Shown one piece after another: positions 1 to 64,000 of a stretch of 64,000 bases of DNA. The position numbers and the translations under genes are program-made. Each line of letters starts with the position of its first letter. Positions within the stretch are counted from its first letter, which is position 1. The notes under the pieces are model-generated. The model was not told the origin of the DNA. It was given only the letters and a program-made list of their open reading frames with translations, and searched no databases. The stretch comes from Bacteroidia bacterium (GTDB lineage Bacteria > Bacteroidota > Bacteroidia > Chitinophagales > JAUHXS01). The DNA is taken from the NCBI GenBank assembly GCA_030426955.1, contig JAUHXS010000003.1, positions 186,001 through 250,000 on the forward strand, in the 5' to 3' direction.

Positions 1-872
1 AGACCTACGAAAAGTTGGCATCTGTCGTCAAGGGATTAAAAGAAACAAATACTGTTGCCGTAATACTGGGAGGAAGTAATGATCTGCTATATGCCATGTG
101 TCAGGCATATGAGAATCAACATATCAATTTAGTTTCTGTTGATGAACAGTTTGACTTTCAGTTATCTGATACGGTCAATCATTCGGATTCGACCGTTCTT
201 TCTTCTAATTTATTACAACACATCATTGCAGATAAGTCAATACATTTAAATAATTATAGTTTGATAGGATATCAGACCCACTTATCCAACCCTGCAGTTG
301 TTAATACAATAGAACGGAATTACTTTGAGGCTTATCGCCTAGGAAATGTAAGAGAAAACCTGGAAGAGGTAGAACCTATATTCAGAGATGCTGATGTTAT
401 TGGCGTTGATGTCTCTGCTGTAAAACAGTCTGATGCTCCGGGTAACAAAAACGCATCTCCTAATGGATTTTATGCAGAAGAAATCTGTAGAATGATGCGC
501 TATGCTGGTATTAGTAACAAGGTTTCTTCTTTAGGGTTATTCGAGTTCAATCCTGACTTTGATAAAAACAACCAGACCGCTCAGCTATTTGCTCAGATGG
601 TATGGTATTTTGCAAGTGGATATTATGCTAGAAAAACAGGAGATCCTTTATCGACGCCCAATAAATTCGTTAAGTACTTAGTTACAGCCAAAGAAACGGA
701 GTTGAAATTTTGGAAGCATGAAGCCAATGAAAAGTGGTGGCTCGAAATGCCACATAAAGAGGGAGGAGAAACGAAGTTTATTGCTTGCTCCTATACGGAT
801 TATCAAATTGCCCTAAATGGAGAGCTGCCTGATAGATGGTTGATGGCGCTGCATAAATTAAGTTATGCTTAA
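1..872 (+). CDS. Arginase/formimidoylglutamase-fold protein, 5' partial, active site degenerate
   Basis: The reading frame is open from the left edge, so the true start lies outside the window; about 289 residues are visible. The fold pattern is that of the ureohydrolase (arginase/agmatinase/formimidoylglutamase) superfamily: VAVILGGSND matches the GG-x-H segment, SVDEQFD the D-A-H-x-D segment, and GVDVSAVKQSDAP the S-x-D-x-D-x-x-D-P segment. The metal-binding histidines are not there (Asn and Gln replace them) and the third motif is only partly kept, so binuclear manganese hydrolysis is doubtful. Such divergent arginase-like proteins are known in Bacteroidota, but I know of no established function for them. 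The family call is fairly safe; catalytic activity is not. Confidence 0.7.
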   Translation, partial: TYEKLASVVKGLKETNTVAVILGGSNDLLYAMCQAYENQHINLVSVDEQFDFQLSDTVNHSDSTVLSSNLLQHIIADKSIHLNNYSLIGYQTHLSNPAVVNTIERNYFEAYRLGNVRENLEEVEPIFRDADVIGVDVSAVKQSDAPGNKNASPNGFYAEEICRMMRYAGISNKVSSLGLFEFNPDFDKNNQTAQLFAQMVWYFASGYYARKTGDPLSTPNKFVKYLVTAKETELKFWKHEANEKWWLEMPHKEGGETKFIACSYTDYQIALNGELPDRWLMALHKLSYA

Positions 873-989
873 TTTTATAATAGCCCATTGGGATTAATTC
901 TACTTTATTTACTACATTTGTTAATATCGTTTTACAGAGTACGATAATATACAATACACTTCTTATTATTTTAATTTTTTACAATACAA

Positions 990-1622
990 ATGGAATACAA
1001 CACTTCTAGAGATAAGCTAATCATTGCCGAATATGGCAGAAATGTTCAAAGATTAGTAAATTACGCGGCAGATATAAAAGACAAGGAGGAGAGAAACAAA
1101 GTTGCAAAAGCAATTGTAACTATCATGGGACAAATCAATCAAAGTTCAAAAAACGGACAAGAATTTGATCAAAAGTTGTGGGATCACATGCAGATCATAT
1201 CTGACTTTAAGTTAGATATAGAGTCTCCGTATCCAAAGCCTTCAGCTGAGACCATTGAGGCTAAGCCTGCACCACTTGGATATCCTAAAAAGCAGATAAA
1301 AATGCGTCATTATGGAAAAAATCTAGAAGTTTTAATTGACAAAGCGGTTGGTGAGAAAGATGAAGAGAAAAAGAAATTTTTGACTGGAATAATAGCCAAC
1401 TACATGAAAACTGCCTATCGTAACTGGAATAAGGAAAGCATCAGCAATGAAGTGATCAAAATGGATATTGAGAAGTTTTCAGATGGCAAGCTAACAATAG
1501 ATGATGATTTCAACTTTTCGTCCGCACCAAGTTCATATAGAAGGCGTCCGTCACAAAGTCGTCAAGGGAGAAGCAACAATGGCAATAGAAGAAGACACTC
1601 CAATAACAAAAAAAGATATTAG
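990..1622 (+). CDS. DUF4290 family protein
   Basis: A 210-residue soluble protein that begins MEYNTSRDKLIIAEYGRNVQ, the typical opening of the Bacteroidota DUF4290 family. The same kind of segment returns near residue 105 (IKMRHYGKNLEVLI), which suggests an internal duplication of the helical unit. The last 30 residues are rich in Arg, Ser and Asn and are probably disordered; they could bind nucleic acid, but this is inference. The gene ends 3 bp before murA, so the two are almost certainly cotranscribed, as is common in this phylum. No biochemical function is established. Confidence 0.85.
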   Translation: MEYNTSRDKLIIAEYGRNVQRLVNYAADIKDKEERNKVAKAIVTIMGQINQSSKNGQEFDQKLWDHMQIISDFKLDIESPYPKPSAETIEAKPAPLGYPKKQIKMRHYGKNLEVLIDKAVGEKDEEKKKFLTGIIANYMKTAYRNWNKESISNEVIKMDIEKFSDGKLTIDDDFNFSSAPSSYRRRPSQSRQGRSNNGNRRRHSNNKKRY

Positions 1623-1625
1623 AAA

Positions 1626-2930
1626 ATGAGTGTTTTTGAGGTTGTTGGAGGGAATAAGCTAAAAGGGGATGTTACGCCTCAAGGGGCTAAAAACGAAGCA
1701 CTTCAAGTTATTTCTGCGACCTTACTGACTGGAGATAAAGTAACCATCTCTAATATTCCAGATATATTGGATGTAAATTTATTGATTGATTTACTAAGAG
1801 ATCTTGGCGTTTCCGTAGAACAGATAAATACAGATACTTATTCATTTGAGGCAAAAGATGTCAATTTAGACTTTCTGAATTCTAAGGCTTTTGTAAAAAA
1901 AGCATCAAAATTGAGGGGATCTGTTATGATCATAGGTCCGCTGCTTTCGAGATTTAAAAAAGCATATCTTCCAAAGCCGGGGGGAGACAAGATTGGTAGA
2001 AGAAGACTAGATACGCACTTCATAGGTTTTGAAAAACTTGGGGCAAAGTTTGAGTACGATGATAAAAACAATTTTTATAAAGTCGATGCTGAAAATTTAG
2101 AAGGTACTTATATGCTATTAGATGAAGCCTCTGTGACAGGAACAGCTAATATTGTAATGGCAGCTTCTTTAGCTAAAGGGAAGACTACTATTTTTAATGC
2201 GGCATGTGAACCTTACTTGCAACAACTTTGCAACATGCTAAACAGCATGGGGGCAAATATTAAGGGTATAGGTTCTAATCTTTTGACGATCGAGGGAGTG
2301 GATAGTCTTGGAGGTTGCGATCATCGTATATTGCCAGATATGATTGAAATTGGCAGTTTTATTGGGTTAGCAGCCATGACACAATCGGAATTAACTATAA
2401 AGGACGTAAAAGCAGAGTATCTAGGTCTTATTCCTGAAATTTTTAGAAGGCTGGGAATTCAATTGGAGATTGAAAATGATGACATTCGTATTCCAGCTCA
2501 AACGCACTATGAAATTCAGAGTTTCATCGATGGATCGACCTTGACAGTTGCAGATGCCCCTTGGCCAGGTTTTACACCAGATTTATTGAGTATTGTATTG
2601 GTGGTTGCTATTCAGGCAAAAGGAACCGTATTAATTCACCAGAAGATGTTTGAGAGTAGACTCTTCTTTGTAGATAAGCTAATTGATATGGGTGCGCATA
2701 TTATACTATGCGACCCTCATCGTGCCGTTGTAAATGGACTAAATAGACAGTATCCTTTAAGGGGTATAAGAATGTCTTCACCAGATATTAGAGCGGGGGT
2801 TGCACTATTAATAGCGGCTTTGTCAGCGGAAGGAAAAAGCATTATAGAAAACATCAATCAAATTGATAGAGGTTATCAAAATATTGATAGTCGATTAAGG
2901 GCGCTTGGGGCTGATATTAAGAGAGTTTAG
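1626..2930 (+). CDS. murA: UDP-N-acetylglucosamine 1-carboxyvinyltransferase MurA
   Basis: Transfers enolpyruvate from phosphoenolpyruvate to UDP-GlcNAc, the first committed step of peptidoglycan synthesis in the cytoplasm. The 434-residue length fits the family. Lys22-Asn23 in QGAKNEAL is the conserved substrate-binding pair. The flexible active-site loop reads PGGDKIGRR: the usual catalytic cysteine (Cys115 in E. coli) is Asp121 here, coded by bases 1986-1988. In characterised enzymes this Cys-to-Asp change keeps activity but removes the residue that fosfomycin alkylates. The gene sits 3 bp after the DUF4290 gene and stops 5 bp from the convergent gldH. Confidence 0.97.
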   Translation: MSVFEVVGGNKLKGDVTPQGAKNEALQVISATLLTGDKVTISNIPDILDVNLLIDLLRDLGVSVEQINTDTYSFEAKDVNLDFLNSKAFVKKASKLRGSVMIIGPLLSRFKKAYLPKPGGDKIGRRRLDTHFIGFEKLGAKFEYDDKNNFYKVDAENLEGTYMLLDEASVTGTANIVMAASLAKGKTTIFNAACEPYLQQLCNMLNSMGANIKGIGSNLLTIEGVDSLGGCDHRILPDMIEIGSFIGLAAMTQSELTIKDVKAEYLGLIPEIFRRLGIQLEIENDDIRIPAQTHYEIQSFIDGSTLTVADAPWPGFTPDLLSIVLVVAIQAKGTVLIHQKMFESRLFFVDKLIDMGAHIILCDPHRAVVNGLNRQYPLRGIRMSSPDIRAGVALLIAALSAEGKSIIENINQIDRGYQNIDSRLRALGADIKRV

Positions 2931-2935
2931 AGAAA

Positions 2936-3415
2936 CTATTTTACATTACTTTCAACCATTTCGACTCTAATTCCGGCTTCCATGATTCCTGGCAATTCTT
3001 GCTCTCGCATATCCTGAACAAGCTGAAAAGTATGCAAACCCTTTTGGTTAAAACGAACGCTCTCTTTTATTAATACTTGATAGTCGCAAACATCACCCAT
3101 GCAATCGCCAAACCATTTTCCTGCTTTATCCGTCAAGATAACTTGGAGTCTTTCTTCCTTGAATTCAGATGCATCTGGAGCCTTGGTTTTTAGAATAAAC
3201 CAAAAATTACTGAATGGATAAAAGTGTGCATGCCTTAAGTTGAGATATAGGTTGTATGGAATATCTTTTCTCTCAACATCTACGTCAAAAGATAGTACTT
3301 TGTCATAAGCCCATTTATAATCTGGAATAGGCTCATACTCATCATAAATGGCATTGTTGTTGCAACTGCTGAATGATATCAATATTGCAAATAAGATACA
3401 TACTCTGGCGATCAT
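2936..3415 (-). CDS. gldH: Gliding motility lipoprotein GldH
   Basis: A 159-residue lipoprotein: the signal peptide ends in FSSC, giving the lipidated Cys18. The segments KWAYDKVLSFDVDV, YNLYLNLRHAHFYPFSN and GDCMGDVCDYQVLIK are the characteristic GldH core. GldH is needed for gliding in flavobacteria and is inherited with the type IX secretion and gliding machinery, in agreement with gldA and gldF at the other end of the window. The gene converges on murA with only 5 bp between the stops, so no separate terminator fits there. A TAAACTTG element (close to TAnnTTTG) lies about 25 bp upstream of the start. Confidence 0.88.
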   Translation of the reverse strand: MIARVCILFAILISFSSCNNNAIYDEYEPIPDYKWAYDKVLSFDVDVERKDIPYNLYLNLRHAHFYPFSNFWFILKTKAPDASEFKEERLQVILTDKAGKWFGDCMGDVCDYQVLIKESVRFNQKGLHTFQLVQDMREQELPGIMEAGIRVEMVESNVK

Positions 3416-3565
3416 AATTTTCTATTTGTAGTTTGAAGTTACAAGTTTATGTTGAATGATGAGAGTTACGTAAGCAATATTTAGTAGTCTCAATTAAATT
3501 CTATAATCAGTACCTAGGAAAAATACTTAAGCAGTTGACAATCTTTTGTTTAAAATTATTTTTAG

Positions 3566-3573
3566 TACTTTTA
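3566..3573 (+). promoter_or_regulatory. Possible -7 promoter element TACTTTTA before the M23 peptidase
   Basis: TACTTTTA departs from the Bacteroidota TAnnTTTG element at the last base only. It ends 1 bp before the first ATG (3575) and 10 bp before the second (3584), so if it is used, the transcript would favour the second ATG. There is no TTTG at a convincing -33 distance. Weak evidence. Confidence 0.3.
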
Positions 3574-3574
3574 T

Positions 3575-4720
3575 ATGTCTATAATGATCCAATATATCTT
3601 TAAATATTACCTCTTTTTATTCCTATTCATGCAGCTTGGTATGGTTTTTGCTCAAAGTAATGATATGAGTGATAAGGAAAAGGGAGAATGGCTTGAGAAA
3701 AGACATTGTGATATTATTGATGATCATTTCAAAGAGAAAACAAGTAACCTTACGGATAAAATGAAAAAGCTTGAAGCAGATCATGAAGTGTTACTTTTAG
3801 TTAATGGTTATATTGAGGAAGAAGTTTTCCATATGTGTACTTTTTTAAAGAATGTCTTTGCGGAAGGCTTAGCACTTTATAAGTCACAATCTGTAAAAAG
3901 AACTATTGGCATCAATATTAACTATACTTATGAAGGAACAGCCGAGAAGCCTACATCATACACAGCAACTGGAGAGGTATGGGTAGAGGATGGATTAAGT
4001 GCTATCTTCGATGAAGAAACATTGGATATGTTGAATAATGGTGTTCTAAATTATCCTTTACAGGAAAAGAAAAGCTATACAAGTATTGAAGATATGCCCT
4101 TAGAGGAAGTAATGAATGACTTATTAGATGAGTTGGATAGGATATTGAGAGAAGCCAGAACTATTGGCCCAGTTGACATCGTTGATAATCCCACCATTGC
4201 TCCTTCTAATAACTCTGGAAATTTACAGGGAGGTACTTATGGTTGCACTAGAAAAAGTATAGGAAAAACATGTAAGAATGAAAAAGGCAAAAAATTACAT
4301 GCTGGAATTGATATACACGTTAGGAAAGGAGTTGGTATCAAGTCAATATACCAAGGCGAAGTAATCGCCCTAGTTGACAATTATCTACCAAATGAGTACA
4401 AGAAAAATAGTCTAGGGAACTATGTTATGACAAAATCACTAGTAAATTCAGAAGTCATTTACATATTGTATTGTCATTTAGATAAGGTAAATTTTAAAAA
4501 AGAAGATTTATCAACTGAAAAAGCTAATATAAATGCTGGAACTATTCTAGGTCAGGCTGGAACCACAGGAAACGCTTCCAATCTAATAGGCAATAGACAA
4601 CATGTTCATATTGAAGTATCAAAGGGAGGAAACTGGTTTTCAAAAGATAGAAGAGTTAATCCTTCGAATTATTTAAGAACAAAGTTTGATGAGTCTGGAA
4701 ACAAAATTTTGAAACTATGA
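3575..4720 (+). CDS. Secreted M23 family metallopeptidase
   Basis: A 381-residue exported protein. An N-terminal hydrophobic segment ending in MVFAQ is a signal peptide. Residues about 40-190 are a charged region unlike any domain I can name. The C-terminal third is an M23 (LytM/lysostaphin) domain: LHAGIDIH supplies His242 and Asp246 of the HxxxD zinc motif, and HVHIEV supplies His343 and His345 of HxH, so all metal ligands are in place. The likely role is cleavage of peptide bonds in peptidoglycan in the periplasm. An alternative ATG lies 9 bp further on. The stop overlaps the next start as ATGA (4717-4720), so translation of the two is coupled. Confidence 0.85.
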   Translation: MSIMIQYIFKYYLFLFLFMQLGMVFAQSNDMSDKEKGEWLEKRHCDIIDDHFKEKTSNLTDKMKKLEADHEVLLLVNGYIEEEVFHMCTFLKNVFAEGLALYKSQSVKRTIGININYTYEGTAEKPTSYTATGEVWVEDGLSAIFDEETLDMLNNGVLNYPLQEKKSYTSIEDMPLEEVMNDLLDELDRILREARTIGPVDIVDNPTIAPSNNSGNLQGGTYGCTRKSIGKTCKNEKGKKLHAGIDIHVRKGVGIKSIYQGEVIALVDNYLPNEYKKNSLGNYVMTKSLVNSEVIYILYCHLDKVNFKKEDLSTEKANINAGTILGQAGTTGNASNLIGNRQHVHIEVSKGGNWFSKDRRVNPSNYLRTKFDESGNKILKL

Positions 4721-5223
4721 AAACCGTGTGCATTTTCTTTTCTTTTCTTTTCTTTTCTTTTCAGAATGATAATAATGGCAACTCTGAAAGTTTAAAATAT
4801 ACAGATATCAGTATTTCAGGTTTAAAAATACCTTTTACTTTAAAGGAAGTTAAGAAAGCCTTAGGTAAACCAACTAAATCAACGACCTATTATAATGAAA
4901 TAGAGGATAGAAATGACGAGACATACTATTATAATAAGTCTGAGTTTTCTACGGATGGAGAGTACGTAAAAATAATTTTCATAAAAGACACTATTCATAA
5001 GGTTATGCCATATGGGATTTCTATTGGCACAAAGTTAGACTCTGTAAATATACACTTTCCTATTGCCGTTGCGAATAGTGACACATTCTCTAGAGATGAA
5101 ACGCTGTATTTACAGACAAATATAGACTTAGTTGACGAAGACCAAGAGTTTATTGGCATGACATTGTTTATGTCGTTTGACCTAGATACAAAACGTTTGT
5201 TCGAATTAAGTATTCGAGAATAA
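4717..5223 (+). CDS. Small secreted protein with a simple-sequence repeat in its signal peptide
   Basis: A 168-residue protein that I do not recognise as a named family. Residues about 1-16 are a signal peptide whose core, rich in Phe, is encoded by six tandem TTTTC units. The mature part has the look of a small alpha/beta domain (ISISGLKIPFTLKEVKKALG resembles the start of periplasmic inhibitor-like or SmpA-like folds, but this is a guess). It is translationally coupled to the M23 peptidase (4-bp overlap), so it may be a partner, inhibitor or accessory of that enzyme. Because the repeat unit is 5 bp, gain or loss of a unit shifts the frame and would turn the protein off. Confidence 0.7.
   Translation: MKTVCIFFSFLFFSFQNDNNGNSESLKYTDISISGLKIPFTLKEVKKALGKPTKSTTYYNEIEDRNDETYYYNKSEFSTDGEYVKIIFIKDTIHKVMPYGISIGTKLDSVNIHFPIAVANSDTFSRDETLYLQTNIDLVDEDQEFIGMTLFMSFDLDTKRLFELSIRE
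4733..4762 (+). repeat. Six tandem TTTTC pentanucleotides inside a coding region
   Basis: Thirty bases made of exactly six TTTTC units, starting 16 bp after the ATG at 4717. A 5-bp unit inside an open frame is the classic form of a slipped-strand phase-variation tract. The reading frame is intact (ON) at six copies. Confidence 0.95.
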
Positions 5224-5289
5224 TATTCTACATTCTCTCGTAAGCATTAATGAATGCGGACTTTTAGTGTATTAAGAGCAAGGGGCTTT

Positions 5290-6534
5290 CTAATCGTGCC
5301 TAAAAGCCAGAAAAGAATTGAAAAAGCTAAAGAATACAGCACCTACTTGAATTTCAATAAAAGAGTCTGTCAAGAAGAATAATGCCATTTGACCTAAAAA
5401 ACCAATATATATCCAATCCTTACTCCTAATGCCTTTTAAAAAACCAAAGGTTAAACAAGCTAGTAATCCCATCAAACCCATAAATCCCAGTGTTACTGTA
5501 GTTTGAATATATTGATTATGGGAGTTTAAGCGTCTCTTTATAGCAAACATTAGACCATTCTCCTTATAGCTTTCTTGCAACGCATCTCTTACATCTCCTG
5601 TTCCTACCCCAATAATTGGATTTTTCTTGATAATTACCCATGCAGATTGCCATATATATATCCTAGCTTGAGAACTATTGACCGTTTCTTCTTGCTTCTT
5701 GCCAAAGTCAGGATTTTCTAATTCGCTTTGAATCGCATCGATAGTTTGATTCATTCTAGCTTTTATATTTGGAATCGTTGAAATCGAGTAGAAACTCGTA
5801 ATAATTGTTATCGTCAAAATGACACCTCCTTTTGCTAAACCGAGTCTTTTAATGATAAAGGCTGATCCAAATGCCATAACAGAAAAAAACACGGTAACTA
5901 CGCCAATCCTTGCTAAGAGCATCACAGCAAAACCCACAAGTGCGGCAATTGCAAGTATCTCCCACCACTGTTTATTAAAGCTAAAATTCTCTCTTATACA
6001 CAATCTGTTTAGCAAAATAATAACAGCCATATTAATACTTAAAGAGAGATATCCTGGATGCATAATGATAGAAAAAGGGATGTAAGTGAATTCTTTGATA
6101 CCTCTGTAAAAGTATTTATAAAAGGCGTTTCCCATACAACAGGTAAAAGCAACTAAGCAAGCAGTTATAAAAACGTTTTCAATTATGTAAGCTTGACGTT
6201 CCGTGAACCTAGCACTTATCAAAATAAGAGGAAAGAGCAATAAAGGCAGTTTAATTTGTAGATCAAGAAATGCATAGTCAAAGTTTGAAGTATAGATTAA
6301 TCCTAAAAGATAAATTCCATAAAACCCAATGAAAGTTAGGGCTAGAAAGTTTTTTTTAAGCAGTCGCGCCTTCTCTTTAAAATGGCCTTCTATTATCCAG
6401 TTTAAGGCAAATAATACAATAGCAATATTGGTATATCGCTCATGAAGAGGAAGGATAAATACAATAGCACAACTTAAAAAAAAGTAGATTTTTTGATGGA
6501 CTAGTCTTCTATCAGTAGTTGCTGCACTACCCAT
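5290..6534 (-). CDS. O-antigen ligase / polymerase-like membrane protein
   Basis: A 414-residue polytopic membrane protein with about ten to twelve hydrophobic segments. The large loop near residues 265-350 with SSQARIYIWQSAWVIIKKNP followed by IIGVGTGDVRDALQ and the His of RLNSHNQYIQT is the Wzy_C signature of O-antigen ligases (WaaL) and polymerases (Wzy). Members join or polymerise surface glycans on lipid carriers on the periplasmic side of the inner membrane. Which of these this protein does cannot be told from sequence. It follows infB by 42 bp on the same strand, so it may be read from the infB operon. Confidence 0.78.
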   Translation of the reverse strand: MGSAATTDRRLVHQKIYFFLSCAIVFILPLHERYTNIAIVLFALNWIIEGHFKEKARLLKKNFLALTFIGFYGIYLLGLIYTSNFDYAFLDLQIKLPLLLFPLILISARFTERQAYIIENVFITACLVAFTCCMGNAFYKYFYRGIKEFTYIPFSIIMHPGYLSLSINMAVIILLNRLCIRENFSFNKQWWEILAIAALVGFAVMLLARIGVVTVFFSVMAFGSAFIIKRLGLAKGGVILTITIITSFYSISTIPNIKARMNQTIDAIQSELENPDFGKKQEETVNSSQARIYIWQSAWVIIKKNPIIGVGTGDVRDALQESYKENGLMFAIKRRLNSHNQYIQTTVTLGFMGLMGLLACLTFGFLKGIRSKDWIYIGFLGQMALFFLTDSFIEIQVGAVFFSFFNSFLAFRHD

Positions 6535-6576
6535 ATCTGGATTGTGTAATATTTAGAATCCTTTCGTCGGAAAACT

Positions 6577-9261
6577 TTAAGAGCTTGCTGTCGCCTCCTT
6601 TAGGGTTCTCTTGATTTCTACCTCCTCATATCCTTCGATAATATCTCCAACCTTGATGTCATTATAGTTTTTGATATTCAATCCACATTCCATTGAAGCT
6701 GCAACCTCTTTTACATCATCCTTAAATCGTTTTAAAGACTCTAGCTCACCAGTATAAGCAACAACACCCTCTCTAATGACTCTAATCTTGGTGTCTCTCT
6801 TTACCTTTCCATCAACCACAAAGCAACCAGCAATAGTTCCTACTTTACTAATTTTGAAGGTTTCTCGAACTTCAATGTTACCGATAATTTTCTCTTCAAT
6901 TCGAGCATCAAGCATACCTTCCATGGCAGCCTTAATGTGATCAATAGCATCATAAATTACGGAATACAACCTGATTTCAACTTCTTCTTTTTCCGCCAAT
7001 GACCTTGCTGTGAGTGAAGGTCTTACTTGGAAGCCAATTATAATCGCATCAGATGCAGAAGCTAAAAGCACATCAGATTCTGAAATTGGACCAACTGATT
7101 TGTGAATCACATTGACTGCAATCTCCTCAATAGAAAGTTTTTGCAATGAGTCAGATAATGCTTCAATAGAACCGTCAACGTCTCCCTTAATTACAAGATT
7201 TAACTCTTTGAAATTACCTAAAGCAATTCGTCTTCCAATTTCATCTAGGGTAATATGCTTTTTCGTTCTAATGCCCTGCTCTCTTGCAATCTGATCTCGT
7301 TTGTTTGCAATTTGCTTTGCTTCTTGCTCGGAATCCATTACCTTAAATTTGTCACCCGCTTGAGGGGCGCCATTTAGTCCAAGAACTTGAATAGGAGTGG
7401 AAGGCCCAGCTGTTTTAACCTTTTCCGCTCGCTCGTTATACATAGCCTTGATCTTACCATAGTACTTTCCTGATAGTACGAAGTCTCCTACTCGAAGCGT
7501 GCCTCTTTCTACCAAGAATGAAGCAACATAGCCTCTTCCCTTGTCTAGTGAAGCTTCTATGATCGTACCTTCTGCATCTCTATTCGGATTAGCCTTTAAT
7601 TCAAGAAGTTCTGCCTCTAAGAGCACTTTTTCTAATAGCTCCTCAATATTTGTACCTCCTTTTGCTGAGATTTCTTGGCACTGATATTTGCCACCCCACT
7701 CTTCAACTAAGATATCCATATTGGCCAGCTGCTCTCTAATTTTATCAGGATTGGCACCATCTTTGTCAATTTTGTTAATAGCAAAAACCATTGGTACTCC
7801 TGCTGCTTGTGCGTGACTTATTGCTTCTTTGGTTTGAGGCATCACATCATCATCAGCTGCAACAATAATAACGGCAACATCTGTTACCTGTGCACCTCTA
7901 GCACGCATCGCTGTAAATGCTTCGTGGCCAGGAGTATCTAAGAATGCAATCTGCCTTCCGTCATCCAAAGTCACTTCGTATGCACCAATGTGCTGCGTGA
8001 TTCCTCCAGCTTCCCCTGCAATAACGTTGGCTTTTCTAATATAGTCAAGAAGTGAAGTCTTTCCATGGTCAACATGTCCCATGATAGTTACTACAGGAGG
8101 TCTTGGAACTAAATCTTCAGGTGCGTCTTCAACCGTTTCGACTTCTTCCTCTTCCTCATCAGCACCAATGAATTTAACACTAGATCCAAACTCATCTGCC
8201 ACAATCTCTATTGTCTCTGCATCAAGTCTTTGATTAATGGATACAATAATACCCAGTTTCATGCAAGCGCTTATTATTTCTGTATATGCTACATCCAGTA
8301 AGCTGGCTAGGTCTTTTACTGATATAAACTCCGTTACCTGAATTTCGTTCTTATCTGTATCTTCTACTTCTTCTCCTTCTGCATTCTCCTTCTTAAGCCT
8401 TTTATACTTTGCCTTTGCACTTTTTCCCTTTCCACCATCAAGTTTTGCTAAGGTAGCTTTCAGCTTTTCCTCTACTTCTTTCTCGGAAACTTCTTTAACT
8501 TCTTGCTGACCTGCTTTTCCTCTATGTCTGTCTTGCTTTTTAGTGGCATCTACTTTCTTCCCATCTTCAGATTTAACGAAGATTTTTCTTTTTCTTTTTT
8601 TCTTATCACCTGGTGCAAAAGAAGATGACGCAACGGGCTGTCTGGTTTTCTTTTCTGGTAAATCAATTTTTCCAATGACCGTAGTTCCCTTAAGTTTTTC
8701 TACATCTTGGTTTTCAATTGTTTCTTCAGGCTCCTCTTCTTTTTGCTTCTTTTTTTCAGGCTTTTCCTCCTTAGCTTTTTCTTCAGCAACAGGTTTTTCT
8801 TTTTCTTCTTCAGGCTTTTCTTCCTTTTCCTTTTTGCTAGGTCTAGTCTTTTGATTAACGCCCTCTAGGTCTATTTTGCCAATTACAGTTGGTCCATCAA
8901 GTTTTTCGGTTTCTTTCTTTTCAACTTCTTCCTCTTCTCCTTCAGTAGTATGTGTGCCTAAATTTTTAATGAGAACCTCCTCTTGTTCCTTCTTTTTCTT
9001 GGCTTGAGTGCTTGGAGTTGAGCTTTGGATAGATCGCTCTTCTTTGGGTTGTCCTCCTAAGTTGATTTGAGTAGCTTCATCTTTCATCTCTTTTTCCTGA
9101 CGAAAGTCCTGTAACAGAAGATTATACATTTCTTCTGTAAGCTTACTAGTTGGCTTTGCATCTATGTCAAAACCCTTCCCGTTAAGATGTTCAGCTATTG
9201 TTGAAATACCGAGATTTAGCTCCCGAGCAACACTAGCTATTCTAATTACTTTTTCAGACAT
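6577..9261 (-). CDS. infB: Translation initiation factor IF-2
   Basis: IF-2 brings initiator tRNA to the 30S subunit and promotes subunit joining using GTP. The 894-residue protein has an N-terminal IF2_N-type helix-turn segment ([20 protein letters not shown]), a long Lys/Glu-rich linker, then the G domain with P-loop GHVDHGKT near residue 395, DTPGHEAF, and NKID, followed by the beta-barrel and C-terminal fMet-tRNA binding domains. The linker has two copies of a TVIGKIDL block ([13 protein letters not shown] and [13 protein letters not shown]), which is common in this phylum. It lies 14 bp after nusA in the rimP-nusA-infB order. Confidence 0.98.
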
Positions 9262-9275
9262 ACGCTGTTTTAGTT

Positions 9276-10526
9276 TTACTTCTCTTCTTCTTCAAATTCC
9301 GCCTCTAATATCTTTCTTACGTCTTTGATCGTTTCTTCTTCAAGATCAGTTCTTCTTACTAACTCACTTTCACTAAGGGCAAGCACTGCTTTTGCTGTAT
9401 CACAGCCAATTGCTTTCAATTCATCCAATACCCATCCTTCTATTTCATCTGCAAACTCATCCAACTCGATATCTACTTCTTCATCCTTGATATCTCTAAA
9501 TACATCAATTTCATATCCTGTAAGCTTGCTTGCTAGCTTAATATTCAATCCCCCGCGACCGATTGCCAATGAAACTTGATCTGGCTTTAAGTACACAGAA
9601 ACTCGTTTCTCTTCTTCATTGATCTCCATGTAAGAAATTTTTGCTGGACTTAGAGACCTTGATATGTAAAGATTGTTGTTATTGGTATAATTAATAATAT
9701 CAATATTTTCATTTCTAAGCTCTCTCACGATACCGTGAATTCTTGATCCTTTCATACCCACGCAAGCACCAACAGGGTCAATTCTATCATCGTAAGATTC
9801 GACTGCAACTTTTGCTCTTTCTCCAGGCTCTCTAACAATATTTTTAATAACGATCAAGCCATCAAAGATTTCTGGTACTTCAAGCTCCAATAACTTTGCT
9901 AAGAAAGCAGGGTCTGTTCTTGAAATAACGATAATAGGGTTGCCGTTTCTCATTTCCACCTTTTTAACAACAGCTCTTACGACGTCCCCTTTCTTAAAAA
10001 AGTCAGAAGGTATTTGATCGATTTTAGGTAATATTAGTTCATTTCCTTCGTCATCAATAAGCAACATTTCTCGTTTCCAAACTTGATAAACCTCTCCAGC
10101 AATAATCTCCCCAACACGGTCAACATATTTTTTGAAAATATCATCTTTTTCAAGCTCCAAAACCCTAGAACTCAGTGTCTGACGAGCTGCTAAAACAGCT
10201 CTTCTGCCAAAGTCTACCATCTCTACTGCTTCAAAGGTTTCTTCTCCAACTTGAAAGTCAGGCTCTATTTTAATAGCATCTGTATAGTGAATCTCTAAAT
10301 TATCATCTTCAATTTCTGCGCCGTCTTCTACAATCATTCGTCTTCTCCAGATTTCTAAATCTCCTTTTTCAGGGTTTACGATGATGTCGAAGTTTTCATC
10401 TGTCCCGTATTTCTTTCTTAATAAAGTTTTAAAAACTTCTTCTAATACTTTCATCATGGTAGGACGGTCAATATTTTTAAAGTCCTTAAATTCTGAAAAT
10501 GATTCTATTAGATTTATCGCATTCAT
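9276..10526 (-). CDS. nusA: Transcription termination/antitermination factor NusA
   Basis: NusA binds RNA polymerase and modulates pausing, intrinsic termination and antitermination. The 416-residue protein has the NusA N-terminal domain, an S1 domain around residues 135-200 ([20 protein letters not shown]), and two KH domains ([15 protein letters not shown] and [19 protein letters not shown]). It is shorter than E. coli NusA; the C-terminus has one acidic helical repeat ([20 protein letters not shown]) rather than two. It lies 10 bp after rimP and 14 bp before infB. The hairpin in front of rimP makes autoregulation by NusA a reasonable hypothesis. Confidence 0.98.
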
Positions 10527-10536
10527 TTTTTATGTT

Positions 10537-11001
10537 TTATTTAAAACTCACTTGTACTTTAGCTTTCTTAATGTTATCAATAATTATATTCAACTTACTG
10601 ATTTCTTCTTTTTTTGTTTTTTTATTTTTTTTAGAACGTTCTAGCACAATCTCATTGGTGTTAACGTTAGTCAATTTTCCCTTTTGAGTGCTTCCATCGT
10701 TCAGCGTGATGTTAAGCTGTCTGCCAATATTTTTTTCATACTGCTTCATATGAATCAATGGATTATTTAACCCAGGAGATGAAACTTCTAAAGCATGTTT
10801 TGTAAAAGTATCTTCCAAAGCTGCCTCATTTAAAAGCGTTCGGCTAATGCTTTTACATTGGTCAATACTTACACCCTGCATACCGTCAAGGTACACAATG
10901 ATCTTATTTCCAGGAGAAACCTTTGTTTCTACCAAGAAAAGATCCTGCTCCTCTATCAAAGGTGACAAATACTGTTCTATTTTTTCTTTAACTTGAGACA
11001 T
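10537..11001 (-). CDS. rimP: Ribosome maturation factor RimP
   Basis: RimP assists late maturation of the 30S subunit. The 154-residue length, the N-terminal segment EDLFLVETKVSPGNKIIVYLDG and the middle segment SPGLNNPLIHMKQYEKNIGRQL are diagnostic (the family has LEVSSPGLDRPL). It is the first gene of the rimP-nusA-infB operon. Its ATG lies 9 bp after the U-tract of an intrinsic-terminator-shaped hairpin, so the leader RNA almost reaches the start codon. Confidence 0.96.
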   Translation of the reverse strand: MSQVKEKIEQYLSPLIEEQDLFLVETKVSPGNKIIVYLDGMQGVSIDQCKSISRTLLNEAALEDTFTKHALEVSSPGLNNPLIHMKQYEKNIGRQLNITLNDGSTQKGKLTNVNTNEIVLERSKKNKKTKKEEISKLNIIIDNIKKAKVQVSFK

Positions 11002-11009
11002 CTTGCTAT

Positions 11010-11032
11010 AAAAAAAGGGGACAAAGTCCCCT
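11010..11032 (-). terminator. Terminator-shaped hairpin with U-tract immediately before rimP
   Basis: On the minus strand GGGGAC, loop TTT, GTCCCC forms a 6-bp GC-rich stem (7 bp with the flanking A-T pair) followed at once by seven T residues. This is the full form of an intrinsic terminator. It lies 74 bp after the transketolase C stop and 8 bp before the rimP ATG. Because a good promoter lies upstream of it (11064-11095), rimP transcripts must read through it, so it could be an attenuator as well as the terminator of the upstream operon. Confidence 0.8.
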
Positions 11033-11063
11033 CAAATATCTTCTTATGTTAACTTCAACACTA

Positions 11064-11095
11064 CAAAGGTATTTATTTTTTCTTATTTAAACAAA
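11064..11095 (-). promoter_or_regulatory. Bacteroidota-type promoter for rimP-nusA-infB
   Basis: On the minus strand TTTG (11095-11092), exactly 20 bp, then TACCTTTG (11071-11064). This matches the -33 TTTG / -7 TAnnTTTG consensus of the primary sigma factor in this phylum in both boxes and in spacing. The start of transcription should fall near 11057, giving a leader of about 55 nt that contains the terminator-shaped hairpin. Confidence 0.75.
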
Positions 11096-11105
11096 CGACC
11101 TCCCG

Positions 11106-12065
11106 TTATTTCTTTCGCTCAACTACTTTTAGCACTTTTTCAACAATACTATTACTACTAAGTCCATATTTTTCTAATAACTGCTCTGGGGTTCCACTTT
11201 CTCCAAAAGTATCTTGTACTGCAACCATTTCAAGAGGAGCAGGGTATTCTCTGCCAAGAAGCTGAGCGACTGAATCTCCGAGCCCTCCATTCATTTGATG
11301 CTCTTCAGCAGTAACTACACAACCCGTTTTTTTGACAGAATTTAAAATGACTTTCTCATCCAAAGGTTTAATAGTATGGATATTAATAACTTCAGCGTGA
11401 ATACCTTTTTCTTGTAATGCTCTTCCTGCCTCAATAGCCTTCCAAACTAAATGTCCTGTTGCAATAATAGTTACATCATTGCCTTCTGATAACTTCACTG
11501 CTTTTCCGATTTCAAATACTTGGTTTTCAGGAGTGAAATTAGGCACTTTAGGTCTTCCAAACCTCAAGTAAACTGGATTTTCGACTTTAGCAATGGCAAT
11601 GGTAGCTGCTTTTGTTTGGTTATAATCACACGTATTAATCACAACCATATTGGGCAGCATTTTCATCAGACCAATATCTTCCAAGATTTGGTGCGTTGCA
11701 CCATCTTCTCCTAAGGTTAATCCTGAATGAGAGGCACATATTTTTACATTTTTAAACGAGTATGCAATTGACTGCCTAATTTGATCATAAACCCTTCCTG
11801 TTGAAAAGTTTGCAAAAGTTCCAGTATAAGGGATTTTCCCGCCTATCGTCATCCCGGCAGCAATACCCATCATGTTTGCCTCAGCGATACCACATTGAAA
11901 GAAACGATCAGGGAATTCTTTTTGAAAGGCATCCATTTTGAGCGATCCAGTCAAGTCTGCGCATAATGCTACTACGTCAGGATTATTTTCCCCTAATTCT
12001 AATAACCCAGCTCCAAAACCTGATCGAGTATCTTTGTCTCCTGTTGAAATGTATTGATCTAGCAT
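11106..12065 (-). CDS. Transketolase, C-terminal subunit (split enzyme)
   Basis: A 319-residue protein holding the pyrimidine-binding and C-terminal domains of transketolase: FQCGIAEANMMGIAAGM carries the Glu that activates thiamine diphosphate, ASHSGLTLGEDGATHQ the phosphate/substrate histidines, and the last 120 residues the regulatory domain. With the N-terminal half (14881-15768) it should form the active enzyme of the pentose phosphate pathway, moving two-carbon units between sugar phosphates. The two halves are usually adjacent; here two VWA genes lie between them. It starts 1 bp after the stop of the second VWA gene, so all four genes are probably one transcript. Confidence 0.93.
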   Translation of the reverse strand: MLDQYISTGDKDTRSGFGAGLLELGENNPDVVALCADLTGSLKMDAFQKEFPDRFFQCGIAEANMMGIAAGMTIGGKIPYTGTFANFSTGRVYDQIRQSIAYSFKNVKICASHSGLTLGEDGATHQILEDIGLMKMLPNMVVINTCDYNQTKAATIAIAKVENPVYLRFGRPKVPNFTPENQVFEIGKAVKLSEGNDVTIIATGHLVWKAIEAGRALQEKGIHAEVINIHTIKPLDEKVILNSVKKTGCVVTAEEHQMNGGLGDSVAQLLGREYPAPLEMVAVQDTFGESGTPEQLLEKYGLSSNSIVEKVLKVVERKK

Positions 12066-12066
12066 A

Positions 12067-13443
12067 TTATAGTTTAATTGATAATGAACTTCCCGATTTT
12101 ATTTCAAATTCTTTTTCAATAGTTGCTTCTGCTGTTTTAGCATACTTAGCTCGTGCAATAATTTTATATTTTCCAGGTTGTAACGCGATGGTTTCTCTAG
12201 TTGCGGATTCATTCATTTGATAAATCTCTTCAAGTTTATTGCCTTGCTTTACAAAGATACTGCCAATTATATAATTTTTAAGCACGGTTAAAAGCCCAGG
12301 TGGGGGAACTTGAAGTGTGGTAGTCTTATTTTGGTCAATGCTTACGTTTTTTAGGATGATTCTGGGTAATGTTAAAAATTCTACTTCATACTTACCAACT
12401 AAATATTTTTTTTCAATATTCATATCTAATACATCCACTGTTTTGGCATTTCCACTTCTTCTGATCAAGCTTTTTACCTTGTCATCAATATTCTGGTTGA
12501 CTGTAGCAAACTTTAACTTTAAATAACCTTGTGGTGCATCAACTTTAATGACATTATCTTCTCCAGCTTTTATCTTTAGTTTATTATTAATTACTGGTGG
12601 AGTAGTGTGAATGGTTAAGTTGTAATCCAGAACAGGGTCTATACTTAATCTGTCTGATTGACCTTTAAAATCAAAAGTATGATAGTAGTTATACTTGGAG
12701 GTTTTACTAAAGGCATCATAAAAAGTCATGTTGACATCAGTTTCGGTAGGCTTTTTATAAATATCCAACAAATCAACCTTTACGGTTGTATTGCTTAATG
12801 TACGATCCACGATAGCCTTGAATACTGACTTAAACGTTGCTGCGTTAGTAACATTATAGAATGTCCCCATACACTTAAAAGCCTCTTCGCCCTCTATACC
12901 AAGACCAAGTCCAATGATAAAAGGCTTAAGGAAGATGTTCTTTTTTTGAAGTGCAAGGCTTACAGCACAAGGATCTTGATTGCAAGATTCTAATCCATCG
13001 GTTATCAGAATCACTATATTTCTGCTATTAGCATCTTTGGGGAAGTCGCCAGCAGACTTTTCTAAAGCATAGGAAATGGGTGTTGTGCCTCTTGGTCTGA
13101 CCTCTCCTAGCTTGCGTTCAATATAGCTTAAGCTACTACTACTAAAACCTACTTCTAGCTTTGAATCTTGACAATTATCAGGATACTGGTGTCCGTACAC
13201 ACGAAGCCCTACCTTGACCTTAGGGTTTCCTTCAAACTTTTGAGCAATCTCTAATAAAATTTCCTTTGCGATGTTCATTCTAGGTTTCCCATCCCATAGG
13301 TTTTGCATACTACCAGAGGCATCTAAAATGAATAATAACCGAGTCATTTTTTGATCCTCAGGAATAACAACATTGTTTTGTTGGGCTAAAGAAATTATTG
13401 CCACAACTATAAAGTAAAATGTATGAAGTATTCTTTTTATCAA
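12067..13443 (-). CDS. Secreted von Willebrand A domain protein (VWA copy 2)
   Basis: A 458-residue exported protein: a signal peptide (MIKRILHTFYFIVVAIISLAQ) and a VWA domain whose metal-ion-dependent adhesion site DASGS is at residues 41-45, with the rest of the MIDAS in TPIS and LITDGLES. Residues 230-458 are a run of short beta domains of the Ig/carboxypeptidase-regulatory sort. It is a full-length paralogue of the gene just upstream. The start is TTG (13443-13441), overlapping the upstream TGA stop as TTGA, so translation is coupled. The likely place is the periplasm or cell surface; the ligand is unknown. Confidence 0.82.
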   Translation of the reverse strand: MIKRILHTFYFIVVAIISLAQQNNVVIPEDQKMTRLLFILDASGSMQNLWDGKPRMNIAKEILLEIAQKFEGNPKVKVGLRVYGHQYPDNCQDSKLEVGFSSSSLSYIERKLGEVRPRGTTPISYALEKSAGDFPKDANSRNIVILITDGLESCNQDPCAVSLALQKKNIFLKPFIIGLGLGIEGEEAFKCMGTFYNVTNAATFKSVFKAIVDRTLSNTTVKVDLLDIYKKPTETDVNMTFYDAFSKTSKYNYYHTFDFKGQSDRLSIDPVLDYNLTIHTTPPVINNKLKIKAGEDNVIKVDAPQGYLKLKFATVNQNIDDKVKSLIRRSGNAKTVDVLDMNIEKKYLVGKYEVEFLTLPRIILKNVSIDQNKTTTLQVPPPGLLTVLKNYIIGSIFVKQGNKLEEIYQMNESATRETIALQPGKYKIIARAKYAKTAEATIEKEFEIKSGSSLSIKL

Positions 13444-14921
13444 AACTCTAAAAATGTTGTTTTACCAGAATCAATAATGAAGTTTCTTTCTTCTGTTAAA
13501 ATAGACTGACGATTAGCATTAGGTCTGTATATGAACGTATATTTTCCTGGTTGAAGGCTTAGCTTTTCACGACCTTTTAGCTCGTAATACTGATAAACCT
13601 TTTCAAGGGCGTTATTCTTTTCAATGAATATACTGGCAACTGCCTCTCTTGGGGAAGATATCATCAAAGTGCCTGATCGAGGAACACTTATGACCGTCTC
13701 TTTGCTCTGTTCAATTTCTATACTCTTATAGTCTACCCTTGGCAAGGTCAAGATTTCTAAGTCATATTTGCCTATTAGGTATTTATTGTTCGTATTAAAA
13801 TCTTGTACGTATAATATTTTGCTATCTCCGGATTGCCTAATAATACACTGTGTTTTAGAAAATGCATAAGCATTAGAAATGCTTAGCTTAAGCGTGCCTT
13901 GTGGCGCATCTGCCCCGATGATGTTATTTTTTCCTGGAGTTAACTCTATCTCATCCACAACAACTTCAGGAGTCGTGTGAACTACTAGCTTGTATTTACC
14001 AACAGGGTCTAGAAATAGTTTCTGGGGTTGCCCTGTCTCATCCATGGTGTGAACAAAGTTATATCTTTCCTCGCCCGAATAAGCGTCGTAGAAAGTCATC
14101 TCTACATCAGTTTCTTTGGGTAGGCCATATTGATTAAGCAAGTTTACCTGAACAGTCGTTGTGTTTAAAGCCTGTGACACGACAACATTTAGTACATTTT
14201 TAAAACTACTTTTTGAAGAAGCATCGTAATAGGTGCCAACACAGTCAAAATAGTTGACTTTATCTTTTTCTAACCCCATTCCAATGATAAAGGGTTTCAT
14301 TGCAATTCTTTTGCGTTGCATCTGAACTGCAACTGCACACGGATCTCCATTGCAGGACTCAATTCCATCAGTAATTAAGATAAGTGCGTTTTTTGAGTTA
14401 GGTTCGTCAGGAAAGTCTCTCGTTGACTCATATAGTGAGTAGGCAATGGGAGTCCATCCTTGGGGTTTAACCCCATTAAGTACATTTTTAATTTTGGAGA
14501 TGTTTTGTTTGCTAAAAGGAACTTCAAGCTTAGAATCTTCACAATTATGCTCTACTTTGGGAGATTGGTGTCCATAAATTCTTAAGCCAAATTCGATACT
14601 TGGATTACTTCTTTGAATACTATCCACAACGTTAACTAATAGTTCCTTCGCAATTTCAAACCTTGGTCTGCCTTGCCATACATCCAACATACTTCCAGAA
14701 GCATCAAGCACGACAAGAATACGTGTTTTGGCGGGAGTGTATCGATGCTGAGCACTAACAGGAGATAGACAATAGGCAATAGCCAATAGTATTATGAAAG
14801 TACGAATGACGAATGACGATTTTCGAGAGATGCTTAAATATTTTACAATTCCAAACTCTAAACTCGTAATTCGTAATTTTCTAATAATCGCCAATTGTTT
14901 CAGGAAGCTGTGATAATGCAT
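13440..14921 (-). CDS. Secreted von Willebrand A domain protein (VWA copy 1), start uncertain
   Basis: The longest frame gives 493 residues. The VWA domain has DASGS at residues 73-77, TPIA and LITDGIES, then the same C-terminal beta region as copy 2. The signal peptide (IRTFIILLAIAYCLSPVSA) begins only near residue 39. The 38 residues before it are coded by a heptanucleotide array and by overlap with the transketolase N gene, so they are unlikely to be a normal N-terminus. No ATG, GTG or TTG lies between 14892 and the middle of the signal peptide; candidates are the ATG at 14921, TTG at 14894, or a rare ATT directly at the signal peptide. The mature part is secure; the start is not. Confidence 0.75.
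   Translation of the reverse strand: MHYHSFLKQLAIIRKLRITSLEFGIVKYLSISRKSSFVIRTFIILLAIAYCLSPVSAQHRYTPAKTRILVVLDASGSMLDVWQGRPRFEIAKELLVNVVDSIQRSNPSIEFGLRIYGHQSPKVEHNCEDSKLEVPFSKQNISKIKNVLNGVKPQGWTPIAYSLYESTRDFPDEPNSKNALILITDGIESCNGDPCAVAVQMQRKRIAMKPFIIGMGLEKDKVNYFDCVGTYYDASSKSSFKNVLNVVVSQALNTTTVQVNLLNQYGLPKETDVEMTFYDAYSGEERYNFVHTMDETGQPQKLFLDPVGKYKLVVHTTPEVVVDEIELTPGKNNIIGADAPQGTLKLSISNAYAFSKTQCIIRQSGDSKILYVQDFNTNNKYLIGKYDLEILTLPRVDYKSIEIEQSKETVISVPRSGTLMISSPREAVASIFIEKNNALEKVYQYYELKGREKLSLQPGKYTFIYRPNANRQSILTEERNFIIDSGKTTFLEF
14764..14882. repeat. Heptanucleotide array, 17 units, at the transketolase N / VWA junction
   Basis: From 14764 to 14882 the sequence keeps one 7-nt phase for 119 bp. 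Examples are AATAGGC and AATAGCC (14771-14784), ATGACGA twice (14806-14819), ACTCTAA, ACTCGTA and ATTCGTA (14855-14875). Units are imperfect, but neighbours resemble each other, as in a decayed tandem array. The array begins at the stop codon of the transketolase N gene and runs through the signal-peptide codons of VWA copy 1. Confidence 0.75.
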
Positions 14922-15768
14922 CTGCTAATTGTTCATCATTTGGAGCTACACCATGCCATTTATAATTATCTTCCATAAAATCAATGCCGTAACCCATTTT
15001 TGTATGCATTAGTACCACAATAGGCGTGCCATTACCTGTCATTTCTTTTGCCTTGTTCAGGGTTTCTATTACGTCCTTAATATCGTTTCCATTCATTTCC
15101 AGTGTTTTCCAATCAAATGACTCCCATTTTGCCTTTAAATCTCCTAAAGACATTACATCTTTGCTCGCTCCATCAATTTGTAGCCCATTATAGTCAACAG
15201 TGGCTATAATATTATCCACTTTGTGGTGTGCAGCAAACATAATAGCTTCCCAATTTTGCCCTTCTTGCAACTCTCCATCGCCATGTAGTGTATAAATTAG
15301 GTGATTATCTCTGTTTAACTTTTTGGTTAATGCGGCTCCTATTGCTACCGACAATCCTTGTCCTAGCGACCCTGTTGCAATTCTCACGCCAGGCAAATGT
15401 TCAGCTGTAGCTGGATGGCCTTGTAATCGAGAATCAAGCTTTCTAAAAGTAGCTAGTTCACTAACGTTAAAATAACCAGATCTAGCTAAAACACTATAAA
15501 AAACAGGAGATATGTGGCCATTTGATAGGAAGAAAATATCTTCTTCTTTCCCATCCATCTTAAAAGAAGTGTTATGCTTCATGACTTCATGGTATAGCGC
15601 GACTAAAAAATCTGCACATCCAAGAGATCCTCCAGGGTGACCAGAGCTTGCACCATGTGTCATTCTTACAATATCTCGCCTAACTTGCGTAGCGATTTGT
15701 TCCAATTTTTCAACAGTGTCCAAAGCAGATAATTTTGATGGGTTTAATGTAGGATTCAGTACTTCCAT
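14881..15768 (-). CDS. Transketolase, N-terminal subunit (split enzyme)
   Basis: A 295-residue protein equal to the thiamine-diphosphate-binding half of transketolase. HGASSGHPGGSLGCADF is the family's N-terminal signature, and GDGELQEGQNWE followed about 20 residues later by DYN is the diphosphate/magnesium motif. It needs the C-terminal half (11106-12065) for activity. A TAAGTTTG element lies about 20 bp upstream. The stop codon is the first element of the heptad array that forms the spacer to VWA copy 1. Confidence 0.94.
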   Translation of the reverse strand: MEVLNPTLNPSKLSALDTVEKLEQIATQVRRDIVRMTHGASSGHPGGSLGCADFLVALYHEVMKHNTSFKMDGKEEDIFFLSNGHISPVFYSVLARSGYFNVSELATFRKLDSRLQGHPATAEHLPGVRIATGSLGQGLSVAIGAALTKKLNRDNHLIYTLHGDGELQEGQNWEAIMFAAHHKVDNIIATVDYNGLQIDGASKDVMSLGDLKAKWESFDWKTLEMNGNDIKDVIETLNKAKEMTGNGTPIVVLMHTKMGYGIDFMEDNYKWHGVAPNDEQLADALSQLPETIGDY

Positions 15769-15787
15769 AAACTTTTGGCAAGTTAGC

Positions 15788-15795
15788 CAAACTTA
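15788..15795 (-). promoter_or_regulatory. -7 promoter element TAAGTTTG before the split transketolase operon
   Basis: TAAGTTTG on the minus strand matches TAnnTTTG and places the transcription start about 13-15 bp before the ATG at 15768. No convincing TTTG is found at the -33 distance, so this is one box only. Confidence 0.45.
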
Positions 15796-15906
15796 CAGCA
15801 GGCATAAAAGTTTGAGTGTTGATTTTATTAACATTTACTGTGCTTTTGTTGACAGCCTCTGTTTTTAGAAAAAGGTGGTTTTTCTTTGGATTTGCTTAAA
15901 GTATAT

Positions 15907-17382
15907 TTATTGCACCTGACAAAGCTTACCATCGATCCAATAAATTATATCAAAATAATAAAGACAATATTCCTCTAGTCCTTTGAGTACTGTTAGCTCA
16001 TTTTTGAACTTCAATAACAGATCCTTTTCAAGGGATCTATCTTCTAATAAGAAGAACTTATTTAGGCCTTTTAAGATAGCAATCTCTATATCATTCTGTA
16101 CCTTTTGTTTTTTTATAAAACTAGTGGTAGATTGATAAAGTGATGGAAGTAACATAAGGTTTCCTAGCTCATGGTGAATGATCAACTCATGTATTTTAGT
16201 AGCAGATATAAAAGCAATAAATCCTTTTTGCTCATTGCTATTAAGCATAGTGTTACAGTAATCTAAAGACCTTTTAAACTCTCCAATGCCAAAATAAGCT
16301 CTTAAGAAATGAAACTCAAAAACAGTTTTAAATAAGGGATTGATATGTGCGCTATCCAGCTGACCTTCTATTTCTTCACAGATTGAAACAGCTTTATCAA
16401 ACTGCTTCATGTTTATAAGATGTAATAACTCAATGTTGTAAGACCGCGTAAAAACCTTTGCTTTTAGGTGGGCAGAGTTAGATTTAATTTGCCGCATCTT
16501 TTTTAAGATCGACTCCACTTCACTCTGTTTTTGAGATTTGATGACCCTGACCGCATAGTTGTTTAAAAGTGATATGTAGTTATGAGGCTCATCATTAATC
16601 ATATGAGGTGTGCTTTCAATATGACTGATGAATTTTTGCAATGCCTTTGTTGAACTTTGCTCATCATTAATGAATGAAAAATATTGATCGTAAATACTGT
16701 AGAACAAAGTTTTAGCCCCATAGGTTGGTGCGTATTTTATGTCTTGCATGAGCTCATTTGAAATGCTCTCTCCAAAAAAAGCTTGAATATTCTTCCTTGG
16801 AGCTTTTCCTGGATTTTGATTTAGATAGAAAAGCGTGCTATTAATTCTCAAGTATTTAAAATAATTACTAATCAGGTCGATTTGTTGATCAATCTCGTCA
16901 AAGAAAGTTTTAAGAGATTCATAGCTCATCGTTTTGTAAGCTGTTATGCTGAATAATGTTCTCTCGATGGTTAAAAACTCAAGAAGCAATATTCTCTGGT
17001 CATATTTCTCCGCTGTTTCTTTGCCTTTTTTTATAAGCTTTTTGGCTTGTTGATATAGTTTTTTCTCAATCAGCAACTCCGTAGACTCTAGCATTGCTCT
17101 TAGTCTTGAATAGATTCGTTTATTTTCGTGATAAGTTCTAAGGCATTGAAGTATAAACTGATATAAGTATGTTTTGGCAACAGGAAGTTGACGAATGAAT
17201 CGTTCCTTGGAAAATGATTTTTTTATTTGCCCCTCATCATAGCTTGCTTGTTGTTCAATAGCACCAAACAGTTTTAAATAGTTCTTTCCACCAGATTGCA
17301 AGGAGCCTCTGAGTTTAATATATCTTTTTTCATTGGTGCTTAACGACTTTATGAGATCAAATAGATCGCTGGTGGCTTTCAT
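15907..17382 (-). CDS. Uncharacterised helical-repeat protein, LIKSL-x-x-x-EKRY family, copy 1
   Basis: A 491-residue soluble protein with no signal peptide. It begins with DLFDLIKSLSTNEKRYIKL, an N-terminal signature shared with the gene at 33910-35421 and, as I recall, with many unassigned Bacteroidota proteins. The rest is all-helical with a spacing like tetratricopeptide repeats (for example YLYQFILQCLRTYHENKRIYSRL). No catalytic motif can be seen. A role as a scaffold or regulator is only a guess. It is transcribed alone, between the transketolase operon and the divergent secreted-protein cluster. Confidence 0.75.
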   Translation of the reverse strand: MKATSDLFDLIKSLSTNEKRYIKLRGSLQSGGKNYLKLFGAIEQQASYDEGQIKKSFSKERFIRQLPVAKTYLYQFILQCLRTYHENKRIYSRLRAMLESTELLIEKKLYQQAKKLIKKGKETAEKYDQRILLLEFLTIERTLFSITAYKTMSYESLKTFFDEIDQQIDLISNYFKYLRINSTLFYLNQNPGKAPRKNIQAFFGESISNELMQDIKYAPTYGAKTLFYSIYDQYFSFINDEQSSTKALQKFISHIESTPHMINDEPHNYISLLNNYAVRVIKSQKQSEVESILKKMRQIKSNSAHLKAKVFTRSYNIELLHLINMKQFDKAVSICEEIEGQLDSAHINPLFKTVFEFHFLRAYFGIGEFKRSLDYCNTMLNSNEQKGFIAFISATKIHELIIHHELGNLMLLPSLYQSTTSFIKKQKVQNDIEIAILKGLNKFFLLEDRSLEKDLLLKFKNELTVLKGLEEYCLYYFDIIYWIDGKLCQVQ

Positions 17383-17425
17383 TGATAAAGGATTATGTAG
17401 GATTTAAAAATAGTAAAATTACATG

Positions 17426-17513
17426 TCGGGATGCTAATTATTTATGTAAATTATCTTGTGTGGTGTAGAATTAGTAGTTGATTTAAAATCAATGCGGTAT
17501 TCGGGATGCTAAT
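17426..17513. repeat. 13-bp direct repeat upstream of the secreted-protein cluster
   Basis: TCGGGATGCTAAT occurs at 17426-17438 and again at 17501-17513, 75 bp apart, in the divergent spacer between the helical protein and the T9SS cargo gene. It could be a pair of regulator sites; nothing more supports this. Confidence 0.5.
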
Positions 17514-17579
17514 AAAAAGAGTGTTTTTTTATATATCTAGAAGTCAAAATAGGATAAATTGAGCCTAATTAATCGATAT

Positions 17580-18794
17580 ATGAAGAATCAGCTAATAGTG
17601 ATTTTGATTTCTGTGGTAGCTTTGAATGCTCAAAATCTAGTATTAAACAATAGTTTTGAATGTTATAGCAATTGTCCAGTAAACTTTGGTGAGGTCGAAA
17701 ATGCTTTTCATTGGTCAGCCCCCACAACTGGAACAACAGATTTTTTTAGTTGTAACGCCTTTTATCTCGGTACACCGCAAAATTTCTTTGGCAATCAAGA
17801 GCCACAAGATGGAGAGGCTTATGCAGGATTTTATGCTTTTGGCGGAGGAGATAGCTGCAACTACCGTGAATACGTTCAGGGGAAATTAATGATACCATTA
17901 GTAGCAGGAGAGTGTTATAGCGTTTCTTTTTATGTCAGTCTTGCTGATAAATCTTCATACGCTACACAGGAACTAGGGATGTACTTTTCTGATACAATGG
18001 TGAAGGTAAATCACAGTTGCGCACTGCCATTTGCACCTCAAGTAAAAAGCCCCTCCAATGACTGGCTAGATGAAACAGACGGCTGGACAGAAATTAGTGG
18101 AACATTTACGGCAACGGGTGCGGAAAAATATTTCATTATTGGTAATTTCAGCTCAATAGATAATGGCTTAGATATGTCTCCTCCAGCTCTTCTTGGGGAT
18201 GAGCTGGCATGCTATTTTTTGGACGATATATGTGTCGCTCAATGTAATCAAAGCTGTCAAGGTCCTTTTGTGTATCAAGATACACTAGGGGTTTGCGAGG
18301 AAGATAATATAGACTCTGTAGAGCTTCGAGCATCGCAAAGTGGAAAGCAATACTTATGGAGTACGAGCGATCGGGATACGTTTCCCTCAATTAAAGTAGT
18401 TGCTGAATCTGCATCCTATCAAGTTGAAGTATATGACGACTCTACTTGTGCAAGCGTTTTTGAAGAATTTGTAGTAGATGTTGGGCCTTGCCAACAAGAA
18501 GAGGAAGAAGAAAAAGAGGATACACTTACACTCCCTTTTATCTGGATTCCTAATGCAATTAGTCCCAATGGAGATGGTGTGAATGATGTTTTTAGGATTG
18601 CTGCCTCAGGGGTTCGTTCAAGTTATTTGACCATATACAACCAATGGGGAGGTGTCATATTTAAATCCAATGATGTGCATGAGCCTTGGGGGAGTCAGTC
18701 TATTCCTCCTAAAGGAGTATATGCTTATACGTTGAGTGTTGTTTTTGAGAACGGAAAGGTTCAAACTCAACAAGGCAATATTACCGTTATATGA
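17580..18794 (+). CDS. Secreted T9SS type B sorting-domain protein
   Basis: A 404-residue exported protein. I place the start at the ATG of MKNQLIVILISVVALNAQ, a clean signal peptide, rather than a TTG 21 bp upstream. The N-terminal domain (LVLNNSFECYSNCP) is a jelly-roll-like module with several cysteines often seen at the start of surface proteins in this phylum. A Glu/Asp-rich linker leads to the C-terminal WIPNAISPNGDGVNDVFRI domain, the gliding-motility-associated (CHU_C) signature for type B sorting by the type IX secretion system. It should be exported to, or anchored at, the cell surface. The substrate is unknown. Confidence 0.85.
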   Translation: MKNQLIVILISVVALNAQNLVLNNSFECYSNCPVNFGEVENAFHWSAPTTGTTDFFSCNAFYLGTPQNFFGNQEPQDGEAYAGFYAFGGGDSCNYREYVQGKLMIPLVAGECYSVSFYVSLADKSSYATQELGMYFSDTMVKVNHSCALPFAPQVKSPSNDWLDETDGWTEISGTFTATGAEKYFIIGNFSSIDNGLDMSPPALLGDELACYFLDDICVAQCNQSCQGPFVYQDTLGVCEEDNIDSVELRASQSGKQYLWSTSDRDTFPSIKVVAESASYQVEVYDDSTCASVFEEFVVDVGPCQQEEEEEKEDTLTLPFIWIPNAISPNGDGVNDVFRIAASGVRSSYLTIYNQWGGVIFKSNDVHEPWGSQSIPPKGVYAYTLSVVFENGKVQTQQGNITVI

Positions 18795-19135
18795 GTATGC
18801 GCTGTTTTGCTCAGAGTTTCTCGAAGATGGCCATGAGATCTAAGTCGACACCTTTATTTAGTTATGGAATCAAACTCTTATGATTCTATGGAAGGAGGAT
18901 TAAGTTTAAGTATTAGAATGCTAATGATATGGGTATGTATTCAGGCAAATAATTCTTTAAATTATACTCACTATGGGAATAGTGAGTATATTGAAATAAT
19001 ATCGGGAAAGTAATAATAGAGAATAGATTTTGTTTCAAAATAGGGATAGAATATCTATCTTATTAATTATGGATTAAGCTCAACAAGAATATAACCAACT
19101 TTGAAATATATTATTAATTCACTAAAAATAAAGCT
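18795..19135. other. 341-bp non-coding spacer with a perfect inverted repeat
   Basis: No convincing coding sequence lies here. The one clear structure is the hairpin at 18963-18990. The rest is AT-rich sequence between two same-strand genes and may hold the promoter of the next gene, but I see no full TAnnTTTG / TTTG pair. Confidence 0.6.
18963..18990. repeat. Perfect inverted repeat, 11-bp arms
   Basis: TATACTCACTA (18963-18973) pairs exactly with TAGTGAGTATA (18980-18990) around the loop TGGGAA. No T-tract follows on either strand, so it is not a standard intrinsic terminator; it could be an operator, an RNA-stabilising hairpin or a Rho-aided stop. Confidence 0.8.
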
Positions 19136-20743
19136 ATGGGAAACTTAAAATCTCTTTCTACTATTCTGATGTTTGCCGTTTTTGCTAGCCAACAGGTGCT
19201 TTCACAAGGTACAACATCCATGATATATGATTATACGGATCATAGTTATATTGTAGCCGATCATGGGGAAGGGGTAGTTTATCGAGCAGATTCCAATCTA
19301 AATATAATTGATACAATTACAGAATCTGTAACACAGCCTAGAGGCATGGTAATATATGGGGATACTTTATTTATTTGTGGTTTTTTTGCCTTAAAGGGAT
19401 ACTCTCTGTCTTCAAAGAATGAAGTGTTTAGTATCCCAATAGGAATGATAGCTTGGGATATTACTTTAGGAGCAGACAGCATGCTTTATGTTTCTGGTTA
19501 TACAGTACCCAGTGGATCAAGAGGAACCGTTTTTAAAGTGAACCCACAATCAGGTAGCTTTCATGTATTTGCCTCTGGCATGGAACGTATAGCTGGAATA
19601 GAATACGAGAAAACCAGACTCATAGTAGTTACTAATAGAAATTACAGTATGGGTGGGAATACCCCGATCTATGAAATACTTTTATCCGACTCTTCAGTAA
19701 ACATCCTTTGGAATGAAAACAATGAAGGGTTTGGAGGTATTACAAAAGGCTCTTGTGGAAGTTATTATATCAGCTCAAAACCAAATGGTACAAATAGTGC
19801 ATATGTCGATAAGTATACATTTGAGAGTAGTACATATACAAGTTCTCCGTTCTTTTTTATTGCTGGCTTTCCTGAATCATACGTTATTGATGACTTATTG
19901 CTAAATGAATTAACTCAAACCATTGTTATTCCAATTCAATCAACGAACGATAGTGTAGTTCTTCAGAAAGAAGACCTGCCCAAGTTACAGATCGACCCAG
20001 TAGATACAGTGCGTTGTGAAGAAGATACTGTTCGCTTTAATTATATTGCAGATAACTTCAGCAGTATACTCTGGGAAATCACACAACTTGAAAGTGGAAA
20101 TATTGAATTTATTGGCTTGACTCCATCAGATACCCAATATGCAAGAATACTCAATGAAGCAGGTACTTATTTGTTTAAATTGAGTGCTACACTAGCAAAT
20201 TGCAAAGATTCTGTAAACGTTCTTATTGAAGCACATGAAAAACCAAATGCAGCATTTGGCTATGTGCTTGAAAGTGAAACCAAAGTGAATTTTATAGATA
20301 GTTCCAGTAACGTTACAGAGTACTTTTGGACTTTTGGGAATGGAGATACTTCTAATGAAGCATCACCAGAATATATCTATACCACACCTGGAGTTTACAA
20401 CGTTTGTTTAAAAGGTATAAATGATAAGTGCTTATTTGTGGATAGTGCTTGCCAAGAAATCAATACTTTAGATGGTAGTGCAAGCAATGCTGTAAATTAT
20501 TTAGAATCAGAAAAGATTACAGTCAGCCAGATTGGTCAATCCATTCGTATTGAGACAAGCAATCTTGTTGGCACAATGAGTATAGATTTGATCGATATAA
20601 CAGGAAGGGAGATAGCTTCGTGGAGTGGTGTAGACATGGGTGAAACTTTCTTTGATTTTCTTTTACCCAACAAAAATAGTAGTTTGTTATTTGTAAGGGT
20701 TATAGCAAACGGTACTCCTTATGTGAAGCCTATATTTAGATAG
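19136..20743 (+). CDS. Secreted beta-propeller/PKD protein with T9SS C-terminal tail
   Basis: A 535-residue exported protein with a signal peptide ending in VLSQG. Residues about 25-285 look like a beta-propeller of the SMP-30/NHL sort (repeats such as GVVYRADSNLNIIDT and RGTVFKVNPQSGSFHVFASGM). Near residues 370-435 is a PKD domain (FWTFGNGDTSNEASPEYIYTTPG). The last 80 residues resemble a type A T9SS sorting tail (SIDLIDITGREIASW ... LFVRVIANGTPYVKPIFR). It is predicted to be delivered to the cell surface. It is the second of four adjacent secreted-protein genes. Confidence 0.82.
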   Translation: MGNLKSLSTILMFAVFASQQVLSQGTTSMIYDYTDHSYIVADHGEGVVYRADSNLNIIDTITESVTQPRGMVIYGDTLFICGFFALKGYSLSSKNEVFSIPIGMIAWDITLGADSMLYVSGYTVPSGSRGTVFKVNPQSGSFHVFASGMERIAGIEYEKTRLIVVTNRNYSMGGNTPIYEILLSDSSVNILWNENNEGFGGITKGSCGSYYISSKPNGTNSAYVDKYTFESSTYTSSPFFFIAGFPESYVIDDLLLNELTQTIVIPIQSTNDSVVLQKEDLPKLQIDPVDTVRCEEDTVRFNYIADNFSSILWEITQLESGNIEFIGLTPSDTQYARILNEAGTYLFKLSATLANCKDSVNVLIEAHEKPNAAFGYVLESETKVNFIDSSSNVTEYFWTFGNGDTSNEASPEYIYTTPGVYNVCLKGINDKCLFVDSACQEINTLDGSASNAVNYLESEKITVSQIGQSIRIETSNLVGTMSIDLIDITGREIASWSGVDMGETFFDFLLPNKNSSLLFVRVIANGTPYVKPIFR

Positions 20744-20756
20744 ATAAAGTTTTAAA

Positions 20757-22532
20757 ATGAATATTCTAATATATATTATGATCTATCTTCCTAAGGTTTA
20801 CTTCTCGTATAGAAAACTGTCATTATTGGGGCTCATTTTGCTGCTTATCTTTAATTTTGAGTGTATTGCACAAAACCAAGACAAAATATGGTATTTTGGA
20901 GGAGCAAACCCTGCTGGGGTTCCCAATAATACCTCTGGAGGAGTTAATTTCTTAACAGTCCCTCCCATACCGTTAACGGATGGAAACATAGCCGCTCAAG
21001 AAGGAGTTTCTGTAATAGCAGATTATGAGGGAAATTTACTTTTTTACTCAAATGGCGAGAACATCTGGAATGCTAGCCATGATACCATGCTTAATGGTAG
21101 TATGCTGAGTGGAAGCCAAAGTAGCGTTGATGGTGTAGTTATTGATCAAAAACCGGGAAGTGAATATTTATATTATGTGTTTTATGTGTCATACCAGCTA
21201 AATGGCGGGCTCTATTATTCAGTAATAGACATGCGTTTAGATAACGGTTTGGGTGGAATTGTTTCAACCAAAAAAAATATCCAACTTGTTGATACTACAT
21301 CCGAAGCAATTTGTGGCATTAGACATGCAAATGGCTGTGATCTATGGGTTATTGTAAAGAGATTTAGGTCCGAAGGCTTGACTGCGTTTCTCCTCAATAG
21401 TCAAGGTATATCTGATACAGTTTTCTCAAGTTTTTTCGGTAGCTTTTTCACTGACCCATATAGAACGATAGGACATTCTATTGCTAGTTCAGCTAGTGGA
21501 GCAAAAGTTGTAGTAACAAAACCGACTGTAAGTGGTATCGGAGGATCCTTTGCCTTATTTGATTTTGATAACTCTAACGGAACTTTTAGTAATATACAGT
21601 CCATTATTGTTCCAAATGACTATTATCTTGTTCACGCAGCATTCTCTCCCAACGAACAATACTTATATACCAGTCATAGTTACATCGGTTACAAGTTAAA
21701 CCAATTTGATATTAGTAATCCAGCAAATATATTATCAAGTAAAACGACACTTCATACAACATCCAATCAAATCGAAATGGGTGCTTTGAAATTAGCTCCT
21801 GACGGGAAAATATACCATGCATTGACAAAAGCTGCTTCAAGCCCACCTCCCGATGGGATAGATGGGGGGTATGGATATCTTGGTGTTATTAACTTTCCCG
21901 ATAGTGGTCTCGGAAATGTAGTTAATTATGTTCAGGATGGATTCTTCTTAGATGGTAAAAAGAGCAAGTCAGGACTGCCTAATATGATTAACCAATATCC
22001 TTCAAAACCAACAGAAATCACCTACTTCATATCGGACAGTATATTGAACTTAGGTGATACGCTTTATCTCTCACATACTAGTAACCAAGGTTTTAGAACA
22101 TGGATATCAGATACAGGTATAGTTGATACCGTAAGGAGTATTGCCTATGCACCTTTAGATACAGGTGAGCATATCATTAGGTTGGTTGTTCCTAACAATT
22201 GTATTTTAGATACATTAGCTTTCAAGGTGGAGGTCATTGGTCCAACAGTTGACCTCCCCAATTCACTTTTTATTCCGAATGCATTTAGTCCAGAATTGGG
22301 AGAGTCCAATCAGGGGTTTAGAGTGCTAGGACAAAACATTATGAATGTGGAAATGTCTATTTTTGATATATATGGTAATGAAGTATATCTCTCCCATGGT
22401 GCAAATCCCACTTGGGATGGGAAAGTATATAATGAGCTAGCACCTCTCTCGGTCTACACCTACAAAGTATTTTGTGAATTTGAAGATGGCAGCTTAGCAA
22501 TCAGGTATGGAAATGTATTACTGATTAATTAA
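20757..22532 (+). CDS. Secreted WYFG-type propeller protein with T9SS type B sorting domain
   Basis: A 591-residue exported protein, 13 bp after the previous gene. The signal peptide ends in CIAQ. The start of the mature protein, DKIWYFGGANPAGV, and NLLFYSNGENIWNASHD mark a propeller-like domain family common in Bacteroidota; the next gene has the same pattern, so the two arose by duplication. The C-terminus (SLFIPNAFSPELGES ... VYTYKVFCEFEDGSLAIRYGNV) is a type B sorting domain. An alternative ATG 21 bp downstream would shorten the leader. The function is unknown beyond surface export. Confidence 0.83.
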   Translation: MNILIYIMIYLPKVYFSYRKLSLLGLILLLIFNFECIAQNQDKIWYFGGANPAGVPNNTSGGVNFLTVPPIPLTDGNIAAQEGVSVIADYEGNLLFYSNGENIWNASHDTMLNGSMLSGSQSSVDGVVIDQKPGSEYLYYVFYVSYQLNGGLYYSVIDMRLDNGLGGIVSTKKNIQLVDTTSEAICGIRHANGCDLWVIVKRFRSEGLTAFLLNSQGISDTVFSSFFGSFFTDPYRTIGHSIASSASGAKVVVTKPTVSGIGGSFALFDFDNSNGTFSNIQSIIVPNDYYLVHAAFSPNEQYLYTSHSYIGYKLNQFDISNPANILSSKTTLHTTSNQIEMGALKLAPDGKIYHALTKAASSPPPDGIDGGYGYLGVINFPDSGLGNVVNYVQDGFFLDGKKSKSGLPNMINQYPSKPTEITYFISDSILNLGDTLYLSHTSNQGFRTWISDTGIVDTVRSIAYAPLDTGEHIIRLVVPNNCILDTLAFKVEVIGPTVDLPNSLFIPNAFSPELGESNQGFRVLGQNIMNVEMSIFDIYGNEVYLSHGANPTWDGKVYNELAPLSVYTYKVFCEFEDGSLAIRYGNVLLIN

Positions 22533-22591
22533 GATTATAATTGTAACTTGTCTAGATTTTTGGGCGATCAGCATAAAAGGTAAAAAGGTTT

Positions 22592-25063
22592 ATGATAATT
22601 AAAGTGTTTAATTTCAGGTTTTTTATATTGGTGCTCATCTGTATATCTTTTCCGGCAAAAAAAGCTTCTTCTCAAGCAAGTAAGCAATATGATCAATGGT
22701 ATTTTGGACCAATTAACCCTGGAGTTCAAGGGGCTGGATTAGACTTTCGAACAAGTGGTGATCCTATTCCTTTGACGAACTCAGCAAAAGATATGTCCGA
22801 GGCATCTGCAATGATCTGTGATAGCAATGGTAATTTGCTTTTTTATTCTAATGGTACATCTATATGGGATGCTTCGCATGAGCTAATGGTGAATGGTGAT
22901 AATGGAGTAGGTGGCGATCCTTCATCATCTCAAAATGCTCTCATTATTCCCATCTCTAGAATGCCTAATAAATATGCGTTATTTGGCAATTCGGGATTCC
23001 CTGCTAGCAACAATGGAGGGGGCGTTGCGCTGTCCATTGTAGATATGGACAGACCGGGCAATGGAACATTGCAATTCCCTCTCGGAGAAGTAACGAATGC
23101 AAAAGGAATTCCATTAATAGGGAATACTTCCGAGACTATTGCCGCAATTAGACATGCCAATGGCTACGACTTCTGGGTGGTCACCCACATTCACGGCACC
23201 GATAGCTTTTATTCCTTTAGATTTACAACTCCAAATGACTTGGATAGTCCTGATTTAGCATGCTTTATCATTGATACAACCATTTCAAAAGTAGGCCCAG
23301 TAGACGTAAGTGGTAGCTTTAGGTACTTAAAGCCAAGTCCAAGAAATGATAAGATGATCTTTAAAACAAATAGTGGTGGTGAGCTTGGGATGTGTGACTT
23401 TGATGGGAATACGGGAAGTTTGCACAACTATGTTGTTTTAGATACTTCTGGCGGACAGATTGACACAGTATCAGGCCAACAAAACATTACAGGCATCAGT
23501 GCAATATCTTTTTCTCCAATGGGAAATTATGTTTATGCACTTCTAGGAGGGGATGTAGATATAACCGCTCCAACATATCTTGCTCGATATGATCCTTATC
23601 ATGCCAATCCTAGTTCATCTAAAGAGTTGGTTGATTCCCTGTTTCAGCCAATGGGAGGATTATACCTGCGAATAGACATGCAAATTGCGCCAGATAGCAA
23701 CTTGTACGTTTCTGGCATATATGCTTTAGGCACACCAATGATTGATGTAATTAAAAATCCTGAAGCTTCTGTTGCTATGGTAAATGTAGAGGCTAATAGC
23801 GTCGGTCTAGCGGGAAGGGATCCTAGCCAGTCTTTGCCTAATCTCATTACAGATTACCTCTTAGGATATGATACAGTTCCAGGTCCCAATATCATAGTCA
23901 GTAAGGACAGGTATATTTGTCCAGGTGACACAACGGATTTGTCAGCATCAGGTGGTTCTGGATACCTCTGGTCACCTGCCCACCTTTTAGATAATCCCAC
24001 TTCAGCAAATCCCAGGGCTTTTCCTGATTCAACAACAACCTTCACAGTAATCATATCTGACGCTACACTTGGATGCGGACAGTTTACAGAAAGGGTCACT
24101 GTATTTGTCGAGATTGATTCAGCTCAACCAGATAGCTTCCTTATTTGTTTGGGAGATACTGTGCAGCTTATCGGACCTTCCAATGCAACAAATTATAGTT
24201 GGATGCCTTCTGCAAATTTGAATGATCCATCTGCTCAAAACCCTCTTGCTGTGCCAGACACCCCTACCTTGTATACTGTAGATTATACGACATGTGGTGT
24301 GATGTATACCACAACTAACTATGTAGGAATTTATCCTATACCTTATGAAGGTATATCAGATACACACTTTTGCCAAAACCAATCAATAGAGATCGACCTA
24401 TCTCATAATGCAGTTGACCAGTATAGTTGGTCTGATGGGTCTACAAACCCTGTAAAAGTGTTTTCTTCATCTGGAATATACTTTGTGACCCGAGCCGACA
24501 CAAATAATTGCTCTACAATAGACAGTTTTGAGGTTTTTGTAGATGAGATTCCTGAGGTATATGCTGGCAAAGATACTTTTATACGACCTTCTACAACTAT
24601 TGAGCTAAAAGGAGAAGTTAGTAATGCAGATAGTTTTTTGTGGACACCTGCAACTACTTTAAGCAATCCTGAAATTGAAAATCCAATTGCTATGCCAGAA
24701 GCAACTACATCATATTTACTTACAGCATTTTCTTTACATGGCTGCTCTAAATCAGATACTGTAACTGTAGAGGTAATTAGTGATCTTTTGGCAATACCTT
24801 CAATATTTTCACCTAATGATGACGGCGTAAATGACATATTTAACTTTATCAAAGATAATTTGTCAGACCTAAATGAATTTAGCATTACAAATAGATGGGG
24901 TGAACAAGTATTTTACACAACAGATCTTAATACTAAAGGCTGGGATGGAACTGGAAAAAATGAGAAGCCTCAAGAAGTTGGTACATATATCTACCATATC
25001 GATGCGCGTTCAAAAACAGGCGATCAGTTTCTCTCAAAAGGTGTTGTTGCACTTGTTCGGTAG
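22592..25063 (+). CDS. Secreted WYFG-type propeller protein with three Ig-like repeats and T9SS type B sorting domain
   Basis: An 823-residue exported protein. The N-terminal propeller domain (YDQWYFGPINPGVQGAG, NLLFYSNGTSIWDASHE) is paralogous to that of the preceding gene. Residues about 430-730 hold Ig-like repeats of about 80 residues with the pattern [IC]-GDT-x-L ... YxWxP ... L-x-[ND]-P-x-x-x-NP (for example ICPGDTTDLSASGGSGYLWS). The end, LAIPSIFSPNDDGVNDIFNF to GVVALVR, is the type B sorting domain. Likely a surface adhesin or enzyme-binding scaffold; the ligand is unknown. Confidence 0.84.
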   Translation: MIIKVFNFRFFILVLICISFPAKKASSQASKQYDQWYFGPINPGVQGAGLDFRTSGDPIPLTNSAKDMSEASAMICDSNGNLLFYSNGTSIWDASHELMVNGDNGVGGDPSSSQNALIIPISRMPNKYALFGNSGFPASNNGGGVALSIVDMDRPGNGTLQFPLGEVTNAKGIPLIGNTSETIAAIRHANGYDFWVVTHIHGTDSFYSFRFTTPNDLDSPDLACFIIDTTISKVGPVDVSGSFRYLKPSPRNDKMIFKTNSGGELGMCDFDGNTGSLHNYVVLDTSGGQIDTVSGQQNITGISAISFSPMGNYVYALLGGDVDITAPTYLARYDPYHANPSSSKELVDSLFQPMGGLYLRIDMQIAPDSNLYVSGIYALGTPMIDVIKNPEASVAMVNVEANSVGLAGRDPSQSLPNLITDYLLGYDTVPGPNIIVSKDRYICPGDTTDLSASGGSGYLWSPAHLLDNPTSANPRAFPDSTTTFTVIISDATLGCGQFTERVTVFVEIDSAQPDSFLICLGDTVQLIGPSNATNYSWMPSANLNDPSAQNPLAVPDTPTLYTVDYTTCGVMYTTTNYVGIYPIPYEGISDTHFCQNQSIEIDLSHNAVDQYSWSDGSTNPVKVFSSSGIYFVTRADTNNCSTIDSFEVFVDEIPEVYAGKDTFIRPSTTIELKGEVSNADSFLWTPATTLSNPEIENPIAMPEATTSYLLTAFSLHGCSKSDTVTVEVISDLLAIPSIFSPNDDGVNDIFNFIKDNLSDLNEFSITNRWGEQVFYTTDLNTKGWDGTGKNEKPQEVGTYIYHIDARSKTGDQFLSKGVVALVR

Positions 25064-25099
25064 GATTCAGTGTTTAAAATTATCCTTTATGGAATAGCA

Positions 25100-25146
25100 A
25101 TTTACCGTGAAAATCCACATTTATATTGTGGATTTTCACGGTAAAT
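25100..25146. repeat. Perfect 20-bp inverted repeat overlapping the ATPase promoter
   Basis: The left arm 25100-25119 and right arm 25127-25146 are exact reverse complements (the left arm contains ACCGTGAAAATCC) around the 7-nt loop TTTATAT. The right arm lies between a TTG at 25126-25128 and the -7 box at 25150-25157 of the following gene. As the predicted transcript starts after the palindrome, it most likely acts as DNA, that is, an operator for a dimeric or tetrameric protein. Confidence 0.93.
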
Positions 25147-25149
25147 GAC

Positions 25150-25157
25150 TATATTTG
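25150..25157 (+). promoter_or_regulatory. Leaderless promoter of the AAA/DUF4143 ATPase (TATATTTG)
   Basis: TATATTTG matches TAnnTTTG exactly and is followed after 4 bp by the ATG at 25162, so transcription should begin at or very near the start codon. A TTG at 25126-25128 stands 21 bp upstream as a possible -33 box, at the tip of the palindrome. Confidence 0.65.
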
Positions 25158-25161
25158 TTTT

Positions 25162-26313
25162 ATGATAACAAGGCAAAAGAAAGCTGATATCCTTAAATCT
25201 TTGAGTCATTTTCCTGCTGTCGGGATAATAGGTCCTAGGCAATGTGGCAAAACTACTTTAGCAAAAGAAGTTCTGTCCGATACACAAGATGACTTCATCT
25301 ATCTAGATTTAGAGTCAAAGAGAGACACCAGTATCTTAAACGATCCTGAGCTCTTTTTTGGCAACAATCTAGAAAAAACTATTATCATAGATGAAATACA
25401 AGTTCAACCTGATTTATTCCCAATTTTAAGATCATCGATTGACCAACACAGAGTTCCTAGTAGATTTATCATATTAGGTTCTTCATCGCCACAACTACTT
25501 CGGCACTCTAATGAGTCTTTAGCAGGAAGAATAAGCTATCATGAGCTCACGCCACTAAATATTACCGAAATAGAAGATTTTCGAAAGCATCTTCTGTTTG
25601 GAGGCTATCCTGAATGTTATTTGCAGAAAGATGAAACCATTATTTCTGAATGGCTTTCCAACTATATTAACTCTTATGTAGAGAGAGAATTGCCTGCTCT
25701 TGGGTTGAAGACAAGCGCCACAAATATCTTCAAGCTTTGGAGGATGATCGCATCTATCCATGGCAATCTGTTAAATATTGACCAATTGTCTAGATCACTA
25801 GGAGTAAGTGCCACTAGTATTAGAAATTATTTAGACTTCATGGAAGAGGCATTTCTAATTCGAAGATTAACGCCCTATCATTTCAATATAAAAAAACGCT
25901 TAGTTAAAGCACCTAAAGTTTACGTTCGAGATTCTGGTATTTTAAACTATATGCTAGGACTAGAAAGTTATGAATCATTAGAACTCAATGCTATGCTTGG
26001 TGCAATTTGGGAAGGCTATGTTATAGAGCAGATTTACAGTAGTTTGCCACAAAATAAAAGTATGCATTTTTATCGCACACACCATGGTAGTGAGATAGAT
26101 TTATTGATATCTCAGGGGATTAATCCTCAGTATGCTATTGAGATTAAATACAGTAGCGCTCCTAAATTAACACAAGGTTTTTATAATGCATTAGAAGACA
26201 TTGGCATTAAAAAAGGATTTGTCATCGTTCCTGAAGATGTGCATTACCAACTGAATGAACAAGTTGAAGTTATAGGCTTGCCTAAGTTTGTTCAGGAGTA
26301 CATGAAAATATAA
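25162..26313 (+). CDS. AAA-type ATPase with DUF4143 domain
   Basis: A 383-residue protein. I place the start at MITRQKKADILKSLSHFP because the family begins this way and the longer frame starts inside the palindrome. Residues 24-31 are the P-loop GPRQCGKT, residues 74-78 the Walker B IIIDE, and LGSSSPQLL near residue 110 the sensor. The C-terminal DUF4143 part contains SYVERELP and a PD-(D/E)xK-like stretch (GSEIDLLIS ... YAIEIKYS). This COG1373-type family is widespread, often in many copies per genome, and has no settled function; the nuclease-like tail suggests a mobile or defence-related role, which is inference. It interrupts a run of secreted-protein genes. Confidence 0.88.
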   Translation: MITRQKKADILKSLSHFPAVGIIGPRQCGKTTLAKEVLSDTQDDFIYLDLESKRDTSILNDPELFFGNNLEKTIIIDEIQVQPDLFPILRSSIDQHRVPSRFIILGSSSPQLLRHSNESLAGRISYHELTPLNITEIEDFRKHLLFGGYPECYLQKDETIISEWLSNYINSYVERELPALGLKTSATNIFKLWRMIASIHGNLLNIDQLSRSLGVSATSIRNYLDFMEEAFLIRRLTPYHFNIKKRLVKAPKVYVRDSGILNYMLGLESYESLELNAMLGAIWEGYVIEQIYSSLPQNKSMHFYRTHHGSEIDLLISQGINPQYAIEIKYSSAPKLTQGFYNALEDIGIKKGFVIVPEDVHYQLNEQVEVIGLPKFVQEYMKI

Positions 26314-26356
26314 ATTGGTTAAATTTTATTAACTTAGTACTATAATATCTAATTAC

Positions 26357-29300
26357 ATGAAAAATAGATCCTTATATATTTTAGTCATAATAATGGCAAC
26401 TCTAAATGCTATGTCTCAGAATAACATAGGTACTGTTATTGGCACCACTACGTATGATTTACAAACAAATGCAAGCTCTCCCAACAGGATAGTTGTATTA
26501 CCTAATGGAAAGGTAAGTGTAGCCTGGACTGGTTCAACTAGTTTTGAACCAGAATTCCCTGATAGAGGAACATTTTATAACCATTTTGATGGAAGTAGTT
26601 GGCTAGGTAATCCGACTGGTAGAATCGAAGACATAAGAACTGGATGGCCATCTTTGATGATTTCTGGAAATAACGAGATTTTCATCTCTCATGATCCTAC
26701 TAATCAAACTGCAGATACTCTAGTTGTTTATAAAAGAAGCCCCATCGGGAGCGGCACTTGGAATAAAGTTGCTACAAATGTAACTCTAAACGGAATGTGG
26801 CCTCGAGCTGCTAATAACGGAGATACCATTCATTTGATTAATTCAAATTATTGCGGGGTAGTCGGAAGCGGAAGTAACCAAACCCCGATATGTAATGGTT
26901 ATACTCAATATTGGCGATCCTTCGATGCTGGAAGTACTTGGAATATTCAAGGCATGGTATTACCAGGAATAGATACTGCAAGTGGTTATGAACTTATGAA
27001 TGGGGATATATATTCTATTGATGTGAAAGATAATACTGTTGCCATTGTAGTTGGTGATCACGAAAACCATCTTGCCGTGTGGAAATCTGTTGATAATGGA
27101 AATAGCTTTACCAAAACTAATCTCATAACTTGGCCAGATGCGATCAACTATGATACTTTCTTTGTTAGTGATGGAGCAGTAGAAGTTATTATTGATGATG
27201 CCAATCGAGTACACGTTTGGAGTGGGGCAAGAAAAGGTACATGTGTTGAAGTGCAAATAGAAGATACTGGAAGATTTGCTTTCTCTCCTTTGTTTGATAA
27301 TGGGCTGCTATACTGGAATGAGTCCTTTGGGGCAGACTCTTTTAATATAATAGCAAAAGTCTTGGATATTGATAGGAGTGGTGATTTAAATGGCATCGGC
27401 CAATGGCCGAATAGTAGTCAATCGCAACAGACAACAGATTATGGTCAGACGGGACTATTAACAATGCCTACCGTAACCATTGATCCTTCCAATCAAAACT
27501 TATACGTAATCTATATGTCCCAAGTAGAGTTTACTGATGAAAATGAAAATCCCAGTAGCCTAGGTGCACAATCCTATACCGATCTGTTTGGAATAGTCTC
27601 AAAAGATGGAGGAAGCACATGGTCTTTCCCTAAAAACTTAACGAATAGCGCAGATAGCGGCTATGAAAGTGCTTTCCCAGTAAGCTACAAAGAAATAGTT
27701 CATGACAAAATACATATAACTTGGCAAAGAGATGAAGTTGCTGGTATAAAAGTAAGTTTTAGCCAATCAAATAATCATCCAATAGTTGTCAATGATGTTA
27801 TATATCATGCTTTTGATATTTCTGATTTTCAATCAGACATAAGTTTTGAAGCTTCTGACTCAGTAGCTTGTCCTAATGATACAATAGCGTTTTCCCTTAC
27901 ACTTGGTCCCGTCTCAAGTGTAAGTTGGGCTTTTGAAGGAGCTACTCCTGCAACATCAACAGAAATCTCACCCAAGGTTGTTTACTCTAGCCCTGGAAGT
28001 TTTAGTGTAACTGCAATTGTAAATAGTATAGATACTATAGCTATTGATAGCTTCATTACAATTGACAGTTGTAACAAAAAACCTGTACCAAACTTTACTG
28101 TCAACTTTGATTCGATCTGTGAGGGTAATTGTGTTCAGTTTACTGATCTTACGACAGAACATCCTGACAGCTGGTTGTGGACATTTGAGGGAGGAAGTCC
28201 AGCTTCATCAACAGATCAATACCCAACGAATATTTGTTATGCAGTACCTGGAAGCTATTCAGTAAAGTTAAAGGTCGCAAATGATAATGGTGCTGATTCC
28301 GTAATCATAAATGACTTGATTTATATAGAAAATTGCAACGATGATCGAATAAGCTTTTTTCCTGAAAATAAAAAACTGCTAATTGAAAACTTTACTGGAG
28401 TTCAAACAGTATATGGACCATGTGGCGAACAAAGAATAGAAACCTATAAAGCGCAAAATTCGAATAAGGTATTTACAATGAATATACAAACTTCATCATC
28501 TTATGGAGTTCCACATGGTGCGGAAGAGGACCTGAGGACGCCCTATGCGTCAGAATTTGAAACAGAGTTTCAAATTCCTGGTTACCCCAGTGCTGCCTTA
28601 AACCGAAAAACCGTTAATTCAAAAAAGACGATAGTGTCTACTGGTAACAATTGGCAAGATGATGCAGATGATATTCTAGATGAAATTGCCTCTGTGAATA
28701 TTGAAGTGAATTCAGCTTTTGATTCAATAACTAGAGAGGTCACTATAGCTACCCAAACCTATTATACAAGTGATGTTGCCGATCCTGTATACCTAAACCT
28801 AGCTCTTGTAGAGAGCAATCTTGAAGTTGCTCAAATAAGGTTTGAGGGGTTTACCCTTTGTTCTGGTGCCACTTCAATAGTTGATTACTACTATCTACAT
28901 CAATATGTTTTTAGAGATTTAATTACAGGTCAATGGGGGGAGCTAATTACTGAACCAACTTCTGAAGGTAGTTTAAATAGCTATGAGCATACCGTTACGT
29001 TATCTAATGGTTCTGATCCAAGCAATTATCATATCATAGGTTTTGTCTCAAAATATAAAGATGAAATATTAAATGCTGATATGGAAAGTGCTATAGCTAA
29101 TAACATTACTTGTTCGCCAACAACATTGATTGAGATTTGTATGATCACAGTGGATGCTGCTACAAACCATAACTTGATTGTATGGGAGCGGAATGAAGAT
29201 TTAAGTATTCAATCATATATAATATATAAGGAATCGAATGTCTCAGGAGTTTATGACTCGATTGGCATTGTACCTGCTACTGAGCTGACTGAATTCATTG

Positions 29301-29953
29301 ACACTACTTCCAACGCACTTCAGAATTCAAGTATATATAAAATATCCTGTATTGATACTTGTGGGAATAAGTATTCGTTAAGTGAATACCATAAAACCAT
29401 TCACCTGACAATTAATGCTGGTCAAAATAGTTCATGGAACTTGATATGGAATGATTATGAAGGTTTCGATGTCAGTTCTTACAATATTTGGAGAGGCACA
29501 GATACCTCCTCTATTGAGCTGCTAACAAGCGTATCTGGATCTCAAAACTCGTATACCGACTTATCTGCACCTTCTGGAAATATCTATTATCAAATTGAAG
29601 TAATTCACCCAAATGGAGGTTGCGAAAGCAGCCTAAAAACAACGGGGCTTTATAGTTCTTCGAAGTCAAATATAGCTACTAACAATGTTAATGCATCAAT
29701 AAATCCTAAAAAGCAGTTATTGCAAATATTCCCTAATCCAGTTAAAAGCCTACTTACAATAAAGGGATTGCCAATGTCATCGGAAGAGATGGAGATTTCT
29801 ATTAAGGATATTTTAGGTCGAGAGATATTATATATGGACAAAAAGACTAAAGGGAATCAAGCTTCACTTGATGTTAAACATTTGCCTTCTGGAGTCTACG
29901 TAATTGCTATCAATTATGGTGAGGAAAGAGAGACTTTAAGATTCTCAAAGTAA
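26357..29953 (+). CDS. Large secreted multidomain protein: BNR repeats, PKD, Omp28-like, T9SS type A tail
   Basis: A 1198-residue exported protein with a signal peptide ending in AMSQN. Residues about 20-480 carry Asp-box (BNR) motifs SFDAGSTWN, SVDNGNSFT and SKDGGSTWS, so this part is a sialidase-like beta-propeller; the sialidase catalytic Arg triad cannot be judged by eye. Two PKD domains follow (ISPKVVYSSPGSFSV and SWLWTFEGGSP). Near residue 680 LLIENFTGVQTVYGPCGEQ resembles Omp28-type thioredoxin-fold domains, but only one Cys of the CxxC remains. Fibronectin-like segments precede the tail QIFPNPVKSLLTIKGLP ... LPSGVYVIAI, a classic type A T9SS signal. It starts 43 bp after the ATPase. 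Confidence 0.85.
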   Translation: MKNRSLYILVIIMATLNAMSQNNIGTVIGTTTYDLQTNASSPNRIVVLPNGKVSVAWTGSTSFEPEFPDRGTFYNHFDGSSWLGNPTGRIEDIRTGWPSLMISGNNEIFISHDPTNQTADTLVVYKRSPIGSGTWNKVATNVTLNGMWPRAANNGDTIHLINSNYCGVVGSGSNQTPICNGYTQYWRSFDAGSTWNIQGMVLPGIDTASGYELMNGDIYSIDVKDNTVAIVVGDHENHLAVWKSVDNGNSFTKTNLITWPDAINYDTFFVSDGAVEVIIDDANRVHVWSGARKGTCVEVQIEDTGRFAFSPLFDNGLLYWNESFGADSFNIIAKVLDIDRSGDLNGIGQWPNSSQSQQTTDYGQTGLLTMPTVTIDPSNQNLYVIYMSQVEFTDENENPSSLGAQSYTDLFGIVSKDGGSTWSFPKNLTNSADSGYESAFPVSYKEIVHDKIHITWQRDEVAGIKVSFSQSNNHPIVVNDVIYHAFDISDFQSDISFEASDSVACPNDTIAFSLTLGPVSSVSWAFEGATPATSTEISPKVVYSSPGSFSVTAIVNSIDTIAIDSFITIDSCNKKPVPNFTVNFDSICEGNCVQFTDLTTEHPDSWLWTFEGGSPASSTDQYPTNICYAVPGSYSVKLKVANDNGADSVIINDLIYIENCNDDRISFFPENKKLLIENFTGVQTVYGPCGEQRIETYKAQNSNKVFTMNIQTSSSYGVPHGAEEDLRTPYASEFETEFQIPGYPSAALNRKTVNSKKTIVSTGNNWQDDADDILDEIASVNIEVNSAFDSITREVTIATQTYYTSDVADPVYLNLALVESNLEVAQIRFEGFTLCSGATSIVDYYYLHQYVFRDLITGQWGELITEPTSEGSLNSYEHTVTLSNGSDPSNYHIIGFVSKYKDEILNADMESAIANNITCSPTTLIEICMITVDAATNHNLIVWERNEDLSIQSYIIYKESNVSGVYDSIGIVPATELTEFIDTTSNALQNSSIYKISCIDTCGNKYSLSEYHKTIHLTINAGQNSSWNLIWNDYEGFDVSSYNIWRGTDTSSIELLTSVSGSQNSYTDLSAPSGNIYYQIEVIHPNGGCESSLKTTGLYSSSKSNIATNNVNASINPKKQLLQIFPNPVKSLLTIKGLPMSSEEMEISIKDILGREILYMDKKTKGNQASLDVKHLPSGVYVIAINYGEERETLRFSK

Positions 29954-30042
29954 TTCCTTAATGGTATGGAGATCTAGTTTCTAGACTAGAATATGATCTC
30001 AAGCCACACCCTGACTAACAGACTTTTTCGTATTTTTACAAC

Positions 30043-33000
30043 ATGAGTCAGACTACTGAAAGATATCAACCGAAAAATAAAATTAGAATTGTCACAGCTG
30101 CTTCGCTTTTTGATGGACATGATGCAGCGATTAATGTAATGCGAAGAATCATTCAGTCTACGGGTGTAGAAGTAATTCATCTTGGCCATGACAGAAGCGT
30201 TCAGGAGGTAGTAGATACCGCTATTCAAGAAGATGCTAATGCTATTGCCATGACTTCATACCAAGGGGGGCACAATGAGTATTTTAAGTATATGTATGAC
30301 CTTTTGAAAGAACAAGGGGCAGAGCATATTAAAATTTTTGGAGGAGGCGGAGGAGTGATTTTGCCTTCAGAAATAGAAGAGCTACATCAATATGGAATTA
30401 CGCGTATTTATTCACCAGATGATGGTAGGGCAATGGGGCTTCAAGGTATGATCAATGATATGATCGAAAAATGTGATTTCCCAACAGGGAAAGATTTGAA
30501 TGGTGAGATCAATCATTTAAAAGAAAAAGATGTAAAATCTATTGCTAAGTTAATTTCCGCTGCAGAGAACTTTCCAGAAGCATCTAAGGCTGACTTAGAA
30601 AAAATTCATGGTTGGGCAAAGGAAATCAAAACACCAATTTTAGGTATAACCGGAACAGGAGGGGCAGGTAAGTCATCATTGGTAGACGAGCTGGTAAGAC
30701 GTTTTTTAATCGACTTTGAAGGCAAAACAATAGGAATCATTTCTGTTGATCCGTCAAAAAGAAAAACGGGCGGTGCATTGCTTGGCGATCGTATCAGGAT
30801 GAACTCTATACGAAACAACAGGGTTTATATGCGTTCATTGGCAACACGCCAAGCTAATCTGGCTGTTTCTAAGCATGTAGATGAAGCGCTGCAAATTCTC
30901 AAAGCGGCCAATTTTGATTTAATCATTTTAGAAACTTCAGGGATAGGACAATCAGATACCGAAATAACAGATCATTCGGATGTTAGTCTTTACGTGATGA
31001 CGCCTGAATATGGCGCGGCAACACAATTGGAGAAGATTGATATGCTGGATTATGCAGACATCTTAGCAATTAATAAGTTTGACAAAAAAGGAGCGCTTGA
31101 TGCATTACGAGACGTTAAAAAGCAATACAAGCGCAATCATCAATTGTTTGAGGCAAAGGATGAAGATATTCCGGTTTATGGGACTATTGCATCACAGTTC
31201 AACGATCCAGGTACAAATCAGCTGTACAAAAAGTTGATGCAGATCATTAATGAAAAAACAGGGGCTGATCTAAAATCTAATTTTGAGATTACAGATGAAA
31301 TGTCGGAAAAGGTATTTATTATTCCTCCAAAAAGGAATCGATATCTTTCTGAGATTGCAGAAAATAACCGTTCATACGATAAATGGGCTGAAGATCAATC
31401 AGAAATAGCTCAAAAACTATATGGACTAAATAAGTCGATTGAAACTATTAAAAGCACTAATGTTGGAGACTCCCCTGATGGCGAAGCAGGCGCCGACAGG
31501 CTGATCAAAGACTTGCAAGCGACTTATGAAAAAGTAGCACTAGAACTGGACCCTAAGAATAAGATTTTGCTTGATGCTTGGGAAGGAAAGGTTAAAAAGT
31601 ATAAAGATCCCGAATTTAAATTTAAAGTAAGAGATAAAGAACTATCGCTCAAAACCCATACAGAATCGCTTTCGCATACACAGATTCCTAAAGTGAGCAC
31701 ACCAAAGTACAAAGCTTGGGGGGATATATTAAAGTGGAATTTGCAGGAAAATGTTCCGGGAGAATTTCCATTTACGGCGGGACTTTTCCCTTTTAAGCGT
31801 GAAGGTGAAGATCCGACAAGAATGTTTGCCGGAGAAGGTGGACCCGAGAGAACCAATAGAAGGTTTCACTATGTGAGCTTAGATATGCCGGCAAAAAGAC
31901 TTTCAACTGCTTTCGATTCAGTAACACTTTATGGACATGACCCAGACTATCGCCCCGATATTTACGGTAAAATAGGCAATGCAGGTGTTTCTATTTGTTG
32001 CTTAGACGATGCAAAAAAGCTTTACTCTGGGTTCAACTTAGCAGACCCAAAAACATCGGTCTCCATGACGATCAATGGACCGGCTCCAATGCTTTTATCG
32101 TTCTTCATGAATGCAGCGATTGATCAACAATGTGAAATATACATCAAAGAAAATGGTCTGGAAAAAGAGGTCGAAAAGAAGATCGAAAGTATCTACAAAG
32201 AAAAAGGAGTAGACAGACCAAGCTACCAAGGAGAAATTCCGAAGGGCAATGATGGTCTGGGCTTGATGCTGCTCGGAGTAACAGGAGATCAAGTATTACC
32301 TCAGGATGTTTATGAGGAGATTAAAACAAAGACGCTTAGTGCTGTAAGAGGAACGGTTCAGGCTGATATCCTAAAAGAAGACCAAGCTCAAAACACTTGT
32401 ATTTTTTCTACGGAGTTTGCCTTACGATTGATGGGAGATGTTCAGGAGTACTTTATTGAGAAAAATGTCAGAAACTTCTATTCCGTTTCTATCTCAGGGT
32501 ATCATATTGCGGAAGCAGGAGCAAATCCAATTACACAATTAGCATTTACATTAGCCAATGGATTTACCTATGCCGAATACTATCTAAGCAGAGGAATGGA
32601 TATCAATAAATTCGGACCAAACCTTTCCTTCTTCTTCTCCAATGGCATTGATCCCGAATATGCTGTCATTGGTCGGGTGGCGAGAAGAATATGGGCAAAA
32701 GCCATGAAACATAAATATGGTGCAGATGAAAGGGCTCAGAAGCTAAAATACCATATCCAAACTTCAGGTCGATCACTCCACGCACAAGAGATTGATTTTA
32801 ACGATATCCGAACAACGCTTCAGGCATTATATGCCATCTATGATAACTGCAACTCGTTGCATACCAATGCCTATGATGAAGCCATTACTACGCCAACAGA
32901 GGAGAGTGTGAGAAGAGCAATGGCTATCCAGTTGATTATAAACAGAGAGCTTGGCTTAGCTAAGAATGAGAATCCGTTGCAAGGTTCATTTATTATTGAA

Positions 33001-33447
33001 GAGTTAACAGATTTAGTAGAAGAGGCTGTTCTAACAGAGTTTGACAGAATTACTGAAAGAGGAGGTGTCTTAGGTGCAATGGAAACTATGTACCAGAGGA
33101 GCCAAATTCAAGAAGAGAGCCTTTACTACGAGACGCTAAAGCATTCAGGAGAATTTCCTATCATAGGTGTAAATACTTTCTTGAGTTCCAAAGGTTCGCC
33201 AACTGTCTTGCCTCAGGAAGTAATTCGTGCAACTGAAGAAGAGAAAGAATATCAGATTAAAATGTTAGGTGATTTGAATAAGGGCAATGACCAAAAGGCA
33301 AAAGAGCAACTAGAATTGGTTCAAAAAGTAGCTATCCAAAACGGCAATATTTTTGAAGCATTGATGGAGGCAGGGAAATATTGTTCGCTTGGGCAAATTA
33401 CGACGGCATTGTTTGAGGTAGGAGGTCAGTATAGAAGGAACATGTAG
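30043..33447 (+). CDS. icmF: Fused isobutyryl-CoA mutase IcmF
   Basis: A coenzyme-B12 mutase with its own G-protein chaperone in one chain of 1134 residues, interconverting isobutyryl-CoA and n-butyryl-CoA. The order of domains is the IcmF order: B12-binding domain with DGHD at residues 24-27 and the GG at 99-101; MeaI-type GTPase with P-loop GTGGAGKS near 204-211 and NKFD; then the substrate-binding TIM barrel. [20 protein letters not shown] is the IcmF form of the substrate pocket; methylmalonyl-CoA mutases have a Tyr/Arg form. TATTTTTA followed by 4 bp and the ATG looks like a leaderless promoter. No cobalamin riboswitch fits in the 89-bp upstream gap. Confidence 0.95.
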
Positions 33448-33479
33448 CTTAATAGGTTGAAGTTAAGTCAACATATTTT

Positions 33480-33920
33480 ATGGATTTGACCACAAAATAT
33501 TTCGATAAGCTTAGCAAAGAGGAGCTGTATAAAATTCTATATCTCCGACAGGAAGTATTTGTAGTAGAGCAAAACTGTCCTTATCAAGATGCGGATAACC
33601 TGGATCAAGAAGCACATCACGTAATGGGTTTTAGAGAAGATAAGCTAATTGTTTACGCAAGAATTCTCCCACCAAATACGGAAGGCAAAGTTTATATAGG
33701 TCGGATTGTTACTGATCCCAAGGTAAGAAGCAAAGGGCTTGGAAAGTTGTTAATGGAAGAAACGCTAAAACAAACTCGAAAACTATATCCTCAAAAAGAG
33801 ATATGGATGTCAGCGCAAACCTATCTGATCAAGTTTTATCAATCTTTTGGCTTTATCGTTAATGGAACAGAGTATCTGGAGGATGATATTCCTCATATTC
33901 AAATGAAGCTTAACCAATAG
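33480..33920 (+). CDS. ElaA-type GNAT N-acetyltransferase
   Basis: A 146-residue acetyltransferase. LYLRQEVFVVEQNCPYQDADNLDQEAHH is spread over the ElaA-specific N-terminal half, and GRIVTDPKVRSKGLGKLLM is the acetyl-CoA binding motif A (R/Q-x-x-G-x-G/A). GNAT enzymes move an acetyl group from acetyl-CoA to an amine; the substrate of ElaA proteins is not known to me. It follows icmF by 32 bp and overlaps the convergent helical-protein gene by 11 bp at their 3' ends. Confidence 0.9.
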   Translation: MDLTTKYFDKLSKEELYKILYLRQEVFVVEQNCPYQDADNLDQEAHHVMGFREDKLIVYARILPPNTEGKVYIGRIVTDPKVRSKGLGKLLMEETLKQTRKLYPQKEIWMSAQTYLIKFYQSFGFIVNGTEYLEDDIPHIQMKLNQ

Positions 33921-35421
33921 CTGCTTCAACTTTTTTTTGTACAAATTTTGCAAAAGGTTGACGGGCTATTTTGGCCTCTACCCACTCTAAAATGCCAATA
34001 CCCTCTACTGCAAGCTTTTCCTCTGGATTTTGCAATATTCTTTCCATCTGCTTTTGAAAAGATGTAAGTGCATCAATATTATTTTTATTAGGAAGGGATA
34101 TGAATTTCATAAGTGCAGCTTCTATTTTAAAAACTTTTCTTTTTTTCTTAAGAAAAGCATTGGTGGATCTTAAGATGCTTTGGATATGAATATTATCTAG
34201 CTCATAGTTAACAATCAAATGCAATACTCTTACTTTGCACTGCCAATTAGCTAGATAAGCTCTATAATTTAAGTTCAGGATTTTATTTATCCATAGAAGT
34301 GCATCCGAATACATTCCCAAGGCAAAATAAGTATAAGAGGTATTGAAATAATAGGGTAGTAGAAAGCTGAGTGGGTTAGCGATATACTGTTGATAAGTAT
34401 CATAATTTTTACTTAAGAGTGGGATTCTAGATAAAGCCAACTCAAACCTACCCCATTTAATATATAAGTCTATTTCTTGCACTAAAGTAATTAGTGTTAA
34501 TTGAGCTTTAAGGATGCTCGACTTAGCAGGAACTTTCTTTAGTAAATCAATATATTTTAGTGATATGCTATACTTTTTAAGAGCATTGCTACTGATAAGC
34601 ATCGTATTGTAGGCATTCATAATTTCCGTTGGAAGCATATTGAAAGTATTTAGATTGCTTTGTATATACGCAACATACCTCTTGCTTTGGGCAAAAAATT
34701 GATCATATTCCCCAATCATATTATAATACCTCGTGGTTACCCAGTAGTATGAGAGCATTAATTGTATGTTTTCCCTCTTTTCCCCGATAGGTTCCTTAAC
34801 TTGGTCGATGATTTCTTCAAGCTCTTTTTTGTTATCATCGCTGATTATTAAATTTTGGTTAAAGTAAAAAAGGGAGAATAAGTCTTCTAATTTAATATAA
34901 TCCAACTTCTTTTTAAGCTTGCTTATGAGCTTGTTTTGTTTATCGTAAAATGTTAGAATATCAATTTTGTTGATTTTCGAGTTATCATTTAAACCTAATT
35001 TTTTCTCTTTTTCATTAATGATTAATTGCAATGTGAAATTTTCATATTTAGTGGCGAGATGTTTAATTCTATTTAAAATTGCAATAGAAGGTTTTAAAAG
35101 CCCCTTGTTATACAAGGTCTCAATATCTAATAATCCATTATAAATAATTGAATCTATGCTTGTATTGCGATGGTATAATCTTAGGTTTTGTAATATAAGA
35201 TCAAATAAATACTTTTTTAGATTAGCAATTTGCGATTTTTTAATCGACTTTTCTTGACTCAGAATTGCATCTTGATCATATTTAGACTGGCGATCAACTA
35301 GATCAAATAGTTTTGCATAAGTATGCTTGTTATTCAGTAAAGAAACACGTAAGTATCTTTTTTCATTCTTGCCTAAAGTTTTAATTAATCTAAATAATAT
35401 ATCATTTGATAGTTTAGTCAT
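33910..35421 (-). CDS. Uncharacterised helical-repeat protein, LIKSL-x-x-x-EKRY family, copy 2
   Basis: A 503-residue soluble protein starting MTKLSNDILFRLIKTLGKNE; an ATG 24 bp upstream is less likely because the paralogue at 15907-17382 aligns from this one. The N-terminal region aligns closely (LIKTLGKNEKRYLRV against LIKSLSTNEKRYIKL), and the body is again a chain of paired helices like tetratricopeptide repeats. The two copies have drifted far apart outside the N-terminus. No enzymatic motif is seen. Codon use is markedly AT-rich. Confidence 0.74.
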   Translation of the reverse strand: MTKLSNDILFRLIKTLGKNEKRYLRVSLLNNKHTYAKLFDLVDRQSKYDQDAILSQEKSIKKSQIANLKKYLFDLILQNLRLYHRNTSIDSIIYNGLLDIETLYNKGLLKPSIAILNRIKHLATKYENFTLQLIINEKEKKLGLNDNSKINKIDILTFYDKQNKLISKLKKKLDYIKLEDLFSLFYFNQNLIISDDNKKELEEIIDQVKEPIGEKRENIQLMLSYYWVTTRYYNMIGEYDQFFAQSKRYVAYIQSNLNTFNMLPTEIMNAYNTMLISSNALKKYSISLKYIDLLKKVPAKSSILKAQLTLITLVQEIDLYIKWGRFELALSRIPLLSKNYDTYQQYIANPLSFLLPYYFNTSYTYFALGMYSDALLWINKILNLNYRAYLANWQCKVRVLHLIVNYELDNIHIQSILRSTNAFLKKKRKVFKIEAALMKFISLPNKNNIDALTSFQKQMERILQNPEEKLAVEGIGILEWVEAKIARQPFAKFVQKKVEAAIG

Positions 35422-35559
35422 CGTAATATATTTTTTATATAACAATTGAATTTCAATCTTATATAATTATATAACAATTTTTAGTATTCGTTAATATAGT
35501 TTTTTTTTGCAATATTTTTTGTAATCAATGAGCTATCTTATATAGCAAATGAAATAACC

Positions 35560-38133
35560 ATGTTTAGAAAGGCTTGTTTTATTATTTTCATTTCTGCAAC
35601 TAATATGCTACTTGCCCAACCGCAAGCAATTTGGGATAGCACTTATGGAGGACCTAGTAACGAACAATCTATGAATGCAATTATAGATGTTGATGGGAAT
35701 TATGTTTTTGTTGGTTGGACAACATCTTCAGGAGGAGATATTGCTGATTATAATGGTGGCTCTTATGATGCCTGGGTAACTAGAGTGAATCGCAATAACG
35801 GTGCAATAATTTGGCAAAACACTCTTGGCGGAGATGGCTTTGATCAAGGGCTTGATATTATCTCTCTTCAAGATGGCAATTTGCTGATGTTAGGAAGAGT
35901 ATCTGGTAGCGCTGGAGGAGATATACATAATTATCATGGAAGTGATGATATATGGTTGGTAAAGCTTGATCTTTCTACAGGAGATACCATTTGGACGAAT
36001 TGTTACGGAGGAAGTGGTGGAGAGTTTTCTGCTAATTTTATACAACATACAGATGGGTCTATTTACGTTACAGGATATACCGCTACAAACAACGGCACTG
36101 GGGATGTGCCAATATTTAAAGGTGGCTTTAGAGATGCATGGGTCATTAAGGTTAGCGAAGCAGATGGTTTGTTAGATTGGGCTGTTGCATTAGGCGGTAC
36201 TTCTACAGGAGGTATTGCGGGGAGTGGAAATGACAATGGATATGACATATTAGAGTTAGCAGATGGCAATGTGATCATGGTTGGGCATACAACTACGAAC
36301 AATAATAACGATGTAAGTGGATTTCATTATGATGGCGGTATGTTTGCAAGAGCAGATGTGTGGGCAGTAAAGCTTGATCATAATAATGGTGCTATTCTTG
36401 ATGAGAAGTGTTTTGGAGGAGATTTAAACGAGCAAGCGCCGTTAGGTACAGTTGTAAATGATTCTGTTTTAGTGGTAACTTGCACTTCCCCATCTATCAA
36501 TGGTGATGCCTATAGTAATAATGGGGGCGATGACTTTTTTGCATTTGCATTAAATACGAATACTTGGGATACCTTGTGGGCAAGGTGCTATGGAGGATCT
36601 ATATCTGATAAGCCGAGTAATATTTTATATGTAGAAAAGGATACATCCGTATTATTAATCGGAGGTACATATTCATCAGACGGATATGTGCATAATAGTA
36701 ATGGGTGGGCAGACGTGTGGGTAGTCAAGATCAATCCTTTGACGGGTGATACCATTTGGACCAATGCCTATGGCGGGTATAGCCTAGATCAACCACTCAC
36801 TACACCAATTAGGTATTATGCTAACAAGACATGTCAGGAGGATATCGCTATTATGTCTTTCAGTCGTTCAGATTCAGCAAGCGGGAGTAAGTCTGAAGAC
36901 AATCCTCCTGGGCTTGGTACGACAAATATGGCAGGTTGGTTGATCAAGATTGACCTAGAAGGAAATCTATTATGGGATAAAACAATTGCTTCTAATGGTC
37001 CTTCTGGAGAGCAACCTAGAGGAGTATTGCCTGAGGCTAATGGAGACTACTTGGCATGGTTTGCATACTCATCTAATGATTCCGGAGCATATAAAACCGC
37101 GCCTCAAATTGGAGGAAATGATTATTGGATTGTCAAGCTCAGCTTTGATCATATTCAAAGCCAGCTAGATATTCAAGATAATGGCCCTGTTTGTGATTCA
37201 AATCTCACATTTATAGTGCTAGATCAAGATAGTAGCTCGGAGCCTATATCTAGATATTATTGGAACTTTGATGATATAATCAACAATACAGATTCGGGAG
37301 TATCTGTAGATCATCTTTTTTCAGATACCGGGGCATATCAAATTCGACTGATTAAGGAAAAGGATTGTGCTTTAGATACTGTATTCAAGTCAATCAATAT
37401 ATCTCCACTGTTATCTGTAAATATACCAAACGATACAATTTATTGTCAGCCTCAATCATTAGAAATCCAGACGTTTCTGGATGAGGCACAACACTTATGG
37501 TCGACCGGAGATTCGTCATCATCTATAACAATAACTGCAGCTGGAACATACTGGGTAAATATATTTATTGATTCAAGTTGTCAAACAACGGATAGTTTTA
37601 ATGTTATTGAGCTCATTCAAGCTTCGCAAAAGATATTGGGGGATACTACAATTTACATAGGAGATACATTGGAATATGAATTAAGTACATTTGAGGTATT
37701 CGATCCATTTTGGAATTCGAGTGAAGTCTCTATCAATTGTGATTCCTGTCACAACATTTCTATTTGCCCTATTCTAGATCATAGTGTATTGATCTTAAAC
37801 TGGATGGATAGCAATTCTTGTGAATACTATGATACGGCAACTATCAATGTTTTATTAAGGGAGCCTTTTCTCCCTAATGTTGTTGGTGTTTCTAGCAGTA
37901 TAAATAATTCTTTTGGTTTAAACCTTGTGAAAGGCATCAGCAATTACGAAATGGAAATATTTGATCGAAGAGGAGAACTTGTTTTTGAAAGTACAAATCC
38001 TAGTGAACGATGGAGAGGTTTTAAGTATAATAATCTAGAAATAGCCACGAATGTCTATACGTATGCTATTTCTTTCGAAACGTCAGATGGAAAAGTACAG
38101 CAGCTAAAAGGAAATGTTACTGTTTTAGATTAG
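35560..38133 (+). CDS. Secreted beta-propeller/PKD protein with T9SS type B sorting domain
   Basis: An 857-residue exported protein with signal peptide ending in LLAQP. Residues about 20-510 hold at least six copies of a unit of about 55-75 residues with the form DxWVxK[LVI]-x-x-x-x-GxxxWxxxYGG (for example DIWLVKLDLSTGDTIWTNCY and DVWVVKINPLTGDTIWTNAY), so this is a multi-blade propeller. A PKD domain (YYWNFDDIINNTDSG) and an Ig-like domain follow. The C-terminus NSFGLNLVKGISNYEMEIFD to GNVTVLD is the type B sorting domain. The 3' end stops 5 bp from the convergent LolA-like gene. Confidence 0.83.
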   Translation: MFRKACFIIFISATNMLLAQPQAIWDSTYGGPSNEQSMNAIIDVDGNYVFVGWTTSSGGDIADYNGGSYDAWVTRVNRNNGAIIWQNTLGGDGFDQGLDIISLQDGNLLMLGRVSGSAGGDIHNYHGSDDIWLVKLDLSTGDTIWTNCYGGSGGEFSANFIQHTDGSIYVTGYTATNNGTGDVPIFKGGFRDAWVIKVSEADGLLDWAVALGGTSTGGIAGSGNDNGYDILELADGNVIMVGHTTTNNNNDVSGFHYDGGMFARADVWAVKLDHNNGAILDEKCFGGDLNEQAPLGTVVNDSVLVVTCTSPSINGDAYSNNGGDDFFAFALNTNTWDTLWARCYGGSISDKPSNILYVEKDTSVLLIGGTYSSDGYVHNSNGWADVWVVKINPLTGDTIWTNAYGGYSLDQPLTTPIRYYANKTCQEDIAIMSFSRSDSASGSKSEDNPPGLGTTNMAGWLIKIDLEGNLLWDKTIASNGPSGEQPRGVLPEANGDYLAWFAYSSNDSGAYKTAPQIGGNDYWIVKLSFDHIQSQLDIQDNGPVCDSNLTFIVLDQDSSSEPISRYYWNFDDIINNTDSGVSVDHLFSDTGAYQIRLIKEKDCALDTVFKSINISPLLSVNIPNDTIYCQPQSLEIQTFLDEAQHLWSTGDSSSSITITAAGTYWVNIFIDSSCQTTDSFNVIELIQASQKILGDTTIYIGDTLEYELSTFEVFDPFWNSSEVSINCDSCHNISICPILDHSVLILNWMDSNSCEYYDTATINVLLREPFLPNVVGVSSSINNSFGLNLVKGISNYEMEIFDRRGELVFESTNPSERWRGFKYNNLEIATNVYTYAISFETSDGKVQQLKGNVTVLD

Positions 38134-38138
38134 GCTGG

Positions 38139-38879
38139 CTACTTTTTCAAAGAAGCTTTAGAAAAAAGGTATTCTGGGATGTCTTGATTGAACTTTATAT
38201 CGGTGATAATAAATTCAGTTCCTTCTCCATTTTTTAACATGTCTTTGTACGTCATTTTTCGAGGAAACCACCTACCGTCAATTTGGGCTACATCAGACAA
38301 CTCAGTTTTTTTAAGCAATTGTCCACTTTTAGCATACATTTCTTGTTTTAGAGGGATATAACGCTCTTGATCAATCCACATTTTTTGTTTTTGATAAGCG
38401 ATATCTTCCGTTTTTGCAGTTAGTTCGAGTACCCAACATTTTCTGGCGTTAACTTGATCCTCCTCCGTTACCTTTACGTTATAAATATCGGCAAGCGTTT
38501 TGTCTTCCATCATGTCTTCATAAGACAAGTCAGAGCCCATGACTGATTGTCTCAACATATGACCAGAAAGCTGTATAATACGATCAGAAGATGGGGAGTA
38601 TATCCAAAGTTGATCATCTAGTTTTAGCATTTTGGTGCCCGCCTCTCGAGCAGGAGATAAGTACTCAGTCAGTGATTTTTCAATTCCCACAGACCAGCCT
38701 TTTGATTCAATAACTCTATCTTGTCTCTTGCCATGTACAACCATCTTAGACTGTATAATACGATTATCCGATGCCATGTTTTGGTCTACCTTTTCTAGTA
38801 TTGTTTTCCCGTCGGGGTAGTTTTGTGCAAATGCAGAAAATGTAATTAGTAGTATGCTAGTTAATAGTTTATAGTTCAT
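38139..38879 (-). CDS. LolA-like outer-membrane lipoprotein-sorting protein
   Basis: A 246-residue periplasmic protein. The signal peptide MNYKLLTSILLITFSAFA is followed by a LolA/LolB-like half-barrel (IIQSKMVVHGKRQDRVIES, KMWIDQERYIPLKQEMYAKSG). This COG2834-type family carries lipids or lipoproteins between membranes; members next to FtsX-type ABC genes are generally thought to be the soluble carriers. It is the last gene of the TetR-barrel-ATPase-permease-permease-carrier set. The first seven codons and the start codon lie inside a heptanucleotide array. Confidence 0.85.
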   Translation of the reverse strand: MNYKLLTSILLITFSAFAQNYPDGKTILEKVDQNMASDNRIIQSKMVVHGKRQDRVIESKGWSVGIEKSLTEYLSPAREAGTKMLKLDDQLWIYSPSSDRIIQLSGHMLRQSVMGSDLSYEDMMEDKTLADIYNVKVTEEDQVNARKCWVLELTAKTEDIAYQKQKMWIDQERYIPLKQEMYAKSGQLLKKTELSDVAQIDGRWFPRKMTYKDMLKNGEGTEFIITDIKFNQDIPEYLFSKASLKK

Positions 38880-38927
38880 AGTTGTATTATCTTTTAATTT
38901 TTAAATCTTCTAATTTGCAATCAACTA
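38858..38927. repeat. Heptanucleotide array, 10 units, between permease and LolA-like gene
   Basis: In one 7-nt phase: TAGTTAA, TAGTTTA, TAGTTCA and TAGTTGT (38858-38885), then units such as TTTAATT, TTTAAAT and TCAACTA to 38927. It covers the stop codon of the permease gene, the whole 45-bp spacer, the LolA-like start codon and its first seven codons. Confidence 0.82.
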
Positions 38928-40199
38928 AACCTCAAGTTCTTTGAATAGTTGTGCTGTTTGCCTTTTAAAAATACCGATTCCTGATAATGCATTACCTAAT
39001 ACAATTGCAATAATTCCTGGAATAAACCCAATGTAGTAAGCTTCTGATGTGATTTTTGCCCGATGAACACTTGGGAGCATCATAGAAGAATTTTTCAGCT
39101 CATTACTAAAGTCAATTCCATATTCTTGAAGATAAAGAGATATGGCTAAACCCAGACATGTTCCAACGCCTGAGCCAATGATCCCTATCATCAAAGCCTC
39201 AATAAGAATGGTTCCAAAAATGTGTTTCTTTTCTTCGCCTAATGCTAGCCTAACGCCAAATTCAGCATATCTTCTCAATCCTCCCAATAGTCCAGTGTTC
39301 CACAAAACAATAGACATAGCGAATATAAATATAGACATCATTATGAACGACATATACTTCGATTGATCCAATAAGCTTCCAAGGTTATTTTGTTCTTTTA
39401 GCCTAAACATAATCGGTGAAAACTCATCTCCTTCATTGTGGTATGAAGTATTAAAGGCTTTAGTAATTGTTTCCGCACTCTCATCATGGTATTGCCCATC
39501 TTTAAAAAAGCCTAACAGCTCTCCTGCCGCATCTTGCATGTCCAGCATACGCTGTGCATCAACTATATCTATCAAAACAGACCCTTTGTCTAGTCCTGAG
39601 TTCCCAAAGCTTACCGTTCCTGCTAATGTAAAATTTTGAAATGCCATGCTCCCATTAGCCGTTGAACTAAATAGCGTAAAATCATTGCCTATATCAAGTC
39701 CTAATTTTTTTGCAAAAGCATCGCTCAATAAGGCATCTCCATTTTTTGCTGGCATTAAACCACTTACTATTGACTTTTGAATATTCATTCGCTCAGGTTC
39801 TTTGGAGTCCGATGACAAAAAGTCAATGGCTTGACCAACCGTTGGTCCTTGCGCTTTGGTTTCTCCATTGTTATCAGGAACATCAAGTAATCCTGCAAAG
39901 TGAATGCGTTCTGCCCAGTCGATCTTTGGGTATTTTTGTCGCAGTTCGTTTTTCAGCTTAGAAACGTCTAGTAGGCATAAATCATTAGGCATTTGTTTAT
40001 TGTTTTCAGCATAAGCCTTAGTCATTACCTTAACATGACCTGTCATAAAGTTGGCACTCATATCAATGGCATCACCAAGTATGCCTTTTATAAAGGTGCT
40101 TAAGATAATGGTCAACATTACGCCTATACTTACAATAATAATCGGCAGTAGGCTTCTACTTCGATCTCGTAGTATTCCTTTGAATAAGAACTTTATCAT
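38925..40199 (-). CDS. ABC transporter permease, FtsX/LolC-E type (first)
   Basis: A 424-residue inner-membrane protein: one N-terminal membrane helix (SLLPIIIVSIGVMLTIILSTFI), a large periplasmic MacB-PCD-like domain, and three C-terminal helices near residues 285-410, the last ended by GIGIFKRQTAQLFKELEV. This 1+3 layout is that of LolC/LolE/MacB permeases, which use ATP to lift lipoproteins or small molecules from the inner membrane instead of moving them through a channel. It follows the second permease by 43 bp. Confidence 0.88.
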   Translation of the reverse strand: MIKFLFKGILRDRSRSLLPIIIVSIGVMLTIILSTFIKGILGDAIDMSANFMTGHVKVMTKAYAENNKQMPNDLCLLDVSKLKNELRQKYPKIDWAERIHFAGLLDVPDNNGETKAQGPTVGQAIDFLSSDSKEPERMNIQKSIVSGLMPAKNGDALLSDAFAKKLGLDIGNDFTLFSSTANGSMAFQNFTLAGTVSFGNSGLDKGSVLIDIVDAQRMLDMQDAAGELLGFFKDGQYHDESAETITKAFNTSYHNEGDEFSPIMFRLKEQNNLGSLLDQSKYMSFIMMSIFIFAMSIVLWNTGLLGGLRRYAEFGVRLALGEEKKHIFGTILIEALMIGIIGSGVGTCLGLAISLYLQEYGIDFSNELKNSSMMLPSVHRAKITSEAYYIGFIPGIIAIVLGNALSGIGIFKRQTAQLFKELEV

Positions 40200-40211
40200 T
40201 TCTTTTTAGTT

Positions 40212-40238
40212 TTAAACCACCCCTTATCCCCCCTCTGG
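40212..40238. repeat. Partial copy of the GC-rich palindromic repeat
   Basis: CCACCCCTTATCCCCCCTC resembles the left end of the repeats at 42158 and 43388 (CCACCCCTTAGCCCCTCC). It lies in the 43-bp gap between the two permease genes. It lacks the palindromic core and is a remnant or half copy. Confidence 0.6.
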
Positions 40239-40242
40239 GTGA

Positions 40243-41394
40243 TTATTGTATTTTCCCTTTTAAAGCATCTGTTGGTTTCATTTTAGCAATTTTTCTTGCT
40301 GGAATAAAGCTTACAATAGTGGCACATATTACGACAATAAGAACTGTACTTAAAATAAGGCTTATAGTATATGAAGGAATCAATGAATCTGCTATAGACA
40401 TGCCTACTTCCGAAGCATCAGCTACCATAGGAATTCCACCTGCTTTGTTGACTAAATACAAAATTGGTGCTCCATAAGCAAAAGCCAAGATTGCTGCCAA
40501 AATGCTATTAAACCCTCCTTCGATAGTAAAAAGCATGACAACCTTCCACCTTGTCATGCCTAGTGCAATATAAGTTCCAATTTCTTTTTGTCGTCGAAAT
40601 ACAGATAGAACTTGCGTGTCAAAGACTGCTAATAATGCTAGAACTAATAGCAAAATATATATAATGCTATTACCCGCTTTTTTCGCTTCAATCATATTAT
40701 CAATATCCATTAATAGAAAGTCTAGATCTTTATATACCCACTCATCTGTTGAGCTAATGCTTTTGTTGGTACTTAATACAATTATAGTAGCCTCGCTTTT
40801 TAAATTCATCATTTTTTGCAGTTGTTCTAGCCCAATCCAAACTTGACCATTATCTGTAGAAGGAACGGTATTGTTGAAAATCTCAATAACTTCCACCTGT
40901 ATAGCATCAAAAGTTCCGTTTACATCTCGCCATCGGATGATCGTTTTATCACCTATTTTAAGACCCGTCGTTTCTGACATTTGGGTTCCTATAGCAATAG
41001 GAATGTTATCTTCTGAATACTGTAGTTTTGAAGAAGGAATATTTATGATGTTTTGATCGCTTTTAATTCCTTTGAGCTGCACACTCATCATTCTTCCTTC
41101 AGGATATATAGATGCTTGAGTGATCAATATTGGAGCCCCGGTAATACCTTCTGGAATAATACTATGGGCTTCTTTTAAGGAAAAGGGATCATATGGGTCA
41201 TATTTATGATGCCAAAGTTGCCCTTTGCCATACTCCCACTCTATGGTATCCTTTTTAGCTTGCTTTTGCCATCCATCCATCAGACCATTTAAAAAGATAA
41301 TCGCTAAATAAGCAAATGAAAGTGCAAATACATTGAGCCAGGTTCGTAGTCCTGCGCCAAGTAGGTTCCTTAAAGCTAGTTTTAGAGTTGTCAT
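40243..41394 (-). CDS. ABC transporter permease, FtsX/LolC-E type (second)
   Basis: A 383-residue inner-membrane protein with the same 1+3 helix layout as its neighbour: an N-terminal helix (TWLNVFALSFAYLAIIFL), a periplasmic domain, then helices near residues 245-375 and the FtsX-type end FIPARKIAKMKPTDALKG. Together with the first permease it should form a heterodimer driven by the ATPase at 41440-42138. ASEVGMSIADSLIPSYTI is the last periplasmic loop. Confidence 0.88.
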   Translation of the reverse strand: MTTLKLALRNLLGAGLRTWLNVFALSFAYLAIIFLNGLMDGWQKQAKKDTIEWEYGKGQLWHHKYDPYDPFSLKEAHSIIPEGITGAPILITQASIYPEGRMMSVQLKGIKSDQNIINIPSSKLQYSEDNIPIAIGTQMSETTGLKIGDKTIIRWRDVNGTFDAIQVEVIEIFNNTVPSTDNGQVWIGLEQLQKMMNLKSEATIIVLSTNKSISSTDEWVYKDLDFLLMDIDNMIEAKKAGNSIIYILLLVLALLAVFDTQVLSVFRRQKEIGTYIALGMTRWKVVMLFTIEGGFNSILAAILAFAYGAPILYLVNKAGGIPMVADASEVGMSIADSLIPSYTISLILSTVLIVVICATIVSFIPARKIAKMKPTDALKGKIQ

Positions 41395-41397
41395 TTT

Positions 41398-41460
41398 TAG
41401 TTTATAATTGATAGTTCATAATTAATTCTAAACTAGAAACTATAGACTAGTAATTAGTTG
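41398..41460. repeat. Heptanucleotide array, 9 units, between ABC ATPase and permease
   Basis: Nine units in one phase, among them TAGTTTA, TAATTGA, TAGTTCA, TAATTAA, CTAGAAA, CTATAGA and CTAGTAA. The array fills the 45-bp gap and reaches the last codons and stop of the ATPase gene. TAGTTTA and TAGTTCA also occur in the 38858 array, and TCTAAACTAGAAAC is shared with the 45411 array. Confidence 0.85.
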
Positions 41461-42138
41461 ATCTTTGTCGATTTTGCCATCTTTTAAATGAACCATTCTT
41501 CTTAAGTATTTCATTACTTTTTCATCGTGAGTGGAAAAAATAAAAGTAGTATCCAATTCTTTATTCAACTCAACCATCGTTTGCAAGATGTGGTGTGAAT
41601 TTTCTGAATCTAGATTAGCTGTAGGCTCATCTGCCAATAGAATATCCGGTTTTTTTACCATAGCTCTGGCAATAGCAACACGTTGACTTTGTCCACCCGA
41701 AAGCTGTGCCGGCTTTGACTTTACTTTGTCTGTTAGGCCAACCCACTCCAATGCATCCATCACGGCTTTTTTTCTCTCAGATGTAGACTTGTCCTGAAGC
41801 AATAAGGCAAACTCAACATTTTCATAAACAGTATAAACAGGAAGCAGGTTGTATGATTGAAATATAAAACCAATGTGTTTATTTCTAAGCTCAGCCGATT
41901 CTCCGTGACTTAACTGAGACACGTTTTTGTCCATAACAGTTGCCTCTCCTTCTGAAGGCACGTCCAGAGAGCCAAAAATATTTAAAAGCGTTGTCTTTCC
42001 TGATCCGCTGGGTCCGACTAGTCCTAAAAACTCTCCTTTGCCAATTTCCAGATTGATATCTTCCAATGCGGTGAAATATCCATTTCCTACTGGAAATTTT
42101 TTGGTCAGATTTTTTGATTTAATAATTGCTTCTTTCAT
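41440..42138 (-). CDS. ABC transporter ATP-binding protein, LolD/MacB type
   Basis: A 232-residue ATPase with Walker A GPSGSGKTT near residue 41, signature LSGGQSQRVAIARAM and Walker B ILLADEPTANLD. The LSGGQ-QRVAIARA form and length are those of the LolD/FtsE/MacB group that works with FtsX-type permeases. It powers the two permeases encoded downstream. The last five residues and the stop are written in heptad-array sequence. Confidence 0.94.
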   Translation of the reverse strand: MKEAIIKSKNLTKKFPVGNGYFTALEDINLEIGKGEFLGLVGPSGSGKTTLLNIFGSLDVPSEGEATVMDKNVSQLSHGESAELRNKHIGFIFQSYNLLPVYTVYENVEFALLLQDKSTSERKKAVMDALEWVGLTDKVKSKPAQLSGGQSQRVAIARAMVKKPDILLADEPTANLDSENSHHILQTMVELNKELDTTFIFSTHDEKVMKYLRRMVHLKDGKIDKDQLITSL

Positions 42139-42157
42139 AACGTAAATTAAAGTTTAT

Positions 42158-42213
42158 ACCACCCCTTAGCCCCTCCCTGCCTTGTCGGCAGAAAGGCTCA
42201 AGGAGGGGAATAC
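42158..42213. repeat. GC-rich palindromic repeat, copy B
   Basis: Begins ACCACCCCTTAGCCCCTCC, has the core TGCCTTGTCGGCAG, and ends AAGGAGGGGAATAC. The outer CCCCTCC / GGAGGGG and inner CTGCC / GGCAG parts can pair, giving a two-step stem-loop. It lies between the barrel gene and the ABC ATPase gene. Confidence 0.85.
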
Positions 42214-42262
42214 AGTTTTAAATTTTAATATTATTAATTTTTAAATCTTTTAATCTTAAATC
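42214..42262. repeat. Heptanucleotide array, 7 units, after the barrel gene
   Basis: Units such as AGTTTTA, AATTTTA, TAATTTT, TAAATCT, TTTAATC and TTAAATC in one phase, from the palindromic repeat to the stop codon of the barrel gene. It shares TTAATTTTTAAATCTT with the array at 38858-38927. Confidence 0.65.
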
Positions 42263-43382
42263 AATGATTATATACAACCATTAGTTGAATCCCTTTTCCT
42301 GTTAAGGCATTTACTTGATTAATATCTTGATTCCCTTGTTGAATAATTGGCGTATTAGAAGGTGTCCAAAAAGCCATAATATATCCAGTAAATTTTTTAA
42401 AATCATGTTGATAGTTTAAGAATCCCGCAACACTTTCCCCCAGCCAATCAAAATAGATCATTCCCGTCAAGTTATCAAAAAGTCCAATCGGATAAGTGGC
42501 ACTTAGCGCTGTAAAGCCGATAGGGTTTTCAAGGGCAAAAGCCTTGTCATCAAATGCGATAAAAATCTGCTCAGCAATGGTTGTTAATCCATTTCCTATG
42601 TTAAATGTATAATCTACTCCGATATTGGACATGAATTGATTATTAAATTGACCGACATCTTTTGCTTGTCTGGTATAAGAAGACTCAAACCAAAGCCCCA
42701 CACCAACATCCCATTTACCATCAATGCCAATTCTGTTTTCGGGATTGCGTGCTAGGTGTGCAGAGTCTAGTCCAAATCCTTGGGCGTTTGTTGTTCTGTT
42801 GTGATAAGACAATGCCAGTTCTCCTTTACCAAGAGGATATTGAAACCTGCCTCCCCATTCCGGAAACTTTTTATTCGTCTTAATTATTTCCCAGCCTTTT
42901 AAGTCGCTATTTCCATAAAGCCCCCAAATCCAAATATTAGCATTGTTGACAAAATAATACCTTGCCAGTGCTCCCCAAACACCATTGGTCAATTGCAAAG
43001 GGTCTCTGGGATCAATTTGATCAAACCATCTTAAGGGCCTAATCATTGAGGCAGAGCCAAAATTGATTTTCTGAAGACCGACTCTCAGTTCAAATTGTTT
43101 GGCAGAATATCTTCCCCAAGCACGAAAAGGCTGTATATCTCCATTATCAATTACAGATTCAAAAGGGTCGGCAATTATTCCACCGTAAACATTGACAGAA
43201 GCTTCAAAGTCAATTAATCTTTTATTTTTTAAAGGTATTTCATAGTTGAGTTGAGGAATATACCTTAAGCCGGTATTTAAACTATAATTACTCTCAGGAG
43301 CAAAAATACCCCAAGCAGAAGCTTGTCCTTTAAAGGTTAGATTGTTTTTTGCGTGGAGTGATGGCAAGGATAGCAATAACAT
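42261..43382 (-). CDS. Outer-membrane beta-barrel protein, DUF1302/porin-like
   Basis: About 373 residues from the ATG at 43382, with GTG at 43391 as an alternative. The frame stays open to 43715, but the extra part crosses two palindromic repeats and the TetR gene, so I reject it. The mature part begins NLTFKGQASAWGIFAPESNY. The motif ELRVGLQKINFGSASMIRP followed by LRWFDQIDPRDPLQ closely resembles DUF1302-type barrels, and the chain alternates as in transmembrane beta-strands. It is presumably the outer-membrane end of the ABC/LolA-like export system. The signal peptide is unusually short (MLLLSLPSLHA) because a repeat abuts the start. Confidence 0.8.
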   Translation of the reverse strand: MLLLSLPSLHAKNNLTFKGQASAWGIFAPESNYSLNTGLRYIPQLNYEIPLKNKRLIDFEASVNVYGGIIADPFESVIDNGDIQPFRAWGRYSAKQFELRVGLQKINFGSASMIRPLRWFDQIDPRDPLQLTNGVWGALARYYFVNNANIWIWGLYGNSDLKGWEIIKTNKKFPEWGGRFQYPLGKGELALSYHNRTTNAQGFGLDSAHLARNPENRIGIDGKWDVGVGLWFESSYTRQAKDVGQFNNQFMSNIGVDYTFNIGNGLTTIAEQIFIAFDDKAFALENPIGFTALSATYPIGLFDNLTGMIYFDWLGESVAGFLNYQHDFKKFTGYIMAFWTPSNTPIIQQGNQDINQVNALTGKGIQLMVVYNH

Positions 43383-43387
43383 AAATA

Positions 43388-43443
43388 CCACCCCTACCCC
43401 CTGCCTTGCCGGCAGGCAGGCCTCCTTTAAGGAGGGGAATACC
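43388..43443. repeat. GC-rich palindromic repeat, copy C, at the barrel gene start
   Basis: ACCACCCCTACCCCCTGCC, core TTGCCGGCAGGCAGG, end AAGGAGGGGAATACC, in the same orientation as copy B. It lies 6 bp upstream of the ATG chosen for the barrel gene and would overlap the start if the GTG at 43391 is used. Confidence 0.85.
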
Positions 43444-43581
43444 TTAGAACCAAGGCATAAAATAAGCGTGCCATGCGAATTGCCTTTCTTGATAAATGCT
43501 TTTTTGATCAGTAGGGTTAAGTAATAGAGTTGTTGTAATGAGATTTTTTTTAGTTGGATTATTACGGATAAGCTTAACTTG

Positions 43582-43630
43582 CTCCCCTCCTTGAGCCTGT
43601 CTGCCGACAAGGCAGGGAGGGGTAAGGGAT
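43582..43630. repeat. GC-rich palindromic repeat, copy D (inverted)
   Basis: CTCCCCTCCTTGAGCCTGTC, core CTGCCGACAAGGCAG, end GGAGGGGTAAGGG. It is the reverse complement of copy B with few changes, so it is inverted relative to B and C. It lies between the TetR gene and the barrel gene. Confidence 0.85.
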
Positions 43631-43656
43631 GTTGTAAATCAATATTTTCAGCAGCC

Positions 43657-44241
43657 TTATCTATCATTGCTTTTCTCCATAATACCGTAAAAGAAAAAAT
43701 GAACCAATTGTTCAATCATTTTTTCAGGACGTTTATATAGTGCTAACAGATTTTCATCGTGAGCCATCTCTGAGATCCTATTGAGGAGATACTTAATAAA
43801 GGGTACTTTCAACGATTGACTTATTTCTCCGCTTTTCTGAGCACGCTTTAGCTCTTTGATGAACATACGCTCACCTTTTTTTCGGTGTTTTTCTAAGTAC
43901 TTAACTAGCTCAGGTTCGTTTTTATAAGCATCTAAAATAAACTCCTGACTTATGTTGTGCGCGTTTTTGATTTTTTGAGTAATAGATAGATTAATTTTTT
44001 GCTCAAAGGAAATGTCTTGGGACATGATATTTTCATGTGTTTTGACCCCTTCTTGTATTAGCTCATCTAATACGGCTTTTGCTATGTCCAGTTTGTTCTC
44101 AAACCTTCTGTAAAAAGTCATTTTGCTTACTTCAGCATTTTCGCAAATCTCTTCCACACTTACCCGACTAATTCCATATTCCCAGAACAGGCTTCTTGCA
44201 GTTTCTATCAATAGGTGCTCAGACTTTGAATACGTAGGCAT
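43657..44241 (-). CDS. TetR family transcriptional regulator
   Basis: A 194-residue repressor. Residues about 8-55 are the TetR helix-turn-helix (ETARSLFWEYGISRVSVEEI ... VSKMTFYRRFENK). The C-terminal ligand domain has no recognisable specificity. A perfect 14-bp inverted repeat overlaps its own leaderless promoter, so it very likely represses itself. The barrel, ABC and LolA-like genes follow on the same strand and are likely under the same control, though palindromic repeats lie between. Confidence 0.92.
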   Translation of the reverse strand: MPTYSKSEHLLIETARSLFWEYGISRVSVEEICENAEVSKMTFYRRFENKLDIAKAVLDELIQEGVKTHENIMSQDISFEQKINLSITQKIKNAHNISQEFILDAYKNEPELVKYLEKHRKKGERMFIKELKRAQKSGEISQSLKVPFIKYLLNRISEMAHDENLLALYKRPEKMIEQLVHFFFYGIMEKSNDR

Positions 44242-44245
44242 ATTA

Positions 44246-44253
44246 CAAATATA
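44246..44253 (-). promoter_or_regulatory. Leaderless promoter of the TetR gene (TATATTTG)
   Basis: TATATTTG on the minus strand, then TAAT and the ATG at 44241. The arrangement is the same as at the DUF4143 ATPase (4 bp from box to ATG). No clear -33 box is seen. Confidence 0.6.
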
Positions 44254-44305
44254 TCAAAATGTTACTATAAAAGTAACATTTTGATAAAAAAGTAACATTT
44301 TTGAT
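44253..44305. promoter_or_regulatory. Probable TetR operator: 14-bp inverted repeat plus an extra half-site
   Basis: ATCAAAATGTTACT (44253-44266) and AGTAACATTTTGAT (44272-44285) are exact reverse complements around ATAAA. A third half-site, AGTAACATTTTTGAT (44291-44305), follows in direct orientation with one extra T. The inner dyad touches the -7 box, so binding would block transcription. Confidence 0.85.
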
Positions 44306-45364
44306 TTAAAAAGCATCTTTCCAATTACTGACATGGTTAGATAGTCCATAAATAAAGTTGGTCGATCGAAGCACTTTGACCTGGGGCAAACTATTATGAA
44401 TAAGTTCTATATTATCTTCGCCAAGATAACTTACAGGATAAGTGTTCCATTTTGTATTAAGAACTTTAAAGGTATTTGTGATTAGCCTAAGCTTTTGTAG
44501 CTTTTCCAATATGATGTTTTCTAAGTCAGCCTTATCAAAAGAGATGATAGCATCGTCAAATACACCGACACATATTAAGTGCAAATTTTTATCTGTACTT
44601 TGAAGTTGTTCGGTCATATTACTTATTCTGTGAATAATAGGGTCATCCATGATTCGTAAATAAGAAAAAGACTTTGGAAGCGATTTGCATTCTACTAGAA
44701 AGTGAACATGAGTATACTTTACTTCCAAGTAAGATTGGAGCTGAAAAGGTTTGTCATTGAGTAAGAGATTATTGACTTTACTACAAGAGGTAAGCACAAG
44801 CTGTTTAGCTTTTATCTCTTGATCATTGGATGTTTGAACGATAACTTCTGAATCTAATTGATTTATGCTCAAAGCACTTGTATTGAGTTGTATGTCTATG
44901 CTCTCTTTTTGAACTAGTTCATTTAGGACATTTATTAATTCAATTGATCCTAAAGGAGGATAGAAATAATCAGCTGGAACAATTCTAAGTTTCTTGATTG
45001 CATTCCAAGCTCTGGAATAATCCTTTTTCTTAATGCTTTTTTTAATCTCTTTTAGGTTGAGTGAAATGTTCTTCCAGTCATAAGGTAGCGCCCTGCCATT
45101 TTTGATTAACTTGGGTTGAGGATTGAGTTTTTTGAGCTGAACTCCTAAAATTTTTTCTATGAATTGATAAGTTGGTTGATCAATATCCCAGATGTGGCAC
45201 CCATACTCTATACCTGAAAAGTTTCCAATACTTAATGTCCCCCACGCGCCACCAGTGGAAGAGCTTTTATCAATGAGTAAAACTTTCTTCCCGGAACGCC
45301 TTAGGTAAATTGCTTCGAGAATGGAGATCGGGCTTGTACCAATTAAGATGCTATCGTAAGTCAC
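44306..45364 (-). CDS. NAD(P)/FAD-binding oxidoreductase-like protein, degenerate nucleotide motif
   Basis: A 352-residue protein whose first 60 residues (MTYDSILIGTSPISILEAIY ... KVLLIDKSSSTGGAWGT) have the layout of flavin amine oxidase / phytoene-desaturase / UDP-galactopyranose-mutase-like proteins. The GxGxxG loop reads GTSPIS, so two of the three glycines are missing. The later EYGCHIWDI and the end LSNHVSNWKDAF resemble the protoporphyrinogen-oxidase-like group found in glycan clusters. The function is unknown; a redox role is possible only if the altered loop still binds the cofactor. The stop lies right at the TetR operator. Confidence 0.65.
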   Translation of the reverse strand: MTYDSILIGTSPISILEAIYLRRSGKKVLLIDKSSSTGGAWGTLSIGNFSGIEYGCHIWDIDQPTYQFIEKILGVQLKKLNPQPKLIKNGRALPYDWKNISLNLKEIKKSIKKKDYSRAWNAIKKLRIVPADYFYPPLGSIELINVLNELVQKESIDIQLNTSALSINQLDSEVIVQTSNDQEIKAKQLVLTSCSKVNNLLLNDKPFQLQSYLEVKYTHVHFLVECKSLPKSFSYLRIMDDPIIHRISNMTEQLQSTDKNLHLICVGVFDDAIISFDKADLENIILEKLQKLRLITNTFKVLNTKWNTYPVSYLGEDNIELIHNSLPQVKVLRSTNFIYGLSNHVSNWKDAF

Positions 45365-45410
45365 TTTTGGGCTTATAGTCTTCTAAATATAATGATGCAT
45401 AAGCTAAAAA

Positions 45411-45501
45411 ATCTAAACTAGAAACAAGAAATTTGAAAGCAGAAGCTTACAAAAATGCTAGACCACTATTCCCTAGTCACTAGGGCCTAATTCCTCAATA
45501 C
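45411..45501. repeat. Heptanucleotide array, 13 units, between MeaB and the oxidoreductase gene
   Basis: In one phase: CTAGAAA, CAAGAAA, TTTGAAA, then TATTCCC, TAGTCAC, TAGGGCC, TAATTCC and TCAATAC. It ends on the stop codon of meaB (45495-45497). TCTAAACTAGAAAC is identical to part of the array at 41398. Confidence 0.8.
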
Positions 45502-46397
45502 TCTTGAATCAGTTGATAAATATTACAATCCCCTTTTTTTATGGCAGCCTCTATTTGCTTATACAAATCCACCTTGTTAACATCCTTCATTTTTCTCTCT
45601 TCAATTAATCTCCAAGCCTTTTCTGTCAATAGAAAAGCTTTCCTCTTACTAGATTCATTTGTATTGACATGTTTGTTTATATAGTCAATTAATTCAGTTA
45701 TACCAGTACTTTGGGTAGCAATGGTTTTTACTACAGGGGTCTCCCATTGAGCACTTGCTTTTTCGTGTGCTAACGTTTCCAGGTTTTTTGCAAATGAGTC
45801 GGCCTCGGAACGATCAGATTTATTAACGACAAAAATATCAGCGATTTCCATCACTCCAGATTTCATAGTTTGTACTTCGTCGCCAGCTTCCGGGACTAAG
45901 ACGACGACGGTAGTATCTGCTAGACCGGCTATTTCGACTTCAGATTGTCCAACACCTACTGTTTCAATAAAAATGTAATCAAAGTTTGCAGCTTTTAGAA
46001 TGTCAGTTGCTTCAATAATTTTATTAGATAAACCTCCTAGTGAATTTCTGGAAGCCAATGATCTGATATAAATATTAGGATCGTTGTAATGATCGCTTAA
46101 TCTTATCCTATCGCCAAGTAAAGCCCCATAATTAAAAGGAGAAGTGGGGTCTACGGCGAGAATAGCTATTTTTTGCCCTTTTTGTTTAAGTTCTGTAAGT
46201 AATGCATTTAATAAAGAACTTTTTCCTGCTCCCGGAGGTCCCGTCACACCTATTACAGGAGTGGCTTTTAGATCTAAATTACTTAGCAGCTCCTCAGAAT
46301 TAGTGTGTTCGTTTTCGACTATAGAAATACAACGGGCAATAGCTCTGAAATCATTGCTCTTTAAAGCCTGTAATAGTTCAGGTAAATTGTTTGTCAT
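45495..46397 (-). CDS. meaB: MeaB/ArgK-type GTPase, methylmalonyl-CoA mutase chaperone
   Basis: A 300-residue G protein that guards and reloads B12 in acyl-CoA mutases. P-loop GPPGAGKS at residues 53-60, IAILAVDPTSPF, GDRIRLSDH, ETVGVGQSE and NKSDRSEADSF are all typical. IcmF in this window already contains its own chaperone domain, so the client of this protein is more likely a separate methylmalonyl-CoA mutase encoded elsewhere. It lies 9 bp after the anti-sigma gene on the same strand. Confidence 0.95.
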   Translation of the reverse strand: MTNNLPELLQALKSNDFRAIARCISIVENEHTNSEELLSNLDLKATPVIGVTGPPGAGKSSLLNALLTELKQKGQKIAILAVDPTSPFNYGALLGDRIRLSDHYNDPNIYIRSLASRNSLGGLSNKIIEATDILKAANFDYIFIETVGVGQSEVEIAGLADTTVVVLVPEAGDEVQTMKSGVMEIADIFVVNKSDRSEADSFAKNLETLAHEKASAQWETPVVKTIATQSTGITELIDYINKHVNTNESSKRKAFLLTEKAWRLIEERKMKDVNKVDLYKQIEAAIKKGDCNIYQLIQEY

Positions 46398-46406
46398 TCA
46401 AGAAAG

Positions 46407-46712
46407 CTATTGCGCTTGAATATTGTTGATTTGCTCTTTTATCGAAGATACTAACCCTTTGTCTATTGTCTTTCTTGCAATTCTTTCTTTAAGAAATTGT
46501 TTGAATGCCTTTTCAATATTAAAATACTCTAAACACCTAGGGCACTTCTCAACATCTGCCAACAATGTCTTTTCCTCTTCTGGAGACAACTCCCCATCAA
46601 GGGCAAGGAAAACGTTTTTGGCAACCTTGCTACAGTCATGTCCTGCGCAAGCTGCCTCTTCCTTTCCAAAGAGTGAATCAATTATTTTCTTTATACCCCA
46701 GTTTTTCGGCAT
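46407..46712 (-). CDS. Putative zinc-binding anti-sigma factor
   Basis: A 101-residue protein with a zf-HC2-like zinc site (HDCSKVAKNVFLALDGELSPEE followed by CPRCLEYF), the usual N-terminal part of ECF anti-sigma factors. There is no membrane helix, so it would be a soluble type. It overlaps the sigma gene by 35 bp, which is usual for such pairs. It should bind and hold the sigma factor at 46678-47256 inactive until an unknown signal. Confidence 0.85.
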   Translation of the reverse strand: MPKNWGIKKIIDSLFGKEEAACAGHDCSKVAKNVFLALDGELSPEEEKTLLADVEKCPRCLEYFNIEKAFKQFLKERIARKTIDKGLVSSIKEQINNIQAQ

Positions 46713-47256
46713 ATTCTTTTAACTTTTCCTTTAAAAGGTTTCTAGCTCTGTGAAGTCTAGACCTCACTGTCCCGATAGGAATATCAACTATTTTTGATAT
46801 CTCCTCGTAAGTAAACCCTTCAATGTCGCATAACAAGATGACTAATCTAAAATCGGCAGGCAAAGCATTAATTGCCTTCGTCACTTCATCACCTATTATG
46901 CCTTGAAAAACGTCTTGTCTAAAATCAACACTTACATCATTTGCCTTTTCTTCCTCAGAGTCGTGATAAGCAACAACATCCTCAAAGTCTGCTTTGATTG
47001 GCTGCTTGCTTTTTTTACGATACTCGTTTATAAAGCCGTTCTTCAGAATTCTAAACAACCACGCTTTTGCATTGGTTCCCTGTTCATAAGATTTTATAAA
47101 ACGATAAGCCTTCATGAATGTATCCTGAACCAAGTCATTGGCATCTTCTTCGTTGTAGGTAAGGTGATAAGCAAAGTTGTAAAGGTCGTCCATCAGAGGA
47201 AAGAACTCCTCTTCGAAAATTTTGTCTTTTTGTGCTTTATCAATGCCAGTGGCCAT
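46678..47256 (-). CDS. ECF-type RNA polymerase sigma factor
   Basis: A 192-residue sigma factor from the ATG at 47256 (MATGIDKAQKDKIFEEEFFP); an ATG 18 bp upstream falls in the promoter. Region 2 is LMDDLYNFAYHLTYNEEDANDLVQDTFMK with RFIKSY, and region 4 is LPADFRLVILLCDIEGFTYE plus VDIPIGTVRSRLHRAR. The length and overlap with an anti-sigma gene fit the RpoE-like ECF group. TATATTTG lies 5 bp before the ATG. Confidence 0.94.
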   Translation of the reverse strand: MATGIDKAQKDKIFEEEFFPLMDDLYNFAYHLTYNEEDANDLVQDTFMKAYRFIKSYEQGTNAKAWLFRILKNGFINEYRKKSKQPIKADFEDVVAYHDSEEEKANDVSVDFRQDVFQGIIGDEVTKAINALPADFRLVILLCDIEGFTYEEISKIVDIPIGTVRSRLHRARNLLKEKLKEYAEKLGYKENN

Positions 47257-47261
47257 TGTTA

Positions 47262-47269
47262 CAAATATA
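47262..47269 (-). promoter_or_regulatory. Near-leaderless promoter of the ECF sigma gene (TATATTTG)
   Basis: TATATTTG on the minus strand, then TAACA and the ATG at 47256. This is the third gene in the window with this box within 4-5 bp of the start codon. No good -33 box. Confidence 0.55.
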
Positions 47270-47424
47270 ATCATACCGATTGAATATTGATTAAAACTTT
47301 ATCAAGCCATTGTGGATTAAAAAACAGATAATTGTATAGTGTTTACAATTCTATACAATAGCTAAGCGTTGTATATAAGAAGGGGCAAGATTAATATGAT
47401 TACTTTATAATTTTACAAGGAGTT

Positions 47425-48516
47425 ATGTTTGGCAAATCCATTATATATTCTTTGGTAACAGTTTTGATTGGTGCAACAACAGTATTTGCCCAATATACCA
47501 AGCAAAGCTACATTGAAGAGTACAAAGAAATTGCAGTAAAGGAAATGTTAAGGTGTGGGATCCCTGCTAGTATAACTTTGGCTCAAGGAATTTTAGAATC
47601 ATCATTTGGGAATAGTGAATTGTCTAGAAGGTCGAATAATCACTTTGGTATAAAATGCCATAGCGATTGGGGTGGGAAGAAAGTCTATCATGACGATGAT
47701 GAGAAGCAGGAATGTTTTCGAAAGTACAGAAAGGCTGAAGAATCATTTATTGATCATTCCGACTTTCTTCTTGGCAGATCAAGGTATGCTTTTTTATTTA
47801 AGCTACGGCCAACAGACTATAAAGGCTGGGCACATGGGCTAAAAAAAGCGGGATATGCAACTAATCCGAAATACCCCAAATTATTAATTACTATTATAGA
47901 GGAGCATGACCTATCTAAATATGATAAAGCTTATAATGTCAGGAAAGTTAAGCCTAAAAACGATCTGCAGGTTGAAGCTGAATCGGAGATATTTCAATTT
48001 AATAGGATTAATGCTGTTTTGGCAAAAGATGATGATACATATGAAAAAATTGCATTGAAACATCATCTGACTTTAGCTCGAATACTTAAGTACAATGATC
48101 TAGAAAGAGCGCGCCCACTTAAAAATGGAGAGAAAGTTTACATCCAGCCCAAAAGAAATAGTGGGCAAGTAAAGTTTCATCAGATAAAAGAATGGGAGAC
48201 GATGTATGATGTTTCCCAAAAGTATGGAATAAAGCTGTCTAAACTTTACGATAGAAACTTGCTAGAACCGGGACAAGAGCCGCAGGGAGGGACACGAGTG
48301 TTTTTGAAAGGTAAAAGAACTTTGTCAGTAAAGCTAAGGGAAGAAAAAAAGCCTCAAACTACTCCCAAGTCAGACCAACACTATACCGTAAAGCAGGGAG
48401 ATACCTTGTACTCTATTTCTAGAAAGTTTGGGGTTACAGTGGAAGAGTTGAAAAAAATTAATAACCTGTCTTCCAATAATCTTGAAATTGGCGATAAACT
48501 GATCGTCAAGAAATGA
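47425..48516 (+). CDS. Secreted N-acetylglucosaminidase with LysM domains
   Basis: A 363-residue exported peptidoglycan hydrolase with a signal peptide ending in VFAQ. Residues about 25-165 are the FlgJ-type glucosaminidase domain (IPASITLAQGILESSFGNSELSRRSNNHFGIK is spread over the catalytic Glu region). Then come one degenerate and one clear LysM module, the last being HYTVKQGDTLYSISRKFGV at the C-terminus. It should cut glycan strands in the periplasm. AAGGAG stands 5 bp before the ATG, an unusual Shine-Dalgarno-like match for this phylum. Confidence 0.9.
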   Translation: MFGKSIIYSLVTVLIGATTVFAQYTKQSYIEEYKEIAVKEMLRCGIPASITLAQGILESSFGNSELSRRSNNHFGIKCHSDWGGKKVYHDDDEKQECFRKYRKAEESFIDHSDFLLGRSRYAFLFKLRPTDYKGWAHGLKKAGYATNPKYPKLLITIIEEHDLSKYDKAYNVRKVKPKNDLQVEAESEIFQFNRINAVLAKDDDTYEKIALKHHLTLARILKYNDLERARPLKNGEKVYIQPKRNSGQVKFHQIKEWETMYDVSQKYGIKLSKLYDRNLLEPGQEPQGGTRVFLKGKRTLSVKLREEKKPQTTPKSDQHYTVKQGDTLYSISRKFGVTVEELKKINNLSSNNLEIGDKLIVKK

Positions 48517-48587
48517 AGCTTTAGCAGCTCCAAACAATATTAGCATAGAATATCTCGTTTGTTTATTACCTTCGCAAGGTATAGGAT

Positions 48588-50006
48588 ATGTTAATTAGGT
48601 TGCTTCATGTTTTTTCAATTGTGATATTGATAGCTTTCTCTCAAAGCTGCAAGAAAGATGCCATTTTAAAGGATGTCTCAGCACAACTTGCATTTTCTAC
48701 CGACACACTTACTTTTGATACAGTGTTTACGACTTTAGGTTCTGCTACAAGGCTTTTTAAGTTTTACAATCCACACGATCAAACACTAATAATATCTTCA
48801 ATAGTATTAGAGCAAGGAACCAGTTCCAATTTTAGAATGAATGTTGATGGAGTGTCAGGCCTAACGTTCAAAGATGTTGAAATTCTTCCCAAAGACAGCT
48901 TATATGTTTTTGTAGAAGTGACAGTTGATCCAAATAATGAAAATAAACCTATTGTTATTAGAGATAATGTCCGATTTACTACTAATGGGAATGAACAAAG
49001 GGTTGTTTTAGAAGCATATGGAAGAGATGCTCATTTTTACAGAGACTCTGTCATTTGCACCCAAACTTGGATAGATGATGGAAAGCCTTATGTTATTATC
49101 AACTCTATATTGGTAGATAGCGGCTGTCGTTTAAGTATAGGCCCTGGAGTAGAGATATACTGCGACGCCAATAGTGGCATATTTGTCGAGGGATCAATAG
49201 AGGCGAATGGCTTAAAGGGGGACTCTGTAGTATTTCAAGGAATTCGTCTAGAGCCTTTTTATCAAGACCTTCCCGGGCAATGGTTGGGTATTTTTCCCTT
49301 AAGAGGAAGCACTACAAATTTATTAGAACATACTGTGGTAAAGAATAGCGTTTTTGGGGTTTCGCTTGGGTCAAATACAAATCCTGATTTGACCACTTTT
49401 ACAAACCAGAACGCACCTGATATTTTACTCAAGAACACAGTAATAAAAAATATTCAGGGAACGGGAATTTTCGGGTTTTTGTCTTTTATAAGAGCTGAAA
49501 ACTGTTTGGTGTACAATTGTGGTGAGCATAATGTGCAAATAGCATTTGGAGGATTGTATGCCTTTATTCATTGCACCTTTGCCAACTTTACAAATTCAGT
49601 TGTGACTCATAGAGATCCTATTATCCAAGTAGGAAATTTTGTAGAAAGCACACAAGGGTTCTTCTCGGCAAATGTAGATGCTAGCTTTATAAACTGCATT
49701 GTTTGGGGAGGAGAAGATGAAGAAATTTCCTTGGATGATGATGGTCTATCTGCTTTTGATATTTTCTTTAATAATAGCTTGCTCAAAACAGAACGGGATA
49801 TTACGGGCAGTGACTTTACAGGTTCTTTTAAAAATCAAGATCCTTTATTTATTGATGTGAATGAAGAGAATTTCTCTCTGCAATCAGGCTCCCCAGCTAT
49901 AGACAAAGGGGTTGACGTTGGGACTTCGGGTGTAACGGAAGACTTCAATGATGAGGCACGCCCTAAGGGAGCGAGGCCAGATCTAGGCGCTTATGAGATA
50001 GAGTGA
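48588..50006 (+). CDS. Right-handed parallel beta-helix lipoprotein
   Basis: A 472-residue lipoprotein: signal peptide with FSQSC, Cys21 lipidated. The middle (NTVIKNIQGTGIFGFLSF, AENCLVYNCGEHNVQI, FINCIVWGG) is the repeating form of a right-handed parallel beta-helix. The C-terminus SGSPAIDKGVDVG ... ARPDLGAYEIE is the classic end of such choice-of-anchor/beta-helix proteins in Bacteroidota. Probably a surface glycan-binding or degrading protein; no catalytic residues are obvious. A TACCTTCG element (48567-48574) lies 13 bp upstream of the ATG. Confidence 0.83.
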   Translation: MLIRLLHVFSIVILIAFSQSCKKDAILKDVSAQLAFSTDTLTFDTVFTTLGSATRLFKFYNPHDQTLIISSIVLEQGTSSNFRMNVDGVSGLTFKDVEILPKDSLYVFVEVTVDPNNENKPIVIRDNVRFTTNGNEQRVVLEAYGRDAHFYRDSVICTQTWIDDGKPYVIINSILVDSGCRLSIGPGVEIYCDANSGIFVEGSIEANGLKGDSVVFQGIRLEPFYQDLPGQWLGIFPLRGSTTNLLEHTVVKNSVFGVSLGSNTNPDLTTFTNQNAPDILLKNTVIKNIQGTGIFGFLSFIRAENCLVYNCGEHNVQIAFGGLYAFIHCTFANFTNSVVTHRDPIIQVGNFVESTQGFFSANVDASFINCIVWGGEDEEISLDDDGLSAFDIFFNNSLLKTERDITGSDFTGSFKNQDPLFIDVNEENFSLQSGSPAIDKGVDVGTSGVTEDFNDEARPKGARPDLGAYEIE

Positions 50007-50134
50007 TACGAGCTTATGGTTGCATTTTAAATTTATGAACAATATGTCTTCTTCGCTTTGGGTTTGAACACAGAAATCCATGTTAAACTAATAACTTTTG
50101 CAATCTACTTTGCAGACACATAGGAAAGTTTGAG

Positions 50135-50881
50135 CTAATTGACCACTGGAATAATACTTCTCTTTATTCCTTTGCCTTTTGGATAAATAATCAGACTGAG
50201 CATGATACCCAAGGAGTTGGGCTTCTCTTTGAAATCATTCTCATCAAGAGAATTAGCATTTTGACTATCTAGCTTTTGTTCCACTGAATAGTAATTTTCG
50301 TCTTGCCAATAGTACTGATAATACGGTCTAATACCTATTGCAAATGGCATATTTTCCGTGCCTAATTTAAAGTCAATAAAAAAATGATTTGATAGACCCA
50401 AGTAGTTGGTGGCACTCTTGAATTTGTTGCTGTTATATGATTGAATTAAGGTTTGAACAAAAGAAATATCAAAACTCGCTCCTAGCCCTAAGACAAATAC
50501 TTTCTTTATAAATGGATATGCAGATAGTCCAAACACTAAATTATTAGATCGAAATTTTAAACTTTCCTTTAGGCTTCCAGTAGAGTCAAATCCAAACGAG
50601 CTAGTTTCAGTATTTTTATTGGAGTATATTAAATCAACATTGAATCTGCTAAAATGTTTACCAACCCCTAGCGCGACACCTTGCAAAGACTTTATTTGCT
50701 CCATTTCATCTTCAATCCAATCTTCATTGGCATTGTATCGTTCTATAATTTCGTTTATAGAATTGGCTTGAACGGTAGAAGTACTATAGCCACCCAGAAA
50801 ATATCCCTGAGAAAAGGATTGGGTTAAAACCCCGAAGAAAAAGCAAAAAACAATGCCTATTTGTATTTTTCCTTGACCCAT
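50135..50881 (-). CDS. Outer-membrane beta-barrel protein, unassigned
   Basis: A 248-residue protein with a signal peptide ending in SFSQG and alternating aromatic strands (RFNVDLIYSNKNTE, NNLVFGLSAYPFIKKVFVLG, FAIGIRPYYQYYWQDENYYS) typical of a small 8-10-stranded barrel. It ends in a long basic tail instead of a C-terminal Phe. Function not known. It overlaps the msrA 3' end by 25 bp, so both are likely read together. Confidence 0.65.
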   Translation of the reverse strand: MGQGKIQIGIVFCFFFGVLTQSFSQGYFLGGYSTSTVQANSINEIIERYNANEDWIEDEMEQIKSLQGVALGVGKHFSRFNVDLIYSNKNTETSSFGFDSTGSLKESLKFRSNNLVFGLSAYPFIKKVFVLGLGASFDISFVQTLIQSYNSNKFKSATNYLGLSNHFFIDFKLGTENMPFAIGIRPYYQYYWQDENYYSVEQKLDSQNANSLDENDFKEKPNSLGIMLSLIIYPKGKGIKRSIIPVVN

Positions 50882-51507
50882 TCAGGAAAATTTTCTTTAA
50901 ATTTTTTGACCTTTGGCTTTGCAATCGCAACAATATAAGATTGATTTGGATTAAGCTCAAAATAATTTTGATGATAATCTTCTGCTTCGTAAAAAGTAGT
51001 AAATGGTGCTACTTGTGTAACGATTGGCTTATTATATTTTTTAGATTTTGTAAGTTCTTGAATGTAATCTTCGATGATCTTTTTCTCTGTATTATTTCTA
51101 TAATAAGCGGCAGAACGATATTGCTCTCCATGGTCTGGTCCTTGTCCGTTTAGCTGAGTTGGATAATGGGTTCCCATGAAGATTTTAAAAAGTTCTTTAA
51201 ACGAAATTTCATCAGGGTTGTAATAGATTTGAACAGATTCAGCGTAGTCGGTCTTGCCATAGCTAACTTCTTTGTAAGTAGGGTTTTTCGTTGTGCCGCC
51301 AGCATATCCAGATACCACATCTTTTACGCCTTGCACACGCTCAAAAACAGCTTCGGTACACCAAAAACAGCCTCCTGCAAAAGTAGCGATAGATAGACCT
51401 TCATGGTTTACCTTTTGTTGTGACTCCTGTTTTTCCCCCGTATTGCTATTGGCTTGGTTGCAGGCAATTGTAGCAAACAATAATATGTAATAAAAAATCT
51501 GCTTCAT
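50857..51507 (-). CDS. msrA: Peptide methionine-S-sulfoxide reductase MsrA, lipoprotein
   Basis: Reduces the S form of methionine sulfoxide in proteins. I place the start at MKQIFYYILLFATIAC, which gives a lipobox and lipidated Cys16, so the enzyme should sit on the periplasmic side of a membrane. GGCFWCTEAVFERVQGV carries the catalytic Cys47 and second Cys50; the downstream YAGG, YHPTQ-like THYPTQ and DYHQNY are conserved. The longer frame adds 12 residues without a proper signal and is rejected. Confidence 0.94.
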   Translation of the reverse strand: MKQIFYYILLFATIACNQANSNTGEKQESQQKVNHEGLSIATFAGGCFWCTEAVFERVQGVKDVVSGYAGGTTKNPTYKEVSYGKTDYAESVQIYYNPDEISFKELFKIFMGTHYPTQLNGQGPDHGEQYRSAAYYRNNTEKKIIEDYIQELTKSKKYNKPIVTQVAPFTTFYEAEDYHQNYFELNPNQSYIVAIAKPKVKKFKENFPEWVKEKYK

Positions 51508-51615
51508 ACTGTAAAAACAAAAAGTAGAACGAAAATAGTTCAAAAGTTAGAATCTTTTTACGGATGATACTCAGGGTATTTTGTTTAAAACTTAAAACTG
51601 TCTAGTTATAAATAC

Positions 51616-53385
51616 TCAAGCCCTTTTAGGGCTCTTATCTTGAGAAAACTGGTTGTGATATAGTTTGTAATACCATCCTTGTTGACCTAATAGTGATTCG
51701 TGAGTGCCAACCTCCTTAATCTCTCCTTTATCAAGTACCATTATTTTGTCGGCATGACGAATGGTAGAAAGTCTATGAGCTATTACAATCGAGGTCCTGT
51801 CTTTGACAATTTGCTCAACAGCATTTTGAATGATTCTCTCTGACTCTGAATCAATGGAGGACGTTGCTTCATCTAAAATCAAAATTTTAGGGTCAAATAC
51901 CATTGCCCTTACAAATGAAATGAGTTGCCTTTGCCCTACGGATAAGGTGGCACCACGTTCCATAACTTGATAGTCGTATTTTCCTGGGAGTGCTTCAATA
52001 AAATCATGTGCTCCCATAGCTTTAGAGGCTTCAATAACTTTTGATTTTGAAATATGCTCGTTGTTGAGTGTGATATTTTGAAGAATGGTTCCTGAAAATA
52101 GGAATACATCTTGAAGTACAAGGCTGATGTTTTCCCTTAAAGAATGCAAATCATATAGATTTAATTCAATGTCATCAATTTTAATGTTACCACTATTAAT
52201 TTCATAGAATCTGTTTAGTATATTGATGATAGAGGTCTTGCCTGACCCAGTAGCACCAATAATGGCAAGTGTTTCCCCTTTTTGTACTTCGAAACTGATG
52301 TTTTTAAGTACCATTTCCTCCTTATTGTAAGCAAATGAAACATCATTAAATTGAATATGTCCTTTGATGTCTTTTGCTAAAATAGATCCTTGGTTTTGAA
52401 TGGTTTGGTTTGTATCTAATATGTTGAATACTCTCCCAGAAGCTACTAAGCCCATTTGTAATGTATTGAACTTGTCTGCCAACATCCTAATAGGTCTAAA
52501 TAACATATTTAAATACAGAATAAAAGCTACCAATGTTCCTAAGGTGGCTTGATCTTTAATAACCTCATTGGCTCCCCACCAAATCAATAAACCAAGAGCG
52601 CTTGCCAGAATAATTTCTACTACTGGGAAAAAGATAGCGTAGTACAGAACAGAATTGATATTGGCCTCTTTTTGCCTTTCATTGATTTTGAAGAATTTTT
52701 GATATTCTCTCTCTTGTGCATTAAAAAGTTGGATAATACTCATGCCAGTGATGTGTTCTTGTACAAAGGCATTGAGCCGTGATGTTTGTTCCCTGACTAT
52801 CTGAAAAGCAGATTTTACCTTTTCCTTAAATATGTAAGTACTTATAATCATTAGTGGTAATACAGATAGGCAGATTAAGGTAAGTGATAAATTAGTTGCT
52901 GCCATGATAGAAATAACAGCAATGAGCATGATGAGGTCTGCAAAAATGGTAATGATTCCTTGAGAGAAGGTGTCATTAATAGCTTCAGTATCATTGATGG
53001 TTCTTGTTGTAGAGGCTCCTATTGGCGTCTTATCAAAATAGGTCAACTTAAGGCTCATTAAGTGACTAAATACCCTAGATCTTAAATCTTTAATAATAGA
53101 TTGTCCTATCCAGCTACTTCGATAAATAAATGCATATCGCACCAATGATTCTGATAATAATACACCGACCATTAATAGTGTCATTTTAATCAAACCTTGT
53201 TCGTCTAACTTTAATATATATTGGTCAATCGTATGTTGAACAAGCCAAGCTCTTGCCGGAGAAAGTATTGCCAATACTAATGCCAAAAATATAGCAATGC
53301 CCATCTGTATTTTGTAAGGTCGTGCCAGAGAAAGCACCCTTATAAATAAGCTAAAGTCAAAAGGATTCTTTTTTTGTTGTGACAT
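51616..53385 (-). CDS. ABC exporter, fused membrane and ATP-binding domains (MsbA type)
   Basis: A 589-residue half-transporter: six membrane helices in residues about 20-320, then the ATPase with Walker A GATGSGKTS, signature LSVGQRQLISFVRAM and Walker B ILILDEATSSID. The LSVGQ form in place of LSGGQ is common for this group in Bacteroidota. It should act as a dimer to export lipids or drugs; the substrate is unknown. It starts 3 bp before the truA stop, so the two are probably cotranscribed. Confidence 0.92.
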   Translation of the reverse strand: MSQQKKNPFDFSLFIRVLSLARPYKIQMGIAIFLALVLAILSPARAWLVQHTIDQYILKLDEQGLIKMTLLMVGVLLSESLVRYAFIYRSSWIGQSIIKDLRSRVFSHLMSLKLTYFDKTPIGASTTRTINDTEAINDTFSQGIITIFADLIMLIAVISIMAATNLSLTLICLSVLPLMIISTYIFKEKVKSAFQIVREQTSRLNAFVQEHITGMSIIQLFNAQEREYQKFFKINERQKEANINSVLYYAIFFPVVEIILASALGLLIWWGANEVIKDQATLGTLVAFILYLNMLFRPIRMLADKFNTLQMGLVASGRVFNILDTNQTIQNQGSILAKDIKGHIQFNDVSFAYNKEEMVLKNISFEVQKGETLAIIGATGSGKTSIINILNRFYEINSGNIKIDDIELNLYDLHSLRENISLVLQDVFLFSGTILQNITLNNEHISKSKVIEASKAMGAHDFIEALPGKYDYQVMERGATLSVGQRQLISFVRAMVFDPKILILDEATSSIDSESERIIQNAVEQIVKDRTSIVIAHRLSTIRHADKIMVLDKGEIKEVGTHESLLGQQGWYYKLYHNQFSQDKSPKRA

Positions 53386-53388
53386 CCT

Positions 53389-54147
53389 TTACAAATATGG
53401 GTAAATTACTTCAGTTAAATACAAGCCTTGTGGAGGAGGGGAAAAGTCTGCCATTTGAGGATTTTTCGAGAGAATTATATTTTTAAAGTCATCTATACTA
53501 AGCGCTTTTTTGCCAACAAGAATTAGTGTTCCCACAATTGCTCTTACCATTCCTCTTAAAAACCGATTAGCTGTAATGTGAAAAACAAGACAATCCTGCT
53601 CACTAAACATAGCCTTGTCTATTTTTTCCCATCTTGCCTCTTTGATATTACAAATCTTTGTTTTTACATCTGTTTTGGGCTTGCAAAACGAGGTGAAATC
53701 TTCAAAGTCCATCAACAGTTTTGCAGCTTTATTCATTAGTTCAGTGTCTAGGAATCCATATCGGTAACGATAACTTAAATCTTCTAGAAATGGATTTTTG
53801 TTGAAGTGAATGTGGTATTCATATTTTCGTTCTGTCGCATCAAATCTAGAATGGGATGTTTCTTGTACTGGAGTAATTGATTTTAAAACGATGTCATTAG
53901 GCATAAAGATGTTCATTCGGTAAAGAAAATCTTCAGGGATTGAGATATCTAAATCAAAATGTAAGAAGTTTTGTCTAGCGTGTACTCCTTTATCCGTTCT
54001 GCTTGCACAGGTTGTTTTTATAGGATGATTAAGAATGGTTGATAGTGCATTATCTAACGCTCCTTGAATGGAGGAAGCATTTTTTTGTACCTGTAGCCCG
54101 TTGTATTTTTTACCATTATATGATATCTCCAAAAAGTATCTATGCAT
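53389..54147 (-). CDS. truA: tRNA pseudouridine synthase TruA
   Basis: Makes pseudouridine at positions 38-40 of the tRNA anticodon stem. The start is at MHRYFLEISYNGKKYNG; the longer frame overlaps the upstream gene needlessly. CASRTDKGVHA carries the catalytic Asp52, and NRFLRGMVRAIVGTLI is the C-terminal family motif. The 252-residue length is normal. Its first 8 bp overlap the 3' end of the membrane-protein gene. Confidence 0.97.
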   Translation of the reverse strand: MHRYFLEISYNGKKYNGLQVQKNASSIQGALDNALSTILNHPIKTTCASRTDKGVHARQNFLHFDLDISIPEDFLYRMNIFMPNDIVLKSITPVQETSHSRFDATERKYEYHIHFNKNPFLEDLSYRYRYGFLDTELMNKAAKLLMDFEDFTSFCKPKTDVKTKICNIKEARWEKIDKAMFSEQDCLVFHITANRFLRGMVRAIVGTLILVGKKALSIDDFKNIILSKNPQMADFSPPPQGLYLTEVIYPYL

Positions 54148-55468
54148 TAGAAGGCTTTTGTTTGTTTTTAGCAGAGTCAATAATTAGATAGAGACCTGCT
54201 ACAAAGAAAGGTAAACATGGAATTTTATACCTTGCCAAGGCACCAAAATTATAGGTGGAAAATCCGACTGCAAAGGCAAATATTAACGCAAAAGACATAT
54301 TAAAAAGAATAAAAGGATCGCGGAATACGGTTCTGAAAAAACTAAAGAAGCCTGTCTTAAAGAAAGCTTTAATAGTAAGAAATAAGATGAAAAGACTTTC
54401 CAGGGCAGTAAGTAGCATAAAAGGATTCCGAACTTCCCATAAATAGGGTCGAAATAAGGTTACATTGATTGCAGCAGGGATAGTAGATAGTATTTCCTGA
54501 GGTGATCCTGACTGGATTCCCAAGTTGTATCCTGAGCCTTGATCATTTCTGGCCAAGTAACTGTGCCATCTTTGCATGGATGCGGCGCTATCAAAGACAT
54601 TAGAAGCGGCATATTTCTCAAATTCTTCACCGAGTTGTTGAATTAAAAAAAAACTGATAGTAATAGATGATATGATGATCAAAGGAGCAATTGTTCTTCT
54701 TAAAAAAGGAGAGTTGATTTGTTCCTTATAATGAAGTAAAATCCAAAATAATAAAGGTGGCAAAAAGCTTAAGAGAATATATATCTTAATATTGATAATT
54801 AGAAAAGCACAAGCAGAACCAGTAATCACATTGGTTAAGATATCTTTTCTCTCAATAAATACTTTATATACAGAATAGGTTAACCAAGCAAGGCTGGCGA
54901 AGGTTACGGTATCTTTAAATAATCCTGAACCCCAAAAAACAACTGATGGCATAAATAATATTGCAATAGCCAGCTCTCGATATAAATGAGGATACAAGCG
55001 GACAAAAAGTGTATATAATTTCCACACTCCAAAGAAGGAAAAAGTTGCAAAAATAACGGAAATGGTGAGGTAAGTATTAAAGCAAAAGAATCCAATAAAA
55101 GATGCAAGCCTGACGATCATAAATGTACCTGGGTCTCTAAATGTCCATATATTTTGAGTGTACTTCACCGTTTCTGGAATGTAAACACCTGCTTCTTCAA
55201 ATATAATGGTAAAGGCAGCCTGTGGGCTTTCTGTAAATGCTTGCCAAATAACCTTTGTCCCTTGATAAAACGTAAAAGTATCTCCACCATTATAGTAATA
55301 TTGATAAATCAATCCAGTGGCAATTGCTCCAACAATTCTTAAAGTAAGTGCCCAAAGGAAAAACTTCTTGTAGTCTAAATGACTGTCTATTCTAGATCTT
55401 ACAATGTAAGCTAGTACATATATAAATAGCAGATAAATGGGCGTTAAGATAAAGTCCAATCCTGTCAT
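54140..55468 (-). CDS. Polytopic membrane protein, possibly glycan-related
   Basis: A 442-residue protein with about ten membrane helices. YNGGDTFTFYQG after the second helix, a loop with an acidic pair and LFKDTVTFASLAWLTY recall GT-C glycosyltransferases or EpsG-like polysaccharide membrane proteins, but no motif is decisive. It is divergent from the polysaccharide gene set at 55570-62906, which supports such a role by context only. The gene overlaps truA by 8 bp. Confidence 0.6.
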   Translation of the reverse strand: MTGLDFILTPIYLLFIYVLAYIVRSRIDSHLDYKKFFLWALTLRIVGAIATGLIYQYYYNGGDTFTFYQGTKVIWQAFTESPQAAFTIIFEEAGVYIPETVKYTQNIWTFRDPGTFMIVRLASFIGFFCFNTYLTISVIFATFSFFGVWKLYTLFVRLYPHLYRELAIAILFMPSVVFWGSGLFKDTVTFASLAWLTYSVYKVFIERKDILTNVITGSACAFLIINIKIYILLSFLPPLLFWILLHYKEQINSPFLRRTIAPLIIISSITISFFLIQQLGEEFEKYAASNVFDSAASMQRWHSYLARNDQGSGYNLGIQSGSPQEILSTIPAAINVTLFRPYLWEVRNPFMLLTALESLFILFLTIKAFFKTGFFSFFRTVFRDPFILFNMSFALIFAFAVGFSTYNFGALARYKIPCLPFFVAGLYLIIDSAKNKQKPSNA

Positions 55469-55569
55469 AGGTCGAAGTAAATTTAACTAGATTAATCCTT
55501 TAATTTTAATTTTTAAGATAGCCTTGAAGTATTGAGATACCTTTTCTTTAAAAAGTATAATTTTACAAT

Positions 55570-57453
55570 ATGTGTGGTATTGTCGGTTATTTAGAGTTAA
55601 AAGATAATGTAGTCCATCCAAAAGTCTTAAAGTCAGCAGTATCAAAAATGACTTCGAGAGGGCCAAATAGCTCAGGAACATTTGTGTATGGTAATTGTGG
55701 ACTTGGTCATACAAGACTTTCTATAATTGACCTGAGTCAAGAAGGCAATCAACCAATGCTAGATCACACTGGAAGATATGTTATTGCCTACAATGGAGAG
55801 GTTTACAACTACAAAGAAATTAAGAAGAAACTTGAAGGGAAAGGTGTTGTGTTTGCATCAGCAACTGATACAGAAGTAGTTTTAAATGCATACATCCAGT
55901 TTGGGGAAAGCTGTTTAAACGATTTAAATGGTTTTTTTGCTTTTGCAATATATGATAAGCATAGTGGTGATGTTTTTCTTGCAAGAGATAAGTCTGGTAT
56001 CAAGCCGCTATACTGGTATCAAGATGAAGAGAAAATAATTTTTGCATCGGAGATAAAGGCTATCGTTGAGTTTGGTATTGACAAAGCAATTGATGAAATA
56101 TCTCTTTATGAGTATTTACAGAGAAATTACATTACGGCTCCAAACTCAATTTTTGAAAAGATCAAAAAAATAAGCCCTGGGTATTATATGAAAATATGTA
56201 AGGAAGGGATTGCTACAAATGCCTTTTACGAGCATAAAACATCCTCTAGGAATAATATTTTGAATGATTATGATTCAGCAAAAAAGCAATTAAGGGAATT
56301 GCTAAAGGTCTCCGTGAGCGATAGACTAATGTCGGATGTTCCCCTTGGAGCTTTCCTTAGTGGAGGAGTTGACTCATCTATAATATCTGGTCTTGCAGTT
56401 CAGGAAAAAACTGATTTACAGACTTTTTCTATAGGCTATGCTGATGAGTCATTTTTTGATGAAACGGAGTATGCTAACTTAATGGCAAAGCGACTCAAAA
56501 CAGATCATACTGTTTTTAACCTTTCAACGAGTGATTTAGAGGAGCATATCAATGATTTTTTAGATTACCATGATGAGCCATTTGCAGATTCAAGTGCTTT
56601 GCCCACCTACATTTTAAGTAAAAAGACAAAAGCATATGTCTCTGTAGCGCTGTCTGGAGATGGAGCAGATGAGCTTTTTGGGGGGTATAATAAATACTAT
56701 GCAGTGCAGAAAGCACAGGAAAACTATTTTGTTTCACAGCTTTTGAAAGGTGCCTTGCCAATCTTAGAAGTTTTACCCAAGTCTAGAAATGGTAAGCTTC
56801 AAAATAAAATAAGGCAACTTCATCGATTTGCTTCTTTCTTAAATCTAAGCGAAAAAGAAAGATATTGGTTTTTGAGCACAGTTACTGATGAATCCAAGGC
56901 ATTGGCCTATTTAAAAGCTAAAGTGGATTTGGGAAAATACGAGGAAAGAAGAAAATGTTTGACAAAAGATATATCAGAAGGTGCCCTGAATGAATATTTT
57001 TTGTCTGATTTGAAGACAGTTTTGCCAGGAGACATGCTATATAAAGTAGATAAAATGTCTATGGCAAACTCTTTAGAAGTAAGAGTTCCCTTTTTAGACC
57101 ATAGGATTATGAATCTTGCCTTATCAATACCTACTGAGTTTAAAATGGACGGTAAAATGCGGAAGAAAATTTTGAAAGAAGCATTTAAAGATATTTTGCC
57201 ACTGGAAATCCTTCAAAGATCAAAGAAAGGTTTTGAAGTGCCACTTTTAAAACTTTTAAAAGGAACGTTGAAAGGAAAAATTGATGATTACATACTCAAT
57301 AGAGATTTTATAGAAACACAGGGCCTTTTCAATTATAGTAATTTAGAAATCCTTTCAAAGAAATTAACCTCATCAAATCCTGAAGATAGCCAGATTAAAA
57401 TCTGGAATTTAATGTTGTTTCAGCATTGGTGGAAAAAATATATGGATATCTGA
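55570..57453 (+). CDS. asnB: Asparagine synthase (glutamine-hydrolysing), surface-glycan type
   Basis: A 627-residue class B asparagine synthetase. Cys2 in MCGIVGYLEL is the glutaminase nucleophile; RLSIIDLS and YNGEVYNY complete that domain. The synthase domain has the PP-loop LSGGVDSS near residue 262. Such AsnB proteins at the head of polysaccharide clusters are often amidotransferases that modify sugars or lipids rather than enzymes for free asparagine, so the true acceptor is open. The glycosyltransferase gene follows after 1 bp. Confidence 0.92.
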   Translation: MCGIVGYLELKDNVVHPKVLKSAVSKMTSRGPNSSGTFVYGNCGLGHTRLSIIDLSQEGNQPMLDHTGRYVIAYNGEVYNYKEIKKKLEGKGVVFASATDTEVVLNAYIQFGESCLNDLNGFFAFAIYDKHSGDVFLARDKSGIKPLYWYQDEEKIIFASEIKAIVEFGIDKAIDEISLYEYLQRNYITAPNSIFEKIKKISPGYYMKICKEGIATNAFYEHKTSSRNNILNDYDSAKKQLRELLKVSVSDRLMSDVPLGAFLSGGVDSSIISGLAVQEKTDLQTFSIGYADESFFDETEYANLMAKRLKTDHTVFNLSTSDLEEHINDFLDYHDEPFADSSALPTYILSKKTKAYVSVALSGDGADELFGGYNKYYAVQKAQENYFVSQLLKGALPILEVLPKSRNGKLQNKIRQLHRFASFLNLSEKERYWFLSTVTDESKALAYLKAKVDLGKYEERRKCLTKDISEGALNEYFLSDLKTVLPGDMLYKVDKMSMANSLEVRVPFLDHRIMNLALSIPTEFKMDGKMRKKILKEAFKDILPLEILQRSKKGFEVPLLKLLKGTLKGKIDDYILNRDFIETQGLFNYSNLEILSKKLTSSNPEDSQIKIWNLMLFQHWWKKYMDI

Positions 57454-57454
57454 A

Positions 57455-58633
57455 ATGCCTAAAATACTGCGAATAATCAACCGATTAAATCTTGGTGGAC
57501 CTACTTACAATGTAGCATATTTGAGTAAGTACTTAGAGCCAGAGTATGAAACGTTATTACTTTCAGGAATGAAAGATGATAGTGAGGCCAGTTCTGAATT
57601 CATAGTCAATAAGCTTGGTATTAAGCCTTTATATCTTAAAACGATGAGGCGGGAGATAAGCTTGCTTGATGATTACAAAGCTTATCAAGAGATCAAAAGA
57701 ATAATAAAAGAGTTTCAACCAGATATTGTTCATACTCATGCCTCAAAAGCAGGGGCATTAGGGAGATTGGCCGCTTATAGTAGTAAAGTGCCTGTTATTG
57801 TTCATACATTTCATGGCCATACATTTCATTCTTATTTTGGAAAAATTAAGACTAGATTTTTTTTAACGATAGAGAGATTCTTGGCAAAAAGGACGACAAA
57901 GATAATAGCAATCAGTGCGTTGCAAAAAGCAGATTTAACCGAGCAATACAATATCTGCGAAAAAGATAAAATATCTGTTGTTCCACTTGGGTTTGACTTG
58001 AATCGCTTTAAAGAGAGCAAACTATCAAATAGAGAGAAATTCAGAACTCAATATCATATTGATCAAGGTGAAATAGCGATCGGCATTGTAGGAAGATTAG
58101 TACCAATTAAAAACCATGAATTATTTTTAAATGCTATCAATGAGGTGGCTAGAGGATCAAATAAAAAGGTAAAGTTTTTTATAATTGGTGATGGTGAATT
58201 GAAAGGTGAGCTTTTAAAAAAAGCAGATGAACTAGGAATAAGTTATTCCTTGTCAAATGATCCTGAAAAAATCTTGTATTTCACCTCTTGGATTGAGCGT
58301 ATAGAAGTTGCCTATGCTGGCTTAGATATTGTTGCACTGACTTCTTTTAATGAAGGGACACCCGTGAGTCTTATTGAAGCTCAGGCATCTGGTAAACCTG
58401 TTGTTAGTACAAATGTAGGAGGGGTAAACGATATTATTAAAGATGGGGAAAGTGGAATTTTAGTCAATGATTTTACAGTTAGCTGCTTTTCTAATGCTTT
58501 GCTAAGGCTATGTGATGATGAGATGCTAAGGGAGAAAATGTCTGGAAATGGCAACCATGTATATGATAGTCATAGTTATACAGTTTTGGTCAATAATGTG
58601 GGCAAGTTGTATAAAGAATTATTGAATAGCTAA
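57455..58633 (+). CDS. Glycosyltransferase family 4-like
   Basis: A 392-residue GT-B glycosyltransferase. The N-terminal half has LGGPTYNVAYLSKYL and DIVHTHASKAGALGRLA; the C-terminal half has GIVGRLVPIKNHELFLNA and the nucleotide-sugar motif FNEGTPVSLIEAQASGKPVV. It should add a sugar from a nucleotide donor to a lipid-linked glycan on the inner face of the inner membrane. Donor and acceptor are unknown. It starts 1 bp after asnB. Confidence 0.92.
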   Translation: MPKILRIINRLNLGGPTYNVAYLSKYLEPEYETLLLSGMKDDSEASSEFIVNKLGIKPLYLKTMRREISLLDDYKAYQEIKRIIKEFQPDIVHTHASKAGALGRLAAYSSKVPVIVHTFHGHTFHSYFGKIKTRFFLTIERFLAKRTTKIIAISALQKADLTEQYNICEKDKISVVPLGFDLNRFKESKLSNREKFRTQYHIDQGEIAIGIVGRLVPIKNHELFLNAINEVARGSNKKVKFFIIGDGELKGELLKKADELGISYSLSNDPEKILYFTSWIERIEVAYAGLDIVALTSFNEGTPVSLIEAQASGKPVVSTNVGGVNDIIKDGESGILVNDFTVSCFSNALLRLCDDEMLREKMSGNGNHVYDSHSYTVLVNNVGKLYKELLNS

Positions 58634-58640
58634 TATTTCA

Positions 58641-58648
58641 TATCTTTG
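58641..58648 (+). promoter_or_regulatory. -7 promoter element TATCTTTG before the polysaccharide export genes
   Basis: TATCTTTG matches TAnnTTTG and lies 9 bp before the ATG at 58658, just after the glycosyltransferase stop. It gives the export genes a possible start of their own. No -33 box in the right place. Confidence 0.5.
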
Positions 58649-58657
58649 CGTCATAAG

Positions 58658-59431
58658 ATGAAGATAAATAAGCTTTTTTTTTCAGGAATAGTATTACTGC
58701 TTGGATTAAGTTCCTGTCGTTCATTATATCCTACTTTAATGCTAAAAGATGCGGAGCAGAACATTTCTGTTACTCCAACAGATAGCAATACAATAAGAGA
58801 TTATAGAATAAAACTTGGAGATAGGTTAGATATTCAGACATATACCAACAATGGTTATCAGCTTATTAATGTATTATCTCAACAAAATCAAGGTGGAGTA
58901 ATTAGACAACAAACTATCAGTTATCTAGTCGATAATAAGGGGATTGTCAAGTTGCCGGTAATAGATACTCTTAAACTCGTAGGTTTGACTATACGAGAAG
59001 CTGAAAATTTAATCGAAGATAGATACTCGGAATATTATAAAGAACCTTTTGTTACCGTCAGAATAACGAATAGGCGAGTATTTTTAATTCTTGGGGAAGG
59101 ACCTTCTAAAGTGATCAATATAGCTGAAGAAAATCCAAGCTTATTTGAGGTCATAGCAAATGCAGGTGGAATAGGAGGCAATAACAAAGCGTATAAAATT
59201 AAAATTATTAGGGGAGATATTCAGAACCCAGAGATAAGAGTGATTGATTTACGAAAGATAGAGAACATGCATGAATCAGAACTATTTGTTATGGCAAATG
59301 ATATCATCTATGTAGAGCCTGCCAACAGATTTAACTCAGGCTTATCGAGAGTATTAGCACCTTATGCATCCATTATTGGAATTGTGGCAAGTTCTTTAAC
59401 GCTTTACTTCCTGTTAAGCGGGGGTAGGTAA
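58658..59431 (+). CDS. Polysaccharide export outer-membrane lipoprotein, Wza/OtnA family
   Basis: A 257-residue lipoprotein (signal ending LSSC). I use the ATG at 58658; a TTG 12 bp upstream lies in the promoter box. YRIKLGDRLDIQTYTNNGYQ is the poly-export domain, and TVRITNRRVFLILGEGPSK the SLBB-like part. The C-terminal hydrophobic helix (YASIIGIVASSLTLYFLLSG) is as in the Wza-type barrel of helices. It should form the outer-membrane exit for capsule or exopolysaccharide, paired with the Wzc-like kinase encoded 13 bp downstream. Confidence 0.92.
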   Translation: MKINKLFFSGIVLLLGLSSCRSLYPTLMLKDAEQNISVTPTDSNTIRDYRIKLGDRLDIQTYTNNGYQLINVLSQQNQGGVIRQQTISYLVDNKGIVKLPVIDTLKLVGLTIREAENLIEDRYSEYYKEPFVTVRITNRRVFLILGEGPSKVINIAEENPSLFEVIANAGGIGGNNKAYKIKIIRGDIQNPEIRVIDLRKIENMHESELFVMANDIIYVEPANRFNSGLSRVLAPYASIIGIVASSLTLYFLLSGGR

Positions 59432-59444
59432 TCACTCTTAAATC

Positions 59445-61829
59445 TTGCAAACTCGAAATACCATACAAAACCCATTACAAAAGATTCTTGGAGAGGACTT
59501 GAATCTATCTCTGTTTTTTGCAGTAATCAAAAAGAACATTGTTTGGATATTCTTGTTTCTTGCTATTAGTATTACCATATCCTTTCTGTATATAAGATAT
59601 ACAATTCCTATATATCAATCTTCTTCCATAATCATAATAAAACCTGAATATACTAGCGAAGTACTCGATATACAGGATGTTATGCACAAAAATGAAGTAT
59701 ATAGTGAATTGGAGGTCATTAAATCAAAAGAAGTGCTTGCACGAGCAATAAATAAACTACCTCTAAATGTTACATATTATCAGAAAAACAATGTTCTAGA
59801 TAATGAATTATATCGAAAGTCTCCCTTTTTGGTTGATTTTGAGGTGACAGATCCAATGGTATACAAACAAAAAATAGACTTTGTCTTTAAAAGTGACGAA
59901 GATTATTTGATTAGTTTACCGTCTGCAGAAAGTAAAGATTATAAATTCAACCAATGGTACAAAACAAAATACGGCAGGCTTAGAGTTCGAAAAACATTGA
60001 TCGAAGAAATAGAGCAATATCTTGATAAAGAATATTACTTTTTTATTAATGATATGGAAAGCATTGCCAATAATCTTTCTTCAAGGCTAAGTGTTTATAT
60101 CGAAAACCCCAATGCTAATACAGTAGCAATATCACTTCAAGATCCCATACCACAAAAGGCAACGGAAATAGTTAATGCAGTTGCTAGTGAGTATCTTAAA
60201 TATGATCTAGAGAGTAGAAAAGAAAGTGCATCACTTATAATCAGCTTTATAGATGGGCAATTGTCTAGTGTTGGAGATGACTTGAGGTATTCTGAAGATC
60301 AACTAAAAGAATATAAAAAAGTAAATAGGATACTCGATCCTCAGAGGCATGAAAGCAAAATAACAGCTAATATCAATGCCCTAGAGCAACAGCAATTAGA
60401 CGAGATGCTTCAAGAAAATGCGTTGATATGGTTTAAAGAACATATAAAAAAAGGAGAGAATTTGTCTTCTATTACTGCAAGTGCATTAGGGGCTTCTTTT
60501 CAATCATTTAGTGTTTATATCAATAAGTTAAAAGAGTTGGAAGAAGATAGGGATGAATTGCTTTTAAGTGTAAAAGATAATACTCCAACGATGCAATTGC
60601 TTAAACAGCAAATAGAAGGGACACGAAAAGTATTGCTAGAGAGTGTGGAAGATGCAATAGAGTCTAATAAAATAAAGAGACAACTGCTCAATAAACAAGC
60701 GAATAAATATGAAGGAGACTTTCTTGCGCTTCCAGATAAGGAGGCAGAGTTTGTGAGGTTAAAGAGGCTGAATGCTATTAAGGAAAAGTTTTATTTGATG
60801 TTGTTAGACAAAAGGTCGGAGTTTTCGATTGTGAAAGAGGGAATAATATCTAATAAGGTCATATTAGAACCTGCTCAAACATCTTTTAGGCCGATTTCCC
60901 CAAACAAGAATCTAATTAGAATAGTGTGCCTTATGATAGGGATATCAGTAGGAGTTATCTTAATTATCATAAGGTATTTTATGCATAATAAAATAATATC
61001 CCTTCAAGAGCTTGAAAAATACTGTGAGGCAAATATATTAGGAGTAATACCAGCGTATAGAAAACAAAAACTGGATGTATCAAAACTAATTATTGATCAA
61101 AGCCCAAAATCAGCAATATCTGAGGCTTTTCGATCAATAAGAAGTAACCTTCAATTTATTCAGGCCGATGAAAATGATAAAAACAGTTCAAAAGTGATAG
61201 CGGTAACATCAACTATATCAGGAGAAGGGAAAACCTTTATTGCCTTGAATTTAGCGGGGATTATTGAGATTACTGGTAAGAAAATAATAATCCTTGATTT
61301 CGATATGCGAAAACCTAAAATTCATAAAGCTTTTGGACTAGAGAATACAATAGGCTTAAGCAACTATCTTATTTCTGATAAAAAATTAAATGATTGTATT
61401 CAGCCATCAGGCTATAGCAATATTGATATTATAACATCAGGGCCAATTCCTCCAAATCCTTCAGAGCTGATTAATTCAAAAATGCGAGATAACTTAATAG
61501 AAGATTTAAAGAATAAGTATGATGTTGTTATGATTGATACACCACCAATAGGTGTAGTGGTGGATGCAATGGGATTATTAAAAATTGCAGATTACCCTCT
61601 TTATGTGCTAAGAGCAAATTATTCAAGGCGAGATTTTGTGAACAATGTAAATAAAGTAAAAAGCGAAAATAAAGTAAATCATCTGTCTGTAATTCTTAAT
61701 TCCGTTGGAGATGGAGTTTCAAGCTATGGATACGGTTATGGATACGGCTACGGATATGGCTATGGATACTATTCTGATGAAAGTGATAAACACAAGGGGG
61801 TAGGGTTTGTAAAGCGATTTTTTAGTTAG
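59445..61829 (+). CDS. Polysaccharide co-polymerase and tyrosine autokinase, Wzc family
   Basis: A 794-residue inner-membrane protein starting with TTG. Two membrane helices (about residues 28-48 and 485-505) enclose a periplasmic Wzz domain with long coiled coils. The cytoplasmic bacterial tyrosine kinase has Walker A ISGEGKTF near residue 590, Walker A' IIILDFDMRKPK and Walker B VVMIDTPP. The C-terminus has the Tyr cluster YGYGYGYGYGYGYGYY, nine tyrosines, the autophosphorylation site that controls chain length and export. It works with the Wza-like protein upstream. Confidence 0.93.
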   Translation: MQTRNTIQNPLQKILGEDLNLSLFFAVIKKNIVWIFLFLAISITISFLYIRYTIPIYQSSSIIIIKPEYTSEVLDIQDVMHKNEVYSELEVIKSKEVLARAINKLPLNVTYYQKNNVLDNELYRKSPFLVDFEVTDPMVYKQKIDFVFKSDEDYLISLPSAESKDYKFNQWYKTKYGRLRVRKTLIEEIEQYLDKEYYFFINDMESIANNLSSRLSVYIENPNANTVAISLQDPIPQKATEIVNAVASEYLKYDLESRKESASLIISFIDGQLSSVGDDLRYSEDQLKEYKKVNRILDPQRHESKITANINALEQQQLDEMLQENALIWFKEHIKKGENLSSITASALGASFQSFSVYINKLKELEEDRDELLLSVKDNTPTMQLLKQQIEGTRKVLLESVEDAIESNKIKRQLLNKQANKYEGDFLALPDKEAEFVRLKRLNAIKEKFYLMLLDKRSEFSIVKEGIISNKVILEPAQTSFRPISPNKNLIRIVCLMIGISVGVILIIIRYFMHNKIISLQELEKYCEANILGVIPAYRKQKLDVSKLIIDQSPKSAISEAFRSIRSNLQFIQADENDKNSSKVIAVTSTISGEGKTFIALNLAGIIEITGKKIIILDFDMRKPKIHKAFGLENTIGLSNYLISDKKLNDCIQPSGYSNIDIITSGPIPPNPSELINSKMRDNLIEDLKNKYDVVMIDTPPIGVVVDAMGLLKIADYPLYVLRANYSRRDFVNNVNKVKSENKVNHLSVILNSVGDGVSSYGYGYGYGYGYGYGYYSDESDKHKGVGFVKRFFS
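61725..61772 (+). repeat. Hexanucleotide repeat coding the tyrosine cluster
   Basis: Seven imperfect TAYGGN units plus two Tyr codons (TAT/TAC GGA/GGT/GGC). The unit is 6 bp, so changes in copy number stay in frame and would alter the number of phosphorylatable tyrosines. Confidence 0.85.
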
Positions 61830-61856
61830 TGATACGGAGGGTTGGAGCACGTTATT

Positions 61857-62906
61857 ATGTATGTAGTGTTTTTCTTTTTAATGGTTTTACTTGCGATCGT
61901 TATTAATGGTCTTTTTCTCAAGTTTTCTTCAACACTGGGAAATCGGGAACTTCAAAGAGCAGGGCTTGAAAGATGGAGTAGAACTTCTAAACCTTCTCTA
62001 GGAGGGATTAGCTTTTATATATTGTTCTTATTATCTGTATCTGTTTTTCAATTGATCCCTGATATTCAAACAACAGCCATTGATAAACAATTAATTGGCC
62101 TCATCATTGGGTCTACTCTAGGTTTTTTTATAGGTTTAGCTGATGATGCCTATAATACAAACCCATTTTTAAAATTCTTAGGTCAGTTTTTGTGTGCTAA
62201 TGTGTTTGTTGCAACTGGTACGGTTATTGAGATATCACCTTTTATCTACTTTAACTATGTCTTTACTATATTTTGGGTAGTGGGCATTATGAACTCTATA
62301 AACATGCTAGACAATATGGATGGCATTACAGCTAGCATCTCTATAACAATTCTTATAGCGGCATTACTTTTTACTTACCAAGGAAATATAGAAAACGCTT
62401 ATTTCTTTATTATCCTTGGGGTAATAGCGGCATTATTTGGCTTTCTACGACACAATTGGTATCCATCAAAAATGTATATGGGCGATACTGGAAGTCAATT
62501 TTTAGGTGCTTTCTTATCAGGGTTGAGCATAATCTTATTTTGGAAATATCGAGATCCTAGTGGTCCATGGTTTCAGGTAAAGCAGATGATTTTGCCATTG
62601 ACCGTATTTAGTATCCCTGCAATAGATACCTTAACTGTAATAATAGCAAGAGCAAAAAGAGGACAGAGTCCATTCGTTGGGGGTAGAGATCATACAACAC
62701 ATCATTTAGCATATCTAGGACTTCGTGATGACAAAGTAGTGATTCTCTTAAGCTTTATTTCTCTGGTATCTGTACTCATTGCATATAGCTTTCAATACTT
62801 TTATAATAGTTGGAATTGGATTTATACTTTCATAGTAAGCACTTACCTACTTGTACTTTTTGTTGTTATCCAATTTTACTACAAGAGAGCAACTCTTAAT
62901 AAATAG
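61857..62906 (+). CDS. Undecaprenyl-phosphate sugar-1-phosphate transferase, WecA/MraY family
   Basis: About 349 residues with ten or eleven membrane helices. I use the ATG at 61857; a TTG at 61842 is an alternative. LADDAYNTNPFLKFLGQ, NMLDNMDGIT (near residue 150) and GDTGSQFLG are the conserved catalytic loops; HTTHHLAYLGL is the HxxH-type loop of WecA/TagO enzymes. It moves a sugar-1-phosphate (often GlcNAc) from UDP to undecaprenyl phosphate to begin a surface glycan. It is the last gene of the set, 27 bp after the Wzc-like gene. Confidence 0.93.
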   Translation: MYVVFFFLMVLLAIVINGLFLKFSSTLGNRELQRAGLERWSRTSKPSLGGISFYILFLLSVSVFQLIPDIQTTAIDKQLIGLIIGSTLGFFIGLADDAYNTNPFLKFLGQFLCANVFVATGTVIEISPFIYFNYVFTIFWVVGIMNSINMLDNMDGITASISITILIAALLFTYQGNIENAYFFIILGVIAALFGFLRHNWYPSKMYMGDTGSQFLGAFLSGLSIILFWKYRDPSGPWFQVKQMILPLTVFSIPAIDTLTVIIARAKRGQSPFVGGRDHTTHHLAYLGLRDDKVVILLSFISLVSVLIAYSFQYFYNSWNWIYTFIVSTYLLVLFVVIQFYYKRATLNK

Positions 62907-62973
62907 AGTTCTAGCTAAGTAGACTATGTCCTTTAGCATTAAAGACCACTTTGTTGTATTGCTAGAAATACTA

Positions 62974-63008
62974 TCAACTATGAACTATAAACTTGTAACT
63001 ATTATTAT
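62974..63008. repeat. Heptanucleotide array, 5 units, before gldA
   Basis: TCAACTA, TGAACTA, TAAACTT, GTAACTA, TTATTAT in one phase. TGAACTA is the reverse complement of TAGTTCA, a unit of the arrays at 38858 and 41398. The array ends 9 bp before the GTG start of gldA. Confidence 0.8.
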
Positions 63009-63017
63009 ATTAGCAGA

Positions 63018-63920
63018 GTGTCCATAGTGTTGCAAAATATTACTAAGATATACGGCGAGCAAAAGGCTGTCGACAATGTTTCTTTTTCTATAGATAAAGG
63101 AGAAATTGTTGGCTTCTTAGGCCCAAATGGGGCAGGTAAGTCTACAACAATGAAAATAATTACTTGCTTTTTGCCTCCAACATCAGGAACAGGAATAATA
63201 TGTGGACATGATCTTGATCAAGAAAGTATTAAGGTCAGAGAAAAGATTGGATATCTTCCCGAGCATAATCCGTTGTATCTTGATATGTATGTGAAAGAAT
63301 ATCTGCATTTTGCAGCAGGGGTAGCGGGAATAAAAAACAATATCAAAAGCAGAGTTAAAAGTGCAGTGGAACGAGTTGGTCTGGAAAAAGAGCAAAAAAA
63401 GAAAATAGGAGCCTTGTCAAAAGGGTATCGGCAGAGGGTTGGGCTTGCACAAGCTATTATTCATGATCCAGAAGTATTAATATTAGATGAGCCGACATCG
63501 GGATTAGATCCCAATCAATTGGTAGAAATCAGGAACCTAATTAAGGAAGTTGGCAAAGATAAAACGGTGCTTATGTCAACTCATATCATGCAAGAAGTCC
63601 AGGCAATGTGTAATAGAACCATTATTATTAATAACGGACAAATCGTCGCAGATGACAATACGAATAACCTAAAAAGTAATGCAGCTGAGAAGTTTGTAAT
63701 AAAGGTAGAATTTGATAAATCAGTAGATGTTGAACAATTAAAAAGCTTAGGCAAAGTATATGATGTGCTAGAAATTGGTCAACATATCTATCAAATAACT
63801 GCCGAAAAAGATCTCAGAAAAGAAGTGTCTTCCTTTGCCAACAAGAATGCTTTAAATATCCTTACACTACAAAAAGAAGAACAAGGATTGGAAGATACGT
63901 TTAGGGATTTGACTAAATAG
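63018..63920 (+). CDS. gldA: Gliding motility ABC transporter ATP-binding protein GldA
   Basis: A 300-residue ATPase with a GTG start; SIVLQNITKIYGEQKAVDNV fits known GldA N-termini. Walker A GPNGAGKST near residue 39, signature LSKGYRQRVGLAQAI and Walker B VLILDEPTSGLDPNQ. In flavobacteria GldA, with the membrane proteins GldF and GldG, forms an ABC transporter required for gliding. The gldF start follows 3 bp after the stop, so the operon order is the usual one. Confidence 0.92.
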   Translation: MSIVLQNITKIYGEQKAVDNVSFSIDKGEIVGFLGPNGAGKSTTMKIITCFLPPTSGTGIICGHDLDQESIKVREKIGYLPEHNPLYLDMYVKEYLHFAAGVAGIKNNIKSRVKSAVERVGLEKEQKKKIGALSKGYRQRVGLAQAIIHDPEVLILDEPTSGLDPNQLVEIRNLIKEVGKDKTVLMSTHIMQEVQAMCNRTIIINNGQIVADDNTNNLKSNAAEKFVIKVEFDKSVDVEQLKSLGKVYDVLEIGQHIYQITAEKDLRKEVSSFANKNALNILTLQKEEQGLEDTFRDLTK

Positions 63921-63923
63921 GAC

Positions 63924-64000
63924 ATGATTAGTTTATTAAAAAAAGAAATCAATTCATTTTTTAGCTCAATAATGGGTTATATTATTTTGGTTGTTTTCCT
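63924..64000 (+). CDS. gldF: Gliding motility ABC permease GldF, 3' partial
   Basis: Only 25 codons are inside the window: MISLLKKEINSFFSSIMGYI followed by the start of a membrane helix. This is the usual opening of GldF (ABC-2-type permease), and its position directly after gldA supports the call. The rest lies beyond the right edge. Confidence 0.85.
   Translation, partial: MISLLKKEINSFFSSIMGYIILVVF

Follow-up and report, generated by a model that had tools for sequence, protein, structure and literature searches.

Self-regulating operators are well known from the C proteins of restriction-modification systems, from antitoxins and from the lambdoid repressors. The winged helix of STAND proteins is commonly regarded as a regulatory part. 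To our knowledge, the PDC-S01/COG1373 genes, with tens of thousands of copies reported in Bacteria and Archaea, have no settled function. According to one paper (PMC12988326), PDC-S01 ranks fourth among the commonest prokaryotic defences and consists of an ATPase joined to a PD-(D/E)XK-family domain, and most PDCs still await experimental validation. In the searchable literature we found no description of a cognate promoter palindrome or of a recognition code for PDC-S01.

The locus examined here lies in a window of 64 kb (the whole stretch of DNA that was analysed) and contains an AAA_14/DUF4143 ATPase gene of 383 aa on the forward strand (25162..26313). In Pfam the gene product scored 146.9 bits for DUF4143 (cut-off 28.1) and 93 bits for AAA_14 (cut-off 27), and in PADLOC, where PDC-S01 stands as a single-gene phage-defence candidate, the protein matched seven PDC-S01 models with a best E of 4.7e-86. 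An exact 20+20 bp palindrome had been described ahead of this gene in a sequence-only reading, and the repeat search and the sequence confirmed it: the two 20-bp arms, 25100-25119 and 25127-25146, are exact reverse complements around a 7-nt loop (25100..25146, a feature without strand), with a weaker extension to 25094-25152, the longer arms (25094-25119 and 25127-25152) agreeing at 92% over 26 bp. By our own estimate, the chance of such a palindrome in 64 kb is about 1e-5. The register of the operator was set by aligning about 190 family operators, most of which have a span of 37, and it places a 37-bp core at 25105..25141 on the forward strand, CCGTGAAAATCCACA-TTTATAT-TGTGGATTTTCACGG, in which base 3 is G and base 6 is A. 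No further copies of the half-site were found in the 64-kb window (0.08 matches expected per shuffle). When the 15-nt half-site was searched in the 3.4-Mb genome with up to two mismatches, the two window arms were the only exact copies and no other copy had fewer than two mismatches; the two-mismatch search of 395 genomes of the phylum gave chance-like matches and no common site, and the exact palindrome occurred 0 times in 2.9 million viral contigs, where exact matches only were sought.

Relatives of the gene were gathered from the order, from named genomes of many phyla and from viral contigs. Used as a single-sequence query, the window protein found no matches in the viral contigs, and an alignment query found 29 relatives there, mostly distant. 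Equivalent palindromes upstream of related copies, for which the sequence-only reading had proposed a search, were present: 62% of the 149 relatives with a usable upstream region had a palindrome with a span of 36-38 bp and at least 12 of 15 positions paired, compared to 1.9% of 514 control ORFs at these loci and 1.8% of dinucleotide-shuffled sequences. Most palindromes span 37 bp, their arm sequences vary from gene to gene, and the consensus half-site reads C C N T G [A/C/T] A A A/T T N N N A A. About 10-20% of relatives lacked a clear palindrome at the expected place, partly through start-codon errors. An extra upstream copy of the palindrome was seen in 22 of 188 genes, mostly at 51-54, 76 or 87 bp, and a tandem second upstream operator was noted at L046, L080, L094, L103, L112, L124, L127, L235 and L274.

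Between the window palindrome and the ATG (25162), the forward strand carries TATATTTG (25150..25157), a Bacteroidota-type -7 box that ends 4 nt before the start codon and points to a leaderless promoter, and a TTG within the palindrome (25126..25128, forward strand) would, from its sequence and spacing, occupy the expected -33 position. Across the family, the palindromes fall into two placement classes, with the right arm ending either 0 bp or about 20 bp upstream of the ATG. In the ~20-bp class, a TAnnTTTG box ends at most 12 nt from the ATG in 28 of 43 genes as against 5 of 104 control ORFs, and in 24 of the 43 the distance is exactly 4 nt. Where the right arm abuts the ATG, the box frequently falls within that arm. 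In several genes of Proteobacteria, both arms together form TTGCAA-(16-17)-CATAAT, which ends 6-8 nt before the ATG. As judged from these spacings, transcription would be leaderless and would start from a promoter covered or adjoined by the palindrome.

The source genome contains seven DUF4143 genes, and right next to the start codon of each stands a different repeat element, some of them recognised by eye. In the closest paralogue (43% identity), CCTTGAATATTGGAAATT/AAATTCCAAATTTCAAGG extend up to the ATG, a second DUF4143 subfamily has two copies of TTCGTYTTAAAACGAA upstream, and a third has three copies of a 31-bp unit. Since elements occur at all seven starts but differ in sequence, the element goes with the gene type, while its sequence is private to the copy. 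The seventh DUF4143 match (L012, G000:C7:29240-29581) is weak and its nuclease motif is apparently degenerate, yet its promoter carries the repeats AAGTCAAA/TTTGACTT. Relatives of the paralogue L008 show, by eye, two or three short palindromes, for example GGATTGTAATCC, TCGTTTTAAAACGA and GGTGAATATATTCACC, which run up to the ATG with a period of ~30-32 bp; L322-L351, L008 and L009 make up the second DUF4143 subfamily, in which two to three such short palindromes replace the single 37-bp site. Because this second subfamily also has promoter palindromes, private promoter operators seem to be general to DUF4143 genes, with an architecture apparently set by subfamily.

The AlphaFold model of the ATPase (pLDDT 90.3) predicts a P-loop NTPase core and a winged helix in the STAND arrangement, with a recognition helix at residues 217-229. 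The best VIA fold matches were SSO1545 (2fna; Z 16.2 over 246 residues) and PABY2304 (2qen; Z 16.0 over 240), with an rmsd of 3.0, and lower-ranked matches included CED-4, NLR and AVAST5 filaments. The alignments span model residues 1 to about 266, that is, the ATPase and the winged helix; residues after about 297 were barely covered in the whole-protein fold search, which gave no match for the C-terminal domain. The Walker motifs are essentially invariant across the family, and the putative nuclease triad is conserved at 98.6% (D313), 98.1% (E327) and 100% (K329) in 213 sequences. The codons from Asp313 to Lys329 (D...ExK), the putative nuclease active site, lie at 26098..26148 on the forward strand. 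Residues 307-308 belong to the nuclease-like domain and form a loop that connects two strands and adjoins the conserved EID/ExK motif.

Operator bases were added as extra columns to the protein alignment of 188 genes, with an effective number of 144; near-duplicate loci among them were handled by weights and by identity limits for held-out genes (at most 90%, mostly 45-70%). Base 3 covaried with residue 308 at a robust z of 38.5, the next protein column reaching 5.3, and base 6 covaried with residue 307 (14.7). Four inner bases covaried with a different part of the protein: base 13 with residue 218 (18.7), base 12 with residue 217 (12.7), base 14 with residues 218 (12.5) and 216 (11.7), and base 11 with residues 217 (9.1) and 207 (8.4). 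On the forward strand, the codons for residues 216-218 (S-A-T), at the start of the winged-helix recognition helix, lie at 25807..25815, and those for His307-His308, in the loop of the PD-(D/E)XK-like domain, at 26080..26085. About one turn of the helix separates the inner bases (11-14) from the outer ones (3 and 6). Counted over arms, residue 308 and base 3 are paired in a chemically sensible table: D with C in 40/40, N with A in 28/28, Q with A in 16/16, H with G in 10/10 and A with T in 91/94. His307 was associated with A at base 6 with an odds ratio of 43 (P about 6e-44, per arm and with relatedness ignored). The window gene fits this code, having H308 with G and H307 with A. On the tree, base 3 changed at least 50 times, and of the 15 sister pairs with unlike bases at this position, 13 also had unlike residues at 308.

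The residue-308 rules (A, V or T to T; D to C; N or Q to A; H to G) were settled with the first set of genes and were then applied to a held-out set of 69 newly fetched loci, whose operators were located without the use of bases 3, 6 and 12-14. At confident sites the rule was correct for 84 of 84 arms, which come from 42 genes and are not independent within a gene, and over all held-out sites for 103 of 108 arms. By comparison, the best constant guess for base 3 would be right in about 38%, and the nearest training relative gave the correct base in 58 of the 84 arms. Where that relative had a different residue 308, the code was correct for 36 of 36 arms and the relative for 11 of 36; shared ancestry therefore does not explain the result. 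The rule from residue 218 to base 13 was correct for 80% at confident held-out sites compared to 62% for a constant guess, and the rule from residue 216 to base 14 showed no gain over a constant guess in the held-out genes. The codes for bases 12-14 thus predict only moderately.

Overall, the palindrome very probably serves as a switch at the DNA level, read by the protein of its own gene. As expected of an autoregulatory operator, it stands at the promoter of a gene and covaries with the putative DNA-binding residues of that gene's product. The explanation that we favour, and in which we place considerable confidence, is that the ATPase encoded downstream has the palindrome as its cognate DNA site and would bind its own promoter and thereby repress itself. 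Two proposals of the sequence-only reading gain support here, one being a role of the palindrome as DNA at a leaderless promoter, which agrees with the family-wide spacing of the box and with the covariation of operator and residues, the other being recognition of the site by the ATPase itself, to which the same covariation points. All of the evidence consists of sequence statistics, on the constant span, the position at the promoter, the symmetry of the arms, the code that predicts unseen genes and the conserved ATPase and nuclease motifs. It strongly supports binding of the ATPase to its own palindrome; binding as such, self-repression, a dimeric state and the release of the protein by its ATP state or by infection are what we infer beyond it. 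A symmetric, probably dimeric (or higher) assembly of the ATPase would sit on the 37-bp site, and in each arm the winged-helix recognition helix would read the inner bases 11-14, while the loop of the nuclease-like domain near the putative catalytic Asp would read the outer bases 3 and 6. Since the site covers or abuts the -33 and -7 elements, binding should exclude RNA polymerase, so that the gene would be kept low and self-limited, and since paralogues in one cell have different codes, each would control only itself. Against this explanation as it stands count the relatives without a clear palindrome, the moderate predictions for bases 12-14 and a nuclease triad that nearly all members preserve, which is more than a pure repressor needs; with both its ATPase and nuclease sites preserved, the protein may be at rest when it represses and act on DNA once switched.

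Other explanations of the palindrome have to be set against this self-read operator. That it acts as RNA, either as a hairpin in a 5' leader or as a terminator or attenuator, would suit the other placement class, in which the right arm abuts the ATG, and the palindrome copies found 3' of some genes (below) could make terminator hairpins. However, in the window gene and in most genes of the ~20-bp class, the palindrome lies upstream of a -7 box whose end is about 4 nt from the ATG, and would thus be outside the transcript; in addition, its arm bases covary with two putative DNA-contact regions of the encoded protein, which is not a hairpin effect, and we regard an RNA role as very improbable. 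Even less credible is a separate repressor shared by all DUF4143 genes and acting through their palindromes. The presence of a repeat element at the promoter of every copy would be in keeping with it, but the elements differ among the copies of one genome, and how they differ can be predicted from residues of the very protein encoded next to them. The factor shared among copies that the sequence-only reading had offered as one option is contradicted both by the seven distinct elements of the source genome and by the within-genome pairs of relatives, 0 of 36 of which share a 307/308 code. Avoidance of shared codes within genomes was considered and set aside, as 0/36 pairs versus 3-8% between genomes is too weak for such a claim. 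A further alternative takes the site to be mainly a cleavage target, in restriction or in self-versus-nonself discrimination, with the gene's own copy protected or cut under stress. It draws on the putative catalytic D313/E327/K329, conserved at 98-100%, on the position of the site-reading residues 307/308, 5-6 residues before D313, and on the listing of the family as a defence candidate in PADLOC. In contrast, its own site, if unprotected, would be lethal, no obvious partner methylase adjoins the gene, a location at the promoter would be unnecessary for such a role, and the exact window palindrome is absent from the viral contigs (a weak point, exact matches only); we consider it improbable.

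A different role is suggested by palindromes found away from the promoter. A second palindrome of the same specificity follows the stop codon by 0-68 bp in 23 of 188 genes (L048, L055, L056, L060, L065, L067, L069, L075, L081, L088, L096, L239-L242, L248, L249, L254, L259, L267, L272, L273 and L279), 22 of these within 31 bp, whereas random operators used as a control gave 4 downstream hits; in L075 and L239 it is identical. No matching palindromes were found inside the 188 genes. For near-identical copies located in different contexts, the alignment runs from the edge of the palindrome to just beyond the stop codon (L227/L228 from -52 to +13 at 94% nt, L188/L189 from -39 to +6 at 86%, L225/L229 from -69 to +30), and in about a dozen records of rhizobial plasmid homologues the homology starts with the outer edge of the palindrome. 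Solo, intergenic palindromes of the family type without an intact gene also occur (L360, L361, L362, L363/L364, L365, L366 and L367), of which L363/L364 is conserved between two genomes of one genus, and weak matches to gene remnants lie beside L361 (residues 347-380) and L362 (residues 4-25); one pattern search with a span of 38-40 recovered both operators and solo sites. At L312 (G750:C19), copies of the 3' end of a neighbouring ABC-transporter gene, one intact and one degenerate, flank the gene unit and resemble a long flanking duplication. As side observations, the gene adjoins a site-specific integrase in several Rhizobium/Agrobacterium plasmids (L316, L317 and L320), L317 also contains a fragment of a second copy, and at L311 508-1222 (G678:C2) a pair that by eye is of HicAB toxin-antitoxin type lies between the ABC gene and the ATPase unit.

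From these data, the gene may travel as a palindrome-bounded cassette, with the palindrome as the end of a minimal mobile unit that the ATPase-nuclease would read in order to move or excise it, repression being a by-product. The 3' palindromes and their absence from gene interiors, the homology that stops at the palindrome and the stop codon or begins at the outer palindrome edge, the solo sites with two remnants beside them and the flanked unit of G750 all fit such a cassette. However, no clean insertion with target duplication was found at the loci examined: the search for empty sites in the genera of G851 and G678 gave rearranged or duplicated flanks, and genomes without the unit at the G678/G750 locus had no palindrome there. 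The R. ruizarguesonis plasmids that at first seemed empty still contain the palindrome together with the initial 60 bp of the gene and are thus decayed copies. Moreover, most genes lack a 3' palindrome, the window gene included, so that it does not have the matching ends of an insertion-sequence-like element; placement at the promoter with strong positioning relative to the start codon indicates regulation; and conserved operators within fast-diverging flanks could likewise yield sharp boundaries. Mobility therefore stays a rival explanation, unlikely on balance. We give similarly limited credence to the broader proposal that the PDC-S01 family consists in part of minimal selfish cassettes, each of one gene and one or two 37-bp palindromes that, read by its nuclease-ATPase through a simple residue-base code, would serve both as an immunity-type operator and as an end for cutting, copying or excision, with solo palindromes left behind.

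The self-read operator that we favour would provide the first readable DNA code for one of the commonest phage-defence candidates, read across nearly 200 related genes from many bacterial phyla. It indicates what each PDC-S01/COG1373 protein would bind, making the DNA target predictable from the sequence of any member, and it suggests that the nuclease-domain loop shares in the reading of the sequence. The code lets cross-regulation among co-resident copies be predicted, the signs of a cassette bear on whether PDC-S01 should be counted as defence at all, and the function of these genes becomes open to cheap tests, namely binding, specificity swap, derepression and cleavage.

Compared with the STAND ATPases SSO1545 and PABY2304, the likeness of the window protein lies in the ATPase and winged-helix part; unlike in STAND proteins as usually regarded, the winged helix here covaries with DNA. 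Like the C proteins, the antitoxins and the lambdoid repressors, the window family has its own palindrome over its own promoter and a specificity that diverges among co-resident relatives. In contrast to all of these, its predicted reader is a STAND ATPase that would use a loop of a catalytic-type nuclease domain together with a winged helix, its site has a span of 37 bp, and the whole forms a single-gene unit.
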